NCBI RefSeq assembly: GCF_004366735.1
Contig: NZ_SOQX01000004.1
Coordinates: 164,705 to 228,704, forward strand
DNA length: 64,000 nucleotides
Reading direction: 5' to 3'
Source: Thiohalophilus thiocyanatoxydans
GTDB taxonomy: Bacteria; Pseudomonadota; Gammaproteobacteria; UBA6429; Thiohalophilaceae
The translations under genes and the position numbers were made by a program. Under the pieces are notes generated by a model that ran no database searches, had not been told where the DNA came from, and was given only the letters and a program-made list of their open reading frames with translations. Every line of letters starts with the position of its first letter. The stretch's first letter is position 1. Shown piece by piece: positions 1-64,000 of this stretch.

Positions 1-107
1 TATTCCTGGCCGTCGTCGCCGACAAACAGGCTGCCGTCGGTGAGTACGCCGTCCACGTCAAATACCACCAGTTCGATCTGGGCGGCGCGGGCAAGAACAT
101 CTTTCAT
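1..107 (-). CDS. kdsC: KdsC, 3-deoxy-D-manno-octulosonate 8-phosphate phosphatase (N-terminal part)
   Basis: Only the first 35 or so codons are inside the window; the gene runs off the left edge. The translation begins MKDVLARAAQIELVVFDVDG and continues with VLTDGSLFVGDDGQE. The DVDGVLTDG stretch is the HAD-superfamily motif I in the form typical of KdsC, where the first Asp is the phosphorylated nucleophile. KdsC hydrolyses KDO-8-phosphate to KDO in the cytoplasm for lipopolysaccharide core synthesis. In many gammaproteobacteria kdsC follows yrbG and kdsD. Here an HMA gene lies between the antiporter and kdsC, and kdsD is not seen. Assignment is by motif and context; the rest of the protein cannot be checked. 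Confidence 0.88.
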   Translation of the reverse strand, partial: MKDVLARAAQIELVVFDVDGVLTDGSLFVGDDGQE

Positions 108-170
108 AACAGTCGGTCCGGTTGTGTTTTGCTGAGTGTCTGCAAACTGTCTGACAAGCGCGGGGAGGCT

Positions 171-377
171 TTATTCGGCGGCGGGATAACCCAGCTCCGC
201 CAGCTTGTCGCGAATGGCCTGTTCCGACAGCTCCTCGCCTTCGATGCGCACCAGCCCGGTATCGATGGTGACCTCCACCTGGTTGATCCCGGGCAGGGTT
301 TTCAGGCCGTTTTCGATGGCGGCGACACAACCGCCGCATTTGATGTTCCGGGCCGTGATTTGCAGTGTGTCACTCAT
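171..377 (-). CDS. Heavy-metal-associated (HMA) domain protein, CopZ/MerP-like
   Basis: A 68-residue single-domain protein with the ferredoxin-like HMA pattern. It has an N-terminal strand ending in IKCGGCVAAI, with C14 and C17 as the CxxC metal-binding pair, then a helix, a strand ending VTIDTGLVRIEG and a C-terminal AIRDKLAELGYPA helix and turn. Such proteins bind Cu(I), Hg(II) or similar soft metals and pass them to P-type ATPases or reductases in the cytoplasm. The usual Met before the first Cys is replaced by Lys (KCGGC instead of MxCxxC). No signal peptide is visible, arguing against periplasmic MerP. It lies between the Ca/Na antiporter and kdsC on the same strand, with gaps of 17 and 63 bp, so it is probably cotranscribed. 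No metal ATPase or regulator is adjacent, so the metal is unknown. Confidence 0.85.
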   Translation of the reverse strand: MSDTLQITARNIKCGGCVAAIENGLKTLPGINQVEVTIDTGLVRIEGEELSEQAIRDKLAELGYPAAE

Positions 378-394
378 AAGCGCTCCTGGCTGTG

Positions 395-1372
395 TTAAAT
401 CTGTTGGACATTAAAATAAAGCAGGGCGAGATAGGCAATATACGCCAATAATAGCAGGCCGCCCTCAAGGCGGTTGATTCGGCCATCCCCCTGCAGCCCG
501 TAGGCCATGACAAACAGGGCGATGCTCAGGCCAATCATATACGGATAATCCCGGCTCAGAACCTCGGCGTCCAGCTGCAGGGGGCCGAGCAGCCCCGGAA
601 TGCCGAGCACCACCAGCAGATTGAACATATTGGACCCGATTACATTGCCGATCGCAATGTCCGGCTCCTGGCGCAGGGCGCCCATCAGCGAGGCAGCCAG
701 TTCCGGCAGGCTGGTGCCGATCGCCACAACCGTCAGGCCGATGATCAGATCGCTGACCCCGAAAAAGTGGGCGATATTTACCGCGCCCCAGACCAGGGCC
801 CGCGAGCTGGCCAGTAACAGTACCAGGCCGATTACCAGCCACAGCAGCGCGCGCGGCGTCGTCATGGTGGGGATTTCACTGGCGTATTCGGCCTCCAGCG
901 GATCGTGATCCTTGCGCTTGCCCAGCAGGACCATCCACCACAACATCAATACCATGCCGACGATCAGAATCAGCCCGTCCAGGCGCCCCAGTTCGCCGTC
1001 GGCGACCAGCACCAGGCTGACCAGCATGATCAGAAACATGACCGGGTATTCGCGGCGCAGGGTTTCGGAGCGGACCACCAGCGGCACCACCAGGGCGGTG
1101 ATCCCCAGCACCAGGGCGATATTGGCGATATTGGAGCCCAACGCATTGCCCACGGCCAGGCCGCCGTTACCGTCCAGGGTGGCGATGGCGGAGATCAGCA
1201 TCTCCGGCGCCGAGGTGCCCAGCCCCACGATGGTCAGGCCAATGACCAGCGGCGAGACCCCCAGATTACGGGCCGTGGCCCCGGCCCCCTGCACGAACCA
1301 GTCGGCGCCCTTGATCACAATGGCAAAACCGAGAATCACGGCAATAACGGAAAGCAGCATGTCGGTCGGCAT
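395..1372 (-). CDS. yrbG: Calcium/sodium antiporter, YrbG family
   Basis: 325 residues, about ten hydrophobic segments, with the duplicated alpha repeats of the CaCA cation antiporter superfamily. The first repeat contains GLTIVGLGTSAPEMLISAIA followed by GNALGSNIANIALVLG; the second contains GLTVVAIGTSLPELAASLMG followed by GNVIGSNMFNLLVVLG. The acidic residue in each GTSxPE motif is part of the cation site. It is an inner-membrane exchanger, probably Ca2+ for Na+ or H+. In E. coli yrbG sits between the mla and kds/lpt genes; here it is likewise between mlaA and kdsC. The substrate has not been proven for this family in most bacteria. Confidence 0.93.
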   Translation of the reverse strand: MPTDMLLSVIAVILGFAIVIKGADWFVQGAGATARNLGVSPLVIGLTIVGLGTSAPEMLISAIATLDGNGGLAVGNALGSNIANIALVLGITALVVPLVVRSETLRREYPVMFLIMLVSLVLVADGELGRLDGLILIVGMVLMLWWMVLLGKRKDHDPLEAEYASEIPTMTTPRALLWLVIGLVLLLASSRALVWGAVNIAHFFGVSDLIIGLTVVAIGTSLPELAASLMGALRQEPDIAIGNVIGSNMFNLLVVLGIPGLLGPLQLDAEVLSRDYPYMIGLSIALFVMAYGLQGDGRINRLEGGLLLLAYIAYLALLYFNVQQI

Positions 1373-1463
1373 AAGAGAGGGTCGGGTTGTGGGCCAGATC
1401 GTTCGACGGCGTATGATACCAGCTTGTTACTGGGGTGCGAGGCGCTGTCCCAAGAAAAGCTTT

Positions 1464-1670
1464 CACCGCAGAGACGCAGAGCACGCAGAGATAATTGATT
1501 CAATAAATAAATCTGTGACAGACCGGGAACAGGGCGTCCAGTTTGGGCCGGGTGTTTTCACAAGATGCTCTTTGATGGAGCTGTGGTCGACATAAAACCA
1601 TGCCTGAGGCAAGCGACGGCCTGCTCATTGTGTAAATAATAACTCCGCGTTCTCTGCGTCTCTGCGGTGA
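1464..1670. repeat. Inverted pair of CTCTGCG-type dispersed repeats bounding the antiporter-mlaA gap
   Basis: The 313-bp gap between the antiporter and mlaA contains no credible gene. It contains two copies of one repeat in opposite orientation: 1464-1491 (CACCGCAGAGACGCAGAG followed by CACGCAGAGA) and 1644-1670 (ending TCTGCGTCTCTGCGGTGA). A third copy lies at 41611-41632, and a weaker relative at about 2516-2547 beside the other end of mlaA. The pair could form a long stem or be the ends of a small non-autonomous element. No target duplication was recognised. Confidence 0.7.
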
Positions 1671-1685
1671 GACTGATCTGTTCAC

Positions 1686-2474
1686 CTACTGCAGCTCGCG
1701 TTCGAGCTCCCTCTCCAGTTCCCGATCTTCGTCCGAGGGTTCGTAGCGCTCCCGTTCCGGGCGTGGCGGATTGCCGTCGTGTACCAGGCTGCGCCGGCGC
1801 TGCAGGTAGGCGTCGCGCATGAAGGTATAGGGATCGGCGCCGGACTCTTCCAGCATGCGGCTGGCGCCGAGCAGGTCCGCACGGTTGTCGATGGCGCGCA
1901 GTACGACCACGCTCCAGTAGACCTCGTCGTCCTCGATCTCCTGCAACGGCTCATAGTGCCAGTCGGCGACCCGTCCGCCGGTGTCGCGCAGGGTGCTGGG
2001 GCCAAGGAGCGGCAGGACGATATAGGGCCCTTCGCCAACCCCCCAGCGGCCCAGCGTCTGGCCGAAGTCCTCGTTGTGTTTGGGCAGCCCCATCGGGGTG
2101 GCGACATCGATGAGGCCGAACAGGCCGACAGTCGAGTTCCAGATCACGCGGGAGAAATCGGAGCTGGCGTCCCTGAACTTGAATTGCAGGACGTTGTTGA
2201 CCATGACCCAGACATCATCCAGATTGCTGAAGAAGTTGGAGACGCCGGTCTGCGCCGGTTGCGGTACGTTGTCCTTGTAGGCCTGGGCGACCGGTCGGGC
2301 GATGCTGCGATCCACCGCGTCGTTGAACTGGTACATAACGCGGTTATAGGACTCGAGCGGATCGTTTTGTCCCTCATCCGTCGGCCCGTTGGTGCTGGCG
2401 CAACCGGAAATCAGCAGGGTAGCGGCAAGCAACGCGACAGGCAGGAGGGCACGGGATCGGTTATTTTTCATCAT
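1686..2474 (-). CDS. mlaA: MlaA (VacJ), outer-membrane lipid-asymmetry lipoprotein
   Basis: 262 residues. Lipoprotein signal: basic start MMKNNRSR, hydrophobic stretch, lipobox LISGC with C25 as the lipidated residue. The mature part has the MlaA signatures DPLESYNRVMYQFNDAVDR, NFFSNLDDVWVMVNN, SDFSRVIWNSTVGLFGLIDV and LGRWGVGEGPYIVLPLLGPS. MlaA sits in the outer membrane beside porins and removes phospholipids from the outer leaflet, handing them to MlaC. The C-terminus ends in a charged Arg/Glu-rich tail. In E. coli mlaA is unlinked to the transporter genes; here it is within about 1.1 kb of mlaF but divergently oriented. Confidence 0.95.
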   Translation of the reverse strand: MMKNNRSRALLPVALLAATLLISGCASTNGPTDEGQNDPLESYNRVMYQFNDAVDRSIARPVAQAYKDNVPQPAQTGVSNFFSNLDDVWVMVNNVLQFKFRDASSDFSRVIWNSTVGLFGLIDVATPMGLPKHNEDFGQTLGRWGVGEGPYIVLPLLGPSTLRDTGGRVADWHYEPLQEIEDDEVYWSVVVLRAIDNRADLLGASRMLEESGADPYTFMRDAYLQRRRSLVHDGNPPRPERERYEPSDEDRELERELERELQ

Positions 2475-2557
2475 ATATTTAAAGCGGGGCTTCGGCAGAG
2501 AGGAGATAAGCCTCTTTCTCTGTGAACCTCTGTGACCTCGGTGGTTTGCTCTGGTTT

Positions 2558-2743
2558 TTATCTGGCCTGGGTGCGTGTCGCGCCACAGCGGCTACATCGG
2601 TAACGGGTGACCATTTTACCCTGTTTGACATCAAAAGGGTTCCCCTTGACCGCTTCCCATTTATGAAAGCCGCTTTTGCACAGGGTTTTGCCCCGGTGTT
2701 TGTCGCTGGCCCGGGGTTTTTTAAACGGGAGAATGTCCGCCAT
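2558..2743 (-). CDS. Small zinc-ribbon-like protein of unknown function
   Basis: 61 residues, basic. It contains a C..H..CxxC arrangement: TLCKSGFHKWEAV, then YRCSRCGATRTQAR at the C-terminus. Four Cys/His ligands in this order suggest a small zinc ribbon. I recall similar short proteins in other gammaproteobacteria but know no function. It lies upstream of mlaA on the same strand (83 bp gap) and divergent from the DUF72-like gene. A nucleic-acid or protein-binding role is only a guess from the fold. Confidence 0.65.
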   Translation of the reverse strand: MADILPFKKPRASDKHRGKTLCKSGFHKWEAVKGNPFDVKQGKMVTRYRCSRCGATRTQAR

Positions 2744-2833
2744 GATGAGTAGCCGTTACGTTGACCGTTTCAATTATGACCGTGAATGGGTATGTTTGTC
2801 AGCTTTCTTGCCTGAGCAATACGTGGAGCGGAG

Positions 2834-3493
2834 ATGACGGGACAGACACATCGCATACTGATCGGCAGTTTCGGCTGGCAGCATGAGGGTTGGCAGGGGA
2901 GCTATTACCCGGACGATCTGCCGCCGGAGTGGCGCCTGGGCTATTACAGCAACGAGTTCCCCCTGGCGGTGGTCACCGATCGCGAACGGGCGCTGGAAGC
3001 GGAGCTGCCCGAGGAGATGGCCGAGTGCCGCGAGGATCTGTGGGCTCTGGTGGTCGTTTCCGCCCCGGAGGCCGAACAGGCGGCGTCTCTCGACTTGTTG
3101 TCGCAGCTGCCGCGCGCGGGCGGCGTATTGTTACAGGTGGATCCGGCACAGGCCGATCCGGCAACGTGGCTGGCGCAAGCCGAGGCCCGGTTCGACGGCT
3201 GGCCGCTGTGTGTCGACCCCGTCAGTTCACCGAGTGAGGCGTGGCGCGCGGCGTTGCGGGCGCGGCGTATCGGCTGGAGCTGGAATCCGGACAGTGACGC
3301 CGACGGCCTGTCGATCGGTCCACTGGCGGTGATCCGGATGGGCGGAGAATCCACACCCCGGCAGTTGCGTGATTCGATTGAAGCGGGACTGGCGGTGAGT
3401 CGTCCGGAACGGCATGTGGCGCTGGTGATCGAGGGAGAACCGCCGAACATGGAAACCCTGCGTCAGGCAAAGCTGATCGAGGAATTGATGTGA
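2834..3493 (+). CDS. Short, divergent DUF72-like (YecE-type) protein
   Basis: 219 residues. The N-terminus ILIGSFGWQHEGWQGSYYPD followed by DLPPEWRLGYYSNEF matches the start of DUF72 proteins, which typically begin with an IGTSGW..W.G.FYP..LP..WL.YYA pattern and adopt a TIM-barrel-like fold. The rest is weakly conserved and the protein is shorter than the 240-280 residues I expect for the family, so key positions may be lost. DUF72 has no established biochemical role. ATG at 2834 follows GGAGCGGAG, a reasonable ribosome site. It lies 100 bp upstream of mlaF on the same strand; a link to lipid transport is not shown. Confidence 0.7.
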   Translation: MTGQTHRILIGSFGWQHEGWQGSYYPDDLPPEWRLGYYSNEFPLAVVTDRERALEAELPEEMAECREDLWALVVVSAPEAEQAASLDLLSQLPRAGGVLLQVDPAQADPATWLAQAEARFDGWPLCVDPVSSPSEAWRAALRARRIGWSWNPDSDADGLSIGPLAVIRMGGESTPRQLRDSIEAGLAVSRPERHVALVIEGEPPNMETLRQAKLIEELM

Positions 3494-3593
3494 CCCCGGC
3501 GCTAATTCACCACGCCGGCAACTCGGCAACCATTGTCATGCGTGCGGGGCTGGGTCACAATGCCGCCACCGCTCACTAAGGAATTTGTCGCGC

Positions 3594-4412
3594 ATGGCAG
3601 GGGATGACAATCTGGTCGAGATCCGCAATCTGACTTTTCGGCACGGTGCTCATACTATATTCGACAATATCGATATCGATATTCGTCGCGGCAGTATCAC
3701 CGCCATCATGGGGCCCAGCGGCACCGGCAAGACTACCCTGTTACGCCTGATAGGCCGCCAGCTGCAACCGGCGTCCGGCACCATCCTGGTTGACGGCGAG
3801 AACGTCAACCGGCTGGGACGCAGTGCGTTGTTCGAACTGCGCAAGCGTATGGGCATGCTGTTTCAAAACGGCGCGCTGCTCACCGACATGAACGTGTACG
3901 ATAACGTCGCCTTTCCCCTGCGCGAACATACCCGATTGCCCGAGCGCCTGATTCGCACTCTGGTGCTGATGAAGCTCGAGGCGGTCGGGCTGCGCGGCGC
4001 GCGGGCGCTGATGCCGGCGGAGCTCTCTGGCGGCATGGCGCGGCGGGTGGCGCTGGCCCGGGCGATCGCCCTGGATCCGATGATGATCATGTACGACGAG
4101 CCGTTTACCGGCCAGGACCCGATCTCCATGGGCGTGCTGGTGCGGCTGATAAAAGACCTCAACGACGCGCTGGGACTGACCAGCGTGATCGTCTCGCACG
4201 ATATCGCCGAAACCTCCGAAATCGCCGATGATATCTATCTGCTCTCCGGCGGCAAGGTGGTGGCGCACGGTTCGCGCGAGGACCTGCGCAACTCCGAATC
4301 CGAATGGGCCCGGCAGTTTATGCACGGGCTGCCGGACGGGCCGGTACCGTTTCACTACCCGGCCGCGGGTTACGCCGATGATCTGGTCAACCACAACGGG
4401 ACGCGCGACTGA
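3594..4412 (+). CDS. mlaF: MlaF, ATP-binding subunit of the Mla phospholipid transporter
   Basis: 272 residues from ATG 3594. Walker A is GPSGTGKTT, the Q-loop is in [20 protein letters not shown], the signature is [19 protein letters not shown], Walker B is [13 protein letters not shown], and the switch His is in VIVSHD. These are the MlaF forms of the ABC motifs. MlaF dimerises on the cytoplasmic face and powers phospholipid movement between membranes through MlaE. An in-frame TTG at 3585 extends the frame by three codons, but AAGGA at 3578-3582 sits only 2 nt from it and 11 nt from the ATG, so ATG is preferred. First gene of mlaFEDCB; its stop overlaps the mlaE start by 1 nt. Confidence 0.96.
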
Positions 4413-5191
4413 TGCTCTCTTCCTTGCAACGACTGGGACACAACGCGCTGGGCTTTTTCCAGCGGCTGGGACGGGCGCATCTGCTGCTGCTGCGCATTCT
4501 CGAAGGGCAGCCGGCGCTGGTGCCCAAGTTCTCCCTGGTGATCCAGCAGCTCTATTCGGTCGGCGTGTTGTCGCTGCTCATCATTCTGGTCTCCGGCACC
4601 TTTGTCGGGATGGTGCTGGGGCTGCAGGGGTACAATACCCTGGTGGATTTCGGCGCCGAGGAGTCGCTCGGGGTGATCGTCGCGCTGACCCTGGTGCGTG
4701 AGCTGGGTCCGGTAGTCACCGCGCTGCTGTTCGCCGGACGGGCCGGCTCGGCGCTGACCGCGGAAATCGGTCTGATGAAAACCACCGAGCAGCTCTCGGC
4801 CATGGAGATGATGGCGGTGGATCCCATTCGCCGGGTGCTGGCGCCCCGTTTCCTGGCCGGCTTTTTGTCCATGCCCCTGCTGGCCGCGATCTTCAGCGCG
4901 GTCGGGGTGCTGGGGGGCTATTTTGTCGGCGTGGGTCTGCTCGGGGTCGACCAGGGCGCCTACTGGTCGCAGATGCAGGCCAACGTCGATCTTTACGATG
5001 ATATTTATAATGGTGTGATCAAGAGCCTGGTCTTCGGGATTGTGGTTACCTGGATTGCCGTGTTTGAAGGGTATGATGCCGTGCCCACCTCGGAAGGTAT
5101 CAGCCGTTCCACCACCCGGACGGTGGTGCATGCCTCGCTGGCGGTACTGGGGCTGGACTTCGTGCTCACTGCGCTCATGTTTGGAGAATAA
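4412..5191 (+). CDS. mlaE: MlaE, permease subunit of the Mla phospholipid transporter
   Basis: 259 residues, with an amphipathic N-terminus and about five to six membrane helices. Family signatures include [56 protein letters not shown] and [15 protein letters not shown]. MlaE is the inner-membrane permease of the MlaFEDB complex. The ATG overlaps the mlaF stop (ATGA-type junction), indicating translational coupling, and mlaD follows after 3 bp. Confidence 0.96.
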
Positions 5192-5194
5192 AAG

Positions 5195-5671
5195 ATGATG
5201 AATTCGCGTCTGGTTGAAATCTGGGTCGGGATCTTTGTCGCCGCGGGACTGGCGGCGCTGTTCATGCTGGCCATGCAGGTCAGCAACCTGAGCACCTACA
5301 GCAATGACGAGGGTTACGAGATCAGTGCCCGTTTCCAGGATACCAGCGGCCTCAAGGTGCGCTCGCCGGTGACCATGGCCGGGGTGACCATCGGCCGGGT
5401 CAAGAATATCCACTTCGATGAGCAAACCTTCGAGGCGGTCGTGACCCTGCGGATCGAGGATCAGTACCGGGAAGTGTTGCCCAAAGATACCTCGGCCAGC
5501 ATCTATACCGCCGGTCTGCTGGGCGAAAAGTACGTGGGGCTGGAGCCCGGCGGGGCGATGAAAGTGCTGGGACAGGGTGACGAGATCAGGCTGACCCAGG
5601 ACTCGCTGGTGCTGGAGAAACTGATCGGCCAGTTCATCAGCCGGTTTATGGATGACAGTGGTGACAACTAG
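5195..5671 (+). CDS. mlaD: MlaD, periplasmic MCE-domain lipid-binding subunit
   Basis: 158 residues. One N-terminal membrane anchor (about residues 7-28, VGIFVAAGLAALFMLAMQV) is followed by a single MCE domain (about 38-115) with SGLKVRSPVTMAGVTIGRV and GLLGEKYVGLEPGG. MlaD forms a hexameric ring on top of MlaE and binds phospholipid in the central pore. The length is usual for MlaD. The start could be 5195 or the adjacent ATG at 5198. It lies between mlaE and mlaC with almost no spacing. Confidence 0.95.
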   Translation: MMNSRLVEIWVGIFVAAGLAALFMLAMQVSNLSTYSNDEGYEISARFQDTSGLKVRSPVTMAGVTIGRVKNIHFDEQTFEAVVTLRIEDQYREVLPKDTSASIYTAGLLGEKYVGLEPGGAMKVLGQGDEIRLTQDSLVLEKLIGQFISRFMDDSGDN

Positions 5672-6304
5672 GTGATGATCGGTTCTTGCTGGCGCGGGCC
5701 GCTGACCGGGGCGTTGCTGATGCTGGCCGGTTCCCTGGCCGGAGCCGCTGCGGCCACGCAAGGGCCGCAACAACGGGTGATCGAGGCCACCGGGCGTGTG
5801 CTGGCGGCGCTGGAACACCAGGCCCCGCAGTTCGAACAGACTCCGGCGCGGATCGACGCTCGGATCCGCGAGATCGTGCAGCCCCATTTTGACTTCGTGC
5901 GCATGGCCGGGTGGGTGCTGGGCAAGCACTGGCACAACGCCACTCCGGAACAGCAGCTGCGTTTCGGGCACGCCTTTCGCCAGGTGCTGCTGAGCAGTTA
6001 CGCGGCGACGCTGCGGGCATACCGGGGGCAGGGCATCGAATACCTGCCGCTGCGCGCGGATCCGGCCGGCGGCGAGGTGACCGTGCGCAGCCGGACGTTG
6101 CAACCGGGCCGCGCGCCGGTAGTGCTCAACTACACGCTGTGGGAGCGAGACGGCCGGTGGCGGGTCTATGACATCAGCGTCGATGGCATCAGCCTGGTGG
6201 CCAACTATCGCACCCGCTTTGCCGGCGAGATCAAGGCGCACGGGCTGGACGCGCTGATCATGCGCCTGGAGCAACACAACCGCACAGGAGAACCCCTGCA
6301 ATGA
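5672..6304 (+). CDS. mlaC: MlaC, periplasmic phospholipid-binding shuttle protein
   Basis: 210 residues from GTG 5672 (GTG ATG; ATG 5675 is equally possible), directly after the mlaD stop. The N-terminus has a hydrophobic export signal ending near SLAGAAAA. The mature part has the Ttg2/MlaC pattern: VQPHFDFVRMAGWVLGKHW, RFGHAFRQVLLSSYAATLR, a V-rich strand region, VLNYTLWERDGRWRVYDISV and DGISLVANYRTRFAGEI. MlaC ferries phospholipid between MlaA and the inner-membrane MlaFEDB complex. The last four bases overlap mlaB. Confidence 0.94.
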   Translation: MMIGSCWRGPLTGALLMLAGSLAGAAAATQGPQQRVIEATGRVLAALEHQAPQFEQTPARIDARIREIVQPHFDFVRMAGWVLGKHWHNATPEQQLRFGHAFRQVLLSSYAATLRAYRGQGIEYLPLRADPAGGEVTVRSRTLQPGRAPVVLNYTLWERDGRWRVYDISVDGISLVANYRTRFAGEIKAHGLDALIMRLEQHNRTGEPLQ

Positions 6305-6606
6305 GTGACACAGCCATCAAGCCCCAGGATGACAACAGCTATCTGATCAGCGGCGAGCTCAACATGCAGACCGTGCCGGGCCTGCTGCAGCAGGTCGAGC
6401 CGATTCTCAATCGCAGCCAGGACGAAGAAGTCTGTTTCGATCTCCAGGCGGTCACCCGCAGCGACAGCGCCGGCCTGGCCCTGCTGGTGGAGTGGATGCA
6501 GTTCGCCCGCCAGCGGGATCGCAAGCTGAGCTTCCGCAACCTGCCCGAACAGCTGCGCGATATCGCCCGTGTCAGCGGGCTCGAAGATCTCCTGCCGCTC
6601 TCATAA
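6301..6606 (+). CDS. mlaB: MlaB, STAS-domain subunit of the Mla transporter
   Basis: 101 residues, one STAS domain: an N-terminal strand (YLISGELNMQTVPGLLQQVE), then VCFDLQAVTRSDSAGLALLV with the Asp-Ser-Ala-Gly turn, and a C-terminal helix. MlaB is a small cytoplasmic subunit that binds MlaF and stabilises the complex. The ATG overlaps the mlaC stop by 4 nt (ATGA). It is the last gene of the mla operon; a hairpin follows at 6612-6637. Confidence 0.94.
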   Translation: MSDTAIKPQDDNSYLISGELNMQTVPGLLQQVEPILNRSQDEEVCFDLQAVTRSDSAGLALLVEWMQFARQRDRKLSFRNLPEQLRDIARVSGLEDLLPLS

Positions 6607-6611
6607 ATAAA

Positions 6612-6637
6612 GGGGCTAGATTCTAGGTTCTAGCCCC
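6612..6637 (+). terminator. Hairpin after mlaB, terminator-like but without a T-run
   Basis: A perfect 9-bp stem, GGGGCTAGA / TCTAGCCCC, with an 8-nt loop starts 5 bp after the mlaB stop. It is followed by a CT-rich stretch (6634-6667) in which CCTGGCTCC, CCTGGCCCC and CCTGGTCCC repeat approximately every 9-10 nt. There is no U-tract, so it may be an RNA-stabilising hairpin or part of a repeat rather than a true rho-independent terminator. Confidence 0.5.
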
Positions 6638-6790
6638 TAGCCCCTGGCTCCTGGCCCCTGGTCCCTATTCCTGTAGCAAGTCCGCGGTTTTCTTGCCGAA
6701 TTTCCAATCCGGTCCGGTTTTGCCCTGTGCGGCCGGCGGCTGAGCGGATACAATAGCGAGTTCATACATAGCAACACGCGAGTGGGAACC

Positions 6791-7048
6791 ATGAGCCCCG
6801 ACGAGGTTAAACAACTGATTGAAGCCGGCATCCCCGGCTGCGAAGCCACTGTCAACGGCGACGGCAGCCATTTTGATGCCATCGTGGTCAGCCCCGATTT
6901 CGAGGGCCTGAGCCCGGTGAAAAAACAGCAAATGGTCTATGGCACGGTGACCGACAAGATCACCTCCGGCGAGCTGCACGCGCTGAGTATCAAAGCCTAT
7001 ACCCCGGATGAGTGGGAGAAGGCACGCGAACTGCAGATCTCATCCTGA
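6791..7048 (+). CDS. ibaG: IbaG, BolA-family protein
   Basis: 85 residues from ATG 6791; an upstream in-frame GTG at 6782 lacks an obvious ribosome site. BolA fold: MSPDEVKQLIEAGIPGCEAT, a GDGSHFDAIVVSPDFEGLS segment with the conserved His, and LHALSIKAYTPDEW. IbaG-type BolA proteins act with monothiol glutaredoxins in iron-sulfur cluster handling and have been linked to acid response and envelope integrity. The position between mlaB and murA is the conserved one in gammaproteobacteria. murA follows 48 bp downstream. Confidence 0.93.
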   Translation: MSPDEVKQLIEAGIPGCEATVNGDGSHFDAIVVSPDFEGLSPVKKQQMVYGTVTDKITSGELHALSIKAYTPDEWEKARELQISS

Positions 7049-7081
7049 GTGATGCTGCCCGCCGCGTGAGCGGTGTTTTGA

Positions 7082-8993
<1,912 letters not shown>

Positions 8994-10292
8994 ATGGACA
9001 TCAAGCGACTCAACAGCACCGACGCCGGCTTCTGGTCCGAGCTGGATCAGCTGCTCGACTGGGAAGGGGTCTCCGACGAGGCGGTGAATACGACTGTCAA
9101 GAACATCCTCAGGGATGTGCGCACCCGCGGCGATGCCGCGCTGGTCGAATACACCAACCAGTTCGATCGCATGTCCGCCACCGGCATGGCCGAGCTTACC
9201 CTGGACATGGATCGCCTCGAGGCCGCCCTGGACAACATCCCCGCCGAAACCCGTGAAGCGCTGGAGACCGCCGCGCAGCGGCTGCGCACCTATCACGCGC
9301 ATCAGAAGATGGAGTCCTGGTCCTATACCGAGGCCGACGGCACCTTGCTCGGCCAGCAGGTGACACCATTGGATCGGGTCGGGCTGTACGTGCCCGGCGG
9401 CAAGGCGACCTACCCCTCGTCGGTCCTGATGAACGCCATCCCCGCGCACGTGGCCGGGGTTGAGGAGATCATCATGGTCGTGCCGACGCCCGACGGCGAG
9501 GTGAACGAGATGGTGCTGGCCGCCGCGCGCATCGCCGGGGTGAGCCGTGTCTTCACCCTGGGCGGCGCGCAGGCCGTGGCCGCGCTGGCCTATGGCACCG
9601 AGACAGTGCCGCCGGTGGACAAGATCGTCGGCCCCGGCAACATCTATGTGGCCACCGCCAAGTCGATGGTCTTCGGCCGGGTCGGCATCGACATGATCGC
9701 CGGGCCTTCCGAGATATTGGTGGTGTGCGACGGCAAAACCGATCCCGACTGGATCGCCATGGATCTCTTTTCCCAGGCGGAACACGACGAGGACGCCCAG
9801 GCGATCCTGGTCTCCCCCGATGCGGCGTTTCTCGACCAGGTGAAAGCGAGCATCGATCGGCTGGTGCAGGAGATGGAACGCCAGACCATCATCGAAACCT
9901 CCCTGTCCGATCGCGGCGCGCTGATCGAAGTGAAAGATATGGACGAGGCGATCGCGGTGGCCAACCACATCGCGCCGGAACATCTGGAGCTGTCCATCGA
10001 CAACCCGGAAGCAACCGCGAAACAGATCCGCCACGCCGGGGCCATCTTCATGGGCCGCTATACCGCCGAGGCGATCGGCGATTACTGCGCCGGCCCCAAC
10101 CACGTGCTGCCTACCTCGCGTACCGCGCGCTTCAGCTCGCCGCTGGGTGTGTACGATTTTCAAAAGCGCTCGAGTCTGATCATGTGTTCGGCCGACGGTG
10201 CCTCCACGCTGGGCAAGACCGCCTCGGTGCTGGCGCGCGGCGAAAGCCTCACCGCCCACGCCCGCTCCGCCGAATACCGCATCAAGGATTAA
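8994..10292 (+). CDS. hisD: HisD, histidinol dehydrogenase
   Basis: 432 residues, the family length. It oxidises L-histidinol to L-histidine in two NAD-dependent steps with a zinc ion. Conserved blocks are [66 protein letters not shown] and the zinc and catalytic segments [11 protein letters not shown] and [10 protein letters not shown], then [19 protein letters not shown]. The ATG begins one base after the hisG stop, so the two are tightly coupled. Confidence 0.97.
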
Positions 10293-10301
10293 TAAAAAGT
10301 C

Positions 10302-11378
10302 ATGACCGGCTCGCGCATCGACAAATGGATCCGCCCCGAGATCCGCGGCCTGCAGGCCTATCACGTGCCCCCGGCCAGGGGCCTGATCAAACTCGATGCG
10401 ATGGAAAACCCCTATCGCTGGCCCGACGCGCTGCTGGATCAATGGCTGGACGTGGTGCGCCAGGTGGAACTCAACCGCTATCCCGATCCCTCGGCCGCCA
10501 GTTTGAAGCAACACCTGCGCGAGGCGATGGCCGTGCCCGAAGGTGCCGAGATATTACTCGGCAACGGCTCGGACGAGATCATCCAGATGATCCTCATGAC
10601 CCTGGCCGACGAACAGCGCAGCGTGCTGTCGGTGGAGCCGGGCTTTGTCATGTACCACATGATCGCCACCTTCACTGACATGCAGTACATCGGCGTGCCG
10701 CTGCAGGACGACTTCTCACTGGATACCCAGGAAATCCTGCACGCCATCGAGCAGTACCAGCCGGCGGTGGTGTTCCTGGCCTATCCCAATAACCCGACCG
10801 GTAACCTGTTCGACAAGAACGATGTAAAAAAGATCATCGACGCCGCGCCGGGGCTGGTGATCATTGACGAGGCGTACCACGCCTTCGCCGGCGACTCGTT
10901 CATGGATGAAGTCAATAATTACGACAACATGCTGGTGATGCGCACCGTCTCCAAGATGGGCCTCGCCGGTTTGCGGCTGGGGTTACTGGCCGGCAACCCG
11001 GCCTGGCTGAACGAATTCGATAAAGTCCGTCTGCCGTACAACATCAGCAGCCTCACCCAGGCCAGTGCCGAATTCGCGCTACAGAATCGTGATGTGCTGA
11101 ATGCGCAGACCGATCAGATCTGTGCCGATCGGGAATTGTTATATGCCGAGATGCAGAAGATTGACGGGCTGACGGTCTATCCCAGCCAGGCGAACTTTGT
11201 TCTGTTTCGCACCCAACCCGGCAAGGCCACGGATATCTTCGAAGCTTTGAAGGGAGAGGGCGTGTTGATCAAGAACCTGGATAAGGCCGGCGGGCTGTTG
11301 AAGGATTGCCTGCGGGTCACCGTCGGTACGCCGGAAGAGAATGCGGCGTTTCTGGCTGCATTGAAGAAAGTTCTGTAA
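10302..11378 (+). CDS. hisC: HisC, histidinol-phosphate aminotransferase
   Basis: 358 residues. Class I/II PLP aminotransferase with the HisC pattern: N-terminal [46 protein letters not shown], and the PLP-lysine region [18 protein letters not shown]. It converts imidazoleacetol phosphate and glutamate to histidinol phosphate. The gene lies 9 bp after hisD. In Pseudomonas the next gene would be algW; here an accessory region of about 24 kb begins. Confidence 0.96.
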
Positions 11379-11408
11379 TCTTTCTCCTATGATCCCCTCC
11401 TGGTTATT

Positions 11409-11429
11409 CCCTCCCCTGCAAGGGGAGGG
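11409..11429 (+). terminator. Perfect 9-bp hairpin downstream of hisC
   Basis: CCCTCCCCT, loop GCA, AGGGGAGGG, 30 bp after the hisC stop, followed by CTAGGGTGGGGTGATAAAAA. No U-tract follows directly on the plus strand. Sequences of this kind are widespread intergenic repeats in bacteria. It probably ends or protects the murA-hisGDC transcript. Confidence 0.55.
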
Positions 11430-11465
11430 CTAGGGTGGGGTGATAAAAATCCACTTTCTATTAAA

Positions 11466-11719
11466 TGTTCGCCCTCCAGGCGACCTGAATCTTGAAAGCG
11501 GGCTCTCGCACCCGCGCGGCGAGTGGTGGCTTGTCTCATAGAACCCCTTTGGGTTTCATTATGTTGTCTCGCAGAACCCTCCGGGTTCATTGCGAGTGCC
11601 CTACGCCTCCGGCGTCAGGGCAACCCTACCCATCTCCGATGGGTCAGGGCACCATGCCCGCACCCTGCGGGCTGTTCCTCCTTCCGCTGCGATGCTCGGC
11701 GGCGTCTAACGGGATGAAG
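11466..11719. repeat. Composite hairpin-array element, copy 1 (intact)
   Basis: About 250 bp without a credible gene, made of successive perfect inverted repeats. A head (11466-11510) has stem TCGCC/GGCGA. Then come AACCC-CTTT-GGGTT (11542-11555), GAACCC-TCC-GGGTTC (11574-11588) inside an outer CTCGCA/TGCGAG, ACGCC-TCC-GGCGT inside TGCCCT/AGGGCA (11597-11622), ACCCATC-TCC-GATGGGT inside CCCT/AGGG (11624-11649) and GCCCGCA-CCC-TGCGGGC (11656-11672). It ends in a 59-nt tail (11661-11719) that recurs at 14154-14212. Stem sequences differ, but the loop is repeatedly TCC. The open frames across it are by-products of this structure. Confidence 0.75.
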
Positions 11720-11812
11720 AACCGTCCAGGCGGGGCAGTAAAAAACCTGATACCTCCGAAAAACAACAACTTGCCTGACTCGCAAAGGCAGAAGGGTGTT
11801 GCTAGAATTAAA

Positions 11813-11836
11813 TTGTTTCAGGCATGCCTGAAACAA
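11813..11836. promoter_or_regulatory. 24-bp perfect palindrome, probable toxin-antitoxin operator
   Basis: TTGTTTCAGGCA followed directly by its exact reverse complement TGCCTGAAACAA. It lies 30 bp before the antitoxin ATG and just after a -10-like TAGAAT (11803-11808). Type II toxin-antitoxin operons usually repress themselves by antitoxin binding to such palindromes over the promoter, so this is the likely operator. A convincing -35 at normal spacing was not found. Confidence 0.75.
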
Positions 11837-11866
11837 GAACAGCGCTCATATATGCAGGGATACAAT

Positions 11867-12061
11867 ATGTCGAACGTGAAAGAGAAAATGACAGAAGTCA
11901 TCCGGTCCCAGCCGGAAGACGCAAGCTATGAAGATATCATGCGCGAACTGGCCTTCGAACGCATGGTCGAACGCGGCCTGGAGGACTCACGCGATGGACG
12001 CGTAATCTCGAATGACGATATGGAACATCGGATTCATTATGGTAGAAATAAAATGGACTGA
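11867..12061 (+). CDS. Antitoxin of a ParE/RelE-type toxin-antitoxin pair
   Basis: 64 residues from ATG 11867, with CAGGGA 6 nt upstream. The sequence starts MSNVKEKMTEVIRSQPEDAS and continues YEDIMRELAFERMVERGLED, then SRDGRVISNDDMEHRI. This is the pattern of small helical antitoxins found beside ParE-family toxins (helical DNA-binding N-terminus, then a toxin-binding tail). The toxin gene overlaps its last 23 nt, and a 24-bp palindrome lies in front. The antitoxin is expected to neutralise the toxin and repress the operon. The longer upstream frame crosses the hairpin array and is not credible. Confidence 0.88.
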   Translation: MSNVKEKMTEVIRSQPEDASYEDIMRELAFERMVERGLEDSRDGRVISNDDMEHRIHYGRNKMD

Positions 12062-12335
12062 AGAGTCACAGCGCTGGCTTCGCGATATCTACGATTACAT
12101 TGCAATTGATAACCCAACAGCAGCACAGGAAGTTGTCTCGGGAATTTATAAAAAAGCTCAGGAGCTACGCCACTTTCCCGAAATAGGTGCCCGGTATCGT
12201 AAGGTAGCTGATGGCGAGATACGCATCCTTCTCTATGGGCATTACCGGATTGCCTATCTTCTCAAGTCGTCGTCCCGGATTGATATTCTCGGTGTTTTTC
12301 ATGGGGCGCTGGATATTGAACGGTATTTTCCATGA
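12039..12335 (+). CDS. ParE/RelE-superfamily toxin
   Basis: 98 residues from ATG 12039 (MVEIKWTEESQRWLRDIYDY). The pattern of the family is clear: W-T-x-x-A/S near the start, IYDYIAIDNPTAAQEVVSGI, a P-x-x-G motif in HFPEIGARYRKV, then EIRILLYGHYRIAYLL and a C-terminal ILGVFHGALDIERYF. ParE members poison gyrase and RelE members cleave mRNA on the ribosome; the target cannot be told from sequence, though the C-terminal form is ParE-like. It is coupled to the antitoxin by a 23-nt overlap. Both genes sit between hairpin arrays. Confidence 0.88.
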   Translation: MVEIKWTEESQRWLRDIYDYIAIDNPTAAQEVVSGIYKKAQELRHFPEIGARYRKVADGEIRILLYGHYRIAYLLKSSSRIDILGVFHGALDIERYFP

Positions 12336-12341
12336 GCGCAC

Positions 12342-12577
12342 TGTTCGCCCTGCGGGCGGGCCTGAATTTTGAAAGCGGGCTCTCGTGGGAGGCGATTCCA
12401 TCGGCGACTCTCGCCGGAGCCACCTTACCTATCTAAATGTTCGCCCTGCGGGCGAGCTGGATCTTGAAAGCGAGCTTTTGTGGGAGGCGATTCCATCGGC
12501 GACTCTCGCCGGAGCCACCTTGCCTATCTAAATGTTTGCCCTCCGGGCGAGCTTGATCTCGAAAGCGCTGACCCGCC
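12342..12577. repeat. Tandem repeat of a 95-96 bp unit, two full copies and a partial
   Basis: Unit starts at 12342, 12438 and 12533, each opening TGTTCGCCCTGCGGGCG or a close variant, then GAATTTTGAAAGCGGGC-like and GTGGGAGGCGATTCCATCGG with CGACTCTCGCCGGAGCCACC. Units 1 and 2 are nearly identical; the third diverges after about 45 bp into a hairpin array. Each unit has a CGCCC-TGC-GGGCG hairpin and a CGGCGA-CTC-TCGCCG hairpin. A further head copy is at 11466. The stretch follows the toxin gene and holds no gene. Confidence 0.8.
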
Positions 12578-12721
12578 AGCGCGCCTCGGGTTCATCTGAC
12601 GAAGGCCATCCCTGGCCTTCGCACTTCGTGCAGCCTCCGGCTGCCCAAATTCGTTCCCGACGAATTTGTCGTTGTAACGCGACAACGAAACGAACCAAAG
12701 GAAACGCCCCCTGTTCGGTCA
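12533..12721. repeat. Composite hairpin-array element, copy 2, left part (before the IS)
   Basis: Head GCCC-TCC-GGGC (12538-12548), then CGAAGGCCA-TCCC-TGGCCTTCG (12600-12621), GCAC-TTC-GTGC (12621-12631), GCAGCC-TCC-GGCTGC (12630-12644), AAATTCGT-TCCCG-ACGAATTT (12647-12667) and CGTTGT-AACGCG-ACAACG (12670-12687). It breaks off at the left end of the IS481-family element. The matching 59-nt tail lies beyond the IS at 14154-14212, so the element appears split by the insertion. Confidence 0.7.
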
Positions 12722-14016
12722 AGACACATCGGTAACAGAAAAGTCCAGGTATATGGGTAACACATTTTCTATGCTGAGGGCACCGACAAGGGAGGTGCCC
12801 CATGCCCTGGAGAACTGTGACACCGATGGACGAGAAACTGCTTTTTATTGCCGACTATCTGCGCGGGAATCAGAAGAACTTTACCCAGTTGTGCCGGTTG
12901 TACTGCATCAGCCGTAAGACGGGCTACAAGTGGGTCAGTCGTTATGAGCAGCAGGGGATGGACGGTCTCGACGAGCAGAGTCGTCGCCCCCGACAAAGCC
13001 CACTACGCACGCCCTATGCGATTCGCCAGGCCATTATCGAGCTGCGGACCGGTTCCCGTAGTCCACCGGGTGCCAAGAAGCTGCAAGCGATGCTGGTGAA
13101 ACGATTTCCCCATGAGACGCCGCCGTCTTTAACCACGATCTATACGATCCTGCATGAAGCCGATCTCGTCCGACCACGCAAAAAGCGGTCCCGGGTGATG
13201 CCTTATGCCCAGCCATTCTCGCCGGTGCAGGCGCCCAATGAACTGTGGAGCGTGGATTACAAGGGCCAGATGAAACTGGCCAATGGCCGCTGGTGTTACC
13301 CCCTGACGGTGATGGATCATGACAGTCGTTACCTGTTGGGCTGTCAGGGTCTGGAAGGCCCCACCTATGCGGCGACCCGTGATCAATTTATCCGCCTGTT
13401 CCGCGAATACGGCCTGCCACAACGGATCCGCAGTGATAACGGGACGCCGTTCGCCTCACGGGCCGCCGGCGGCCTGTCCCGGCTGTCGGTCTGGTGGGTG
13501 CGGCTGGGGATCCGTCCGGAACGGATCGAGCCGGGCAAGCCACAACAAAACGGGCGGCATGAACGCATGCATCGGACGTTGAAGCATGCCACCGCCAAAC
13601 CGCCAGCCCCGACTCTGGCGGTGCAGCAACGACGCTTTGATGAGTTTATCCATGACTACAACGTGAATCGCCCCCATGAAGCACTCGGTCAGCAACCGCC
13701 GGTGACACACTATCGCTCTTCCCCGCGAGAGTACCCGGCAAAACTGCCAGAACTGGACTATCCAGACTATTATCAACGTTATCAGGTGCGCAGTAGCGGG
13801 GTGATTTACAGCCATAGTGGGCAGATATATGTCTCTCATCTACTGCAAGGAGAGACAGTGGGCCTGGAGGAGGTGGATGATGGGGTTTTAGACGTCTACT
13901 ATGGCCCGATCCGATTAGGCTATATTGATTTACAGGACCAGCGAGGGAGAAGCTGTCCTTACTGGACACTCAAAGTGTAACCCATGTCCCTGGACAAAAG
14001 TGTTACCGATGTCCCT
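12722..14016 (+). mobile_element. IS481-family insertion sequence
   Basis: About 1.3 kb with one transposase gene between imperfect inverted ends of about 42 bp. Left end 12722-12763 reads AGACACATCGGTAACA, then GTCCAGG and ATGGGTAACAC. The right end, 13975-14016 in reverse complement, reads AGGGACATCGGTAACA, then GTCCAGG and ATGGGTTACAC. The transposase stop codon lies inside the right inverted repeat. The exact outer boundary and a target duplication could not be fixed by eye. It interrupts a hairpin-array element. Confidence 0.88.
12802..13980 (+). CDS. IS481-family transposase, apparently intact
   Basis: 392 residues. An N-terminal helix-turn-helix (about 18-60, LCRLYCISRKTGYKWVSRY) recognises the ends. 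A central RNase H-like integrase core carries the DDE triad: D152 in ELWSVDYKG, D212 in IRSDNGTPF and E254 in NGRHERMHRTLK. The C-terminus includes NRPHEALGQQPP, typical of the family. ATG 12802 has a strong ribosome site (GGGAGGTG, 4-5 nt away); MDEKLL at 12826 is an alternative. No frameshift or stop interrupts it, so the element could still be mobile. Confidence 0.94.
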   Translation: MPWRTVTPMDEKLLFIADYLRGNQKNFTQLCRLYCISRKTGYKWVSRYEQQGMDGLDEQSRRPRQSPLRTPYAIRQAIIELRTGSRSPPGAKKLQAMLVKRFPHETPPSLTTIYTILHEADLVRPRKKRSRVMPYAQPFSPVQAPNELWSVDYKGQMKLANGRWCYPLTVMDHDSRYLLGCQGLEGPTYAATRDQFIRLFREYGLPQRIRSDNGTPFASRAAGGLSRLSVWWVRLGIRPERIEPGKPQQNGRHERMHRTLKHATAKPPAPTLAVQQRRFDEFIHDYNVNRPHEALGQQPPVTHYRSSPREYPAKLPELDYPDYYQRYQVRSSGVIYSHSGQIYVSHLLQGETVGLEEVDDGVLDVYYGPIRLGYIDLQDQRGRSCPYWTLKV

Positions 14017-14212
14017 GACTCGTACACCCCGAAAGACGCCGCCGTTTCAGCCATTTCCAATGGCTGAAACGGTCCCCTGCGGTTCTCGCTCCAGTCGTGC
14101 TCGCCCGACGGCACGTCCCTGTGCCGTCGAGCGAGTGGCGGCATCCCTACCGCCACCCTCCGGGCTAATCCTCCTTCCACTGCGATGCTCAGCGGCGTCT
14201 AACGGGATCAAG
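14017..14212. repeat. Composite hairpin-array element, copy 2, right part (after the IS)
   Basis: It contains a 14-bp perfect stem with TCC loop (14042-14072, arms CCGTTTCAGCCATT and AATGGCTGAAACGG), CGACGGCAC-GTCCCT-GTGCCGTCG inside CTCGC/GCGAG (14100-14135), and GTGGCGG-CATCCCTA-CCGCCAC (14135-14156). It ends with a 59-nt tail (14154-14212) matching 11661-11719 at about 53 of 59 positions. No gene is visible from 14017 to the next start at 14358; the base composition turns AT-rich after about 14280. Confidence 0.7.
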
Positions 14213-14357
14213 GAGTTAGTAGTGAGGTTAGGGGAAACCCGTAGAAGCAGGTACGTGTCAAGGCTTGGAATGTGTGGAAATCGGGAGTAGGGTTGCTAGG
14301 ATTAGGGTTAATTAAAAACAAAATTTATTGGGTTAGGCGGGCGACGAGGAAATATAG

Positions 14358-14969
14358 ATGGATATTTTCACCAAATTCAACCGCAAAAGTATTGATGACA
14401 GACAAATTGATACTTTGATTGGGCTAAGTAAAGGGATGGTAGCAGATGGGAGGATCAATCAGGCCGAAGCGGAAGCACTGCTAAATTGGCTTATGCAAAG
14501 CAGGCAAGCCAGCAACAATCCGATTATCCTTAATTTGCTCGAAAAAGTAAGTACGATGCTTGAAGACGGGGTCCTGGATGACGAAGAGTCAGCAGAACTT
14601 TTTAGTATTTTGAGGAAGGTCAGCGGTGATTCATCAGAGATTGGTGAAGTGGCAAAGAGTACATCACTCCCGATCAATAAGCCGGATCCTGAAATTATAT
14701 TTGTGGGCATGTCGTTTATTTTTACTGGTACCTGTGCGTATGGGACAAGGAAGCAATGTCAGGAGGCTATAGAGTCTCTGGGCGGTATAAATGCAAAGAG
14801 TGTCACGAAATCTCTGAATTATTTGGTTCTTGGTACTTACGTAACAGACAGTTGGGTACATGAAAACTATGGTCGTAAAATTGAAAAAGCCATGAGGTAT
14901 CGAGATGATGGTGTTCCATTAGTAATAACAACAGAAGAGCATTGGATAAATTCAGGTAATTTGGGCTAA
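14358..14969 (+). CDS. BRCT-domain protein with a TerB-like helical N-terminus
   Basis: 203 residues. The C-terminal half (about 113-200) is a BRCT domain of the NAD-dependent DNA ligase type: FVGMSFIFTGTCAYGTRKQC, then AIESLGGINAKSVTKSLNYL, VLGTYVTDSWVHENYGRKIE and a late Trp. The N-terminal half (about 15-90) is helical with GLSKGMVADGRINQAEAEAL and LEDGVLDDEESAELFSIL, resembling the acidic repeats of TerB-like domains. No ligase or nuclease domain is attached. BRCT domains bind phosphoproteins or DNA ends, so a role in DNA damage or phage response is possible but not shown. Codon use is clearly more AT-rich than in the flanking housekeeping genes, suggesting transfer. Confidence 0.82.
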   Translation: MDIFTKFNRKSIDDRQIDTLIGLSKGMVADGRINQAEAEALLNWLMQSRQASNNPIILNLLEKVSTMLEDGVLDDEESAELFSILRKVSGDSSEIGEVAKSTSLPINKPDPEIIFVGMSFIFTGTCAYGTRKQCQEAIESLGGINAKSVTKSLNYLVLGTYVTDSWVHENYGRKIEKAMRYRDDGVPLVITTEEHWINSGNLG

Positions 14970-15283
14970 TTTAAAATAAACGAACTATAGAAGGATAGGC
15001 TCAGGTCCTGGCTTTTGCCTTTCAGCTAGAAAAAGGCAAGACCTAACTCCGGTATTTTTATTCTATAAGTATGGTTAAAATTAAACCTCTCCGATACCTT
15101 TTTGTCCAATGTTCGCTGAAAAATTATAATAAGGAAAAAATGGGGGCGCAGATCTTTCCAGTATTTTGACGAGGAAGCGTTCAGCGTAGATCTCGGTTTT
15201 ACTGTTTGATCATTTTGTAAATTGTAAGTTGTTTATTTGTATATAGAACTAAAAATATTTTTATGGCGTAAGCGGAGGCCTGT
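14970..15283. other. AT-rich intergenic stretch with one possible hairpin
   Basis: 314 bp without a credible gene. TTGCCTTT (15015-15022) pairs with AAAGGCAA (15032-15039), and GGTC (15004-15007) with GACC (15040-15043), leaving a 7-nt internal bulge. This could end the BRCT-gene transcript. The remainder is AT-rich and likely contains the promoter of the lipoprotein gene, but no clean -35/-10 pair was found. Confidence 0.4.
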
Positions 15284-15565
15284 ATGAGATTGTATGTTTT
15301 TTTTGTCGCGGTTCTTCTGGTTGGTTGTGTATCATCTTCTGGTGTTGTTATGACGGGAAGCGATACTTACATGATATCACGTTCAGAGAAAGGATTTGAT
15401 ACCACTGGTGCGAGAGTTAAAGCCGACGCGATAAAAGAAGCTAACGAATATTGCACTTCAAAAGGAAAAGATATCGAGCTAGTGCACTCTGACAATCAGG
15501 ATATGAAGCCATTTAGGGCCGATGCGCAAGCAACAATAGAGTTTAAATGTATTGAGAAAGATTAA
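15284..15565 (+). CDS. Small lipoprotein of unknown function
   Basis: 93 residues. Lipobox LLVGC with C15 as the modified residue, after a short hydrophobic signal. The mature part reads TGSDTYMISRSEKGFDTTGA, then KADAIKEANEYCTSKGKDIE and ends ATIEFKC. Two further Cys could form a disulfide. I recall similar small lipoproteins in other proteobacteria with a Gly-x-Asp-Thr-Tyr start and an A-x-x-EAN-x-YC core, all uncharacterised. GGAGG lies 6 nt before the ATG. AT-rich, like its neighbours. Confidence 0.75.
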   Translation: MRLYVFFVAVLLVGCVSSSGVVMTGSDTYMISRSEKGFDTTGARVKADAIKEANEYCTSKGKDIELVHSDNQDMKPFRADAQATIEFKCIEKD

Positions 15566-15635
15566 CGTGTAATGGGTAGTGGCCCTTTCCAGTACGACGA
15601 ATATCGAGCTGATTTTCAATAAGGAATTCGAACGA

Positions 15636-16238
15636 ATGTGGGAAAATTTGTTGTCTGCTCTGGGTGGCGCGATTATTGGTGGCGGAATTGCGGGGTTTTT
15701 CTCTCTTAAATCTACCAATAAGGCCCACGAAAACGCAGTTGCCCTTGAAGAGAAAAAACAGTTGGAATTGATGAGTGGCCTGCTACAGGGTCTACATGAC
15801 GAACTCGAAACACTCTGGGACACCTATTCAGATGGAGTTGGGGTCCAACTTGAGGCTCTGGGCGAGGATAAACCACTTTTGATGTACTACCCGGTTACAC
15901 AGGAATACTTTCCGATTTATATGGGAAATTCGTTCTTGATTGGAAGAATCGAGGATACAGATCTTCGAAAGAAGATCGTCACTACTTACACAAAGGCACG
16001 TGGACTTATCGACTCGTATCGCTTAAATAACGATATGGTTAAAAAATTTGAGCATTGGCAGTCTATGTATAGGCAAACCGGTCAAGGCGTGTTCAACGAG
16101 CATGCGGAGGATTATTACGGTCGTCTATCTAAGTATGCCAAAAAAATCAAGAAGTCCCACGATGAGCTTAAGGCTAGCAAGGCCGAAGTTCTTAGGGCTC
16201 TCCAGAAGACGGGCGTGCTAGTTGGAAATAATTCCTGA
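15636..16238 (+). CDS. Membrane-anchored hypothetical protein
   Basis: 200 residues from ATG 15636, which has AAGGA 10 nt upstream; an in-frame GTG at 15579 has no such site. One N-terminal membrane segment (about residues 4-25, LLSALGGAIIGGGIAGFFSL) is followed by a charged, mostly helical cytoplasmic or periplasmic part of about 170 residues with coiled-coil character (KAHENAVALEEKKQLELMSG and a Lys/Glu-rich C-terminal helix). I do not recognise a family. It lies among unrelated AT-rich genes, 70 bp after the small lipoprotein gene. Confidence 0.7.
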   Translation: MWENLLSALGGAIIGGGIAGFFSLKSTNKAHENAVALEEKKQLELMSGLLQGLHDELETLWDTYSDGVGVQLEALGEDKPLLMYYPVTQEYFPIYMGNSFLIGRIEDTDLRKKIVTTYTKARGLIDSYRLNNDMVKKFEHWQSMYRQTGQGVFNEHAEDYYGRLSKYAKKIKKSHDELKASKAEVLRALQKTGVLVGNNS

Positions 16239-16315
16239 TTAAAGGTATCAAGTCCCTTTAACTTCTTGCAGATGTAAATCATAAGGCCCGCATCATTCCT
16301 CGGAAGGAGAAGAAA

Positions 16316-17410
16316 ATGAAACGTTTTTTCGCCATTGCTTACGGCCTCATGGCTATGGCCCTGGTTGCTTGCAACGACATCGGTACGACGTCGAAATCGA
16401 ACCAGAATGTGTCGGACAGCCTGGAGATCGTGGCAGAGCTGGACAAGGGCCCCGGCAACATCACGGTAACGCCTGACGGAGAAGTCGTCGTCAGCTTGCA
16501 TCAGTTTTACAATCATGAACTACGGGTGGCAAGTGTTAGTGACGAGGGGCAGCTTGTGCCGTTTGCCGCTGACGCCGATGTTAACTCGGTCCTCGGGCTG
16601 CAGGCTGATGCTGAGGGCGTAGTCTGGTTGTTGGACAATGCCATGCGCGGCGGCGCTACCCGCCGTCTGGTGGGCTGGGATCCTTCGGCGGAGCGTGTCG
16701 TGGCGGACATTGATCTCACCGATGTGACGACTGACAGCGCGTTTCTTAATGATCTGGCCGTGGATCCCGGGCGCAATACCGTTTATATCGCCGACCCTGC
16801 CGGTGGGGCAGATGCGGCTATTATTGTGGTCGATCTGGAACGGGGCACTGCTCGTCGGGTTCTGGAAGGTCACAAAAGCGTCATCCCCGAAGATATCGAT
16901 CTGATCATTGACGGCACTCCTCTACAGATCAGGCAGGACGACGGTACGATGGTTCGCCCGCGGGTTGGCATCAATCCGATCGCTCTGGACAAGGAGGGGG
17001 AATGGTTGTATTACGGCCCGATGCATGGACGCACGATGTACCGAATCCGCACGGCCGACCTGCGTAATTCTGACCTGGCGTCAGAGGACAGGGCAAAGAA
17101 GGTCGAACGCTGGGCGGACAAGCCGATCTGTGACGGTATATCCATCGACGATGCCGGGAACATCTATCTCGGTGATCTGGCAAACAATGCCATCGGCGTT
17201 ATCGGTTCCGACCGTGAATATCGCGTGTTGATGTCGGATTCCCGTTTGTCGTGGATTGATGCATTCAGCTTCGGCCCTGACGGTTATCTCTATACAGTGG
17301 CCAACCAGTTGCACCGTAGTGCCGTGCTTAACGGCGGTGAATCGGCGACCCGTCCGCCTTACCTGATCCTGAAGTTCCGGCCGCTATCCGAAGGCACGAC
17401 CGGGCGATAG
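16316..17410 (+). CDS. Lipoprotein of the major royal jelly/Yellow-like beta-propeller type
   Basis: 364 residues. Lipoprotein signal with lipobox ALVAC (C19). The mature part is a six-bladed-propeller-like repeat protein: GPGNITVTPDGEVVVSLHQF, VLGLQADAEGVVWLLDNAM, FLNDLAVDPGRNTVYIADPA, NPIALDKEGEWLYYGPMHG, ICDGISIDDAGNIYLGDLA and SFGPDGYLYTVANQLHR. These match the MRJP/Yellow family, related to SMP-30-type lactonases. The substrate is unknown; bacterial members are often secreted or outer-membrane attached. GGAAGGAG precedes the ATG. GC content is closer to the housekeeping genes than its AT-rich neighbours, so it may have a separate origin. Confidence 0.85.
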   Translation: MKRFFAIAYGLMAMALVACNDIGTTSKSNQNVSDSLEIVAELDKGPGNITVTPDGEVVVSLHQFYNHELRVASVSDEGQLVPFAADADVNSVLGLQADAEGVVWLLDNAMRGGATRRLVGWDPSAERVVADIDLTDVTTDSAFLNDLAVDPGRNTVYIADPAGGADAAIIVVDLERGTARRVLEGHKSVIPEDIDLIIDGTPLQIRQDDGTMVRPRVGINPIALDKEGEWLYYGPMHGRTMYRIRTADLRNSDLASEDRAKKVERWADKPICDGISIDDAGNIYLGDLANNAIGVIGSDREYRVLMSDSRLSWIDAFSFGPDGYLYTVANQLHRSAVLNGGESATRPPYLILKFRPLSEGTTGR

Positions 17411-17560
17411 CAGGATCAGGCAGGCAGATAATTACGGACAGATAACGTTAAACGATAGTGACGGTCCGGTTGCTTATCTGAACTCGTAGCCATCTGTTAA
17501 ACAGCAGCGGAAAAAATAAACCCGCTCAATTTCTTAAACTATTAGTGAATAGAGGGAACG

Positions 17561-17995
17561 ATGAATAAAATATATGGATATTCTGCATTCCTTAACATGG
17601 GAATTCTGACGCTGCTTTTTGGGTATGCGCTTGTCAATTCATTTGTTTATATAATCACAGAAAGATCGCTAAATATAGCTGTTTCTGTGATGATTGTTCA
17701 GTCGCTGTTAATTATATTCCCCTCGTTCCTGTTCTTAAAAAGAGCATTCAGAATATTAAAAAATGAGGTAAGAATTCAGCCTCCAAGTTCGTTCTTTAGT
17801 TACTATATTTATTATTTTGGCGCTGGTCTCCTGGTACTTTCTCTACTAGCTATTTCTTTGTTGCTATTGTTTTATGTGCGGTGGCTTATCGAAGGCGCGC
17901 ATGGCATACCAGTAGGAGTATTGTTAGGATTTTGTGTCATGTTGTTTGTTTCTGGTGCGATTCTAGTCGAGCTAGGAAAAGCTAAGCTTAGATAA
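17561..17995 (+). CDS. Small four-helix membrane protein, unknown function
   Basis: 144 residues with four hydrophobic segments (about 10-32, 38-58, 80-105 and 118-138), short loops and a few charged residues between helices 2 and 3. No family recognised. AGAGGG precedes the ATG by 5 nt. The coding sequence is very AT-rich compared with the flanks, again pointing to acquired DNA. No operon partner; the next gene starts 90 bp downstream. Confidence 0.65.
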   Translation: MNKIYGYSAFLNMGILTLLFGYALVNSFVYIITERSLNIAVSVMIVQSLLIIFPSFLFLKRAFRILKNEVRIQPPSSFFSYYIYYFGAGLLVLSLLAISLLLLFYVRWLIEGAHGIPVGVLLGFCVMLFVSGAILVELGKAKLR

Positions 17996-18085
17996 CGAAA
18001 CGGGAAACCGATGTCAGAGACTGATTGTATCTAATATGTAGAGAACATTGCTTTCCGATACAGTTTATCTCTACTATATCCCCCT

Positions 18086-19042
18086 ATGGGTGAAGCACTA
18101 CAAACTGCCGTTGCCAGCCAGCGTATGTTGCTGCGCAGCCGTCTGTCCGGGCGGCTGGATCATCTGGCGGACGCCTGTCGGGCGGTGTGGCCGGATCGCG
18201 ATCAACTGGAAGCGTGCCTGGTCAAAGGCTACGAAGAGCTGCCCTACTGCAAATACCTCTACATCCTGGATGAGCGGGCCCGGCAGATCACCGCCAATGT
18301 CTCCTACGATGGGCTGCTGCCGGAGAGTTTCGGGCGGGATCGCCGCGAGCGGCCGTACATGGCCGCCGCGCTCAATGGCGAGGTGTTCTCCCTGTCCGAA
18401 GCCTATATCAGCCGCAATGCGCGGCGCCCGTCACTCACCGCCGTGCAGCGTATTCTGGACGGTGAGGGGCACCTGCTGGGCTACCTGGGGGCGGATTTCG
18501 ATTTGCGGGAGCTGCCCCTGACGCGGCAGGTCTATAAAGAGCCGGAGCAGTGGATGCAGATCAAGGGTGATCCGGCGATCCGGGGCGGGCTGTTTCTGCA
18601 GGAGCGTACCGAAAGCTTGATGGACCGGCGTATCGATGAGGTGCTGCCGCTGGTGACTGAGCTGGTGGAGGTCCACGGGGTGTTCCATGCCAAGCTGCAC
18701 TTCTCCAGCTCCCGGGCCACGCTGTGGTTGATCGAGGATCCCTTCCGCTACCGTATCCTGGATATCGAGGACCTCACCGATCCGGCGATCTGCCTGGCCT
18801 GGTCGCAGCACAGCTACTCGGACGAGGCAGTGATTCCGGCGGAGCGCGTGAAGGAGGTGTTCCGCACGTTTCGTGATTTACGTTTCATGGATGAAAACAT
18901 CTACCTGCGCGCGGGCTCACTCAATATCTTCAATGGCATGGTGGGTCTGAATTTCTCCTGTGACGGGTCCCATTACATGCCGTGGTTGGAGTTTCTGGAC
19001 AAGAATATCGGTTTCTGGCTCGGGTCAGATAATCCATTGTAA
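18086..19042 (+). CDS. Stand-alone PDC/Cache-type sensor domain protein
   Basis: 318 residues, GC-rich. Residues about 50-150 have the PDC (Cache) sensor pattern: YLYILDERARQITANVSYDG, then FGRDRRERPYMAAALNGEVF, SLSEAYISRNARRPSLTAVQ and GHLLGYLGADFDLREL. Cache domains usually sit outside the membrane in chemoreceptors and kinases, yet no signal peptide, membrane helix or output domain is present. The C-terminal half (about 190-315) is not recognised. It may sense a small ligand in the cytoplasm or have lost its membrane and output parts. The start at 18086 lacks an obvious ribosome site. Confidence 0.72.
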   Translation: MGEALQTAVASQRMLLRSRLSGRLDHLADACRAVWPDRDQLEACLVKGYEELPYCKYLYILDERARQITANVSYDGLLPESFGRDRRERPYMAAALNGEVFSLSEAYISRNARRPSLTAVQRILDGEGHLLGYLGADFDLRELPLTRQVYKEPEQWMQIKGDPAIRGGLFLQERTESLMDRRIDEVLPLVTELVEVHGVFHAKLHFSSSRATLWLIEDPFRYRILDIEDLTDPAICLAWSQHSYSDEAVIPAERVKEVFRTFRDLRFMDENIYLRAGSLNIFNGMVGLNFSCDGSHYMPWLEFLDKNIGFWLGSDNPL

Positions 19043-19151
19043 ACAGGGGCAATAAAATAAGATAAAAGGCGTTAACAACGGGCTCGGCACTGCGCAAATG
19101 CTTGGCTGAAAAAAATTCGTGGACAGTGTCATTATTCCCACCACAATCCTG

Positions 19152-19226
19152 AACTGCCAACTGCCAACTGCCAACTGCCAACTGCCAACTGCCAACTGCC
19201 AACTGCCAACTGCCAACTGCCAACTG
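19152..19226. repeat. Heptanucleotide tandem repeat (AACTGCC), about 10.7 copies
   Basis: Ten perfect copies of AACTGCC from 19152 to 19221 followed by a partial AACTG. The unit is seven bases, so every reading frame gives a seven-residue repeat, which creates spurious open frames on both strands. It lies in the 246-bp gap between the PDC protein and the RibD-C-like gene. Such arrays are prone to slippage and may vary between strains. Confidence 0.97.
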
Positions 19227-19288
19227 AAAAAATACGCCGCAGAAACTAAACTTTCCTCAGCCCTTGAAAATCGAACGGAAATCAGACC

Positions 19289-20128
19289 TTGTCCACGACT
19301 AAATCATTAACCCGCCTGTTCCCCGCCCGCGAGGAGAATGTTGCCCTGGAGGGGCTGTATCTGCAGCATGCGCTGCATCGGGCCCAGTTGCAGGAGACGC
19401 CGCTGGTTTACAGCAACTTCATCGAAAGCCTGGACGGGCGGATTGCGATTGCGCACCCGGAGACGGGGGAGAAGGGGGTGCCGGCGGCGATTACCAATCC
19501 GCGGGACTGGCGGTTGTATCAGGAGCTGGCGGCGCAGGCGGATATTCTGGTGACCAGTGCGCGCTATGTGCGGGATTTCGCGGCGGGAGAGGCGCAGGAT
19601 GCGTTGCCGCTGAGTGATGATCCGGCCTACGAGGATTTGCATGAATGGCGCCGTGCGCAGGGCTTGCCGCCGCAGCCGGCGGTGGTGGTGCTCAGTGCCA
19701 GTCTGGATCTGCCGCTGGAGGTGTTGTGCGAGCAACTGGATCGGCCGGTCTATGTGGCCACCGGGGCGCAGGCCGATCCCGAACGCATCAGGATGTTGCA
19801 AGCCGCCGGGACGAAAGTATTGATCGCCGGGGAAGGGCGCAAAGTTGATGGCTGGGCGTTGATCGAGGCGCTGCGGGCCGAGGGCTTTTGCTGTATCTAT
19901 TCGGTCGCCGGCACGGGGGTGCTAGAGACGCTGGTGACGGCCGGGGCGATCAACCGGCTCTATCTGACCCAGGTCCACCGGTTGCTCGGCGGGGCTTCCT
20001 ATCACACGCTGCTGGAGGGGAGTCTGCTCGATCCCCCGGTCGATTTTGTCCTCAACGCGCTGTATTACGATCAGGGTGATGAGACATGTTGCAGCCAGTT
20101 CTTTTCCGTGTATGACGCACTCAAATAG
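19289..20128 (+). CDS. RibD C-terminal (reductase) domain protein
   Basis: 279 residues from a TTG start; no in-frame ATG lies near the N-terminus. The fold is that of the RibD C-terminal/dihydrofolate-reductase-like family: YSNFIESLDGRIAIA near residue 41, ITNPRDWRLYQELAAQADIL with TSARY, VVVLSASLDLPLE, a G-rich segment, CCIYSVAGTGVLETLV and LYLTQVHRLLGG. RibD-C enzymes reduce a ribosylamino-pyrimidine in riboflavin synthesis, but stand-alone members have various or unknown roles. No deaminase domain or rib gene is adjacent, so it should not be called RibD. Confidence 0.83.
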   Translation: MSTTKSLTRLFPAREENVALEGLYLQHALHRAQLQETPLVYSNFIESLDGRIAIAHPETGEKGVPAAITNPRDWRLYQELAAQADILVTSARYVRDFAAGEAQDALPLSDDPAYEDLHEWRRAQGLPPQPAVVVLSASLDLPLEVLCEQLDRPVYVATGAQADPERIRMLQAAGTKVLIAGEGRKVDGWALIEALRAEGFCCIYSVAGTGVLETLVTAGAINRLYLTQVHRLLGGASYHTLLEGSLLDPPVDFVLNALYYDQGDETCCSQFFSVYDALK

Positions 20129-20340
20129 GGTCTAACACGTCGGTATGCCGCTATGATGCCAACAATCCCCTGATCCACCGCATCACCCACTTCACCTGTG
20201 TTGGTGCAGCGACCTTTGGGCCTGTACTATATAGATAGACGGTCTTGCCGGCGCGGTGTCTGGTGCGCGCGACGGGCTGATCGTCGGTTGATTGTATAAT
20301 GTCGTGTTCCGGCGGTTCGCCGGACAAGGGAGTGAATAAC

Positions 20341-21336
20341 GTGCGTGCTATTTTCGGGTTTGTTCTGGTTTTGATGAGCTTTTCGGTACTGGCCGAACCG
20401 GTCGAGACCCCCTACGACGAAGTGAGTCTGCCCTTCGAGTTGCACAAGGTGCCGGAGGCGCCGGTGTATTACATCATCGGCAAGTCGGGCGTGCCCGATT
20501 CGGTGAACGAGGGGCATACCTCCAACGGCGGGTTCGTGGTGACCGACGAGGGCGTGGTGGTGTATGACGCGCTGGGCACGCCGGCGCTGGGCTACCGGAT
20601 GCTGCAGCGGATCCGTGAGGTGACCGACAAGCCGATTACCCACGTGGTGATCAGCCATTACCACGCCGATCATATTTACGGCCTGCAGGCGTTCGATGAG
20701 CATGCCGGCAGTCCCAAAGTGATCGCGCACGACCTGGCGCTGGGCTATATCGGCGGCGATCGCGCCAGTCAGGGCGAGGCCGCGCAGCAGCGGCTGGTGC
20801 AGCGCCGTGAGGCACTGTTCCCCTGGGTGGATGAGAATACCTACCTGGTCGCGCCGGATACGACCTTTGAAAAAGAATATACCTTCGAGCAGGGCGATCT
20901 GACCTTCGTGGTGCGGCACATGGGGCCGGCGCACGCGCCGGGCGACAGTATCATGCTGATCAAGGAGCTCGGCGTCCTGTTCAGTGGCGATGTGATCTAC
21001 AAGGGCCGGATTCCCTTTCTGGACAGCCCCGATACGGATGTCGAACGCTGGCTTGAGGGGCTGGCCTATCTGGACACGATGACCCCGACACCGCGCTTTA
21101 TCATTCCGGGCCATGGTGAGGCCTCCGACGATGTGCATGAGGCGATCAGCTTTACCCAGGGCTATCTGAAATACGTGCGCAGGGAAATGGGCGAGGCGGC
21201 CCGAAACTTTGTGGCTTTTGACGAGGCGTATCGCGATACCGACTGGTCCGAGTACGAAGATATGCCCGCCTTTGATGCCAGTAACCGGGGTAATGCCTAT
21301 CGCATTTATCTGGAGATGGAAGCCGGGGGTTATTGA
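20341..21336 (+). CDS. Secreted MBL-fold metallohydrolase
   Basis: 331 residues from GTG 20341, preceded by AAGGGAG 8 nt upstream; an ATG at 20299 would bury the signal peptide. Signal peptide about residues 1-20 ending VLA before EPVETPYD. Zinc-binding motif THVVISHYHADHIYGL (HxHxDH) is followed by MGPAHAPGDS, LFSGDVIYKGRIPFL and IPGHGEASDD. These are the five metal motifs of the metallo-beta-lactamase fold. The form resembles the quinoprotein-relay or SoxH-like group of periplasmic hydrolases; the substrate is not known. A -10-like TATAAT lies about 45 bp upstream of the start. Confidence 0.87.
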   Translation: MRAIFGFVLVLMSFSVLAEPVETPYDEVSLPFELHKVPEAPVYYIIGKSGVPDSVNEGHTSNGGFVVTDEGVVVYDALGTPALGYRMLQRIREVTDKPITHVVISHYHADHIYGLQAFDEHAGSPKVIAHDLALGYIGGDRASQGEAAQQRLVQRREALFPWVDENTYLVAPDTTFEKEYTFEQGDLTFVVRHMGPAHAPGDSIMLIKELGVLFSGDVIYKGRIPFLDSPDTDVERWLEGLAYLDTMTPTPRFIIPGHGEASDDVHEAISFTQGYLKYVRREMGEAARNFVAFDEAYRDTDWSEYEDMPAFDASNRGNAYRIYLEMEAGGY

Positions 21337-21380
21337 ATAATTCCGAAGGGGATGAGGGAACAGTCGGCTCTTAAGCATTC

Positions 21381-21513
21381 CGAATACCCGATCGCTTTGT
21401 TCAAAAATTGCTTCGTGAAGTTTATGCCCCGCAGGGGGACTCGTAATGACCTGAAATAGTAGTGTCATTGCGAGGAACGACGTGACGAAGCAATCTCCCT
21501 GGCCGGGTATTCG
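21381..21513. repeat. Palindromic repeat element between convergent genes
   Basis: Nested inverted repeats: outer arms CGAATACCCG (21381-21390) and CGGGTATTCG (21504-21513) are perfectly complementary. Inside them, 21407-21450 begins ATTGCTTCGT and ends CTCGTAATGAC, and 21464-21495 begins GTCATTGCGAGG and ends ACGAAGCAAT, so they are inverted copies. The GTCATTGCGAG...AAGCAATCTC sequence is a repeat I have seen in many bacterial genomes. It fills the gap between the MBL gene and the end of the dab operon and may act as a two-way terminator. Confidence 0.75.
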
Positions 21514-21523
21514 TAACGCCTGT

Positions 21524-21850
21524 TCAGTCGCTGAATTTTACCAGCCGGGTCACCTGAATATCGGAGATAAACACCACCCCCGAATGTTCGTTGTAGAAGG
21601 GCGATAGCCCTTCGAGTATCGGCTTGACCCGTTCCTCGGGCACCGCGGCGATGATCATGATCAGCACATCATCCTCGTTGAACATGAGGTGGCCTTCATG
21701 AAAGCCGTGGCTGCCTTTGCCGGAGAGATTGTTGATAATGGTGTACCCCTTGACGCCGGCCCGATCCAGCACGTCGGTGGCAAAGCTCTGGTGTTCGCCC
21801 CCCAGGATGATCTCGAGTTTTTTCAGCGGACTGAAGTTCAGGTTTTTCAT
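21524..21850 (-). CDS. PII-like protein of the dab operon
   Basis: 108 residues with the alternating strand and helix pattern of the PII fold: KKLEIILGGEHQSFATDVLD, RAGVKGYTIINNLSGKGSHG, then VLIMIIAAVPEERVKPILEG and a C-terminal VVFISDIQVTRLVKF. The region corresponding to the T-loop is short (SGKGSHGFHEGHLM), unlike canonical GlnB/GlnK. PII-like proteins beside bicarbonate transporters (for example SbtB or CPII types) bind adenine nucleotides and gate transport. The start overlaps the dabA stop by 4 nt, so it is the last gene of the operon. A role as regulator of DabAB is inference from context. Confidence 0.82.
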   Translation of the reverse strand: MKNLNFSPLKKLEIILGGEHQSFATDVLDRAGVKGYTIINNLSGKGSHGFHEGHLMFNEDDVLIMIIAAVPEERVKPILEGLSPFYNEHSGVVFISDIQVTRLVKFSD

Positions 21851-24800
21851 GATGCGGTGGACTCCGTGGGTTGTTCATCCGCCTGGCCGCCGGGTAACGG
21901 CCGGCTTTGCCAGGTGTTGTGGTCGTAGATATGTGCCGTGTTCTGTTCCGGGTCGATAATCAACAGCCGCACCCAGCCGTTACGCACCAGGTTTTTGACC
22001 GTGGCCACGTCCTCGATGGCCTGACGGGCATGTTCGTAGGGCGCCTCGATGACGGTGATCAAACGGATCGGTTGATGATAGGGGTGGCCCTGATCGAGTA
22101 CGGTCTGGGCCGGCAGGCCGGTGCGCAGATCGCTGAGGTTGCCGGTCATCACGCCGAAGCGCCCGGCCACGTTGTGATACACCTTGCTGCCGCTGCCAAA
22201 ACGTTCGTTATCCACGGTGGAAAAATAGTGTTCCATGTTGATCCACTGACCGACCACCAGCGGGCCGGTGAGAATATTCTCCAGCAGGCGCCGTTTGGGA
22301 TCGGCCCGGTAATCATAGGAATGCAAAAACGCACGGCCTGCCAGTGACAGGTGTTGCGTCATCTGTCGGCGGCCGATGATGAAATAGGCATTGCCGGACA
22401 GTCCCCATTCCGGACGCACCTGCGACCAGTCCATGGCGTTACGCCGGGCCTGGTGATTGGCTTCGGCCGGATCGCAGTTACCCGCTGTCAGTTGCAGTTC
22501 GGGGAGGCGTTCCTGGGCACACAGCCGCGAGGCACCGGTCAGGCCGCTGCGCAGGCGATCGAGATAGATCACGTGCGAGGATGGCAGCCGATCGAGATCG
22601 AACAGTTTGATCTCATCGGTGGTGGTGTCGTGCAGGGCCGGCAGGAACCAGGCATCGTCGGGGATGTCGATACCCTGGGCACGCAGCCGCTGACGAACCC
22701 GGGGCTGGTTGGCCATCTGGGCCAGCACGCGGGCATTGATCAGCCCGTGATTGCCGCCGCAGGCGCCGCAATCGAGCGCCGACTCATAGGGATTGTTATC
22801 GGAGGTGCTGCCGTGGCCGACCAGCAGGATGAAGCGGGAGAAATCCCGGTTCAGGCCAATCGAGTGCAGGGCCTGGCTGACAAAGTTGGTCTGTTCATCG
22901 AGACTGAAACCGATGCGTGCCAGCTGTTCCCTCTGCAGCTGCGCGAAGGCCGGCTCAATCCGGTAGACTGAACGCAGACGCTGGATAAACGCCTGTTCGG
23001 CTTCTTCCGTCAGGTTCAGCGTTCCACTCAGCGCCGGGGCCCGGGTGGCATGTCCCAGAGCGGCTTCACGCAGTTCGCGGACCATCTCGTCGGTCACCGC
23101 TTCGGGTTCCAGCTCGAACTCCTGTTCTATCGCCTTGCCCACAACGGCCCGCTGCACGGCGCGAACGATGGAGTCGGCCTGTTCGCGATCCAGCTTGTCG
23201 AGTAACAGATGGGTCGCGGGTTTGTCGCGGTACAGGCGCTGGCGCCAGCGGTTATAGCTTTGCGGCAGGAAAGTTTTGCCGAGCATGTCGAAGCCGAACA
23301 GCATGCCGATGGCCTCGACGGTGACGTATGGCGTGAAGACCGACTCTTTCAGCTCGTGCAGCACTTTTTCCAGCGCGGTGGTGGCGGCTACATCCGCCGG
23401 TGCCGTGGCCGTCATTTCCAGGACCAGGTTTTTCGGTTTGAGCAGCACCGGGCACAGATGGGTTTCACTGCCCTTGCCCAGTTCCATGAAGCTGATGGGC
23501 ACGCCGAAGAAACCGGCGATGCCGAAGGTCTGATAATCCCCCGCGCTTTCCAGATGCCGGCGAATCCGTTCGGAGCGGGTATCGATGCAGAACAGGGCCT
23601 GGGCAAAGGGGCGTTTGTCGCGCGGGACCGGCGGGGTCAGATTGATGTCCCGCAAAACCGTTTGCATGGCCTGGGCCTCCATCGCGCGCAGCCAGAGCAT
23701 GCCTTCGGCATCTTCGAACTGTTGCAGTACCGGCATCAGCGTGGCCAGTTGATCGGACGTCAGGACCTCGAGCGCGGCGTTCGCGTCGGCCCGGGTTGCC
23801 AGCTGGCACAGGTGGGCAGCCTGATCCTCGGCATCGTGTCGGCGCCGGGCGCGGACATAGTCGTCAAAGCATTGTTCAATGGCCTTCGCGCGTCCGCGGG
23901 CCAGGGTTTGCTCCACGCGTTGGGCGTAGGCGGGCAGTATCGCCCCGCTGTGTAACTCATGGCGCAGCCAGGTTTCCCGGGGCCGGGTTTGAATCAGGGT
24001 CTCCAGCGCGCTTCGATCGGTGGCAATCCGCTGGCGGCTGCGCTCGGCGAGCAGGGCGAGAGCCAGGGTCAGGCGGATCGCCAGAAAGTCGACCAGGTCG
24101 GCGGGATAGCGTTGACTCCAGTAATAATGTTTGGCGTTGGCCCGCCAGCGAATGAAGCCGGCCCAGCCGTGCAGGCGGGACAGCTCGCGGGAGAAACAAT
24201 CGACCCATTTGTCCTCCGGGATGCCCAGCTCGCTCATCACCGAGGCAATCACGCCTTCGGGGTGCGGTTCGTTTTCCAGAATCCGCTCGATATGCAGGCC
24301 GCGCATAAACAGCCGGGCGTTGCGCAGGGCCAGCTCGCGCCAGGCGCTGAACAGGCCCTGCTTGCGACCGGGCATATGCCAGACAGACTGGCCCTCGTCG
24401 AAGAAATCGAGACAGCTTTTGATCACCAGCTCATCCAGCTCGGCGCCGATCCCGGTGCCATAGAGCCGGTCCACCGCATCATATAACGGACAGGCATCCA
24501 GCAGAGTGTCATGCAGCATTGCCGTCAGGGTGTCCGGATCGACACGGGGTTCGGGTTGTTCCCTCCCGTGGATCGCGGCATGCACCTCCTTCGCGTCGGC
24601 CAACGATGTGCTCCGCATGATCGGTTGTTCGCCCCGGGTGAGCAATGTCATCAACCAGTGGGACAGATCGACGCCGGGAATTGCCGGCTGCTGTGCCACA
24701 AACTCATCGATTCCGGCGGCCAGCGCAGCCCGGTCGACCTTGCCCTGCGCCAGATAACGCTGGTATGCGTGCCGGGATAAAAAGCCCCGCCCATGAAACA

Positions 24801-24963
24801 GTTGCGCGCCGGTTGCCACGGCCTCGGGGAAGGGCAGATGTTCCAGGCCGTGCAGCGGGTTATGGTGAATGAACGCGCGCATCGGCCAGAAAAATGGAAT
24901 CGGTTCGCCGGCCACGTAGATCATGGTGCGAATTTTCAGTTGTTGTCCCAGTGGCAATGTCAT
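21847..24963 (-). CDS. dabA: DabA, inorganic-carbon transporter subunit (DUF2309)
   Basis: 1038 residues. Long soluble protein with a carbonic-anhydrase-like zinc site. Likely ligands and catalytic residues are C459 and D461 in ALFCIDTRSERIRRHL, H717 in VGHGSTSDNNPY and C732 in ALDCGACGGNHG. The 15-residue spacing between the last two matches what I recall for Halothiobacillus DabA (H524, C539), while the stretch between the two pairs is longer. With DabB it is thought to couple an ion gradient to one-way conversion of CO2 to bicarbonate at the inner membrane. The GTG/ATG context shows a 4-nt overlap with the upstream membrane gene, so the genes are translationally coupled. Confidence 0.94.
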   Translation of the reverse strand: MTLPLGQQLKIRTMIYVAGEPIPFFWPMRAFIHHNPLHGLEHLPFPEAVATGAQLFHGRGFLSRHAYQRYLAQGKVDRAALAAGIDEFVAQQPAIPGVDLSHWLMTLLTRGEQPIMRSTSLADAKEVHAAIHGREQPEPRVDPDTLTAMLHDTLLDACPLYDAVDRLYGTGIGAELDELVIKSCLDFFDEGQSVWHMPGRKQGLFSAWRELALRNARLFMRGLHIERILENEPHPEGVIASVMSELGIPEDKWVDCFSRELSRLHGWAGFIRWRANAKHYYWSQRYPADLVDFLAIRLTLALALLAERSRQRIATDRSALETLIQTRPRETWLRHELHSGAILPAYAQRVEQTLARGRAKAIEQCFDDYVRARRRHDAEDQAAHLCQLATRADANAALEVLTSDQLATLMPVLQQFEDAEGMLWLRAMEAQAMQTVLRDINLTPPVPRDKRPFAQALFCIDTRSERIRRHLESAGDYQTFGIAGFFGVPISFMELGKGSETHLCPVLLKPKNLVLEMTATAPADVAATTALEKVLHELKESVFTPYVTVEAIGMLFGFDMLGKTFLPQSYNRWRQRLYRDKPATHLLLDKLDREQADSIVRAVQRAVVGKAIEQEFELEPEAVTDEMVRELREAALGHATRAPALSGTLNLTEEAEQAFIQRLRSVYRIEPAFAQLQREQLARIGFSLDEQTNFVSQALHSIGLNRDFSRFILLVGHGSTSDNNPYESALDCGACGGNHGLINARVLAQMANQPRVRQRLRAQGIDIPDDAWFLPALHDTTTDEIKLFDLDRLPSSHVIYLDRLRSGLTGASRLCAQERLPELQLTAGNCDPAEANHQARRNAMDWSQVRPEWGLSGNAYFIIGRRQMTQHLSLAGRAFLHSYDYRADPKRRLLENILTGPLVVGQWINMEHYFSTVDNERFGSGSKVYHNVAGRFGVMTGNLSDLRTGLPAQTVLDQGHPYHQPIRLITVIEAPYEHARQAIEDVATVKNLVRNGWVRLLIIDPEQNTAHIYDHNTWQSRPLPGGQADEQPTESTAS

Positions 24964-25718
24964 AACAGGACTCCGAGACCGTACAGTCCGCTCGCCACCA
25001 GCAGGGTCAATGCCAGGGCATACGCCCCGGTGGCGAGGCGATTGAGATCGATCACCGCTTCATCGCCCGCCGGGCCGACGATGAATCCCTGCAACAGGCG
25101 CGCGCCCGCCCAGCTCCAGAGTAACCAGACGAGGGTGACGCCGACGGCCAGCAGTGGCATGAACGTGGCAGCCTGCATCACGGTGACGAGCATGATGAAA
25201 AACGTCGGGAACAGGGGGGTGGCGATAATCGCCAGCACCACCAGCACGAGTATCGCGCTGAAGCGGGGCAGCGATTCGGCCAGACCGCCGTACAGGCCGG
25301 TATAGGCGGCGCCAAAGCGGCGTGCCAGTCCCGCGCCGAGCAGTGTCAGCAGCACCAGGGGGGCACTGAAACCCAGCGCAAACAGATGCAGCTGTAACAT
25401 CGGCATATCACCCTGGCGCGCAATCCACAGCAGGGCCCAGGCCGAGGTGGCCAGAAAGCCGCTCCACTGTCCCACATCGCGCAGGGCCAGGGCGCGCAGG
25501 GCATACAGTGCGGCGGTGAACAGGGCCAGCGGAATGATCCAGCCGGGCACGGGACTGTCCAGCATCGGCAACAGGATCAGGCCGATCTGGGGCCAGAGCA
25601 ACAACAGCACGATGCGCAACAGGGTAGAGCGGCTTTTACCGAGCACAAAGTTAAAGCCCATGCTCAGCGGGAACAGCGGCAGGAACAGGCCGATCAGCAG
25701 ATAGGATCCGGTTGGCAT
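24960..25718 (-). CDS. Hydrophobic membrane protein of the dab operon, NuoM-like fragment
   Basis: 252 residues with about eight hydrophobic segments. The stretch GLYGGLAESLPRFSAILVLV followed by LAIIATPLFPTFF resembles the segment of NuoM/antiporter-type subunits that reads like GGLAxRxP...LASIGLPG in complex I. The N-terminal half of such subunits is missing and the usual lysine-bearing helices are not evident. It lies between dabB (1 bp gap) and dabA (4-nt overlap), so it is surely part of the transporter operon. Whether it is a third structural subunit is inference; I do not know a name for it. Confidence 0.78.
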   Translation of the reverse strand: MPTGSYLLIGLFLPLFPLSMGFNFVLGKSRSTLLRIVLLLLWPQIGLILLPMLDSPVPGWIIPLALFTAALYALRALALRDVGQWSGFLATSAWALLWIARQGDMPMLQLHLFALGFSAPLVLLTLLGAGLARRFGAAYTGLYGGLAESLPRFSAILVLVVLAIIATPLFPTFFIMLVTVMQAATFMPLLAVGVTLVWLLWSWAGARLLQGFIVGPAGDEAVIDLNRLATGAYALALTLLVASGLYGLGVLL

Positions 25719-25719
25719 C

Positions 25720-27399
25720 TTAAATCCACCTCAGCCAGAGATTGAGCCGTCCCGCGAAGGCCAGCAGGACCCGGCTGAATCGGGTATAGAGATCGGTGAG
25801 ATAAAACTCACGCGAGATCAACGCATAGAAGGACAGCCACAGCCGGCGACGGTACGGGCTTTTGTGATGACCGTTTTGTTCGCTGAAGCTGATGATGAGC
25901 CAGCCGAAAATGATCACCAGCGCAATCAATCCCATCAGCAGATCAAACCAGAACAGATCAAAGTCCGCCGCCGCGTAGATCTGTTCGCGAAACGCCGGAT
26001 CGGGATATAAAAACAGATCGAAGGCGTGACTGATTAACGTGTAGCCGAGTACGACCACGGCGAAAGAAAAGATACTCAGCGTAATCAGCCGACGCAGATT
26101 ACGGGTCTGCATCCGGTAAATGGTGAAGATCAGTTGCGCGCCGGTGATCCAGCCGAAGAACAGCAACACGATGGCGCTTTGTTTCTGGAAATAGTCTTCG
26201 GCGACCAGCCAGTGGGCGGCGACCAGGATCGCGATCGGCACTGCCAGGGTCATGGCGGCCATCAGCCGCCAGGGAACGCGCTGGCGTATCGGGCGGCGTT
26301 CGACTACGAAGGTGTACAGATCGTCCTTGGGCACGCCATCGTCGCCGCGCGCGGCGTGGATGACATTCCCGGCGCCCAGAAACAGGGTGCCCTTGAACAG
26401 GCCGTGGGCGATCAGATGATAAATGGCCAGGGAGAAGGCGCCGATACCGCACTCCATGATCATAAAACCCATCTGGCCCATCGTGGAGTAACCCAGCGAT
26501 TTTTTGATGTCGTTCTGGGTCAGCATCAATACCGAGCCGATGATCGCCGTGAACAGGCCGACGATAAACACCCAGTGCAGGATCTCCGAGCTGTGCACGA
26601 ACACCGGCGCAAAGCGGTTGATTAAAAACCCGCCGGCATTGACGATGCCGGCGTGCATCAGGGCCGAGACCGGTGTCGGTCCCGACATGCTGTAGGGCAG
26701 CCAGGTATGTAACAGAAACTGCGCCGAGCGGGCAAAGGCGGCCAGGGCGATCAGTCCCGCGACCACATCCATCAACGGCCAGCCGAGTACCTGATGGGGG
26801 CCCGGATCGGTGCTGATCTGTTCGAATATCGCCGGCAGCGAGCCGGTACCGTAGGCCTGGTAGAGCAACACCGCGGCAATCAGCAAGGGCAGATCGCCGA
26901 TGCGATAGGTGATCTTGGTCCAGAAGGCATAGCGATAGGCCGAAACATCCCGGGTATTCTGGCCGAGCAGAAAATAGAGCAGGACCCCGATCAGCTGCCA
27001 GGTGATGATCAGGGTGAGCAGATCGCCGGCGGTCACCATCAGCAGCAGCGTGGCGGTCATCAGATCGAGCAGCACGAAGAAGCGGCCATAACCGATTTCT
27101 TCGGCCATGTAACGCAGGGAATAGACATGCACGACCAGACTGATACCGGTGATGACCACGGCCATCAGGGTGCTCAGCGGATCGAGTAGCAGCAGCGCAC
27201 CGGAGCCGAACAGGCTGACGGTTTGCGGGCCGTGCCCGGCAATCACCATCCACAGGGCGGCGACGCAGAGGCCAAAGGTGAGTAGTGTCGCGATCACACT
27301 CAGGCGGGCGACGCGCCGGCCCATTTGCCGGCCCAGCAGGTGGGTCAGCAAGGCCGACAGGATCGGCACACCCGGTATCAGTAAAATGATCTGTTCCAT
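25720..27399 (-). CDS. dabB: DabB, NuoL-like membrane subunit of the inorganic-carbon transporter
   Basis: 559 residues, about 14-16 membrane helices, of the proton-conducting antiporter family (PF00361). Features include YMAEEIGYGRFFVLLDLMTA, WQLIGVLLYFLLGQ, FARSAQFLLHTWLPYSMSGP with TPVSALMHAGIVNAGGFLIN and LGYSTMGQMGFMIMECGIGA, all typical of NuoL/MrpA/DabB. It forms the membrane half of the DAB complex and probably carries H+ or Na+ to drive DabA. First gene of a minus-strand operon dabB - membrane protein - dabA - PII-like. The upstream leader may fold into a three-way junction (27446-27525). Confidence 0.92.
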   Translation of the reverse strand: MEQIILLIPGVPILSALLTHLLGRQMGRRVARLSVIATLLTFGLCVAALWMVIAGHGPQTVSLFGSGALLLLDPLSTLMAVVITGISLVVHVYSLRYMAEEIGYGRFFVLLDLMTATLLLMVTAGDLLTLIITWQLIGVLLYFLLGQNTRDVSAYRYAFWTKITYRIGDLPLLIAAVLLYQAYGTGSLPAIFEQISTDPGPHQVLGWPLMDVVAGLIALAAFARSAQFLLHTWLPYSMSGPTPVSALMHAGIVNAGGFLINRFAPVFVHSSEILHWVFIVGLFTAIIGSVLMLTQNDIKKSLGYSTMGQMGFMIMECGIGAFSLAIYHLIAHGLFKGTLFLGAGNVIHAARGDDGVPKDDLYTFVVERRPIRQRVPWRLMAAMTLAVPIAILVAAHWLVAEDYFQKQSAIVLLFFGWITGAQLIFTIYRMQTRNLRRLITLSIFSFAVVVLGYTLISHAFDLFLYPDPAFREQIYAAADFDLFWFDLLMGLIALVIIFGWLIISFSEQNGHHKSPYRRRLWLSFYALISREFYLTDLYTRFSRVLLAFAGRLNLWLRWI

Positions 27400-27445
27400 G
27401 CTGTCTTTTCACCTGTTACCCGGAAAAGGTTGGCGTCTTGTTGCA

Positions 27446-27525
27446 GGGAGAAACCCCGGGCCAATCCTTCCTGTTTGATTGGCTGCTGAACCGCTATATC
27501 CTTTCAGCGGCAGGCTGGGTCTCCC
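27446..27525 (-). ncRNA. Candidate structured leader RNA (three-way junction) upstream of dabB
   Basis: Three nested complementarities form a junction. P1 is GGGAGA (27446-27451) with TCTCCC (27520-27525), extended by CCC (27454-27456) with GGG (27517-27519). P2 is GCCAATC (27460-27466) with GATTGGC (27477-27483). P3 is TGCTGAA (27484-27490) with TTCAGCG (27503-27509). It begins 46 bp upstream of the dabB ATG. The minus strand is chosen because dabB is the nearest downstream gene. It does not match a riboswitch class I recognise, and no folding or covariation was computed. Confidence 0.4.
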
Positions 27526-28139
27526 ACCTCACAACTCGGGTAAGTGTATCGGCATCACTGATAGGGAAATATCGATATTACAAATAGGAATGATTGCTTA
27601 TTAACTATGCGTGTAAAACGTGTAATGTGTGGGGGATTTCGGGAACAGCGCAAGATAGCCGCACAACTCAACATAGCGTCGGTGAGGGATTACCGGGAGG
27701 CTTGTGCCGGGGACGGGGATCGCTGGCAACCTGCCCGTCGAGGTCAGGCCGGAAAAATAACAATATATAAAGTGTCTGGACGCAGGATGTGCAGCATCGT
27801 GTCGGGTAATGCCGGCGCCGGCAAAAGCAGACTGCTCCGGCCACAGATCGGTCCGCGGTATACTGCTCGTTTGTCAGTGGCGGAGATTGCCCGGGGCGAG
27901 GGAGGGCAATGCAAACCGGTTAATCAGACGAGACCGACAACTATTCGCTACCGTGGTCGGCACCGCGGGAATCTCACTCCCGTGCCGCGTATCCGGAGTC
28001 AATAGCGTTGCGCGCACGATACGGTATTGCGTTAATCTGAAACGGCAATACGGCTTGCCAAATAGCTGTAACCCCATTGATTGTGTAGAAAATAATCACT
28101 ATCCTTCTGGAAATTCACAAATAAAAACAAGAGACCCCC
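27526..28139. other. Long intergenic region between dabB and the outer-membrane protein gene
   Basis: No credible gene in about 610 bp; the open frame at 27607-28005 has atypical composition and no family features. Visible items: a 12-bp palindrome AATATCGATATT (27568-27579) that could bind a dab regulator, a hairpin GGCAC/GTGCC with inner GGGA/TCCC (27959-27986), and GTATTGC/GCAATAC (about 28025-28052). The region must hold the divergent promoters of dabB and the outer-membrane protein gene, but none is clear. Confidence 0.45.
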
Positions 28140-28955
28140 ATGCGTTTATCCGTCCTTCCTCTCGCCCTGTTGCCGATTATTGCTGTTTTGTCATTCTCCG
28201 CCAACGCCGAGCCGGTCATGTTGCCGTCCGGGGCCATCGGTATCAAAGGAACGGTCTACGAGGAGCGTGCATCCTGGGCCAGGGCCAGAGTGGGGCTGGG
28301 CATACAGGGCAATGTCATCGACAATAGTGAATTGCGAGACCAGAACGGGGAAGTGGAAGGCGATATTGGTACAGTCAAGATCATCTATTCGGTGGCCGAC
28401 AGGGTGGATCTGTACGCGGACTTCGGAGTTGCCAGCGGCATGGAGTATAGCGCCGAACAGACTGTCAAAAATGTCACCAGGGATGTCACCTTCGCGATGA
28501 GTGATGAAACGGTGCTGGGCGTGGGGATTGCTGTTGTGCTTTACCAGGAAGATAACGGTTTATCGCTCAATGCGGATCTGAAATACCGGAAAATTCAGGA
28601 TATGGATTATGACTCCGTGACGGTCGACGAAACGACTTACTCACGGAATCAGTTGACCGATACCAGCGGGGCGGTCTATGAGCAATGGCACGCGGCACTG
28701 GGGTTGAGTTACCAGTTCGGTATGTTGACGCCTTACGCGGGAATCAAGTTTGTCGGAGGAGATTACTCGGCGATGGCGACGGAAACAGTAACGTCAAGTC
28801 ATACGACTTACGAACTTCGCCCGACAGGAAACGATAGTCGTGTTGGCGCCTATGCCGGGTTGACTCTGTTGCCCGCCGAACGGCTCGCCATCGATATCCA
28901 GGGACGGGTTATAGACGAGGAGGCGTTCAGCGCCAGTCTGACCTTTATGTTCTGA
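28140..28955 (+). CDS. Outer-membrane beta-barrel protein
   Basis: 271 residues. Signal peptide about 1-23 (hydrophobic, ending SANA before EPVML). The mature part alternates polar and hydrophobic residues in strands with aromatic girdles, e.g. VKIIYSVADRVDLYADFGVA, WHAALGLSYQFGMLTPYAGI and the end IDEEAFSASLTFMF, with the terminal Phe needed for BAM recognition. About eight strands could fit, as in OmpA/OmpW-like barrels. Function unknown. It is transcribed away from dabB and is not clearly linked to it. Confidence 0.8.
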   Translation: MRLSVLPLALLPIIAVLSFSANAEPVMLPSGAIGIKGTVYEERASWARARVGLGIQGNVIDNSELRDQNGEVEGDIGTVKIIYSVADRVDLYADFGVASGMEYSAEQTVKNVTRDVTFAMSDETVLGVGIAVVLYQEDNGLSLNADLKYRKIQDMDYDSVTVDETTYSRNQLTDTSGAVYEQWHAALGLSYQFGMLTPYAGIKFVGGDYSAMATETVTSSHTTYELRPTGNDSRVGAYAGLTLLPAERLAIDIQGRVIDEEAFSASLTFMF

Positions 28956-29024
28956 GGCGCGTGCGCGCAAAGAGGTGGGTAACGCCTTTTTGTGTTTTGT
29001 GTCGCGCGGCTCAAGCGACCCCTG

Positions 29025-29669
29025 TCACGCCATCAACGGCAGGAAAAAGCCTTTGCCGAAGGCCACGGCCTCGGAGAGGGTGAACAGGCTGATATTGTCG
29101 GTATCACTGTCTTGCCATTGTTTGGCCGTTGCCCGATTCTCAAGAAAAACCATTTCCATACACATACTGTGCGCGGCCACGGCGGAGGGCATTTGCCAGC
29201 GAATCCCGACGATGGCGTCGTCGGGCCGGGCATCGCACAGAGTATCCCCCTGCATCTGAATCCTGACGGGGGTATGGTTTACATGGCATACGGAGCTGAT
29301 GCTTACCGTCTCGTCAAACATCGGCGCGACAGAAAGGGCATCCAGGGCGCACATGGCGTAGAGGGTATGGCCGTTGACACTGAGCTGGTGCGGGGTTGGT
29401 TCACTGGTCAGGGGATAGGCGCCAACCGGCCACTGTCCCTTTCTGTCGAGCACGATCAAATCCGCCTCGCCCAGCCTGCGTAAACCCGCTGCCCGCGCTT
29501 CTTTATCGATCACGGTGTCGAGTTCGGGCCCGGTCGGGACCCGGCCGTATTCGATCAAACCGTGCAGGATAGCCTGATGCAGGTTTTTTAACGCGGGGGA
29601 CAGCTGCGCCTGCCGTGCCTTGAGCGGCAATTGCCGATTCAGTCGTGCCACGGCGGCTTGAATATCCAT
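29025..29669 (-). CDS. merB: MerB-like alkylmercury lyase (orphan)
   Basis: 214 residues. The four key residues of organomercurial lyase are present at the same spacing as in the plasmid R831b enzyme (C96, D99, C117, C159): here C107 and D110 in YAMCALDALS, C128 in SSVCHVNHTPV and C170 in AAHSMCMEMVF. MerB cleaves carbon-mercury bonds in the cytoplasm, releasing Hg(II). The N-terminal helical domain (about 20-80, LHQAILHGLIEYGRVPTGPE) is also of MerB type. No merA, merR, merT or merP is nearby, so Hg(II) would need a MerA encoded elsewhere. It is convergent with the outer-membrane protein gene. Confidence 0.85.
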   Translation of the reverse strand: MDIQAAVARLNRQLPLKARQAQLSPALKNLHQAILHGLIEYGRVPTGPELDTVIDKEARAAGLRRLGEADLIVLDRKGQWPVGAYPLTSEPTPHQLSVNGHTLYAMCALDALSVAPMFDETVSISSVCHVNHTPVRIQMQGDTLCDARPDDAIVGIRWQMPSAVAAHSMCMEMVFLENRATAKQWQDSDTDNISLFTLSEAVAFGKGFFLPLMA

Positions 29670-29915
29670 ATGTTCTCCGGGTTATGCCCATACCATGATG
29701 GCAGAGTATACCTGCTAAATGGGTGGATAATGCAGCGGACCCTCCGTGTCACACATACCTGGCCGGACAGGCCATTGGCGACAATTTTGTGACATAGTTC
29801 AAATTTTTTTCATGCTGTGTCGCGACTACGCTGTTTTGGGTGAGCGTGGAATGTTTTGCTCCGGATCGATTTGGCCGGGTTGGGGCCCAATTTCGGTGAA
29901 AGCCTGCACATGTTA

Positions 29916-29963
29916 TCAGGGTGAATCCTGAGATCCCTGATCAGGGTTTACCCTGATATTTTT
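29916..29963 (+). promoter_or_regulatory. Leader with alternating TCAGGG/CCCTGA hairpins, possible attenuator
   Basis: In the 402-bp gap before the GGDEF-EAL gene, TCAGGG occurs at 29916-29921 and 29941-29946, and CCTGA or CCCTGA at 29927-29931, 29935-29940 and 29951-29956. The last pair forms a 6-bp stem with TTTA loop followed by TATTTTTG, as in a rho-independent terminator. The first TCAGGG can pair with CCTGA or with the second site, and the second site with the downstream TCAGGG, giving mutually exclusive structures. About 110 bp separate it from the coding start. The rest of the gap holds no gene. Confidence 0.45.
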
Positions 29964-30071
29964 GTCTGGTTAAAGCAATCCTGTCGCAAGCCGAAATATT
30001 ATAAAGCAGAGAAGAATCTGTTCAGAACGTCTATTTTCGATCATCACCTCATAAAAAGGAATGGAGTGTCG

Positions 30072-32468
30072 ATGAGCAGAGGGAATCAGGATCCCGGTTC
30101 GCGGCGGGGCGTCCGTTACCTGGGGCTGATGTCGGGTATCTTCGTGCTGGTGGTGCTGGCGGCGGCATTTACCGTGGCGGTGGTGCAGACCCAGGCAGGG
30201 GTCGCGGCCTACCTGGCCGGGCAAAGTATCTGGTCCCGGGGCCAGGTCAAGACCGTGCTTTACCTGGATGCCTATGCCGAGACCGGCGATCCGGCCATGT
30301 TGAGGCGTGCCCGGCGCTGGCACGATATCCCGCTGGGGGATCTCCAGGCGCGCAAGGCGATGGAAACGGAGCCGTTCGATGATGAGGCAGCGCATGAAGG
30401 ATTTTTACGTGGCCGGATTCATCCCGCCGACATCCCGCGCCTGATTACCCTGTTCCGGTATTTTTCAAAGGCGCCATATTTTCGTGACGCAGTCCGCGCC
30501 TGGCAACGCAGTGATCAACAGATTCTGGCCCTGGGCGACATCGCCGATCAGCTCGAAACCGAATGGCAGGCCAGGGAGATTTCTTTCCAGCGGCGAAATG
30601 CGTTGAGAACCGAACTGGATCGGGTTAGCCGGGAACTGGATGACCATGCACTGGAATTTCGCCGTGCCATGACTCGGCTTGCGCGTCTGATGCCGACCGC
30701 GTTGTCCCTGGCCAGTGTCGTATTCTTTATTGTATTTGGTGTTCTGGCCATGACACTCACGTCGCGCTTGACACGCGCACTTCGAAATTCGGAGCGCAAG
30801 TTCCGGGCAACGTTCGAGCAGGCCGGGATGGGCATTGCCCAGATTGCCGAGGACGGTCGCCTGCTGGAGGTGAATCAGGCGCTGTGTGACATTTTGCGCT
30901 ACTCCAGGGAGGAGATATTGAAGTTGAGCTATCCGGAATTGATACACCCGGAGAACAAAGAGAGTAACGATGAAGAATCATTTGCCGCTATTTCAGAAGC
31001 ATTCGAAAATCGCACTATCGAACAACGTCTGCTCTGTGGTGATGGTAAAACAGTCTGGGGCAGGTTTACGGTTTCCCGCTTTGAGAAACTGTCAGACTCA
31101 CAGGCCTGTTACATCGCGATCCTGGAAGATGTATCGGAATCCCGTCGCCTGTCCGCGGAACTGAGTTACCAGGCCAGCCATGATGAGTTGACCGGCCTGA
31201 ACAACCGGCGTGCCTTCGAACGCTATCTGGAAGAGTTCCTGCAGCGCGCACATAACGACGGTTCCGTTCACGCCCTGTGCTTTATCGATCTCGATCAGTT
31301 CAAGATTATTAATGATACCTCGGGGCATTTTGTCGGCGACTACCTGCTGCGCCAGGTGGCGGAGAGCTTTAGCCACCATATTCGCAAGGGAGATCTGTTG
31401 GCCCGTCTCGGCGGCGATGAGTTCGCACTGATCCTGGAACACTGCGAGCCGGATACCGCCATAAACGTAGCGGAAAAGTTGCGCAAGACCCTGATGGAAA
31501 CAACGTTTGCCTGGGGTGAACAGCGATTCAGTATCGGCTGCAGTATCGGCGTGGTGCCGATTACCGCAACCAGCGTTGACATGGCCAGTCTGCTGCGCAT
31601 GGCGGATGCCGCGTGCTACCTGGCCAAGGAGCGGGGCCGAAACCGGGTTCATCTGGCTTACGAAGACGACAGGGAACTGGTTGAACGTCGGGAACAAATG
31701 GAGTGGGTCAGCCGGGTCCGTTCCGCGCTCGAGGAAGACCGACTGTTCATGGATGCACAGTACATTGTTTCGCTCACCAATTCCGTGCGACTTCGCTATG
31801 AGGTGCTGGTACGCATGACGGATGACGATGGAACGGTGCTCCCGCCAGGCGCCTTTCTCCCGGCCGCGGAGCGCTTTGACATGGTACATTTGATCGATCG
31901 CTGGGTTATCGAACATGTCTTTATGCAACTGCATGCGCATCCCGCGCATCTTGCACAGCTCGAAGCCTGCCATATCAATGTTTCCGGGCCCTCCTTCGAC
32001 CAGGAGGATTTTCTCGACTTCGTGGTGGCGCTGTTTGAACAGTATGCCATCCCGTGCGAAAAGATCTGTTTCGAGATTACCGAGACTGCCGCGGTAAGAA
32101 ACCTGAATGATGCCCGTCTGTTCATGGAGCGACTGGGCACAATGGGTTGCCAGTTTGCGCTTGATGATTTCGGTGCGGGGCTGTCGTCTTTCGGGTATCT
32201 TCGCCAGCTGCCGGTGGATATTATCAAGATTGATGGCCACTTCGTGCGCAATGTCGCCACCGACGAGACGGATCGGGCGATGGTCAATGCCATTAATAAT
32301 ATCGGACAGTCGCTGGGGAAAATGATTGTCGCCGAGTTCGTTGAGGATAATATGGCCCTGGAGCTGTTGCGGGGGATGGGTGTCCATCTCGCACAGGGTT
32401 ATGCCGTGCAGTATCCCGGCAGATTTGCCGAGCTGATCAAAGACCGCGCGCTAAATGAACAGGGGTAA
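30072..32468 (+). CDS. PAS-GGDEF-EAL cyclic di-GMP signalling protein
   Basis: 798 residues from ATG 30072 (GGAG 5 nt upstream; in-frame GTG 30066 less likely). Two membrane helices (about 15-40 and 208-230) enclose a periplasmic sensor region. A PAS domain (about 240-355) is followed by a GGDEF domain with RLGGDEFALILE (GGDEF at about 447) and an intact inhibitory RxxD site (RKGD). The EAL domain (about 555-790) has EVL instead of EAL at E577, then FEITE, DDFGAGLSSFGYL, KIDG, AEFVED and QGY. Both catalytic domains look competent, so it may make and degrade c-di-GMP. The ligand is unknown. Confidence 0.93.
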   Translation: MSRGNQDPGSRRGVRYLGLMSGIFVLVVLAAAFTVAVVQTQAGVAAYLAGQSIWSRGQVKTVLYLDAYAETGDPAMLRRARRWHDIPLGDLQARKAMETEPFDDEAAHEGFLRGRIHPADIPRLITLFRYFSKAPYFRDAVRAWQRSDQQILALGDIADQLETEWQAREISFQRRNALRTELDRVSRELDDHALEFRRAMTRLARLMPTALSLASVVFFIVFGVLAMTLTSRLTRALRNSERKFRATFEQAGMGIAQIAEDGRLLEVNQALCDILRYSREEILKLSYPELIHPENKESNDEESFAAISEAFENRTIEQRLLCGDGKTVWGRFTVSRFEKLSDSQACYIAILEDVSESRRLSAELSYQASHDELTGLNNRRAFERYLEEFLQRAHNDGSVHALCFIDLDQFKIINDTSGHFVGDYLLRQVAESFSHHIRKGDLLARLGGDEFALILEHCEPDTAINVAEKLRKTLMETTFAWGEQRFSIGCSIGVVPITATSVDMASLLRMADAACYLAKERGRNRVHLAYEDDRELVERREQMEWVSRVRSALEEDRLFMDAQYIVSLTNSVRLRYEVLVRMTDDDGTVLPPGAFLPAAERFDMVHLIDRWVIEHVFMQLHAHPAHLAQLEACHINVSGPSFDQEDFLDFVVALFEQYAIPCEKICFEITETAAVRNLNDARLFMERLGTMGCQFALDDFGAGLSSFGYLRQLPVDIIKIDGHFVRNVATDETDRAMVNAINNIGQSLGKMIVAEFVEDNMALELLRGMGVHLAQGYAVQYPGRFAELIKDRALNEQG

Positions 32469-32493
32469 GTTATCCGCAATCCGGCCCGGCTGC

Positions 32494-34665
32494 TCAGCGG
32501 TTCTCTTTTTCTTTTACCGCGCGTCTGTGAGTATAGAGTAACGGCTCGGTATAGCCGTTGGCCTGTTCGCGTCCCTTGATGACCAGATCAAAGGCGGCAC
32601 GGAAGGCCTGACTGTTGTTGAAATCCGGCCCCATCGGGATATAGGCGGGATCGTCACGGTTTTGCCGGTCGACTTTTTCCGCCATGCGTTTCATCACTTC
32701 CAGCACCTGTTCGGCGTCGCAGAGGCCGTGGTGCAGCCAGTTGGCAATGTGCTGGCTGGCGATGCGCAGGGTGGCGCGATCTTCCATTAGCCCCGTGTTA
32801 TTGATGTCCGGTACCTTGGAACAACCGATACCCTGGTTGATCCAGCGCACGACGTAGCCGAGGATGCCCTGGGCGTTGTTCTCCAGTTCCTGGCAGATTT
32901 CGGTTTCATCAGGTCTGGTCGCCCCCATCACCGGGATGACCAGCAGATCATTCCGGTCGGTACGCTTGCCGCGGACGATGGCCTGCTGACGCTCGAAGAC
33001 ATTTACCTGGTGATAATGGATGGCGTGCAGTACGGCGGCGGTGGGTGAGGGGACCCAGGCGGTGTTGGCGCCGGCCCGGGGGTGGTTGATCTTGGTCGCC
33101 AGCATGGCCTTCATCTCATCGGGCATGGCCCACATGCCCTTGCCGATCTGCGCCTTGCCGGTAAAACCGCAGGCCAGACCAATCTCGACATTGGCGTTTT
33201 CGTAAGCCTGTATCCAGGTGCTTTCTTTCATTGCGCCCTTGCGCACCATGGGGCCGGCTTCCATGCTGGTATGGATCTCGTCGCCGGTGCGATCCAGAAA
33301 GCCGGTATTGATGAAGACCACACGATCCTTCGCGGCGCGGATACACTCCTTGAGGTTGAGCGAGGTACGCCGCTCTTCGTCCATGATGCCCAGCTTGAGG
33401 GTATGTCGGGTCAGTTGCAGCTGATCCTCGATAAAGTCGAACAGCTCATTGGTATAGGCGACTTCCCCGGGGCCGTGCAGCTTGGGTTTGACCAGGTAGA
33501 TGCTGCCGTGGCGGGAGTTGTTGAGCGAACTGTTGCCCCGGATATCATGCAGCCCGATCAAGGTGGTCACCAGTGCATCGAGAATGCCCTCGGGGATCGG
33601 CGCGCCGTAATGGGTGACGATCGCGTCGGTATGAATAAACAGGCCGACATTGCGGATCAGTAACAGACTGCGGCCGGGCAGGGTCAGGGAATCGCCGTTC
33701 GGTGTCTGGTACTGGCGGTCCGGGTTGAGGCGGCGGGTGAGCGTCTTGCCGGATTTGGCGAAGCGTTCCGTCAGGTTGCCCTGCATCAGCCCCAGCCAGT
33801 TACGATAGGCCTGCACCTTGTCCGCGGCGTCGACCGTGGCGACCGAATCTTCCAGATCCTGAATGGTGGTGAGCGCCGCTTCCAGCAGAATATCTTTAAT
33901 ACCGGCCGGGTGGCTCTGGCCGACGGGATGCTGGCGATCGATCTGCAGTTCAATGTGCAGGCCGTGATGGCGCAACAGGAGGGTGTCGGGTGTCGTCGGC
34001 TGGCCGTTAAACCCGGCGAACCGGGCCGGCTGTTTCAGGACGGTGGCCGGGCCGTCGTCCAGCACCATCGTCAGCGCGTTATCCTTGATGAGGTACTGGC
34101 TTACTTCGGCATGGCTGCCACGTTCGAGTGGGGCGATTTCGTCCAGCAGGCTCATGGCCCGGGCCACGACCCTGGCGCCGCGTTCGGGGTTGTACTGCGC
34201 GGTGCGTTCGGCGCCGTCGGACTCGTCGATCACATCGGTGCCATAGAGGGCGTCATACAGGCTGCCCCAGCGGGCATTGGCGGCGTTCAGGGCATAGCGG
34301 GCATTGCTCACCGGCACCACCAGTTGCGGGCCGGCCACGCGGGCGATTTCGTCATCCACCCCGGCGGTGGTGATGCTGAAATCATCCCCTTCGGGCAGCA
34401 GATAACCGAGGTCGATCAGAAACTGTTTATACGCATTGTCATCAAAGCGGGGATGCTCACGATGCCAGGCATCGATCTGCGCCTGGAGCTGATCGCGTCG
34501 TTCGAGCAGCTCATGATTGCGCGGGCCGAACTGGTGGACCGCCTCGGAGAGCGTGGTCCAGAACTGTCCGGCGTCGATCCCGCTTCCGGGCAGCGCTTCG
34601 TCCATAATAAAGGCGTGCAGCTGGCTGTCGATCTGCAGTTCGCCGGCCTGGATGTATTGCGTCAT
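32494..34665 (-). CDS. glcB: Malate synthase G
   Basis: 723 residues, the normal length of the single-chain G form. It condenses glyoxylate and acetyl-CoA to malate. Recognisable segments include [70 protein letters not shown]-like [59 protein letters not shown]-type catalytic blocks and [25 protein letters not shown] lies 5-6 nt before the ATG. No isocitrate lyase or glycolate oxidase operon is adjacent, although a GlcD-like flavoprotein lies at 41639. Confidence 0.95.
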
Positions 34666-34851
34666 GGGTTCCTCTTCTCACATGGTTTGATTGCACGGAT
34701 GCTTGTCACAATCACGGGCATCAAGCCGTCGTTCAATCTATCACTTCGATTCGGCTGTGGCCGTTATGGGCTTTTGCGCCGGCTCTCCAGGTAACTATAG
34801 GACACGATGGACAACGATCTTCCCCAAAACCCTTATAAATTGACCAGAATT

Positions 34852-34916
34852 GCGGTGATGCAAGCGTCACTTCATCGCCGCCCGACGCCTTTACAGTCAG
34901 GTGGAATGACTATACT
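34852..34916 (+). promoter_or_regulatory. Hairpin and possible promoter before the small membrane protein gene
   Basis: GCGGTGATG (34852-34860) pairs with CATCGCCGC (34873-34881) with one wobble. Just downstream, TTTACA (34890-34895) and TATACT (34911-34916) resemble sigma-70 boxes but with only 15 bp between them. The promoter would drive the gene at 34968. The remaining part of the gap from 34666 holds no gene and must carry the glcB promoter. Confidence 0.35.
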
Positions 34917-34967
34917 TGTGAGAGTCAAGACGAGCGGTCAACTCACAAGCGAGACAGGAGTATGGCG

Positions 34968-35339
34968 ATGACGACGCGTTATCTGAAAATTCTGGAATAC
35001 CTGATGATTGCCGCCGGTGCTGGTGTGGCGTTTCTCTCGGCATTCGAGCCGCAACCGGCGGGGGTCTTTTATCTGCATGCCGGTATCCTGCTGGTCGGAC
35101 TGTTGCCCTATTTTATCTATTCTTTCGCGGTGGCGCTGATGGATCGTGCGCTGGTTACCGTGCATGGAGTCGTACTGCTGGCCATTCATATCTGGATGGT
35201 GTCTGCCGTGCGCTTTGCGACGACGGAGGCGTATGGGGTCAGCATGCTGGTTTACGGGCCAGTGGTCCTGAGTCTGCTTTTGATCCCGCTGGTCATACTG
35301 GCCCTGCGCCGGCCCTGGGGCGTGGAGGCCTCGGAATGA
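34968..35339 (+). CDS. Small four-helix membrane protein, unknown function
   Basis: 123 residues from ATG 34968, which has AGGAG 7 nt upstream; ATG 34962 has the same site only 1 nt away. Four hydrophobic segments (about 8-25, 33-55, 62-82 and 88-112) with few charges, ending ALRRPWGVEASE. No family recognised. It lies between glcB and the AlgW-type protease gene with a short gap (63 bp) to the convergent neighbour, which contains a CCGGCCTGCC/GGCGGCAGGC-like hairpin that may end both transcripts. Confidence 0.65.
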   Translation: MTTRYLKILEYLMIAAGAGVAFLSAFEPQPAGVFYLHAGILLVGLLPYFIYSFAVALMDRALVTVHGVVLLAIHIWMVSAVRFATTEAYGVSMLVYGPVVLSLLLIPLVILALRRPWGVEASE

Positions 35340-35402
35340 TGTGTTTGACCTCACCTTTGATTCAATCATCCCGGCCTGCCCGCCACATCGGCGGCAGGCG
35401 TT

Positions 35403-36572
35403 TTATTGTTCATCCTGTTTTGGCCGCTGGGCCGCTTTAACGGTTCGCTCGAAGGCGTCATTCTGACGCAGGCCCTGGATACGGATTTTACTGCCGGGGC
35501 GAGTGCTGCTGATCAGGTCCAGGGCCGAGGCGACATCGGTGACCGGCTGGTTCTCGATTCGGGTAATGACATCACCCGGTTTCAGTCCGGCCCTGTCCGC
35601 GGGGCCGTTGTTAAGAATGCGGGTGATGATGACCCCTTTTTGATCTTCATCAAGGTTCAGTGATTCGGCGAGGTTATCATTGATACCCTGAATGGCAACC
35701 CCGATCCAGCCGCGTTTAACCTCGCCATGTTCGATGATCTGTTGCATGACATCGCGGGCCAGGCTGGTGGGAATGGCGAAACCGATGCCTTGCGAGCCGC
35801 CGCTGCGCGAGAAGATTGCGGTGTTGATGCCGATCAGATCGCCGCCTGCGGTGATCAGGGCGCCGCCGGAGTTGCCGGGATTAATGGCCGCGTCGGTCTG
35901 GATAAAGTTTTCGAAGGTGTTGATGCCGAGCATGTTGCGTCCGGTGGCACTGACGATACCGGAGGTGACGGTCTGACCGACACCGAAGGGGTTGCCGATG
36001 GCCAGCACGACATCGCCGACCCGCAGCTGATCGGAGCGGCCCAGGGTGATGACCGGCAGGTTGTCCAGCTCAACCTTGAGCACGGCCAGATCGGTGTCGG
36101 GATCGGTGCCGACCACGGTGGCGCTGGCGCTGCGTTGATCCGGCAGGGCGATCTGGATCTCTTCGGCGCCGTCGATGACATGGTTGCTGGTGAGAATGTA
36201 GCCCTGGTCACTGATAATAACGCCGGAGCCCAGATTGGTCTCTTCGCGTTCGCGCGGGCCGCCGAATTCTTCACCGAAAAACCGGCGGAACAGGGGATCA
36301 TCCAGTAACGGATGCTCCTCGCGGGTGATGAGCTTTTTAGTGTGGATGTTGACCACTGCCGGGGCGGCTGTCTCCACCGCGTCGGCATAGGAGACCGGAC
36401 CGCTGTTGCGGACAGGTTGTTCGCGGGACGGGGCTTCGCGTACCTCGACCACCGGGTTGCCGCCCGGATTGAGAGCATTGTCGGGTAGCAGGTAGGTGAC
36501 AATGAAGGCTACGGCCAGGCCGAGCACGGCAAACTGAAGAATGAATTTGAGCGAACGGGTCAGGCGCATCAT
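35403..36572 (-). CDS. algW: DegS/AlgW-type periplasmic serine protease
   Basis: 389 residues from ATG 36572 (ATG ATG CGC); the longer frame to 36644 would overlap the divergent Nif3 gene and lacks signal-like sequence. One N-terminal membrane anchor (about 9-30), a trypsin-like domain with the triad His in YILTSNHVIDGAEE, Asp in DTDLAVLKVE and Ser in NPGNSGGALI, and a single C-terminal PDZ domain (about 285-375, IGVAIQGINDNL, GLKPGDVITRIENQPV). One PDZ domain and a membrane anchor are the DegS/AlgW layout. These proteases start the sigma-E/AlgU envelope stress cascade by cutting the anti-sigma factor. Position before Nif3 matches the Pseudomonas order. Confidence 0.92.
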   Translation of the reverse strand: MMRLTRSLKFILQFAVLGLAVAFIVTYLLPDNALNPGGNPVVEVREAPSREQPVRNSGPVSYADAVETAAPAVVNIHTKKLITREEHPLLDDPLFRRFFGEEFGGPREREETNLGSGVIISDQGYILTSNHVIDGAEEIQIALPDQRSASATVVGTDPDTDLAVLKVELDNLPVITLGRSDQLRVGDVVLAIGNPFGVGQTVTSGIVSATGRNMLGINTFENFIQTDAAINPGNSGGALITAGGDLIGINTAIFSRSGGSQGIGFAIPTSLARDVMQQIIEHGEVKRGWIGVAIQGINDNLAESLNLDEDQKGVIITRILNNGPADRAGLKPGDVITRIENQPVTDVASALDLISSTRPGSKIRIQGLRQNDAFERTVKAAQRPKQDEQ

Positions 36573-36635
36573 GATAAGGAATTGGTTACACTGTGAGAAT
36601 TTCACCGGATAATAACTGATGGAGACGGGATTCGC

Positions 36636-37394
36636 ATGGTGCATCTGAAGGATTTGGTCCGCTATCTGGATGATTTGCTGGAGGTGGAGCGTTTCGGGGA
36701 TTACTGCCCCAATGGATTACAGGTCGAGGGTGCGGCCACTGTCGGCCGGCTGGTATGCGGCGTGACCGCGTCCCAGGCGCTGATCGACGCGGCGATCGAG
36801 CAGGACGCCGATGCCCTGCTGGTGCATCACGGCTATTTCTGGAAAGGCGAGGCGGCCCCGATCGTCGGTATCAAAAAGCAGCGCATCGCACGCCTGCTGG
36901 AACACGGCATCAGCCTGCTGGCCTACCATCTGCCGCTGGATGCGCACCCGGTCTACGGCAACAATGTGCAGCTGGCACAGGTACTGGGGCTGGAGGTGGA
37001 AGGCAGTTTCGGCCCGTCGGGTAATCCCGACATCGGGCTCTACGGCAGGCTGGCCGAACCGCTCTCCGGCGAGGCGCTGGCCGGGCAGATCGCGGCCCGG
37101 CTGGGTCGTACGCCGCTGCACGTGGGCGATGCCGGTGGACCGGTGCGCAGCCTGGCCTGGTGTACCGGCGGGGCCCAGGGATTGATCGAGCAGGCGGTTC
37201 GCCTCGGGGTGGACGCCTATCTGACCGGCGAGGTGTCGGAGCAGACGGTGCATCTGGCGCGGGAAAACGGGATCCATTTTTATGCCGCCGGTCACCACGC
37301 CACCGAGCGTTATGGCGCCCGGGCCTTGGGTGAACACCTGGGCGGCCATTTCGGGCTGGTGCAACAGTTTATTGATATCGACAACCCGGCCTGA
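36636..37394 (+). CDS. Nif3-like dinuclear metal centre protein (YbgI family)
   Basis: 252 residues. Metal ligands and signatures: FGDYCPNGLQVEG near residue 20, ADALLVHHGYFWKGEAAPIV (two His), GISLLAYHLPLDAHPVYGNN, LAWCTGGAQGLIEQAV, DAYLTGEVSEQTVHLARENG and HFYAAGHHATERYGARALGE. Members form hexameric rings with a two-metal site and have been annotated as GTP cyclohydrolase-like, with no settled activity. Divergent from the protease gene; pet genes follow after 243 bp in which no gene is seen. Confidence 0.92.
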   Translation: MVHLKDLVRYLDDLLEVERFGDYCPNGLQVEGAATVGRLVCGVTASQALIDAAIEQDADALLVHHGYFWKGEAAPIVGIKKQRIARLLEHGISLLAYHLPLDAHPVYGNNVQLAQVLGLEVEGSFGPSGNPDIGLYGRLAEPLSGEALAGQIAARLGRTPLHVGDAGGPVRSLAWCTGGAQGLIEQAVRLGVDAYLTGEVSEQTVHLARENGIHFYAAGHHATERYGARALGEHLGGHFGLVQQFIDIDNPA

Positions 37395-37637
37395 ATGCCG
37401 GTCAGATCACTATCAGACCAGGGAGCTGAGATAACTTATTGATGCGCTAGGGTATATAGCCGGCTTTCTTGACCCCGGCAGCCTGATACGCGAAACTATG
37501 TCCGCCTGAAATCTTGGATGTTTACCACATTCTAAAATTCTCATTTAGGCATAGCGATTTCAAGAGCACGATTTTTCGATGATGGCCGGTTGTCGGCTGT
37601 GATCCTTATTATACCTGAGTCGGGGAGATTGATTTAA

Positions 37638-38240
37638 ATGAGTACCGATGGCATTGATACCAGCCGACGCCGGTTTCTGCTTGCCTCTACCAGCGTAGTA
37701 GGTGCAGCGGGCGTTATCGGCATCACGATTCCGTTTATTTCGTCCATGAACCCCAGTGCCCGCGCCCAGGCGGCCGGTGCACCGGTGGAAGTGGACGTCA
37801 GTAAACTGTCACCGGGTGAACGGGTGACGGTCGAATGGCGCGGCAAACCGATCTGGGTGATTCGCCGTACCGAGCAAAACATCGCCGATCTGGAATCCCT
37901 GAACGACAAACTGGCGGATCCGCAATCGAACGCGCCGCAGCAACCGCCCTATGCGCAGAATCTCCATCGCTCCCGTGAAGATAATCCCGAAATCGCTGTG
38001 CTGGTCGGAATTTGTACCCATCTGGGCTGCTCGCCCACCTATCGTCCGGAGCCGGGCGCCAAGGATATGGGCGGCAAGGAGTGGAAGGGCGGTTTCTTCT
38101 GTCCCTGCCACGGTTCCAAATTCGATCTGGCCGGTCGGGTGTACGCGGGTGTTCCGGCGCCGACCAATCTTGTCATTCCGCCGTTTAAATTCTTGAGTGA
38201 TTCAGTCGTGCTGGTCGGTGAAGACGGAGGGGCAGCCTGA
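37638..38240 (+). CDS. petA: PetA, Rieske iron-sulfur subunit of cytochrome bc1
   Basis: 200 residues. The N-terminus has a twin-arginine signal-anchor, DTSRRRFLLASTSVVGAAG, as usual for Rieske proteins translocated by Tat. The [2Fe-2S] ligands are C126 and H128 in CTHLGC and C155 and H158 in CPCHGS; C131 and C157 would form the disulfide. The subunit carries electrons from ubiquinol to cytochrome c1. GGGGAG lies 10-11 nt before ATG. The stop shares one base with the petB start (TGATGA-type overlap), so petABC form one operon. Confidence 0.97.
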   Translation: MSTDGIDTSRRRFLLASTSVVGAAGVIGITIPFISSMNPSARAQAAGAPVEVDVSKLSPGERVTVEWRGKPIWVIRRTEQNIADLESLNDKLADPQSNAPQQPPYAQNLHRSREDNPEIAVLVGICTHLGCSPTYRPEPGAKDMGGKEWKGGFFCPCHGSKFDLAGRVYAGVPAPTNLVIPPFKFLSDSVVLVGEDGGAA

Positions 38241-39475
38241 TGAGTAAAACACAAGCTTTCACAAACTGGATAGACGCTCGCTTCCCCATGAGCAAAATGT
38301 GGAAGGAGCATCTGTCCGAATATTACGCACCGAAAAACTTCAACTTCTGGTACTTTTTCGGCTCGCTCGCTTTGCTGGTGCTGGTGATCCAGATTGTCAC
38401 CGGTATTTTCCTGACCATGCATTACAAGCCCGATGCCGGCATGGCTTTCGCCTCGGTCGAGTACATCATGCGTGATGTGAACTGGGGCTGGCTGATCCGC
38501 TACATGCACTCCACCGGCGCCTCGGCGTTCTTTATCGTGGTCTACCTGCATATGTATCGCGGCCTGATGTACGGTTCTTACAAGAATCCGCGCGAGCTGA
38601 TCTGGATCTTCGGGGTCTTGATCTTTCTGGCGCTGATGGCGGAGGCCTTCTTCGGTTACCTGCTGCCCTGGGGCCAGATGTCCTACTGGGGGGCGCAGGT
38701 TATCGTCAACCTGTTTGCCGCCGTGCCGTTTGTCGGTGAGGAGCTGTCGGTCTGGATTCGCGGGGACTACGTCATCGGCGATGCGACCCTGAACCGCTTT
38801 TTCGCCTTCCACGTGATTGCCTTGCCGCTGGTGCTGATTGCCCTGGTGGTGGCGCATATTCTCGCCCTGCACGAAGTTGGCTCCAACAATCCCGATGGCG
38901 TCGAAATCAAGAAGAACAAGGATGCCAACGGCAAACCGGTAGACGGCATCCCGTTCCATCCGTATTACACGGTCAAGGATATCGCCGGTGTCGTGGTCTT
39001 CCTGATCTTCTTCTTTGCAGTGGCCTTCTTTGCTCCGGAAATGGGGGGCTACTTCATCGAGCACGCCAACTTCGTGCCGGCGGATCCGCTCAAGACCCCC
39101 GAGCACATTGCCCCGGTCTGGTACTTCACACCGTTCTACGCGATGTTGCGTGCCATCCCGCCGATGTTCGGTTCGCAGTTCCCCGGTGTTGTGGTCATGG
39201 GTGCTGCGATTGTGGTGATGTTCTTCCTGCCCTGGCTCGATCGCAGCCCGGTCAAATCTGTGCGTTACCGCGGTCCGTTGTTCAAGCTCGCCCTGGCCGC
39301 CCTTGTTGTCAGTTTTGTCATTCTGGGTTATCTGGGCGTACAGCCTTCAACGCCGGTTAAAACGCTTCTGGCGCAGATCTTCACCGCGCTGTACTTTGCG
39401 TTTTTCCTGCTGATGCCCTGGTACACCAAAATTGACAAGACCAAACCGGTTCCGGAGAGGGTGACAGACAAATGA
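38240..39475 (+). CDS. petB: PetB, cytochrome b subunit of cytochrome bc1
   Basis: 411 residues, eight or nine membrane helices. Haem-ligand histidines lie in WLIRYMHSTGASAFFIVVYL with HMYRGLMYGSY, and in FFAFHVIALPLVLIALVVAH. The Qo-site PEWY-like motif is present as APVWYFTPFYAML rather than PEWY, a variation known in some proteobacteria. The ATG overlaps the petA stop and petC overlaps its 3' end by 4 nt. It forms the quinol-oxidising core of complex III in the inner membrane. Confidence 0.97.
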   Translation: MSKTQAFTNWIDARFPMSKMWKEHLSEYYAPKNFNFWYFFGSLALLVLVIQIVTGIFLTMHYKPDAGMAFASVEYIMRDVNWGWLIRYMHSTGASAFFIVVYLHMYRGLMYGSYKNPRELIWIFGVLIFLALMAEAFFGYLLPWGQMSYWGAQVIVNLFAAVPFVGEELSVWIRGDYVIGDATLNRFFAFHVIALPLVLIALVVAHILALHEVGSNNPDGVEIKKNKDANGKPVDGIPFHPYYTVKDIAGVVVFLIFFFAVAFFAPEMGGYFIEHANFVPADPLKTPEHIAPVWYFTPFYAMLRAIPPMFGSQFPGVVVMGAAIVVMFFLPWLDRSPVKSVRYRGPLFKLALAALVVSFVILGYLGVQPSTPVKTLLAQIFTALYFAFFLLMPWYTKIDKTKPVPERVTDK

Positions 39476-40245
39476 TGAAAAAATTAACCGCTTTTCTGCT
39501 GACAATGGTTCCGGTTGCCGTATTGGCTGCCGGAGGTGGGAATCTGCCGCTGTATGAGGCCGATGTCGATCTGAACAACAAAGCCTCGCTGCAACATGGT
39601 GCCCAGCTGTACGTCAATTACTGCATGGGTTGTCACTCCATCTCTTCCATGCGGTATAACCGTATGGGCGAAGACCTGGGGCTGACCGAGGAGCAAGTGG
39701 CGCAGAATCTGATGTTCGTCTCCGACTTCTCCAAGCTGCCCAGTGGTGAGCTTCCCAAGACGGGCTCATTGATGAAAAACGCCATGCCCGGAGGGGCCGC
39801 CGAAAACTGGTTCGGTACCAAGGTACCGGATCTCTCCGTGATCGCTCGCTCGCGCGGGCCGGATTGGTTGTATACCTACCTGAAGACCTTCTATGTCGAT
39901 GAATCCCGGCCAATGGGCGTGAATAACGAGCGGTTTCCGCTGGTGGGCATGCCCCATGTCATGTGGGAGCTCGAAGGCCTGAAGAAGCCGGTTTATGAGA
40001 CCCATGAAGACGAGGATGGTGAAGAGGTCAAGACCATTGTCGACTACGAGATGGTCAAGGAGGGCTCCATGAGCCCGGCCGAATACGACAATGCGGTCCG
40101 GGATCTGGTGAACTTCCTGGTCTATGTGGGTGAGCCGGCCAAGCTGGAGCGTTACAAGGTCGGCGTCTGGGTCATACTGTTCCTGGTCGTTCTGTTCTTC
40201 CTGGCCTACGCCCTGAAGAAGGAATACTGGAAAGACGTCCACTAA
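39472..40245 (+). CDS. petC: PetC, cytochrome c1 subunit of cytochrome bc1
   Basis: 257 residues. Signal peptide (about 1-20, ending VLAAGGG), haem attachment motif CMGCH with C51, C54 and H55, a distal Met candidate in SLMKNAMPGGAAENWFG, and a C-terminal membrane anchor (about 228-250) ending LKKEYWKDVH. It accepts electrons from the Rieske protein on the periplasmic side. The start overlaps petB by 4 nt. A leader with a strong hairpin separates it from sspA. Confidence 0.96.
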   Translation: MMKKLTAFLLTMVPVAVLAAGGGNLPLYEADVDLNNKASLQHGAQLYVNYCMGCHSISSMRYNRMGEDLGLTEEQVAQNLMFVSDFSKLPSGELPKTGSLMKNAMPGGAAENWFGTKVPDLSVIARSRGPDWLYTYLKTFYVDESRPMGVNNERFPLVGMPHVMWELEGLKKPVYETHEDEDGEEVKTIVDYEMVKEGSMSPAEYDNAVRDLVNFLVYVGEPAKLERYKVGVWVILFLVVLFFLAYALKKEYWKDVH

Positions 40246-40387
40246 AGCGGGTGAGGCGGGGCGCTTTACCCCGTTTCATCGGGCTACCGCCGGGAGACTT
40301 TGCGGGCTGCAGCGCCAAATCAGACACTTGCGCGCCCTCAGGCCGGATTTTTCCCAACGGAAGCGCCAAACGATGCGATAAGTTCGG

Positions 40388-40423
40388 TATAATAAGCAGG
40401 GGAAGCCCACCGGGTTTCCCCTG
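40388..40423 (+). promoter_or_regulatory. -10 box and leader hairpin before sspA
   Basis: A consensus TATAAT (40388-40393) is followed at once by a strong hairpin, CAGGGGAAGCCC (40397-40408), loop ACC, GGGTTTCCCCTG (40412-40423), with one G-T pair, then TTTCGTTT. If the -10 box is used, the hairpin lies at the 5' end of the sspA transcript; otherwise it is the petABC terminator. No good -35 was found. The gap from 40246 holds no gene. Confidence 0.5.
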
Positions 40424-40459
40424 TTTCGTTTCTGGACCACAGCACTGGGGTGAAAAAGT

Positions 40460-41083
40460 ATGGCGCAAATGGCCAACCGACGTTTGGCAATGACCCTGTT
40501 TTCGGGCAATGTCTGCCCGTACTCTCACATGGTACGCATCGTGCTGGCGGAGAAGGGTATCAATTACGATATTCATAACGTCGATCTTGGCAATACGCCG
40601 GAAGATCTCAAGGATTTGAATCCCTACAATGAGGTCCCGACACTGGTGGACCGGGATCTGGTACTGTTCGAGCACCAGGTCATCATGGAGTATCTTGACG
40701 AACGCTTTCCGCACCCGCCTTTGATGCCGGTGGACCCGGTCGCGCGGGCGCGCAACCGGATGATGCTGCACCGCATCGGGCGTGACTGGTACCGCCTGGT
40801 TCATCAGTTAACCAACCCCGGGACGGCCAGTGATGCCGTACGCAAGGAGTTGCGCGACAGTCTGATGTCGATTTCACCGATTTTCGATCAGAAACCGTTC
40901 TTTCTGGGTGATGAGTTCTCCCTGATTGATTGCAGCGTCATTCCCTTGCTGTGGCGTCTGCCGTCCTACGGGATCGAACTGCCTGCTGCCGCCAAACCGT
41001 TGATTAACTACGCCGAGCGCATGTTTGAGCGTGATTCGTTCAAACAGAGTCTCACCGAGGGTGAGAAGGAACTGAAGGAATAA
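40460..41083 (+). CDS. sspA: SspA, stringent starvation protein A
   Basis: 207 residues, glutathione-S-transferase fold: thioredoxin-like N-terminal half (LFSGNVCPYSHMVRIVLAEK, NPYNEVPTLVDRDLVLFEHQ, VIMEYLDERFPHPPLMPVDP) and a helical C-terminal half. The PHPPLMP loop is characteristic of SspA, which binds RNA polymerase and alters promoter choice in stationary phase rather than acting as a transferase. Start at ATG 40460; ATG 40472 is a possible alternative. It is followed by sspB after 21 bp, as in most gammaproteobacteria. Confidence 0.95.
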   Translation: MAQMANRRLAMTLFSGNVCPYSHMVRIVLAEKGINYDIHNVDLGNTPEDLKDLNPYNEVPTLVDRDLVLFEHQVIMEYLDERFPHPPLMPVDPVARARNRMMLHRIGRDWYRLVHQLTNPGTASDAVRKELRDSLMSISPIFDQKPFFLGDEFSLIDCSVIPLLWRLPSYGIELPAAAKPLINYAERMFERDSFKQSLTEGEKELKE

Positions 41084-41104
41084 TCAAGTCCCAAAGGTAA
41101 TGCC

Positions 41105-41497
41105 ATGTCTATGACGCCCAGCCAGCCGTATTTGCTTCGAGCGATTTATGACTGGATCGTCGATAACCAGATGACACCCTATGTCCTGGTCAATGCGGAA
41201 AACGACGCTGCCTATATTCCGCGTGACTACGTGGAAAACGGCAAGATCGTCCTGAATGTCGGTCCCATAGCGGTCAATGCCCTGGAGCTGGGCAACGACT
41301 ACGTTGCCTTCAATGCCCGCTTTGCCGGCAAACCGATGGAAGTCAGCTTCCCGGTAAATGCCGTACTGGCAATCTACGCCAAGGAAAACGGTCAGGGGAT
41401 GGTCTTCAACGAAGCCGACGATACCCCGCCGCCGGACGATGACGGTCCGGATGACGACAGCAAATCCGGCAAGCCCAACCTCAAGCTGGTCAAATAA
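41105..41497 (+). CDS. sspB: SspB, ClpXP protease specificity-enhancing factor
   Basis: 130 residues. The folded part (about 1-105) contains QPYLLRAIYDWIVDNQMTPY, VLNVGPIAVNALELGNDYVA and FNARFAGKPMEVSFPVNAVL. The acidic linker (PPPDDDGPDDDSK) leads to the C-terminal ClpX-binding tail GKPNLKLVK. SspB binds ssrA-tagged nascent chains and tethers them to ClpX. Immediately downstream of sspA and probably cotranscribed. Confidence 0.95.
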   Translation: MSMTPSQPYLLRAIYDWIVDNQMTPYVLVNAENDAAYIPRDYVENGKIVLNVGPIAVNALELGNDYVAFNARFAGKPMEVSFPVNAVLAIYAKENGQGMVFNEADDTPPPDDDGPDDDSKSGKPNLKLVK

Positions 41498-41526
41498 CCG
41501 GAAAGATCTCAACGCAGCGAAGATAT

Positions 41527-41632
41527 AATTTTGAATGTTGAATTTTAAATTTTAAATTTCAAAGCCGGATTCCATTCACAACTCAACATTAAACATTCAA
41601 AATTATTCCTTTCTCTGCGTCTCTGCGGTGAA
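41527..41632. repeat. AT-rich inverted repeat joined to a CTCTGCG-type repeat
   Basis: AATTTTGAATGTT (41527-41539) and AACATTCAAAATT (41592-41604) are perfectly complementary arms around an AT-rich core (TTTAAATTTTAAATTT-like). Directly next to them, 41611-41632 carries the CTCTGCGTCTCTGCGGTGA repeat also seen at 1464-1491 and 1644-1670. It lies between the convergent sspB and FAD-oxidase genes and may serve as their terminator. Confidence 0.75.
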
Positions 41633-41638
41633 GCCTTT

Positions 41639-43023
41639 TCAACCCGTCGGGAACATTTTCCCCGGATTCAAAATTCCCTTCGGATCGAAGTCCCGCTTGA
41701 TGCGCCGCATCAATTCCAGCGTGATCGGTTCGATCTCGCGGCCGACGAACTCCTGCTTTTCGATACCGACCCCGTGCTCGCCGGAGAGGGTGCCGTCCAG
41801 ATCCAGGACCAGGGAGAAGACGGCATCCAGGCATTGATGGGTGCGCTGCATTTCGTCCGGGTCGTCGGGGTTGGCCAGCAGGTTGACATGGATGTTGCCG
41901 TTACCGGCGTGGCCGAAGTTGACGATGGTGACGTTATAGCGCGCGGACAACTCGCTCAGGCCGTTGATCAGGGCGGGGATGTTGGAAACGGGTACGACTA
42001 CATCCTCGTTGATCTTTTTCGGGGCGATGGTGCGCAGGGCCGGGGAAAGCGCCTTGCGGGTTTGCCACAACGCCTGGATCTCGGCGGCGGTTTCCGCGCG
42101 GGTCAGTTTTAACAGGCCGTCGTTGTCGGCGGCACGGCCAATGGCGTCAACGGCGTGCTGAATATTGTGCTCGGTCCCGTCCACCTCGATCATTAACAAG
42201 GCGCCGGCACCTTCGGGCAGCTCGGCTTCGGAATAATCGCGAATCATGTCGATCGCGCCGGCGTCCATAAACTCCAGCGCATAGGGGACGACCGGCTGGG
42301 CCATAATGGCGGAGACCGCCCGGGCGGCACTGTCGATGTCCCGGTAGATGACCTGCAGGGTGCGTTTGCTTTCGGGCAAGGGGGTTAGTTTCAGGGTGGC
42401 TTCGGTGATGATCGCCAGGGTGCCTTCAGAGCCGATCAGCAGCCGGGTCAGGTCGTAGCCCACCACCCCCTTGGTCGTGTAGACCCCGGTGCGGATACTC
42501 TTGCCGTCACCGGTAACCGCACGCAGACCGAAGGTGTTTTCCCGCGGCGTGCCGTATTTGATCGCCCGCGGTCCCGCCGAGTTGTAGGCCAGGTTACCCC
42601 CGACAGAGCAGTAGGCGGCGCTGGTGGGATCGGGCGGCCAGAAAAAGCCGTGTTCGGCGGCGATATCCTGGACCTGCTGGTTGGTGACGCCGGGCTCCAC
42701 CACCATGTACCGGTTGGCGGGATCGATCCGGATGACATGGTTCATTTTTTCAGTCGAGAGGATCAGCCCGCCGTTGATCGGCACGCTGGCGCCGGTGGTG
42801 CCGGTGCCCCGCCCCCGGGCGGTCAACGGTACGGCAAATTCGTGACACAGACTCACGACGGCGGCCACCTGATCGTGGTCCGCCGGCAGGGCGACCAGTT
42901 CCGGCGCGGCGTGGCGGCGGCTGTTGTCGTAGCCGTAGTTCCAGGTTTCCGCCGGATCGCTCAACAGGCCTTCGTGACCCAGCTCCTGTTGCAAGCGCTG
43001 AACAAACGCGTCGGGCAATGCCA

Positions 43024-43024
<1 letters not shown>
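41639..43024 (-). CDS. FAD-linked oxidoreductase, D-lactate dehydrogenase/GlcD type
   Basis: 461 residues of the vanillyl-alcohol-oxidase FAD family. FAD-binding half: AVPLTARGRGTGTTGASVPI, EPGVTNQQVQDIAAEHGFFW, PDPTSAAYCSVGGNLAYNSA and LLIGSEGTLAIITEATLKL. C-terminal half: VNFGHAGNGNIHVNLLANP and GTLSGEHGVGIEKQEFV with the substrate-site His. It likely oxidises a 2-hydroxy acid such as D-lactate or glycolate, passing electrons to quinone or cytochrome c. GlcE and GlcF partners are absent, favouring a single-chain D-lactate dehydrogenase. The ATG touches the diaA stop by one base. Confidence 0.87.
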
Positions 43025-43991
<967 letters not shown>

Positions 43992-43995
43992 ACGC

Positions 43996-45861
43996 TTACA
44001 AGCCTTCATCCAGTGCAACGGGCCGGCCGCTGCGGAACTTGACCCAGGTCAGCTCGCGCCGGACCCGTTGTTGCGGATCCAGACTGAGGCTGCCGGTTTC
44101 GCCGTCATAACGTTCGTAGGGATAGGCCTTGAGGGTATTGAGCGCGGCGATAATATTATAGGCGTCGATCCCCAGGGCATAGAGCCGTTGCAGGCTGTTA
44201 CCGGCGCTGGAAATATACTGTTCGATCTCCGGGCGCAGTCCCCGATGGGCGGTACTGCCGGCCAGTACCCAGGGCATGTCGCCAAACATCAGGCCGTCCA
44301 TGTCACGATCCCGCTCCTGATCCAGACTGCCGGTAAAGACGTGGGAAGTGGCATACACCGGCACATCGGACGCGTGATAGAACTTCAGTTGCGGACGAAT
44401 CTGACGGGCCTGTTGCGGATAGGCCGCGAGAAAAATGAAATCCATATCCTTACGACGGCGCGGTTCGAACTTGATCGACTGTGACAGTAACTGGCGCAGA
44501 GCACGGGCGCGGCGCTGGCTTTCGTTGATATTCAGCAGATTCTGGATTGGGGCGGAATAGTCCTGTTGCTCGGCATTGTATTGCTGGGTTTCGATCACCA
44601 CACCGCCGAGTTCTTTCCAACGTTGTTGAAATGCGGTATAGACTCGCTCGCCCCAGTTGCCGCTCGGGATCAGGGCGGCACTGTTGACGTGACCATCCAG
44701 CCAGGTGCGCTCCGCAACCTGGCGCGCTTCCTCTTCGGGCGAGAGGCCGAATTGATAGAGATTGTCGGGGACGTCCTGTTCGAGCGAGTAGTTGAGCGCC
44801 AGGGTTGGGACCGGGAAATTACCCTTGTCGGCAATCCAGTCGATGGCTTCCTTGTTCAGTGGACCGATAACAAAGTCACTCTCGTCGGTCATCGCCCGTG
44901 TGTACGCCGCCAGTGCCGTCGCCGGTTCGGAACCGCTGTCGTAAAAGCGGATACGCTGATCGGCGTGATGCGGCCGTGAGTAATAGGCCGCAATAATCCC
45001 GTCACGAATGGATTCGGCGGCCTTGCCGAAACGGCTGTCAAATGGCAGCAACACCGCGATCCGCTGCGGCATGATGATGTCTTCCCGGCTTCGTTCCAGT
45101 AATCCCTTGAGTATCTCCTCACGCACGGGGTGATCGGGATAACTCTTGTGCCATTCGTCCACGCGGCGATTGAGTATCTCCGGCTCCAGCTGGTGGGCCT
45201 TGGCGAGCTGGACCAGTTCCATCCAGCCGCCAAGCACATTCTTGCCGACGGCCATGCGCATCCGGGCGAGTGCCCGTTCATTCATCATGGCCAGGGCTTC
45301 CCAGATGGCCTCCTGGTTCTCCTCGATCAGTTGCAGGTTTTGCAGATACTCTTCCCGCTTGACCAGTTCGCTGGCCGTATCGACCCGATCCCCCAGTATG
45401 GTGCGGGCATCGGCACGTAACAGGTGATAATCGGCCAGATAGGCATTGTCGATCCCGTCCGCCGGTGGCTGTTCCAGCATACGCAGAACATCCTCGGCAC
45501 GGCGCTCCATCAGGGCAATATGCGCCCGGGTTAACTTCAGCAAAAACTGCTGTTGGGTATTATTCGGATCCAGCTGAATAGTCTCGAGGATCTGCCGGCT
45601 CTGGTGGACGCGATCCTCGCGGGCCAGGGCGGCGGCAGTGCGCAGCATCAAATTGGTTTGCTGCGGCTCGCGGGCCGTTTTGGCAAGCTGGTTGAAGGCT
45701 TCGGTGGCGGAGCGGTATTCGCCACTGGCAAAGAGGCGTTCGGCTTCGGCAACCGGATCTTTTTCCTCAACCACTTCTTTTTCGGGCACGCCGGCGCAAC
45801 CGGCCAGCAGAAGCGTTACAATCATGACCCAGAGGGAAAACAATCGGCGTGGCATCATCAC
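43996..45861 (-). CDS. lpoA: LpoA, outer-membrane activator of penicillin-binding protein 1A
   Basis: 621 residues. Lipobox LLAGC (C22) after a hydrophobic signal. N-terminal part (about 30-250) is TPR-like (ASGEYRSATEAFNQLAKTAR, QQFLLKLTRAHIALMERRAE); C-terminal part (about 265-600) is a periplasmic-binding-protein fold (RIAVLLPFDSRFGKAAESIR, FVIGPLNKEAIDWIADKGNF, SAALIPSGNWGERVYTAFQQ). LpoA reaches through the periplasm to stimulate PBP1A transpeptidation. Starts at one of three ATG codons from 45861. Divergent from rsmI by 66 bp. Confidence 0.94.
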   Translation of the reverse strand: MMMPRRLFSLWVMIVTLLLAGCAGVPEKEVVEEKDPVAEAERLFASGEYRSATEAFNQLAKTAREPQQTNLMLRTAAALAREDRVHQSRQILETIQLDPNNTQQQFLLKLTRAHIALMERRAEDVLRMLEQPPADGIDNAYLADYHLLRADARTILGDRVDTASELVKREEYLQNLQLIEENQEAIWEALAMMNERALARMRMAVGKNVLGGWMELVQLAKAHQLEPEILNRRVDEWHKSYPDHPVREEILKGLLERSREDIIMPQRIAVLLPFDSRFGKAAESIRDGIIAAYYSRPHHADQRIRFYDSGSEPATALAAYTRAMTDESDFVIGPLNKEAIDWIADKGNFPVPTLALNYSLEQDVPDNLYQFGLSPEEEARQVAERTWLDGHVNSAALIPSGNWGERVYTAFQQRWKELGGVVIETQQYNAEQQDYSAPIQNLLNINESQRRARALRQLLSQSIKFEPRRRKDMDFIFLAAYPQQARQIRPQLKFYHASDVPVYATSHVFTGSLDQERDRDMDGLMFGDMPWVLAGSTAHRGLRPEIEQYISSAGNSLQRLYALGIDAYNIIAALNTLKAYPYERYDGETGSLSLDPQQRVRRELTWVKFRSGRPVALDEGL

Positions 45862-45927
45862 TTCATCGGGTTCCTGTTTTTGCTGTATAAAGGGCGGACG
45901 GCACCTGATCCTGACGGAAATTATACC

Positions 45928-46770
45928 GTGATATCTGAAAACAGTGCGCTCTATATTGTCGCAACGCCGATCGGGAATCTCGGCGACATGTCACAACGTG
46001 CCGTGGAAATCCTGCAGCAGGTGGCGCTGATTGCGGCCGAAGATACCCGGCACAGCGCCCGCTTGCTGCAGCATTATGCGGTGTCCACCCCGTGCGTGGC
46101 CTTGCATGAACATAACGAGCGGGAACAGAGTAGCAGATTGTTACAGCGTCTTGCCAATGGTGAGAGCGTGGCGTTGATTTCCGATGCGGGCACACCCTTG
46201 CTCAGCGATCCCGGCTTTCATCTGGTGCAGCAGGCCCGCCAGCAGGGGATCCGGGTGGTGCCGGTGCCGGGGCCCAGCGCGGTGATCGCGGCCCTGTCGG
46301 TCAGCGGCCTGCCCACCGACTGTTTCAAGTTCATCGGTTTTTTACCGGCCAAGTCCGTCGCGCGGCGTCAACGGCTGGCGGCACTGGCCGCCGAATCCTG
46401 CACCCTGGCATTTTACGAATCGCCGCACCGGATTGTAGAGAGTCTGACGGACATGGCCCACGAGCTGGGTGCGGCACGGGCGGCGGTGCTGGCCCGGGAA
46501 CTGACCAAGACCTTCGAGACGGTACGCAGCGGTACGCTGGCGGAACTGGGCGAGTTTGTGAGCAGCGATCCTAATCAGCAAAAGGGCGAGATCGTGGTAC
46601 TGGTGGAAGGCGCGCCGGCGGTCGAATCGGCGCTCGACGCGGAGGCCGAACGGGTTCTGGGCATCCTGCTGGCGGAGCTGCCCCTCAAGCAGGCGGCGGC
46701 CCTGGCGGCGCGCCTCACCGGCGGCAAGAAGAACCAGCTCTATCAGCGGGCCCTGACGATGAAGAAATAG
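45928..46770 (+). CDS. rsmI: RsmI, 16S rRNA 2'-O-ribose C1402 methyltransferase
   Basis: 280 residues from GTG 45928; the longer frame to 45553 is antisense to lpoA. SAM-dependent tetrapyrrole-methylase fold: ALYIVATPIGNLGDMSQRAV, LIAAEDTRHSARLLQHYAV, VALISDAGTPLLSDPGFHLV and VPVPGPSAVIAALSVSGLP, FIGFLPAKSVARRQ. It methylates C1402 at the ribosomal decoding centre. The divergent lpoA and downstream rnpB arrangement is conserved. A CCGGCGGG/CCCGCCGG hairpin (46771-46793) begins right after the stop. Confidence 0.95.
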   Translation: MISENSALYIVATPIGNLGDMSQRAVEILQQVALIAAEDTRHSARLLQHYAVSTPCVALHEHNEREQSSRLLQRLANGESVALISDAGTPLLSDPGFHLVQQARQQGIRVVPVPGPSAVIAALSVSGLPTDCFKFIGFLPAKSVARRQRLAALAAESCTLAFYESPHRIVESLTDMAHELGAARAAVLARELTKTFETVRSGTLAELGEFVSSDPNQQKGEIVVLVEGAPAVESALDAEAERVLGILLAELPLKQAAALAARLTGGKKNQLYQRALTMKK

Positions 46771-46821
46771 CCGGCGGGGAAAGGTCCCGCCGGGCTGCCA
46801 GTTTCTATATAATAGGTGTAA

Positions 46822-47173
46822 GAGTCGGCCTGACAGTCGCTCCGCCGCCGGCGGGGAGGAAAGTCCGGGCTCCATCGGGCGGGATGCCAGGTAACGCCTG
46901 GGAGGCGCGAGCCTACGGAAAGTGCCGCAGAAAATATACCGCCCAAGCCGCGCAAGCGGCCGGTAAGGGTGAAATGGTGCGGTAAGAGCGCACCGCGCCG
47001 GTGGTAACACCGGTGGCAGGGCAAACCCCATCCGGAGCAAGACCAAATAGGGGAACTGGCCGCAAGGCCACGTGTGGCCCACACGGTTCCCGGGTAGGTC
47101 GCTAGAGGTGCGCGGTGACGCGCATCCCAGAGGAATGACTGTCCACGACAGAACCCGGCTTAACGGCCGACTC
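46822..47173 (+). ncRNA. rnpB: RNase P RNA, bacterial class A
   Basis: About 352 nt. Terminal helix P1: GAGTCGGCC (46822-46830) pairs with GGCCGACTC (47165-47173). Conserved regions are present: GAGGAAAGTCCGGGCTCC near the 5' end, GGTAAGGGTGAAATGGTGCG and GGTAAGAGCGCACCG in the middle, and ACAGAACCCGGCTTA near the 3' end. It is the catalytic RNA that matures tRNA 5' ends. A -10 box TATAAT lies at 46808-46813; the U-rich stretch after 47173 (TTTCTTTTATT) is the probable terminator. The position between rsmI and mraZ is the usual one. Confidence 0.97.
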
Positions 47174-47330
47174 TTTCTTTTATTCAACATTAACTCCCTT
47201 CTCCAAGTTATTGTTTTTTCGTATACCTGAACCCGCCAGCCTGCCCCCTCGAAGCCGTTCCCGGCACGGGGGGGTGTCGCTAAGTTACTGTCAGAAAAGA
47301 AAGAATTCCAAAGTTTGTGGCGCTGTTAGC

Positions 47331-47398
47331 TTGACACCCGGGCATATTGCTACCTATAGTGTATCGAAGTGGATCAATGTGGGAATTAGTGGGATATC
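47331..47398 (+). promoter_or_regulatory. mraZ promoter with three-repeat MraZ operator
   Basis: Sigma-70-like boxes TTGACA (47331-47336) and TATAGT (47355-47360) are 18 bp apart. Just downstream are three 10-bp direct repeats, GTGGATCAAT (47369-47378), GTGGGAATTA (47379-47388) and GTGGGATATC (47389-47398). MraZ is known to bind TGGGN repeats spaced one helical turn apart at its own promoter, so these are its likely operator and place the cell-wall cluster under MraZ autoregulation. The 47174-47330 stretch holds no gene. Confidence 0.88.
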
Positions 47399-47416
47399 AT
47401 CCCCGGAGAAACAACC

Positions 47417-47875
47417 GTGTTTCGTGGCGTCAATACACTCAGCCTGGATGCCAAGGGCCGCATGGCCATGCCGAGCCGGTATCGGGATGGCGTGCTGGAG
47501 CAGTCCGACGGGCAGCTGGTGATCACTGTCGATCGCAGTGATCCCTGCCTGTTGCTCTATCCCTTGCCCGAATGGGAAGAGATCGAGCGCAAGCTGGTCC
47601 GGCTGGGTAACCTCAACGCCACGGCCCGCCGTCTGCAGCGCCTGCTGATCGGCCACGCCACCGAGCTGGAGCTGGACAGTCACGGCCGCATCCTTATCCC
47701 GCCGCCACTTCGTGAATTCGCCAAACTGGATAGACGCATTGCCCTGACCGGGCAAGGCAACAAGTTCGAAATCTGGGACGAACAGACCTGGAACGAACAA
47801 CGCGATCGCTGGATCAGCCAGGAAAACGAGGAGGAGTCAGAGCTGTCCGCTGAGCTGGAAACACTGTCTTTATGA
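47417..47875 (+). CDS. mraZ: MraZ, transcriptional regulator of the dcw cluster
   Basis: 152 residues from GTG 47417 (GGAG 8 nt upstream). Two AbrB-like MraZ repeats: [20 protein letters not shown] near the start and [20 protein letters not shown] in the middle, each with the DxxGR motif used for DNA binding. It assembles into a ring and represses its own operon through the TGGG repeats at 47369-47398. rsmH follows after 4 bp. Confidence 0.96.
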
Positions 47876-47879
47876 AACC

Positions 47880-48812
47880 ATGAACGGCAAACAGGAACAT
47901 TTGCCCGTTCTGCTGGAAGAGGCGATAAGGGGTATGAATATCAAACCGGACGGTCGTTATATCGACGGCACCTTCGGACGCGGTGGCCACAGTGCGGCCA
48001 TTCTCGCGCGGCTGGGTGATGGCGGTCGGCTGCTCGCCTTTGACAAGGATCCCCGGGCGCTGGAAACCGCGCAGGAAAAATTCTCACACGATTCACGCTT
48101 TACCCTGGTCCAGGATTCCTTTGCCCGCATGGCGCCCCACATCGCCGAGCAGGGTTGGGAGCAGGTCGATGGCATCCTGCTGGATCTGGGCGTCTCCTCC
48201 CCCCAGCTCGACGATGCCTCGCGCGGTTTCAGTTTCCAGAAGGACGGGCCGCTGGACATGCGCATGGACACCAGCCGCGGTCCGACGGCCGCCCAGTGGC
48301 TGGCCGACGCCGGTGAAAAGGAAATCGCCCGCGTATTAAAGGAATATGGCGAGGAACGCTTTGCCAAGCGCATCGCCCGGGCAATCGTCGCCGCACGCAA
48401 TGAACAGCCGATCACCACCACCAAACAATTGTCTGCCATTGTCGCGGCGGCCAACCCGGCCTGGGAGAAAGGCAAGGATCCGGCCACCCGCGCTTTTCAG
48501 GCGATTCGGATTTATATCAACCATGAACTGGACGAGCTGGACGAGTGCCTGTTGCAGATCACCGATCTGCTCGTGCCGGGTGGTCGACTGGTGGTCATTA
48601 GCTTTCATTCACTGGAGGATCGCCGGATCAAGCAGTTCATGCGCAAGCAGAGCAAGGGCGATGACTTTCCACCCGATTTGCCTGTAATGCAGAGCCAGCT
48701 CAAGCCGAAAATGAAACTGATTGGCAAGGCTCAGCGCGCCGCTGATGCCGAAGTTGACAACAATCCGCGCGCACGCAGTGCTGTGTTGCGCGTTGCGGAG
48801 AAACTGTCATGA
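47880..48812 (+). CDS. rsmH: RsmH, 16S rRNA m4C1402 methyltransferase
   Basis: 310 residues. SAM-binding motif GRYIDGTFGRGGHSAAILAR near residue 23, then LLAFDKDPRAL, GILLDLGVSSPQLDDASRGF, DGPLDMRMD, TRAFQAIRIYINHELDEL and LVVISFHSLEDRRIKQFM. It N4-methylates C1402, the same base that RsmI methylates on the ribose. Second gene of the cluster; the last 4 nt overlap ftsL. Confidence 0.97.
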   Translation: MNGKQEHLPVLLEEAIRGMNIKPDGRYIDGTFGRGGHSAAILARLGDGGRLLAFDKDPRALETAQEKFSHDSRFTLVQDSFARMAPHIAEQGWEQVDGILLDLGVSSPQLDDASRGFSFQKDGPLDMRMDTSRGPTAAQWLADAGEKEIARVLKEYGEERFAKRIARAIVAARNEQPITTTKQLSAIVAAANPAWEKGKDPATRAFQAIRIYINHELDELDECLLQITDLLVPGGRLVVISFHSLEDRRIKQFMRKQSKGDDFPPDLPVMQSQLKPKMKLIGKAQRAADAEVDNNPRARSAVLRVAEKLS

Positions 48813-49075
48813 AATCGCTATGGCTGCTGATCCCCTTGATTATCGCGGTGATCGCCTCGGCAGTGAGTGTTGTGTATTCAACCCATTACAGTCGCAAGCT
48901 GTTTGTTGAACTGACCGAACTCAAGCAGGTCCGGGACAAACTGAATGTGGAATGGGGACAGTTACAACTGGAACAGAGCACCTGGGCGACCCATGGACGT
49001 ATCGAAAGTCTGGCACGCAAGAAACTGGATATGAAGCCACTTGATTATAAACAGGTGATCATACTCAAGCCATGA
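48809..49075 (+). CDS. ftsL: FtsL, cell division protein
   Basis: 88 residues, bitopic. A short N-terminus and one membrane helix (about 3-22, LWLLIPLIIAVIASAVSVVY) are followed by a periplasmic leucine-zipper-like helix (about 30-70, LFVELTELKQVRDKLNVEWG, QLQLEQSTWATHGRIESLAR). FtsL forms a complex with FtsB and FtsQ and activates FtsWI. The sequence is poorly conserved, so identification rests on size, topology and position. It overlaps rsmH and ftsI by 4 nt each. Confidence 0.92.
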   Translation: MKSLWLLIPLIIAVIASAVSVVYSTHYSRKLFVELTELKQVRDKLNVEWGQLQLEQSTWATHGRIESLARKKLDMKPLDYKQVIILKP

Positions 49076-50799
49076 AACAGCAGATATACAAACCGGCCTC
49101 CGCGTTTCGCCTGATCACCGTCATACTGGTATTGCTGTCTGTGACGCTTGTTCTGGTGTGGCGCGCCGTTGATCTGCACGTGGTCAGAAAAGCTTTTCTT
49201 CAGGACCAGGGTGATTCCCGTTATTTGCGTGAGCTGCCTCTCGCTGCCCATCGGGGTATGATTACCGATCGTCATGGCGAACCGTTGGCGATCAGCACGC
49301 CGGTGGACTCGGTTTGGGTCAATCCGGCCGAGTTTGCCACGGCCCAGCCGGAATGGCCCAGACTGGCGAGGCTGCTCAATCTTGATGTCAACGAGATTGC
49401 CCAGAAAATTTCACAACGCCAGGATAAAGAGTTTGTCTATATAAAACGGCATGTGGAGCCGGCCCGGGCAAAACGGATCATGGAACTGGGCATACCGGGC
49501 ATCTCCCTGCAACGTGAATATCATCGTTATTATCCCATGGCGGAAGTGGCTTCCCACGTGGTGGGGTTCACCAATATTGATGATCAGGGTCAGGAGGGAC
49601 TGGAACTGGCCTTTGATGGCTGGTTAAGCGGGGAAGCGGGCAGCCAGCGTGTGATCCGCGATCGTCTGGGTCGTGTCGTCAAGCATGTGGAGCTATTGAA
49701 AAAGCCCCGACCCGGCAAAAACCTGACCTTGAGTATCGATCGTCGCCTGCAATATCTGGCTTACCGGGAATTAAAGCGTGCAGTGATGAGTAACCGTGCC
49801 CAGTCCGGTTCCGCGGTGATTCTGGATGTCAGAACGGGAGAAGTGCTGGCGATGGTCAACCAGCCCGCCTATAACCCGAATAATCGCGGTAACCTTCAGA
49901 GCCAGAAGGTGCGTAATCGCGCGGTCGCGGATGTATTTGAGCCGGGCTCGACTATCAAACCTTTTACCGTGATTGCCGCATTGCAAAGCGAAGACTATAG
50001 CGCCAACAGCGTGATCGATACATCACCCGGTTATTATCAGGTAAGAGGTAATACCATACGTGATATTCGTAACTACGGGAAAATCAATCTGACCCGGCTC
50101 ATCAAGAAGTCGAGCAATGTTGGCGCCAGTAAACTCGCCTTGTCCCTGGAACCCGAAAAGATCTGGCATGTTTTTGATCAAATGGGTTTTGGCATGCCCA
50201 CCAGCAGTGGTTTTCCCGGTGAAACAGGTGGCTTGCTTAAACCTGCGGTGACCTGGGCTGAAATTGAACAGGCAACGCTGGCGTTTGGTTACGGATTGTC
50301 AGTGACTCCTCTGCAACTGGCAAAAGCCTATGCCGCAATCGCCAATCAGGGCGTCATCAATCCGGTAAGTTTTGTACGTGAAGATGAACCGGTACAGGGC
50401 AGGCGTGTCATCGATGCTGAAGTGGCCAATACGATGACACGTATGTTAGAGAGCGTCACGAATGAAGGCGGCACCGGTACACGTGCACGGGTGCCCGGCT
50501 ACCGGGTTGCCGGTAAAACCGGGACAGTGAAAAAAATAACGAGTGAAGGTTATACCGGAGATAAATATATTGCGGTTTTCGCCGGCATGGCACCTGCCAG
50601 CGATCCGCGCATTGCCATGGTTGTCACGATTAACGAGCCTACCGGTGATGACTATTACGGCGGCCAGGTTGCGGCACCGGTCTTCTCCCGGGTCATGGGT
50701 GGTGCATTGCGCCTGTTTGACATTGCGCCTGATAACCTGATGGACGACAAGATAAAATTTGCTTCACTGCCCAATAAGGCGGCAGGAGAGCATCCATGA
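49072..50799 (+). CDS. ftsI: FtsI (PBP3), septal peptidoglycan transpeptidase
   Basis: 575 residues. One N-terminal membrane helix (about 11-33), a pedestal domain with RGMITDRHGEPLAIS, and a transpeptidase domain with all three penicillin-binding motifs: STIK with the acylated S293 in EPGSTIKPFTV, SSN in KKSSNVGASKLAL, and KTGT in RVAGKTGTVKK. It crosslinks septal peptidoglycan with FtsW. The start overlaps ftsL by 4 nt and the end overlaps murE by 4 nt. Confidence 0.97.
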   Translation: MKQQIYKPASAFRLITVILVLLSVTLVLVWRAVDLHVVRKAFLQDQGDSRYLRELPLAAHRGMITDRHGEPLAISTPVDSVWVNPAEFATAQPEWPRLARLLNLDVNEIAQKISQRQDKEFVYIKRHVEPARAKRIMELGIPGISLQREYHRYYPMAEVASHVVGFTNIDDQGQEGLELAFDGWLSGEAGSQRVIRDRLGRVVKHVELLKKPRPGKNLTLSIDRRLQYLAYRELKRAVMSNRAQSGSAVILDVRTGEVLAMVNQPAYNPNNRGNLQSQKVRNRAVADVFEPGSTIKPFTVIAALQSEDYSANSVIDTSPGYYQVRGNTIRDIRNYGKINLTRLIKKSSNVGASKLALSLEPEKIWHVFDQMGFGMPTSSGFPGETGGLLKPAVTWAEIEQATLAFGYGLSVTPLQLAKAYAAIANQGVINPVSFVREDEPVQGRRVIDAEVANTMTRMLESVTNEGGTGTRARVPGYRVAGKTGTVKKITSEGYTGDKYIAVFAGMAPASDPRIAMVVTINEPTGDDYYGGQVAAPVFSRVMGGALRLFDIAPDNLMDDKIKFASLPNKAAGEHP

Positions 50800-52322
50800 T
50801 GACAATGCCGAATACACACGCCATGATGTATTTGAGCAGTATACTCGAGGATCGGATTGCTATCCCGGCCAGCCTGGATTGTCCCGTCACTGACATGACC
50901 ATGGACTCACGTCAGGTCGTCGAGGGCAGCCTGTTTGTGGCAATAAAAGGGTGTCAGGTTGATGGCGCGGATTATATCGATGCCGCGATTGAGCAGGGCG
51001 CATCAGCGATTTTGCGTGAGCACACCGGCGATGATACCGGGATTACACCGTTGAGCTGGAAAACATCCGTCACAGACCAGACCATTCCGGTGGTCAGTTT
51101 GAAAGACCTGTCACGGCAATTGGGCGCACTGGCCGATCGTTTTTACGGCAGCCCCTCATTGCAGATGTTTGTTGCCGGGATTACCGGCACCAACGGTAAA
51201 ACCTCCTGTTGTCAGTTTGTGGCACAGGCGCTGAGCCAGGATAAACCCAGTGGCGTTATCGGCACCCTGGGCCGTGGACTGTACGGGCAGCTGGAGGATT
51301 CAGGACATACCACGCCGGATGTCATCGCCAACCATCACTGGTTGGCAAAAATGCGTGACCAGGGGGCGTCCAGTGTTGTCATGGAAGTCTCCTCGCATGC
51401 CCTGGATCAGGGACGTGTAGATCGGGTGCGGTTTGATTGCGCGGTATTTACCAATCTGTCCCATGAACATCTGGACTATCACGGGGACATGGCAAGCTAT
51501 GCCCGTGTCAAGCAACAGCTGTTTCACACTCCGGATTTGAAGACGGCAGTCATCAATCGGGACGATGCCTATGGGCGTGAGCTGGAAGCAACGCTGGATA
51601 AATCGATTGAAGTTATCAGCTACGGAATGCAGTCGGAACATCAGCCGACGCTACTGGCGCGGGACATTCGTCTCCTCGCCGACGGTCTGCAGTTCAGAGT
51701 CGAGTCAGCTTACGGTTCCGGCGAAGTCAGAACACAATTATTGGGGCGCTTTAATATCAGCAATCTGCTCGCCGCACTTGGCGCTTTGCTCGCCAAAGGA
51801 CTGACGTTTGATGATGCCCTGGGCAGACTGGCCGACGTCAGGACCGTGAGTGGAAGGATGGAAACACTGGGTGGGAATGGCCAGCCACTGGTGGTGATCG
51901 ATTACGCCCATACGCCCGACGCCCTGCAACATGTCCTTGAAGCGTTGCGTGAGCATGCCCGTGGAACACTCTGGTGTATCTTTGGTTGTGGCGGCGAACG
52001 AGACAGGCAAAAACGTTCCCTGATGGGAAAAATCGCGGAAGTTTATGCGGACCGGGTTGTCGTGACCAATGACAATCCGCGTCACGAGAATCCCGTGGAT
52101 ATTATCGAGCAGATTCTGTCCGGTATGTCGGATTCCGACAGAGCTTATGTAGAACGTGATCGGCAAAAGGCGATCGAGAGTGTCATTCAGGGAGCGGAGG
52201 CAGAGGATGTCATTCTGGTGGCCGGTAAAGGTCATGAAAATTATCAGCAAGTTGGTGATGAAAAGCGGCCGTTCAGTGATATGGCCGAGGCGCAACTACA
52301 GCTTAAACGGCGAAAGGCATGA
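50796..52322 (+). CDS. murE: MurE, UDP-MurNAc-L-Ala-D-Glu:meso-DAP ligase
   Basis: 508 residues. Mur ligase motifs: DSRQVVEGSLFVAIKG, the ATP loop GITGTNGKTSCCQF, TNLSHEHLDYHGDM, and VVIDYAHTPDALQHVLEAL. The DNPR signature (VVTNDNPRHENPVDI) marks specificity for meso-diaminopimelate, so the cell wall is DAP-type. It adds the third residue of the stem peptide in the cytoplasm. Several closely spaced ATGs (50796, 50799, 50805) could start it. It overlaps ftsI and murF by 4 nt each. Confidence 0.96.
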   Translation: MMTMPNTHAMMYLSSILEDRIAIPASLDCPVTDMTMDSRQVVEGSLFVAIKGCQVDGADYIDAAIEQGASAILREHTGDDTGITPLSWKTSVTDQTIPVVSLKDLSRQLGALADRFYGSPSLQMFVAGITGTNGKTSCCQFVAQALSQDKPSGVIGTLGRGLYGQLEDSGHTTPDVIANHHWLAKMRDQGASSVVMEVSSHALDQGRVDRVRFDCAVFTNLSHEHLDYHGDMASYARVKQQLFHTPDLKTAVINRDDAYGRELEATLDKSIEVISYGMQSEHQPTLLARDIRLLADGLQFRVESAYGSGEVRTQLLGRFNISNLLAALGALLAKGLTFDDALGRLADVRTVSGRMETLGGNGQPLVVIDYAHTPDALQHVLEALREHARGTLWCIFGCGGERDRQKRSLMGKIAEVYADRVVVTNDNPRHENPVDIIEQILSGMSDSDRAYVERDRQKAIESVIQGAEAEDVILVAGKGHENYQQVGDEKRPFSDMAEAQLQLKRRKA

Positions 52323-53704
52323 CTGCAGGATCAGAACAGATTATAGCTCGCGGCCTGCAGATGAAGGCGAAGCAAATCGCCGAACTGCTGACCGCGGATT
52401 ATGTTGGCGAGAATGTTGAAATTCACGGGGTATCCACGGATACACGCAGAATTGCCGATGGCCAGCTGTTTGTCGCACTCAAGGGGCCAAACTTTGACGG
52501 ACACGATTTTGCGTATCAGGCAGCTGAAACCGGCGCGGCAGCCTGCCTGGTCGAGCGGCCTGTCGAAGGTCTGAACTGTATTGTTGTTAATGACACCCGT
52601 ATAGCACTGGGCGAACTCGCCGCGCAATGGCGTCAGCGGTTAAAAGTCAGATTGATTGGTATTACCGGCAGTAATGGCAAAACCACGGTCAAAGAAATGC
52701 TGGCCAGTATCTTGTCCGGACAAGGTGAAGTTCTGGCTACCCGGGGGAACCTGAATAATGATATTGGTATGCCCCTGACACTGCTGGAGCTTGATGAGCG
52801 ATACAGTTATGCGGTTATCGAGATGGGGGCAAATCATCCCGGTGAAATCGGGTACCTGACCCGGATTGCCAAACCTGATGTGGCATTAATTACCAATGCC
52901 GGTATGGCTCACCTTGAAGGTTTTGGCAGTGTTGAGGGCGTGGCGCATGCCAAAGGCGAAATTTACCAGGGCCTGGGTGATAATGGCATTGCGATTGTGA
53001 ACAATGAGGATGCCTATGCCGATTACTGGAAACAGTTGAATCAACAGCGCTGCACTATAAGCTTTGGCACAGTGCCCGGATCGGATGTCAGGGCCGAAAT
53101 AAGAATTGAAAAAGATGGCCAGAGCATGGCGATTGTTACACCGACGGACGAGATGACTGTCACGCTGAAATTACTGGGTAAACATAATGCCTTGAATGGC
53201 CTGGCGGCGATAGCCGCCGCGATAGCCGTGGATGTGCCTTTGACGGCAATCAAGGCTGGCCTGGAAAGTCTGCGGCCGGTTAATGGGCGTTTACAACTAA
53301 AGGACGGCATCAAGGGCAGCCGGATTATTGATGACACCTATAATGCCAACCCGACTTCCCTGTATGCGGCACTGGAGGCTCTTCGCGAATTTCCGGGGCA
53401 ACATTACCTGGCGCTTGGGGATATGGGTGAACTGGGTGGTAAGGCCGAATCATTGCATAGCGATGCCGGCAGGAAGGCGAAAGAAAGCGGTGTGCAACGG
53501 CTGTATACCCTTGGATCGCTGGCACGTCATGCTTGCACTTCTTTCGGCGAGTCAGCGTACAGTTTTCTGGAACATGACGATATGATTGAACAAATCAGTA
53601 ATGATCTGGCGCCCGATGTCACGCTGCTGGTCAAGGGTTCGCGACGCATGAAAATGGAAAAAATTGTTGCTGCCTGTGAAACGGGTCATAACAGGAAAGA
53701 CTGA
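52319..53704 (+). CDS. murF: MurF, UDP-MurNAc-tripeptide:D-Ala-D-Ala ligase
   Basis: 461 residues. N-terminal substrate domain [23 protein letters not shown] loop [40 protein letters not shown] and C-terminal [20 protein letters not shown] with GDMGELG. It adds D-Ala-D-Ala to complete the pentapeptide. The first ATG (52319) overlaps the murE stop; [10 protein letters not shown] at 52361 is an alternative start closer to the usual MurF N-terminus. One-base overlap with mraY. Confidence 0.96.
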
Positions 53705-54786
53705 TGCTATACCATCTGACACAATACCTGCAGGAGTTTTACAGCGGCTTCAATGTATTCAATTACCTGACGTTGCGGGCCATCATGGGTGTATTGACTG
53801 CACTGGTCATCTCCCTGCTTGTTGGACCCTGGATGATTCGTCGACTGGGAACGTTTAGCTTCGGTCAACCGATTCGGGACGATGGGCCGGAAACACACCT
53901 GATCAAGGCCGGAACACCCACCATGGGGGGTGCCCTGATTTTGATCGCTATCGCAGTCAGTACACTCTTGTGGTCGGATCTGACCAATAGCTATGTCTGG
54001 GTGGTTATTCTGACAACCTTCCTGTTCGGTGTGATCGGATGGATTGATGATTACAAGAAACTGGTTAAAAAAGATCCGCGCGGTCTGATCGCACGCTGGA
54101 AGTATTTCTGGCAGTCAGTTATCGCTATTGCCGTTGGCATCTATTTATACCAGACGGCATTGCCGGTTGAGAGAGAACTTATTGTGCCATTTTTCAAGAG
54201 TATCTCGCTTGAAATGGGCATGATTACGTATGTGCTATTGACGTATTTTGTCGTTGTCGGGTCAAGTAACGCGGTGAACCTGACCGACGGGCTGGATGGT
54301 CTGGCTATATTGCCGACGGTCATGGTTGGCGGTGCGTTGGGCATATTTGCCTATGCGTCCGGACATGCCGAGTTTTCTGAATACTTGCAGATCCCCAATA
54401 TTCCCGGCTCCGGTGAACTGATTATTTTCTGTGGTTCACTGGTCGGTGCGGGGCTCGGTTTTCTCTGGTTTAACACCTACCCGGCTCAGGTTTTTATGGG
54501 TGACGTCGGAGCATTGGCTCTGGGTGCCGCACTGGGCGTTCTGGCCGTGATCGTCCGACAAGAGCTTGTTCTGTTTATTATGGGTGGTGTTTTTGTAATG
54601 GAAACCCTATCGGTTGTTTTGCAGGTTTTATCATTCAAAATGACCGGCAGGCGAATATTCCGCATGGCACCGCTACATCATCATTTTGAATTAAAAGGCT
54701 GGCCCGAACCGCGAGTGATCGTCCGCTTCTGGATTATTACTGTCATTCTGGTTCTGATCGGTCTGGCGACGTTGAAGATTCGATAA
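53704..54786 (+). CDS. mraY: MraY, phospho-MurNAc-pentapeptide transferase
   Basis: 360 residues, ten membrane helices. Signature residues: [20 protein letters not shown], the catalytic Asp pair in [40 protein letters not shown], and the C-terminal cytoplasmic loop [20 protein letters not shown] with the HHH motif. It transfers phospho-MurNAc-pentapeptide to undecaprenyl phosphate, making lipid I at the inner membrane. Length and order are standard; murD starts 3 bp downstream. Confidence 0.98.
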
Positions 54787-54789
54787 CCA

Positions 54790-56172
54790 ATGCTGGCAAC
54801 GCACATGACAATGAGCACACAGGCAGCAGAGTACTTGCAAGGCAAGAAGGTCCTGATCGTCGGTATGGGTCAGACCGGGCTCTCCTGTGCGCGCTTTTTG
54901 TCCGCATTTGATATTGATATTGCTGTAACAGACAGTCGCCCGGAGCCGCCCTGTCTGTCGGTACTGCATCAGGAACTGCCGGGTACGGCCGTATTTGTCG
55001 GCGGTTTTGACGAGCTGGCATTTCGCCGCGCGGATATTATTGTGGTCAGTCCGGGAATTGCTTTACGCGAGCCGTTGATCGTCGAGGCACGTGCCAGAGG
55101 CGCAAAAGTCATTGGCGATATCGAGTTGTTCGCTTGGTTCGTCAATGTACCGGTGGTGGCGATTACCGGCTCCAATGGAAAAAGTACGGTGACCACCCTG
55201 GTCGGCGAGATGTTTCACAAGGCCGGTATCAAGGTGGGTGTTGGCGGAAACATCGGGAATCCGGCACTGGATCTGCTCAAGGAAGACAATCAGGCCTGTG
55301 TGCTGGAACTGTCCAGCTTTCAGCTTGAGACTACCGGGTCGCTGGATCCGGTCGCGGCAGCATTACTCAATATCAGCGAAGATCATCTGGATCGTTATGA
55401 CACGCTGGCGGATTACACGGCAGCCAAGGCCAGGATTTTTTATGGTTCCGGTGTGCTGGTGGTGAATGCCGATGATGAAAAAGTGATGGCAACCGCACGA
55501 TTGTTCTCCGCCGGACGTAAGCAGATCAGTTTCAGCCTGGGGATGCCTGCAGGGGAGCACTACGGGATTTGTCAGCAGGGTGCTAAACGCTGGTTATGCC
55601 GGGGTCAGCAGATGCTGATTGCCGTCGATGATCTGAAAATAACCGGCGAACACAATCTGGCCAATGCATTGGCGGCGCTGGCTCTCGGGGAGGCGGCCGG
55701 TCTGAGTCCGGATGTTATGACTGACACATTACGGGATTTTGCGGGATTGCCGCATCGCTGTCAGTGGGTGGGACAACACAATGGCGTGATTTGGATTAAT
55801 GATTCCAAGGCGACCAATGTCGGCGCGGCGATTGCCGCGATTCAAGGGATCCCGGGAGAGAAACTGATCCTGATCATGGGCGGCCAGGGCAAAGGACAGG
55901 ATTTCAGCGTCTTGCACGATGTTGTGGCGCAGCGGGCAAGATGTGTGGTTTTGATCGGTGAGGATGCCCCGTTATTGGAGGAGGTGCTTGGTACGCGGGT
56001 CCCGGTGAAGCGTGCCGGCTCCATGCGGGAGGCCGTCAACAAGGCGGCAGAAATGGCTCAAACCAATGACACTGTCCTGTTATCTCCGGCTTGTGCCAGC
56101 TTTGATATGTTTCGTGGCTTTGAACACCGTGGTGAAACATTTATCGAGAGCGTCAGGAGTCTGACACAGTGA
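54790..56172 (+). CDS. murD: MurD, UDP-MurNAc-L-Ala:D-glutamate ligase
   Basis: 460 residues. N-terminal Rossmann-like domain (VLIVGMGQTGLSCARFL), SPGIALREPLI, ATP loop VVAITGSNGKSTVTTLVGEM, ELSSFQLETTGSLDPVAAAL, NISEDHLDRYDTLADYTAAK, and INDSKATNVGAAIAAIQG in the C-terminal domain. It adds D-glutamate to UDP-MurNAc-L-Ala. The start could be ATG 54790, 54805 or 54811. It overlaps ftsW by 4 nt. Confidence 0.96.
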   Translation: MLATHMTMSTQAAEYLQGKKVLIVGMGQTGLSCARFLSAFDIDIAVTDSRPEPPCLSVLHQELPGTAVFVGGFDELAFRRADIIVVSPGIALREPLIVEARARGAKVIGDIELFAWFVNVPVVAITGSNGKSTVTTLVGEMFHKAGIKVGVGGNIGNPALDLLKEDNQACVLELSSFQLETTGSLDPVAAALLNISEDHLDRYDTLADYTAAKARIFYGSGVLVVNADDEKVMATARLFSAGRKQISFSLGMPAGEHYGICQQGAKRWLCRGQQMLIAVDDLKITGEHNLANALAALALGEAAGLSPDVMTDTLRDFAGLPHRCQWVGQHNGVIWINDSKATNVGAAIAAIQGIPGEKLILIMGGQGKGQDFSVLHDVVAQRARCVVLIGEDAPLLEEVLGTRVPVKRAGSMREAVNKAAEMAQTNDTVLLSPACASFDMFRGFEHRGETFIESVRSLTQ

Positions 56173-57380
56173 TAGCGGCGACGCACATTGCAAGACTGTT
56201 TAACAAACCGGACAGCCGGAACGAGCGAGTGCGTCTACTGGATATGGTGGACCGGCCGCTGCTATTTGTTGCGCTGTTCCTGTTATGTCTGGGACTGGTT
56301 ATGGTCGGTTCGGCATCAACTTCGATTGCTGAAAAAATGATGGGTGATCCCTTCTACTTCTTCTGGCGTCAACTGGTTTACATGGGAATCGGATTGCTCG
56401 TCGCTACTTCCGTTATGCGCGTGCCAATGGAGATATGGGAAAAGAGTGGAAGAGCACTGATATTATTGAGCATTCTGTTGCTGATACTGGTTTTTATTCC
56501 GGGACTGGGGCGTGAGATTAATGGCAGCCAACGCTGGATTATGCTGGGACCGCTTACCCTGCAGGTTTCTGAATTCGTCAAACTGTTCTCGGTAATTTAT
56601 CTGGCCGGCTATCTGGTTCGTCATCATAACGAAGTGCGTTCACGGGTGGTCGGGTTTCTGCGCCCCCTTATTCTGCTAACCCTGCTGAGCCTGTTGTTAT
56701 TGCTGGAACCTGATTACGGAGCGGTCGTTGTGCTGTTTCTGACGGCTTTCGGCATGATGTGGCTCGGCGGCGTGCGCTTTACCCAGTTCATGCTGTTACT
56801 CTCGTCATTGGCCGCTGCGCTGGCCCTGTTGGCGGTGACTTCACCATACCGCTTACAGCGATTGACGACATTTTTGAATCCCTGGGCGGATCCCTACGAC
56901 AGCGGTTTTCAGCTGACCCAGGCCCTGATCGCCTTTGGTCGGGGTGAGTGGTTCGGTGTGGGGCTCGGTTCCAGCATCCAGAAACTGTTTTATCTGCCGG
57001 AAGCGCACACGGATTTTCTCTTTGCCGTCATGGCTGAAGAGCTGGGGCTCTTCATGGTGATACTGGTGGTCATGGCGTATCTGTTTGTGGTTTACAGGGC
57101 GCTGAAAATCGGCCGTCGTGCCGAGAAGCGGGAGCAGCCTTTCTCCGGTTATGTGGCTTATGGCCTGGGTATCTGGATCGGTGTGCAGGCGTTTATCAAT
57201 ATTGGCGTCAACATGGGGGTTTTGCCCACCAAGGGTTTGACACTTCCGTTGATGAGCTATGGCGGCAGCAGTCTGCTGGTTATGTGTATTGTCATTGCCC
57301 TACTGCTGCGCATCGATATTGAAACCCGCAAATATGATCGTCGCAGTCAAATGCCGAAGGGGAGGGACTATGAACCGTAA
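56169..57380 (+). CDS. ftsW: FtsW, septal peptidoglycan glycosyltransferase (SEDS family)
   Basis: 403 residues from GTG 56169, ten membrane helices. SEDS signatures: GLVMVGSASTSIAEK near the first helix, GREINGSQRWIMLGPLTLQV SEFVKL-type motif after helix 4, LLEPDYGAVVVLFLTAFGMM and the C-terminal GLTLPLMSYGGSSLLVMC. It polymerises lipid II at the septum together with FtsI. The last 11 nt overlap the murG start. Confidence 0.96.
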   Translation: MIAATHIARLFNKPDSRNERVRLLDMVDRPLLFVALFLLCLGLVMVGSASTSIAEKMMGDPFYFFWRQLVYMGIGLLVATSVMRVPMEIWEKSGRALILLSILLLILVFIPGLGREINGSQRWIMLGPLTLQVSEFVKLFSVIYLAGYLVRHHNEVRSRVVGFLRPLILLTLLSLLLLLEPDYGAVVVLFLTAFGMMWLGGVRFTQFMLLLSSLAAALALLAVTSPYRLQRLTTFLNPWADPYDSGFQLTQALIAFGRGEWFGVGLGSSIQKLFYLPEAHTDFLFAVMAEELGLFMVILVVMAYLFVVYRALKIGRRAEKREQPFSGYVAYGLGIWIGVQAFINIGVNMGVLPTKGLTLPLMSYGGSSLLVMCIVIALLLRIDIETRKYDRRSQMPKGRDYEP

Positions 57381-58458
57381 TCCCCGTCGCATATTGATTA
57401 TGGCCGGTGGCACGGGGGGACACGTCTTTCCGGCGCTGGCTGTGGCACGCTATCTTGAGGAACAGGGTGTGGAGATCCATTGGCTGGGTACTCGCCGTGG
57501 CCTGGAGTCACAGGTTGTTCCACGGGCGGGTTTCAGCATCCGGTTTATTTCCGTCAGCGGCTTGCGCGGCAAACGTCTGTCCGGATTATTTTTCGCTCCG
57601 TTCAAACTCTCTTATGCACTGTTACAGGCGATTGTGATTTGTCTGCGACTCAAACCGGATGCCGTACTGGGAATGGGGGGCTTTGTTACCGGTCCCGGCG
57701 GACTGGCCGCCTGGTTGTTACGCCGGCCATTATTGATCCACGAACAGAATGCCATCCCGGGTCTGACCAACCGTCTGCTCAGCCACCTGGCTTTGCAGGT
57801 GATGGAGGCGTTTCCGGGCAGCTTTAAAAATGACAGGGTACTGCACACCGGTAACCCGGTACGCCAGGACATTATTGATCTGTCGGCACCGGCGCAACGC
57901 TTGCCCCGACATGAGGGCGCGATCCGCATTCTGGTGATTGGCGGGAGTCTCGGAGCACAGGTGCTGAATGAAACCGTGCCACAGGCGCTGAGCCGGCTAC
58001 CGGACGAAATACCGGTAACGGTTCGGCATCAGGCCGGAAGGGGCAAACTGGAGTCGGCCCGCGAGGCGTATGCGTCGGCCGGCATCCAGGCGGAAACCGT
58101 TATGTTTATTGATGACATGGCCGACGCGTTCGAGTGGGCCGATCTGGTGATCTGCCGCGCCGGGGCGCTGACTGTTTTTGAACTGGCCTCGGCAGGCCTG
58201 GCTTCGGTTCTGGTGCCGTATCCCTATGCAGTGGATGATCATCAGACCGCCAACGCCCGCTACCTGGAGGAGGCCGGCGCGGCCAGGCTGATGCCGGCCA
58301 GGGAGTTCAATGCCGAACGTCTGGCGGCGGTATTGCGGGAATTGCTGGAACAGGGTCGGGATAACCTGCTGGCGATGGCCGAACGGGCACGACAACGGGC
58401 CATGCCCGACGCAACCCGGATTGTCGGTCAGCGTTGCCTGGAGGTGATGCATGGCTAA
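57370..58458 (+). CDS. murG: MurG, lipid II synthase (GlcNAc transferase)
   Basis: 362 residues from ATG 57370, which lies inside the 3' end of ftsW with GGAGGG 3-8 nt upstream; the longer frame to 57259 is ftsW shadow. Glycosyltransferase family 28 motifs: [74 protein letters not shown] and [20 protein letters not shown]. It adds GlcNAc to lipid I on the cytoplasmic face. It overlaps murC by 8 nt. Confidence 0.97.
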
Positions 58459-59899
58459 CCAGCTGAGGCGCTTTACCGATCTGCCTTCCGGTCAGGGCGA
58501 ACCGGGTATGGGCCGTATTAAATGTATCCACTTTGTCGGTATCGGTGGTGTCGGTATGGGCGGGATCGCGGAAGTACTGATCAATCTCGGTTACGAGGTG
58601 ACCGGTTCGGATATTCATGAAAATGCCGTGACCCGTCATCTGACGCAACTGGGGGCAACCATTATCCAGGGCCATGCGGCGGAAAATATTACCAACTGTG
58701 ATGTGGTGGTGACTTCCAGTGCCATTGTGACAGATAACCCGGAAGTCAAGGCCGCGCACCAGCAGCGTATTCCGGTAGTACCGCGGGCGGAAATGCTCGC
58801 CGAGCTGATGCGTTTTCGGTATGGCATTGCGGTGGCCGGAACGCATGGCAAAACCACGACCACCAGTCTGGTCGCCAGCGTCCTGGCCGAAGGCGGGGTG
58901 GATCCGACATTTGTCATTGGCGGACGACTCAACAGTGCCGGTACCCATGCGCGTCTGGGCAGCGGGCGCTATCTGGTGGCCGAAGCCGATGAAAGCGATG
59001 CCTCGTTTATGCATCTGCAGCCGATGATGGCGATCGTGACCAATATCGACGCGGATCATATGGAAACCTACGGCGGGGATTTTGAAAGACTGCGCCAGAC
59101 CTTTGTCGAATTTCTGCATCACCTGCCGTTTTACGGCCTGGCGGTGGTGTGTATTGATGACGAGGAAATTCGTAATCTGATGCCGAGTATCAGCCGGCCT
59201 ATCATTACCTATGGCCTGAGCGAGGGCGCGGACGTGCGCGCGATAAATATCACTCAGGCGGCAAACCAGACCCACTTTACGATTGTACAGCGGGATTCGG
59301 GAGAGCGTTTTGATGTCACCTTGAATATGCCGGGACATCACAACGTTCTGAATGCCCTGGCGGCTATCGCGGTCGCGCATGAGATCGGGATCGAAAACCG
59401 GCACATTGCCAGGGCGCTGGATAATTTCCAGGGTATCGGACGCCGCTTCCAGATCTATGGGGAGTATCAGATTGGCCGGGGCAAAGTGATTCATGTCGAT
59501 GACTACGGTCATCATCCGCGTGAAGTGGAAGCGACTATTCAGGCGATCCGCGCCGGTTGGCCCGAGCGGCGCCTGGTGGTGGCATTTCAACCGCATCGTT
59601 ATACCCGAACACGGGATCTGTTCGAAGACTTCACCCGGGTGCTCTCCGAAGTGGATGCCCTGGTGTTACTGGAGGTCTATCCCGCCGGTGAGACACCTAT
59701 TAATGGTGCTGACGGACGCTCATTGACGCGCGCCATTCGGATGCGGGGCCAGGTTGAACCGATTTTTGTCGAAGAGCTGGATGAGTTAGCGACGGTACTG
59801 AACGGGGTATTACAGGACAGGGATATTCTACTGACACTCGGGGCCGGGAATATCGGCGCCGCGGCGGCCCGGCTCGAGCAGCAATTGAGCGGGCAATAA
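58451..59899 (+). CDS. murC: MurC, UDP-MurNAc:L-alanine ligase
   Basis: 482 residues. N-terminal UDP-binding motif [23 protein letters not shown] loop [60 protein letters not shown] and C-terminal [20 protein letters not shown] with [19 protein letters not shown]. It adds L-alanine to UDP-MurNAc, the first stem-peptide step. murB follows after 4 bp. Confidence 0.97.
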
Positions 59900-59903
59900 C
59901 ACC

Positions 59904-60824
59904 ATGATGCAGATGGATAGAATAGAGACCGGAACCATGCAACTGCGGGGCGAGATGAAACAGCTTGAGCCGATGAGCCGGCATACATCCTGGCGCGTGG
60001 GCGGTGTAGCCGAGCATTTTTATCGGCCGGTGGATGTCGCCGATCTGCAGCAATTGTTGCAGCAGCTGCCGGCGCACGAGCCACTGTTCTGGTTGGGGCT
60101 GGGCAGTAACCTGCTGGTACGTGATGGCGGGATTCGCGGCACCGTGATCTGTACCAGTGGTGTGCTCAATGCTATCGAGTGGTTGGAAAATAATCGGGTC
60201 TATGTGGAAGTCGGCGTGGCTTCCCCGCAGGTGGCCCGGCAAACAGCGCGGCGGGGATTGCAGGGCGCCGAATTTCTCTGCGGCATTCCCGGCACCTTTG
60301 GCGGCGCCCTGGCGATGAATGCCGGCGCCATGGGCGGAGAAACCTGGAACATCGTCGAGTCGGTGAAGGTGATCGATCGCCGGGGTGAACTGAAGACCCG
60401 CGGGGCCGACGAGTTCGAGACAGGTTATCGCCATGTTCGGGGAAAACAGGGTGAATGGTTTGTCGCTGCCACCTTGCAGCTTGAAGCGGGTAATGCCGGG
60501 CAGAGTTTGCAACAGATCAAACAGCATCTGGCACGGCGCGGGAGCACCCAGCCGACCAGTCAGCCCAATGCCGGATCGGTGTTTCGCAATCCGCCCGGCG
60601 ACTATGCGGCCCGCCTGATTGAGCAGTGTGGGTTGAAAAATACCTGCATCGGCGGAGCCTGCGTGTCCGAGAAACACGCCAATTTTATTATCAATACCGG
60701 CACGGCCACGGCCCGCGATATTGAACTGTTGATTCAACGGGTTGCCGATAAAGTACAACAGGCAAGCGGCATCGAACTGGTCAGGGAAGTGCAGATTGTC
60801 GGAGAACCGCATGAGCATGACTGA
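59904..60824 (+). CDS. murB: MurB, UDP-N-acetylenolpyruvoylglucosamine reductase
   Basis: 306 residues, the shorter (type II-like) form without the long insertion of E. coli MurB. FAD-binding: PMSRHTSWRVGGVAEHFYRP, WLGLGSNLLVRDGGIRGTVI, GAEFLCGIPGTFGGALAMNA and GAMGGETW; catalytic C-terminal region QPNAGSVFRNPPGDYAARLI, CGLKNTCIGGACVSEKHANF with the conserved Ser and Glu. It reduces the MurA product with NADPH. The start may be ATG 59904 or one of several in-frame ATGs downstream. It overlaps ddl by 14 nt. Confidence 0.95.
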   Translation: MMQMDRIETGTMQLRGEMKQLEPMSRHTSWRVGGVAEHFYRPVDVADLQQLLQQLPAHEPLFWLGLGSNLLVRDGGIRGTVICTSGVLNAIEWLENNRVYVEVGVASPQVARQTARRGLQGAEFLCGIPGTFGGALAMNAGAMGGETWNIVESVKVIDRRGELKTRGADEFETGYRHVRGKQGEWFVAATLQLEAGNAGQSLQQIKQHLARRGSTQPTSQPNAGSVFRNPPGDYAARLIEQCGLKNTCIGGACVSEKHANFIINTGTATARDIELLIQRVADKVQQASGIELVREVQIVGEPHEHD

Positions 60825-61803
60825 GCACAACAAAACGATCGATCCGCAGACCTTTGGCAAGGTCGCGGTATTGATGGGTGGCTGGTCCGCCGAGCGGGCG
60901 GTCTCATTGCGCAGTGGCCAGGCGGTACTGGATGCCCTGTTGCGCCGTGGTGTCGATGCACACGGTATCGATGTCAACAAAGAGACTGTCCTGCAAGTGC
61001 TGGAGAAGGGCACTTACGATCGCGCGTTTATTGTCCTGCATGGTCCCGGTGGTGAGGATGGTCGAATCCAGGCGGTCCTTGAGGTAATGGGGATTCCCTA
61101 TACCGGCAGCGACGTACTCTCATCGGCGCTGGCCATGGACAAGTTGCGCAGCAAGATGATTCTCGAGGCCGCCGGGTTGCCGACGCCGGATTATATGGTA
61201 CTGGATGACGAAACGGATCCGGAGTATGTGGTCGCCAGTCTGGGCCTGCCGCTGATGGTCAAACCGGCGCTGGAAGGTTCGAGTATCGGCATGAGTCGGG
61301 TCAATGAACCGCAGCAGATGCGCGATGCCTACAAGACCGCCGCACAGTTTCCCGGCGCGGTCATTGCCGAACGCTGGATTGAAGGCGGTGAATACACCGT
61401 GACAATACTGGGTGAGCAAACACTGCCGGTCATCAAGCTTGAAACCCCGAATGAATTTTATGACTACGAGGCCAAATATCAGTCGAATCAAACCCGCTAT
61501 TTATGTCCCAGCGGTCTGGAGCCCGAACAGGAAGGGCAAATGCAGCGCCTGGCTCTGGCGGCTTTCAAGGCGGTCGGAGCAAGCGGTTGGGGGCGGGTCG
61601 ATATTCTTTGCTCGGCAGACGGCAAGCCCTGGGTCATTGAACTGAATACGGTACCGGGTATGACGGACCATTCCCTGGTTCCCATGGCGGCGAAAGCCAT
61701 TGGCATGGATTTCGACCAGCTGGTGTACGCCATACTTGCCCAGACACTGGACGGGTATAACGGTGATCAGCAGCAAGGAGGTAATCATGTCGGCGCGAGC
61801 TAA
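60811..61803 (+). CDS. ddl: Ddl, D-alanine:D-alanine ligase
   Basis: 330 residues from ATG 60811 with GGAGA 5-6 nt upstream; the longer frame is murB shadow. ATP-grasp enzyme: VAVLMGGWSAERAVSLRSGQ, LHGPGGEDGRIQAVLEVMGI, PYTGSDVLSSALAMDKLRSK, PLMVKPALEGSSIGMSRVNE, and IELNTVPGMTDHSLVPMAAK. It makes the D-Ala-D-Ala dipeptide used by MurF. The 3' end overlaps ftsQ by 17 nt. Confidence 0.97.
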   Translation: MSMTEHNKTIDPQTFGKVAVLMGGWSAERAVSLRSGQAVLDALLRRGVDAHGIDVNKETVLQVLEKGTYDRAFIVLHGPGGEDGRIQAVLEVMGIPYTGSDVLSSALAMDKLRSKMILEAAGLPTPDYMVLDDETDPEYVVASLGLPLMVKPALEGSSIGMSRVNEPQQMRDAYKTAAQFPGAVIAERWIEGGEYTVTILGEQTLPVIKLETPNEFYDYEAKYQSNQTRYLCPSGLEPEQEGQMQRLALAAFKAVGASGWGRVDILCSADGKPWVIELNTVPGMTDHSLVPMAAKAIGMDFDQLVYAILAQTLDGYNGDQQQGGNHVGAS

Positions 61804-62539
61804 CCAGGCAGCGGTAATGCCGGACGGGCCGATGTTCAGATTCCGGCCTCGTCGATTGTTGTTAATCCTCTCGGCGCTGTTGTTGGGCGTATTGTTATAC
61901 CTGGGGATTCAGCGTCTGGTGAATCCATTGAATGTACCGGTGGATAAAATTCGCGTGCAGGGCAGTTTTATCAATGTGACCGAGAATATGCTCAATCCAC
62001 TTTCGGAAAGTCTGTCCGGCGTCGGTTATTTTGATATCGATGTGGGAGTCGTACAGCAGCAGGTCGAAAATCTTCCCTGGGTTGCACATGCGACCGTACG
62101 ACGCATCTGGCCCGATAAACTGGCAATCCATTTTGTTGAACAACAGCCGTTTGCTGTCTGGGCCGCCGGGGGACTGTTAAATGAAAACGGCGAAATATTC
62201 AAACCGGAAGTATCCACCTATCCCTCGGATCTGCCGGTTTTTCAGGGGCCGGAGAAATTGCGCGACAAAATGCTGGATTCGTACCGGCGCTTTTCCGGGT
62301 TGTTGTCTCCCCTGAATATGCGGATTACTAAACTGAAACTCGATCAACGTCAGGCATGGCAGATCGGTCTGCACAACGGTATTCATCTGAAACTGGGGCG
62401 CGAACATGAACTCGAACGTCTTGCGCGCTTTATCCGGGCTTATCCCCGGCTCAGTTCGATGGATCGGGGCGGCCTGAAACGCGTGGATTTACGTTATACC
62501 AACGGCATGGCAGTCGAATGGAAACAGAACAGGACATGA
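61787..62539 (+). CDS. ftsQ: FtsQ, cell division protein
   Basis: 250 residues from ATG 61787, which has a consensus AAGGAGG site inside the ddl 3' end. A short cytoplasmic N-terminus, one membrane helix (about 22-44, LLLILSALLLGVLLYLGIQR), a POTRA domain (about 50-120, PVDKIRVQGSFINVTENMLN, NLPWVAHATVRRIWPDKLAI) and a C-terminal beta domain ending VDLRYTNGMAVEWKQ. FtsQ links FtsL and FtsB to the divisome in the periplasm. ftsA follows after 24 bp. Confidence 0.95.
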   Translation: MSARANQAAVMPDGPMFRFRPRRLLLILSALLLGVLLYLGIQRLVNPLNVPVDKIRVQGSFINVTENMLNPLSESLSGVGYFDIDVGVVQQQVENLPWVAHATVRRIWPDKLAIHFVEQQPFAVWAAGGLLNENGEIFKPEVSTYPSDLPVFQGPEKLRDKMLDSYRRFSGLLSPLNMRITKLKLDQRQAWQIGLHNGIHLKLGREHELERLARFIRAYPRLSSMDRGGLKRVDLRYTNGMAVEWKQNRT

Positions 62540-62563
62540 AAAAGCGTTCGGGAGTGACATTAA

Positions 62564-63799
62564 ATGTCTAAGAAAACAGAAAAAAACCTTATCGTTGGAC
62601 TCGATGTGGGCACCTCCAAGGTGGTTGCGATCGTCGGTGAGGTCACCCCGGAAAATGATATCGAAATCATCGGATTGGGTTCACACCCCTCCCGGGGTCT
62701 GAAAAAGGGCGTCGTGGTCAATATTGAATCCACGGTGCAGTCTATCCAGCGCGCGGTGGAAGAGGCGGAACTGATGGCCGGTTGTCAAATTCATTCGGTC
62801 TATGCCGGGATTGCCGGCAGCCATATCCGGAGTCTCAATTCCCACGGCATTGTGGCGATTCGCGACAAGGAAGTGACCCAGTACGATGTCGAGCGGGTGA
62901 TCGACGCGGCGCGCGCGGTGGCGATACCGGCCGATCAGAAGGTGCTGCATATCATGCCGCAGGAATTCATTATCGACGATCAGGAAAGCATTCGTGAGCC
63001 GATTGGTATGTCCGGCGTGCGTCTGGAAGCCAAGGTACACATGGTGACCGGCGCGGTCAGTGCCGCACAGAACATTATCAAGTGTGTGCGCCGCTGCGGC
63101 CTGGAAGTGGATGACATCATTCTCGAACAACTGGCGTCCAGTCATTCGGTGTTAACCGAGGATGAAAAAGAGCTGGGAGTTTGTCTGGTGGATATCGGTG
63201 GTGGAACCACCGATATCGCGGTGTTTACCGAAGGGGCCATCCGGCATACCGCGGTGATCCCGATCGCCGGCGATCAGGTGACCAACGATATCGCGGTGGC
63301 ACTGCGTACACCGACTCAGCATGCCGAAGAGATCAAGATCAAATACGCCTGTGCATTGACCCAACTGGCCAGTGCCGATGAAACCATTGAAGTGCCCAGT
63401 GTCGGTGAACGGCCGGTAAGACGCCTTGCCCGCCAGACCCTGGCCGAGGTCGTGGAACCGCGTTACGAGGAGTTGTTCACCCTCATCCAGGCCGAATTGC
63501 GCCGCAGCGGGTTCGAGGATCTGTGCGCCGCCGGCATTGTGTTGACCGGCGGCAGTTCCAAGATGGAAGGCACAGTGGAACTGGCCGAGGAAATATTCCA
63601 TATGCCGGTGCGCCAGGGTTTGCCGCAATATGTCAATGGACTGGTGGATGTGGTGCGTAACCCGATCTATTCCACCGGTGTCGGGTTACTGTTGTTTGGT
63701 TATCAGAATCGTGCCTTGCGTGAGGCCGAATCACGCATGGGCGGAGGCTTTAGCAGCGTCTTGCAACGGATGAAGAGCTGGTTTCAGGGAAATTTTTAA
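62564..63799 (+). CDS. ftsA: FtsA, actin-like divisome membrane tether
   Basis: 411 residues. Actin/Hsp70 ATPase motifs: LIVGLDVGTSKVVAIVGEV at the start, GVCLVDIGGGTTDIAVFTEG in the middle and IVLTGGSSKMEGTVELAEEI near the end. The 1C domain follows residue 85, and the C-terminal amphipathic membrane-targeting helix is visible in SSVLQRMKSWFQGNF. FtsA recruits FtsZ to the membrane and later division proteins. ftsZ starts 60 bp downstream; ACAAC/GTTGT in the gap gives only a weak stem. Confidence 0.97.
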   Translation: MSKKTEKNLIVGLDVGTSKVVAIVGEVTPENDIEIIGLGSHPSRGLKKGVVVNIESTVQSIQRAVEEAELMAGCQIHSVYAGIAGSHIRSLNSHGIVAIRDKEVTQYDVERVIDAARAVAIPADQKVLHIMPQEFIIDDQESIREPIGMSGVRLEAKVHMVTGAVSAAQNIIKCVRRCGLEVDDIILEQLASSHSVLTEDEKELGVCLVDIGGGTTDIAVFTEGAIRHTAVIPIAGDQVTNDIAVALRTPTQHAEEIKIKYACALTQLASADETIEVPSVGERPVRRLARQTLAEVVEPRYEELFTLIQAELRRSGFEDLCAAGIVLTGGSSKMEGTVELAEEIFHMPVRQGLPQYVNGLVDVVRNPIYSTGVGLLLFGYQNRALREAESRMGGGFSSVLQRMKSWFQGNF

Positions 63800-63859
63800 A
63801 GGATTGTGACGTCGACACAATGTAACAACAACTGCGTTGTCAGTGAGGAGGGGTAAAAA

Positions 63860-64000
63860 ATGTTTGAACTAATGGATACCTACAGTCAGAACGCCGTGAT
63901 CAAGGTAATCGGCGTGGGAGGCGGTGGAGGTAACGCCGTCGAACACATGGTAGTACAGAGCATCGAAGGGGTGGATTTCATCTGCGCCAATACCGATGCC
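63860..64000 (+). CDS. ftsZ: FtsZ, tubulin-like division GTPase (N-terminal part)
   Basis: The first 47 codons are inside the window; the gene runs off the right edge. It starts [20 protein letters not shown] and continues [27 protein letters not shown], the standard FtsZ beginning with the GTP-binding [10 protein letters not shown] loop. A GGAGGGG ribosome site lies 6 nt before ATG 63860. FtsZ polymerises into the ring that organises septation. Confidence 0.97.

Follow-up and report, generated by a model that had tools for sequence, protein, structure and literature searches.

Two DAB systems of Halothiobacillus neapolitanus serve as references for the locus described here. DAB1 is presented as a three-subunit complex in which a small membrane protein is encoded between DabB1 and DabA1 (PMC13144422), and a second source gives its DabA a length of 1046 aa and places a PII/SbtB homologue next (PMC4633670). 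The interstitial gene has already been assigned to the antiporter family PF00361, and air growth of carbonic-anhydrase-free E. coli was restored by dabAB1 together with this gene but without seven other operon genes, the PII gene being dispensable for the complementation (PMC7714395). In contrast, 'DabA1/B1' was reported to fail in E. coli (PMC12859837). DAB2 (PDB 9rd0) consists of two subunits with a short DabA, and since it is the system with a solved structure, the interstitial membrane protein, the extra block of the long DabA and the PII-like protein are the unexplained parts of the DAB1 type. DAB pumps have been introduced into E. coli and are discussed for chloroplasts.

Organization of the locus

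In the window, by which we mean the whole 64-kb stretch of DNA analysed, four open frames lie in the order dabB, X, dabA and PII-like gene:

25720..27399, minus strand: dabB (DabB1 type), 559-aa NuoL-like channel subunit (PF00361 6e-52, and PF00662)
24960..25718, minus strand: X, 252-aa third membrane subunit, predicted to be the C-terminal half of a NuoM-type antiporter subunit (model alignment; conserved beside dabA)
21847..24963, minus strand: dabA (DabA1 type), 1038-aa beta-carbonic-anhydrase-like subunit (PF10070 7e-260; PDB 9rd0_A, DabA2, E 9.5e-104)
21524..21850, minus strand: gene of a putative CPII-type PII-like regulator, 108 aa (PF00543 1e-21; PDB 5d4n E 3.4e-48)

A single base (25719) separates dabB from X, whereas X and dabA overlap by 4 bases (24960-24963), which confirms the 1-bp gap and 4-nt overlap with which the original prediction had placed X between its neighbours. 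The dabA and PII-like frames overlap by another 4 bases (21847-21850). Upstream of dabB, a promoter scan returned 1 site vs 0.7 expected by chance.

The same order of dabB1, small membrane gene, long DabA1 and PII/SbtB homologue is found in H. neapolitanus DAB1 (Hneap_0907-0909 and the PII homologue), and because that system shares the order, the third subunit and the PII homologue, we assign the locus to the DAB1 type rather than to a new variant. It combines a PF10070 DabA carrying the zinc motifs, a PF00361 DabB carrying the channel residues, an interposed small membrane gene and a DabA of the appropriate clade; with X and a long DabA it falls outside the two-subunit DAB2 type. The original prediction had taken DAB systems to comprise DabB and DabA only and the four genes to form a regulated transporter variant. 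The first premise is at odds with the three-subunit DAB1 (PMC13144422); of the second, the belonging together of the genes holds up but the novelty does not, the arrangement being already in print. What we add is the fold of X and its lost glutamate, the DabA block and the identity of the PII-like protein. We consider it very probable that the locus encodes a DAB1-type complex accumulating dissolved inorganic carbon, with its own regulator gene, in which X would act as a non-conducting partner and CPII as the regulator.

Conservation of the gene order

We surveyed 369 genomes of the class by PF10070, irrespective of X, and obtained 98 DabA rows after removal of those below 300 aa or 80 bits. 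At a threshold of 1000 bits against a profile built from X-bearing loci, which falls in the gap separating the scores of the two sets (1189 down to 741), these divided into 36 DAB1-type rows (34 intact plus cut rows) and 62 others, gene pieces included. X stood next to dabA in all 34 intact DAB1-type rows and in none of the 62 others, the reverse of the outcome that would have counted against the original prediction, namely an X not conserved with dabA. The dabB-X-dabA-PII order that it proposed to look for was likewise found: a PII-like gene was nearby in 33/34 intact rows vs 0/62 others, the exception being G072, where it is absent; in G176 it lies 915 bp distant. With cut rows counted, the PII-like gene accompanied 35/36 DAB1-type rows, overlapping dabA by 4 nt, as called, in 19/35. 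Among named-genome loci, dabB-X-dabA was present in 37/37 and was followed by the PII gene in 31, the remaining 6 stopping at a contig edge. Recurrence of the order in both the class-wide survey and the named-genome loci takes it beyond chance. DAB2-like survey loci carry neither X nor PII.

A tree of 91 of the 98 DabA rows (cut rows and rows <680 aa left out), which used no gene-order data, gathered the X-bearing DabA into a single clade with a support of 100, and the DabA of the locus lies inside this clade of long, X-associated proteins. The presence of X required 1 change on the tree vs 27.6 in shuffles. Pairwise identity in X correlates with that in DabB (r 0.93) and in DabA (r 0.95), a relation that common descent alone predicts for adjacent genes.

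The DabA and DabB subunits

The following features of DabA were mapped onto the DNA:

23575..23589, minus strand: metal motif 1, C459, D461 and R463 (identical in 124/124 aligned DabA rows, duplicates included)
22768..22815, minus strand: metal motif 2, H717 and C732 (identical in 124/124 aligned DabA rows, duplicates included)
23314..23316, minus strand: E550, alignment counterpart of the membrane-finger Glu444 of DabA2 (DabA alignment)
22912..23265, minus strand: residues 567-684, holding a DAB1-specific insertion of about 90 residues past the finger (span measurement)

C459/D461 correspond to the active-site C462/D464 of H. neapolitanus DAB1 (PMC7714395), and the DabA zinc ligands, the finger glutamate and the DabB channel residues are common to the locus and DAB2. 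Several genomes figure both as named-genome loci and under G handles, so that counts of 72, 74 and 70 contain duplicates. With this proviso, glutamate occupies the E550 position in 72/72 DAB1 rows, as well as in 32 of the 34 rows of <=1010 aa, one of which is a piece of another type; no such conservation is seen in 18 other long rows.

As the original prediction had noted, DabA is long and its metal motifs lie further apart. In the 31 of 34 intact DAB1 rows covered by the span measurement the spacing was always 257-258 residues, compared with medians of 172 in 30 short and 190 in 19 other long DabA; from E550 to H717 the span was 166 in all 31, with medians of 75 (n=30) and 89 (n=19). The extra length is a single block of about 90 residues C-terminal to the membrane finger, and DabA of DAB2-like loci is without it. 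The DabA model was weak (pLDDT 70.9), and Foldseek found no PDB match for it at E up to 0.001, a null result that is uninformative on the fold because the sequence search does find 9rd0_A.

In DabB, H249, K299, H328, H332 and K336 correspond to NuoL H254, K305, H334, H338 and K342 and are kept in 74/74 DAB1 rows (duplicates included). The position of NuoL K229 is taken by R224, arginine in 69/74 DAB1 rows (duplicates included) and lysine in 23/25 DAB2-like rows; as judged from this replacement, proton coupling in DAB1 may differ from that in DAB2. By analogy with the solved DAB2, protons would flow down the membrane potential through the NuoL-like half channel of DabB, the DabA finger would complete their path, and this flow would activate the buried zinc site of DabA, which would hydrate CO2 to bicarbonate unidirectionally. 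The complex is in this view most likely a one-way carbonic anhydrase driven by protons.

X resembles half of an antiporter subunit

A Pfam search with an E threshold of 1 assigned X to no family. A profile of 10 X sequences nevertheless matched NuoM (8e9g_M, residues 295-493, E 4e-5), its sole other match being a designed protein (0.0026), and the predicted model (pLDDT 91.8) aligned over residues 1-252 with residues 223-487 of E. coli complex I chain 3rko_C (Z 25.2, 249 residues). The likeness to part of an antiporter subunit that had been proposed is therefore supported by both profile and model: X looks like the part of a NuoM-type subunit that starts at about TM7 and makes up its C-terminal half. 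The match to the C-terminal half of NuoM/ND4 and MrpD covers 249 residues at Z about 25, while in comparison with complete NuoM/MrpD X is without the N-terminal half, a PF00361 match and the TM12 glutamate. The relevant positions are:

25161..25268, minus strand: X residues 151-186, a predicted broken helix corresponding to NuoM TM12 (profile alignment)
25191-25193, minus strand: X M176, where the proton glutamate maps (M in 28/40, L in 12/40 X sequences)

The residue mapped to M176 is NuoM E407, the TM12 proton glutamate; the mapping is restricted to this position. Without this glutamate X would presumably carry no protons. A conducting X, giving DAB1 a second proton or sodium path, would agree with the predicted fold and with the full-length NuoM-like subunits whose genes immediately precede dabA in another DabA type, but we regard it as improbable, given Met/Leu at the mapped position in 40/40 sequences and the lack of any invariant acid, lysine or histidine in any X helix. 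The commonest such residue is E at position 132 (23/40), near a helix end, and the invariant helix charges, R35, R75 and R152, are all near helix ends.

That X is a decaying, functionless remnant of a lost antiporter subunit might be suspected from its being only half a subunit and diverging faster (mean identity 0.44) than the other three proteins (0.59-0.78); such decay is nonetheless very hard to reconcile with a frame that stays open in 34/34 intact DAB1-type rows, at lengths of 247-298 aa by longest-frame calls, and with 16 invariant columns among 40 sequences. Conservation also rules out a chance ORF or pseudogene, and retention of the finger glutamate in all 72 DAB1 rows rules out X as a substitute for the DabA finger. 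We favour a non-conducting X that would pack against DabB and DabA and stabilise or tune the complex.

With hhalign, X against E. coli NuoM alone stayed below significance (probability 0.3, E 0.19), whereas against NuoM aligned with ten DabA-linked NuoM-like proteins it scored a probability of 91.8 (E 7e-7). The X profile also matched 5/62 other rows weakly (20-30 bits) via neighbouring NuoM-like proteins, and G026 likewise (27 bits); a weak match in G041 (28%, no DabA there) was excluded as a general antiporter match. These similarities offer a lead that X descended from a NuoM-like subunit upstream of dabA in another DabA type. In viral contigs, a pattern scan returned 18 stretches, none of them a relative of X.

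The PII-like protein and a possible gate

The last gene of the operon encodes, by sequence, a CPII. Its product aligned without gaps to a solved CPII (5d4n) over residues 4-107, from which it follows that the short loop seen in the original prediction is that of CPII. Entries 5d4n and 5d4l are CPII of Thiomonas intermedia, equal in length at 108 aa. Thiomonas CPII binds bicarbonate and adenylates. The protein of the locus would most likely do the same and adjust the pump, a plausible role in regulation.

Alternatively, CPII might act on a SulP-type transporter or on Rubisco/carboxysome factors, sharing the operon for co-expression only. PII-like SbtB is reported to form a complex with the bicarbonate transporter SbtA, a SulP-type gene (PF00916) adjoins the host's carboxysome operon, and DAB1 functions in E. 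coli when the PII gene is absent. We are nonetheless inclined to doubt such a target, as among the 98 DabA rows the PII-like gene is exclusive to DAB1-type DabA and often overlaps it, and carboxysome queries found no match in the 64-kb window.

We infer that both X and CPII belong to the complex, the DAB1-only insertion after the finger being a candidate contact for either. A more speculative extension, which we put forward tentatively and consider unlikely as a whole, is that DAB1 acts as a vectorial carbonic anhydrase gated by a ligand. Its gate would consist of the DabA block and X, a proton-dead half NuoM derived from a full NuoM-like subunit such as that found next to DabA of another type, and would be opened or shut by CPII according to bicarbonate and adenylate levels. 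If so, the failure of DabA1/B1 (PMC12859837) and the success of dabAB1 with the interstitial gene (PMC7714395) would reflect a need for X. DAB1 is often written DabA1/B1, yet the third gene is present in all intact DAB1-type rows surveyed; two-gene DAB1 constructs would be incomplete if X is needed, and omission of CPII would take away the natural control if it gates the pump. Whereas the DAB1 genes of H. neapolitanus form an operon adjoining the carboxysome operon, the carboxysome operon of the present host is located on another contig; its genome also carries two genes for the RuBisCO large subunit.

A complete DAB1-type operon

The four-gene layout originally described was borne out, as all four genes were found in the stated places on the minus strand:

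25720-27399, minus strand, dabB (Pfam PF00361/PF00662)
24960-25718, minus strand, X, encoding a 252-residue membrane protein (no Pfam family)
21847-24963, minus strand, dabA (Pfam PF10070)
21524-21850, minus strand, PII-like gene (Pfam PF00543)

The junctions comprise one 1-base gap and two 4-base overlaps, and X had no match above the NCBIfam cut-offs. The operon is a complete and ordinary one of the DAB1 type (the DabA class delimited at 1000 bits of a profile from X-bearing loci), located away from the carboxysome genes. In PMC13144422, which also reports the structure of two-subunit DAB2, DAB1 of Halothiobacillus neapolitanus is a three-subunit complex of DabA1 (hneap_0907), DabB1 (hneap_0909) and a small membrane protein (hneap_0908). 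PMC4633670 gives the gene order there as NuoL, a putative transmembrane protein, a 1046-residue DUF2309 protein and a PII/SbtB homologue.

Conservation of X and the PII-like gene

In a survey across the class, 82 of the 369 genomes contained PF10070; the surroundings of each dabA were fetched and all frames were scored with profiles of the four proteins. The 98 resulting DabA rows divide into 36 of DAB1 type (34 intact and two truncated where a contig ends) and a remaining 62, with both kinds together in 14 genomes. X lies beside dabA in all 34 intact DAB1-type rows versus none of the 62 others, and the PII-like gene accompanies 33 of the 34, as well as both cut rows, versus again none of the others. 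When 91 DabA were placed in a tree, all 34 rows with X grouped in a single clade (support 100). In genome G176 the PII-like gene is 915 bp away; among the intact DAB1-type rows of the survey, only locus L161 (genome G072) has none nearby.

Within a set of 58 genomes, most from the family and including our own, DabA is present in 13 and X, at E 0.001, in 11, among them G041 with a weak antiporter match and no DabA. The other ten X genomes all carry dabB-X-dabA, with the PII-like gene next on the same contig in nine, our own included; in G032 it is found on a second contig, after the remainder of dabA. G008, G018 and G026, which have DabA but lack X, carry a different cluster, in which a dabA of about 1100 codons, split over contigs in G018, lies beside antiporter genes. 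An alignment of X recovered 37 loci in named genomes, including Nitrococcus mobilis, Thioalkalivibrio, Nitrosomonas eutropha, a Halothiobacillus MAG and a Candidatus Tenderia MAG, of which the last is the closest (68%). The dabB-X-dabA order, on a single strand, is shared by all 37; 31 of them continue with PII, and the other six stop at a contig edge.

X as half of a NuoM

The X profile matched mycobacterial complex I NuoM at residues 295-493 (E 4e-5). A model of X from 40 sequences (mean pLDDT 91.8) found complex I M-type chains as its best Foldseek matches (best E 9e-8), and the top VIA-align row was bovine 7qsd_M (Z 29.2). VIA-align placed model residues 1-252 on residues 223-487 of the E. 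coli chains 3rko_C (Z 25.2) and 9q8i_M (NuoM; Z 24.4), with an rmsd of 2.4 over 249 residues, a placement which indicates that X, as modelled, is the half of NuoM from about TM7 to TM14.

When X was profile-aligned with NuoM-like proteins whose genes lie upstream of another type of dabA, the TM12 glutamate mapped to M176 of X, a position occupied by Met in 28 and Leu in 12 of the 40 sequences. No acid, lysine or histidine within any X helix is invariant among them, the commonest being E at 132 (23/40), near the end of helix 107-135; R35, R75 and R152, near helix ends, are invariant. We infer that X is a non-conducting partner.

Air growth of carbonic-anhydrase-free E. coli was restored by dabAB1 together with one interstitial gene, of the mrpA family (PF00361), without the operon's seven other genes, according to PMC7714395, while 'DabA1/B1' gave no air growth in another E. 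coli mutant (PMC12859837). This contrast is only suggestive, as the text seen of PMC12859837 leaves unstated whether its construct held the interstitial gene, and strain, vector and tags also differ. In the portions available to us of the DAB literature cited (PMC13144422, PMC4633670, PMC7714395, PMC12859837 and, on DABs or carbon uptake in general, PMC10880623, PMC6458275 and PMC8438413), X is nowhere named as the C-terminal half of NuoM.

DabB, DabA and CPII

DabB keeps five NuoL channel residues in all 74 rows, with R replacing NuoL K229 in 69. The DabA zinc ligands are conserved in 124/124 rows and the glutamate of the membrane finger in 72/72 DAB1 rows; by homology, the DAB1 mechanism would follow that of DAB2. 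The extra DabA length between the metal motifs is confined to a single block: the median distance from motif 1 to the finger glutamate is 90 residues in DAB1 versus 96.5 in short DabA, whereas the stretch from that glutamate to motif 2 measures 166 in all 31 DAB1 rows versus 75 (30 short) and 89 (19 other long). Within this block, residues 567-610 at the start show good conservation (majority residue 0.745) and residues 641-684 at the end show less (0.581); the block may serve as a contact site. The model of the 1038-residue DabA was of too poor a quality to be read as a whole. DabA1 of three genomes (L163-L165) has 1046-1047 residues; the two with 1046 have the metal cysteine at position 462, in agreement with the H. 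neapolitanus DabA1 numbering (C462/D464) printed in PMC7714395.

The PII-like protein is, judged by its sequence, CPII. Over 33 loci it shows the highest mean identity of the four proteins (0.78, versus 0.62 for DabB, 0.59 for DabA and 0.44 for X). It probably acts as a regulator.

Other DabA types

Another DabA type, of about 1050-1126 residues, occurs among antiporter-like genes (L035, L036, L169, L170, L172, L179 and others). At several loci its gene is immediately preceded by one for a full-length NuoM-like protein and has a DabB-like gene downstream; this DabA type shows no conservation at the position of the finger glutamate. At L123 (G061), a 950-residue DabA of intermediate score (741 bits) has neither X nor PII, and two PF00361 genes (483 residues, and 635 as cut by the stretch) lie on the same strand at least about 2.4 kb away. 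Nine short DabA of 688-795 residues (L182, L184, L186-L188, L193-L196) form a deep clade, and in eight cases a short DabB (443-472 residues) was called nearby.

Carboxysome genes and surroundings

Two genes for the RuBisCO large subunit are present in the host genome. Its carboxysome operon (cbbLS, csoS2, csoSCA, EutN/CcmL and BMC shell genes, a ParA-type gene and a SulP-type transporter) is on contig C1 and the window on C4, where carboxysome queries gave no match within the window. Eight carboxysome-locus queries were run against 70 DAB1 loci, duplicates included: within a few kilobases of surrounding sequence, 45 loci match one or more of them, and 30 match a RuBisCO or cso query. Elsewhere in the window, G+C falls to 0.436 at 14001-16000, versus a range of 0.495-0.63 over the remaining 2-kb steps, possibly marking an acquired stretch, and a minus-strand frame at 18930-19223 opens with VGSWQLA repeats, which correspond to a short tandem DNA repeat.
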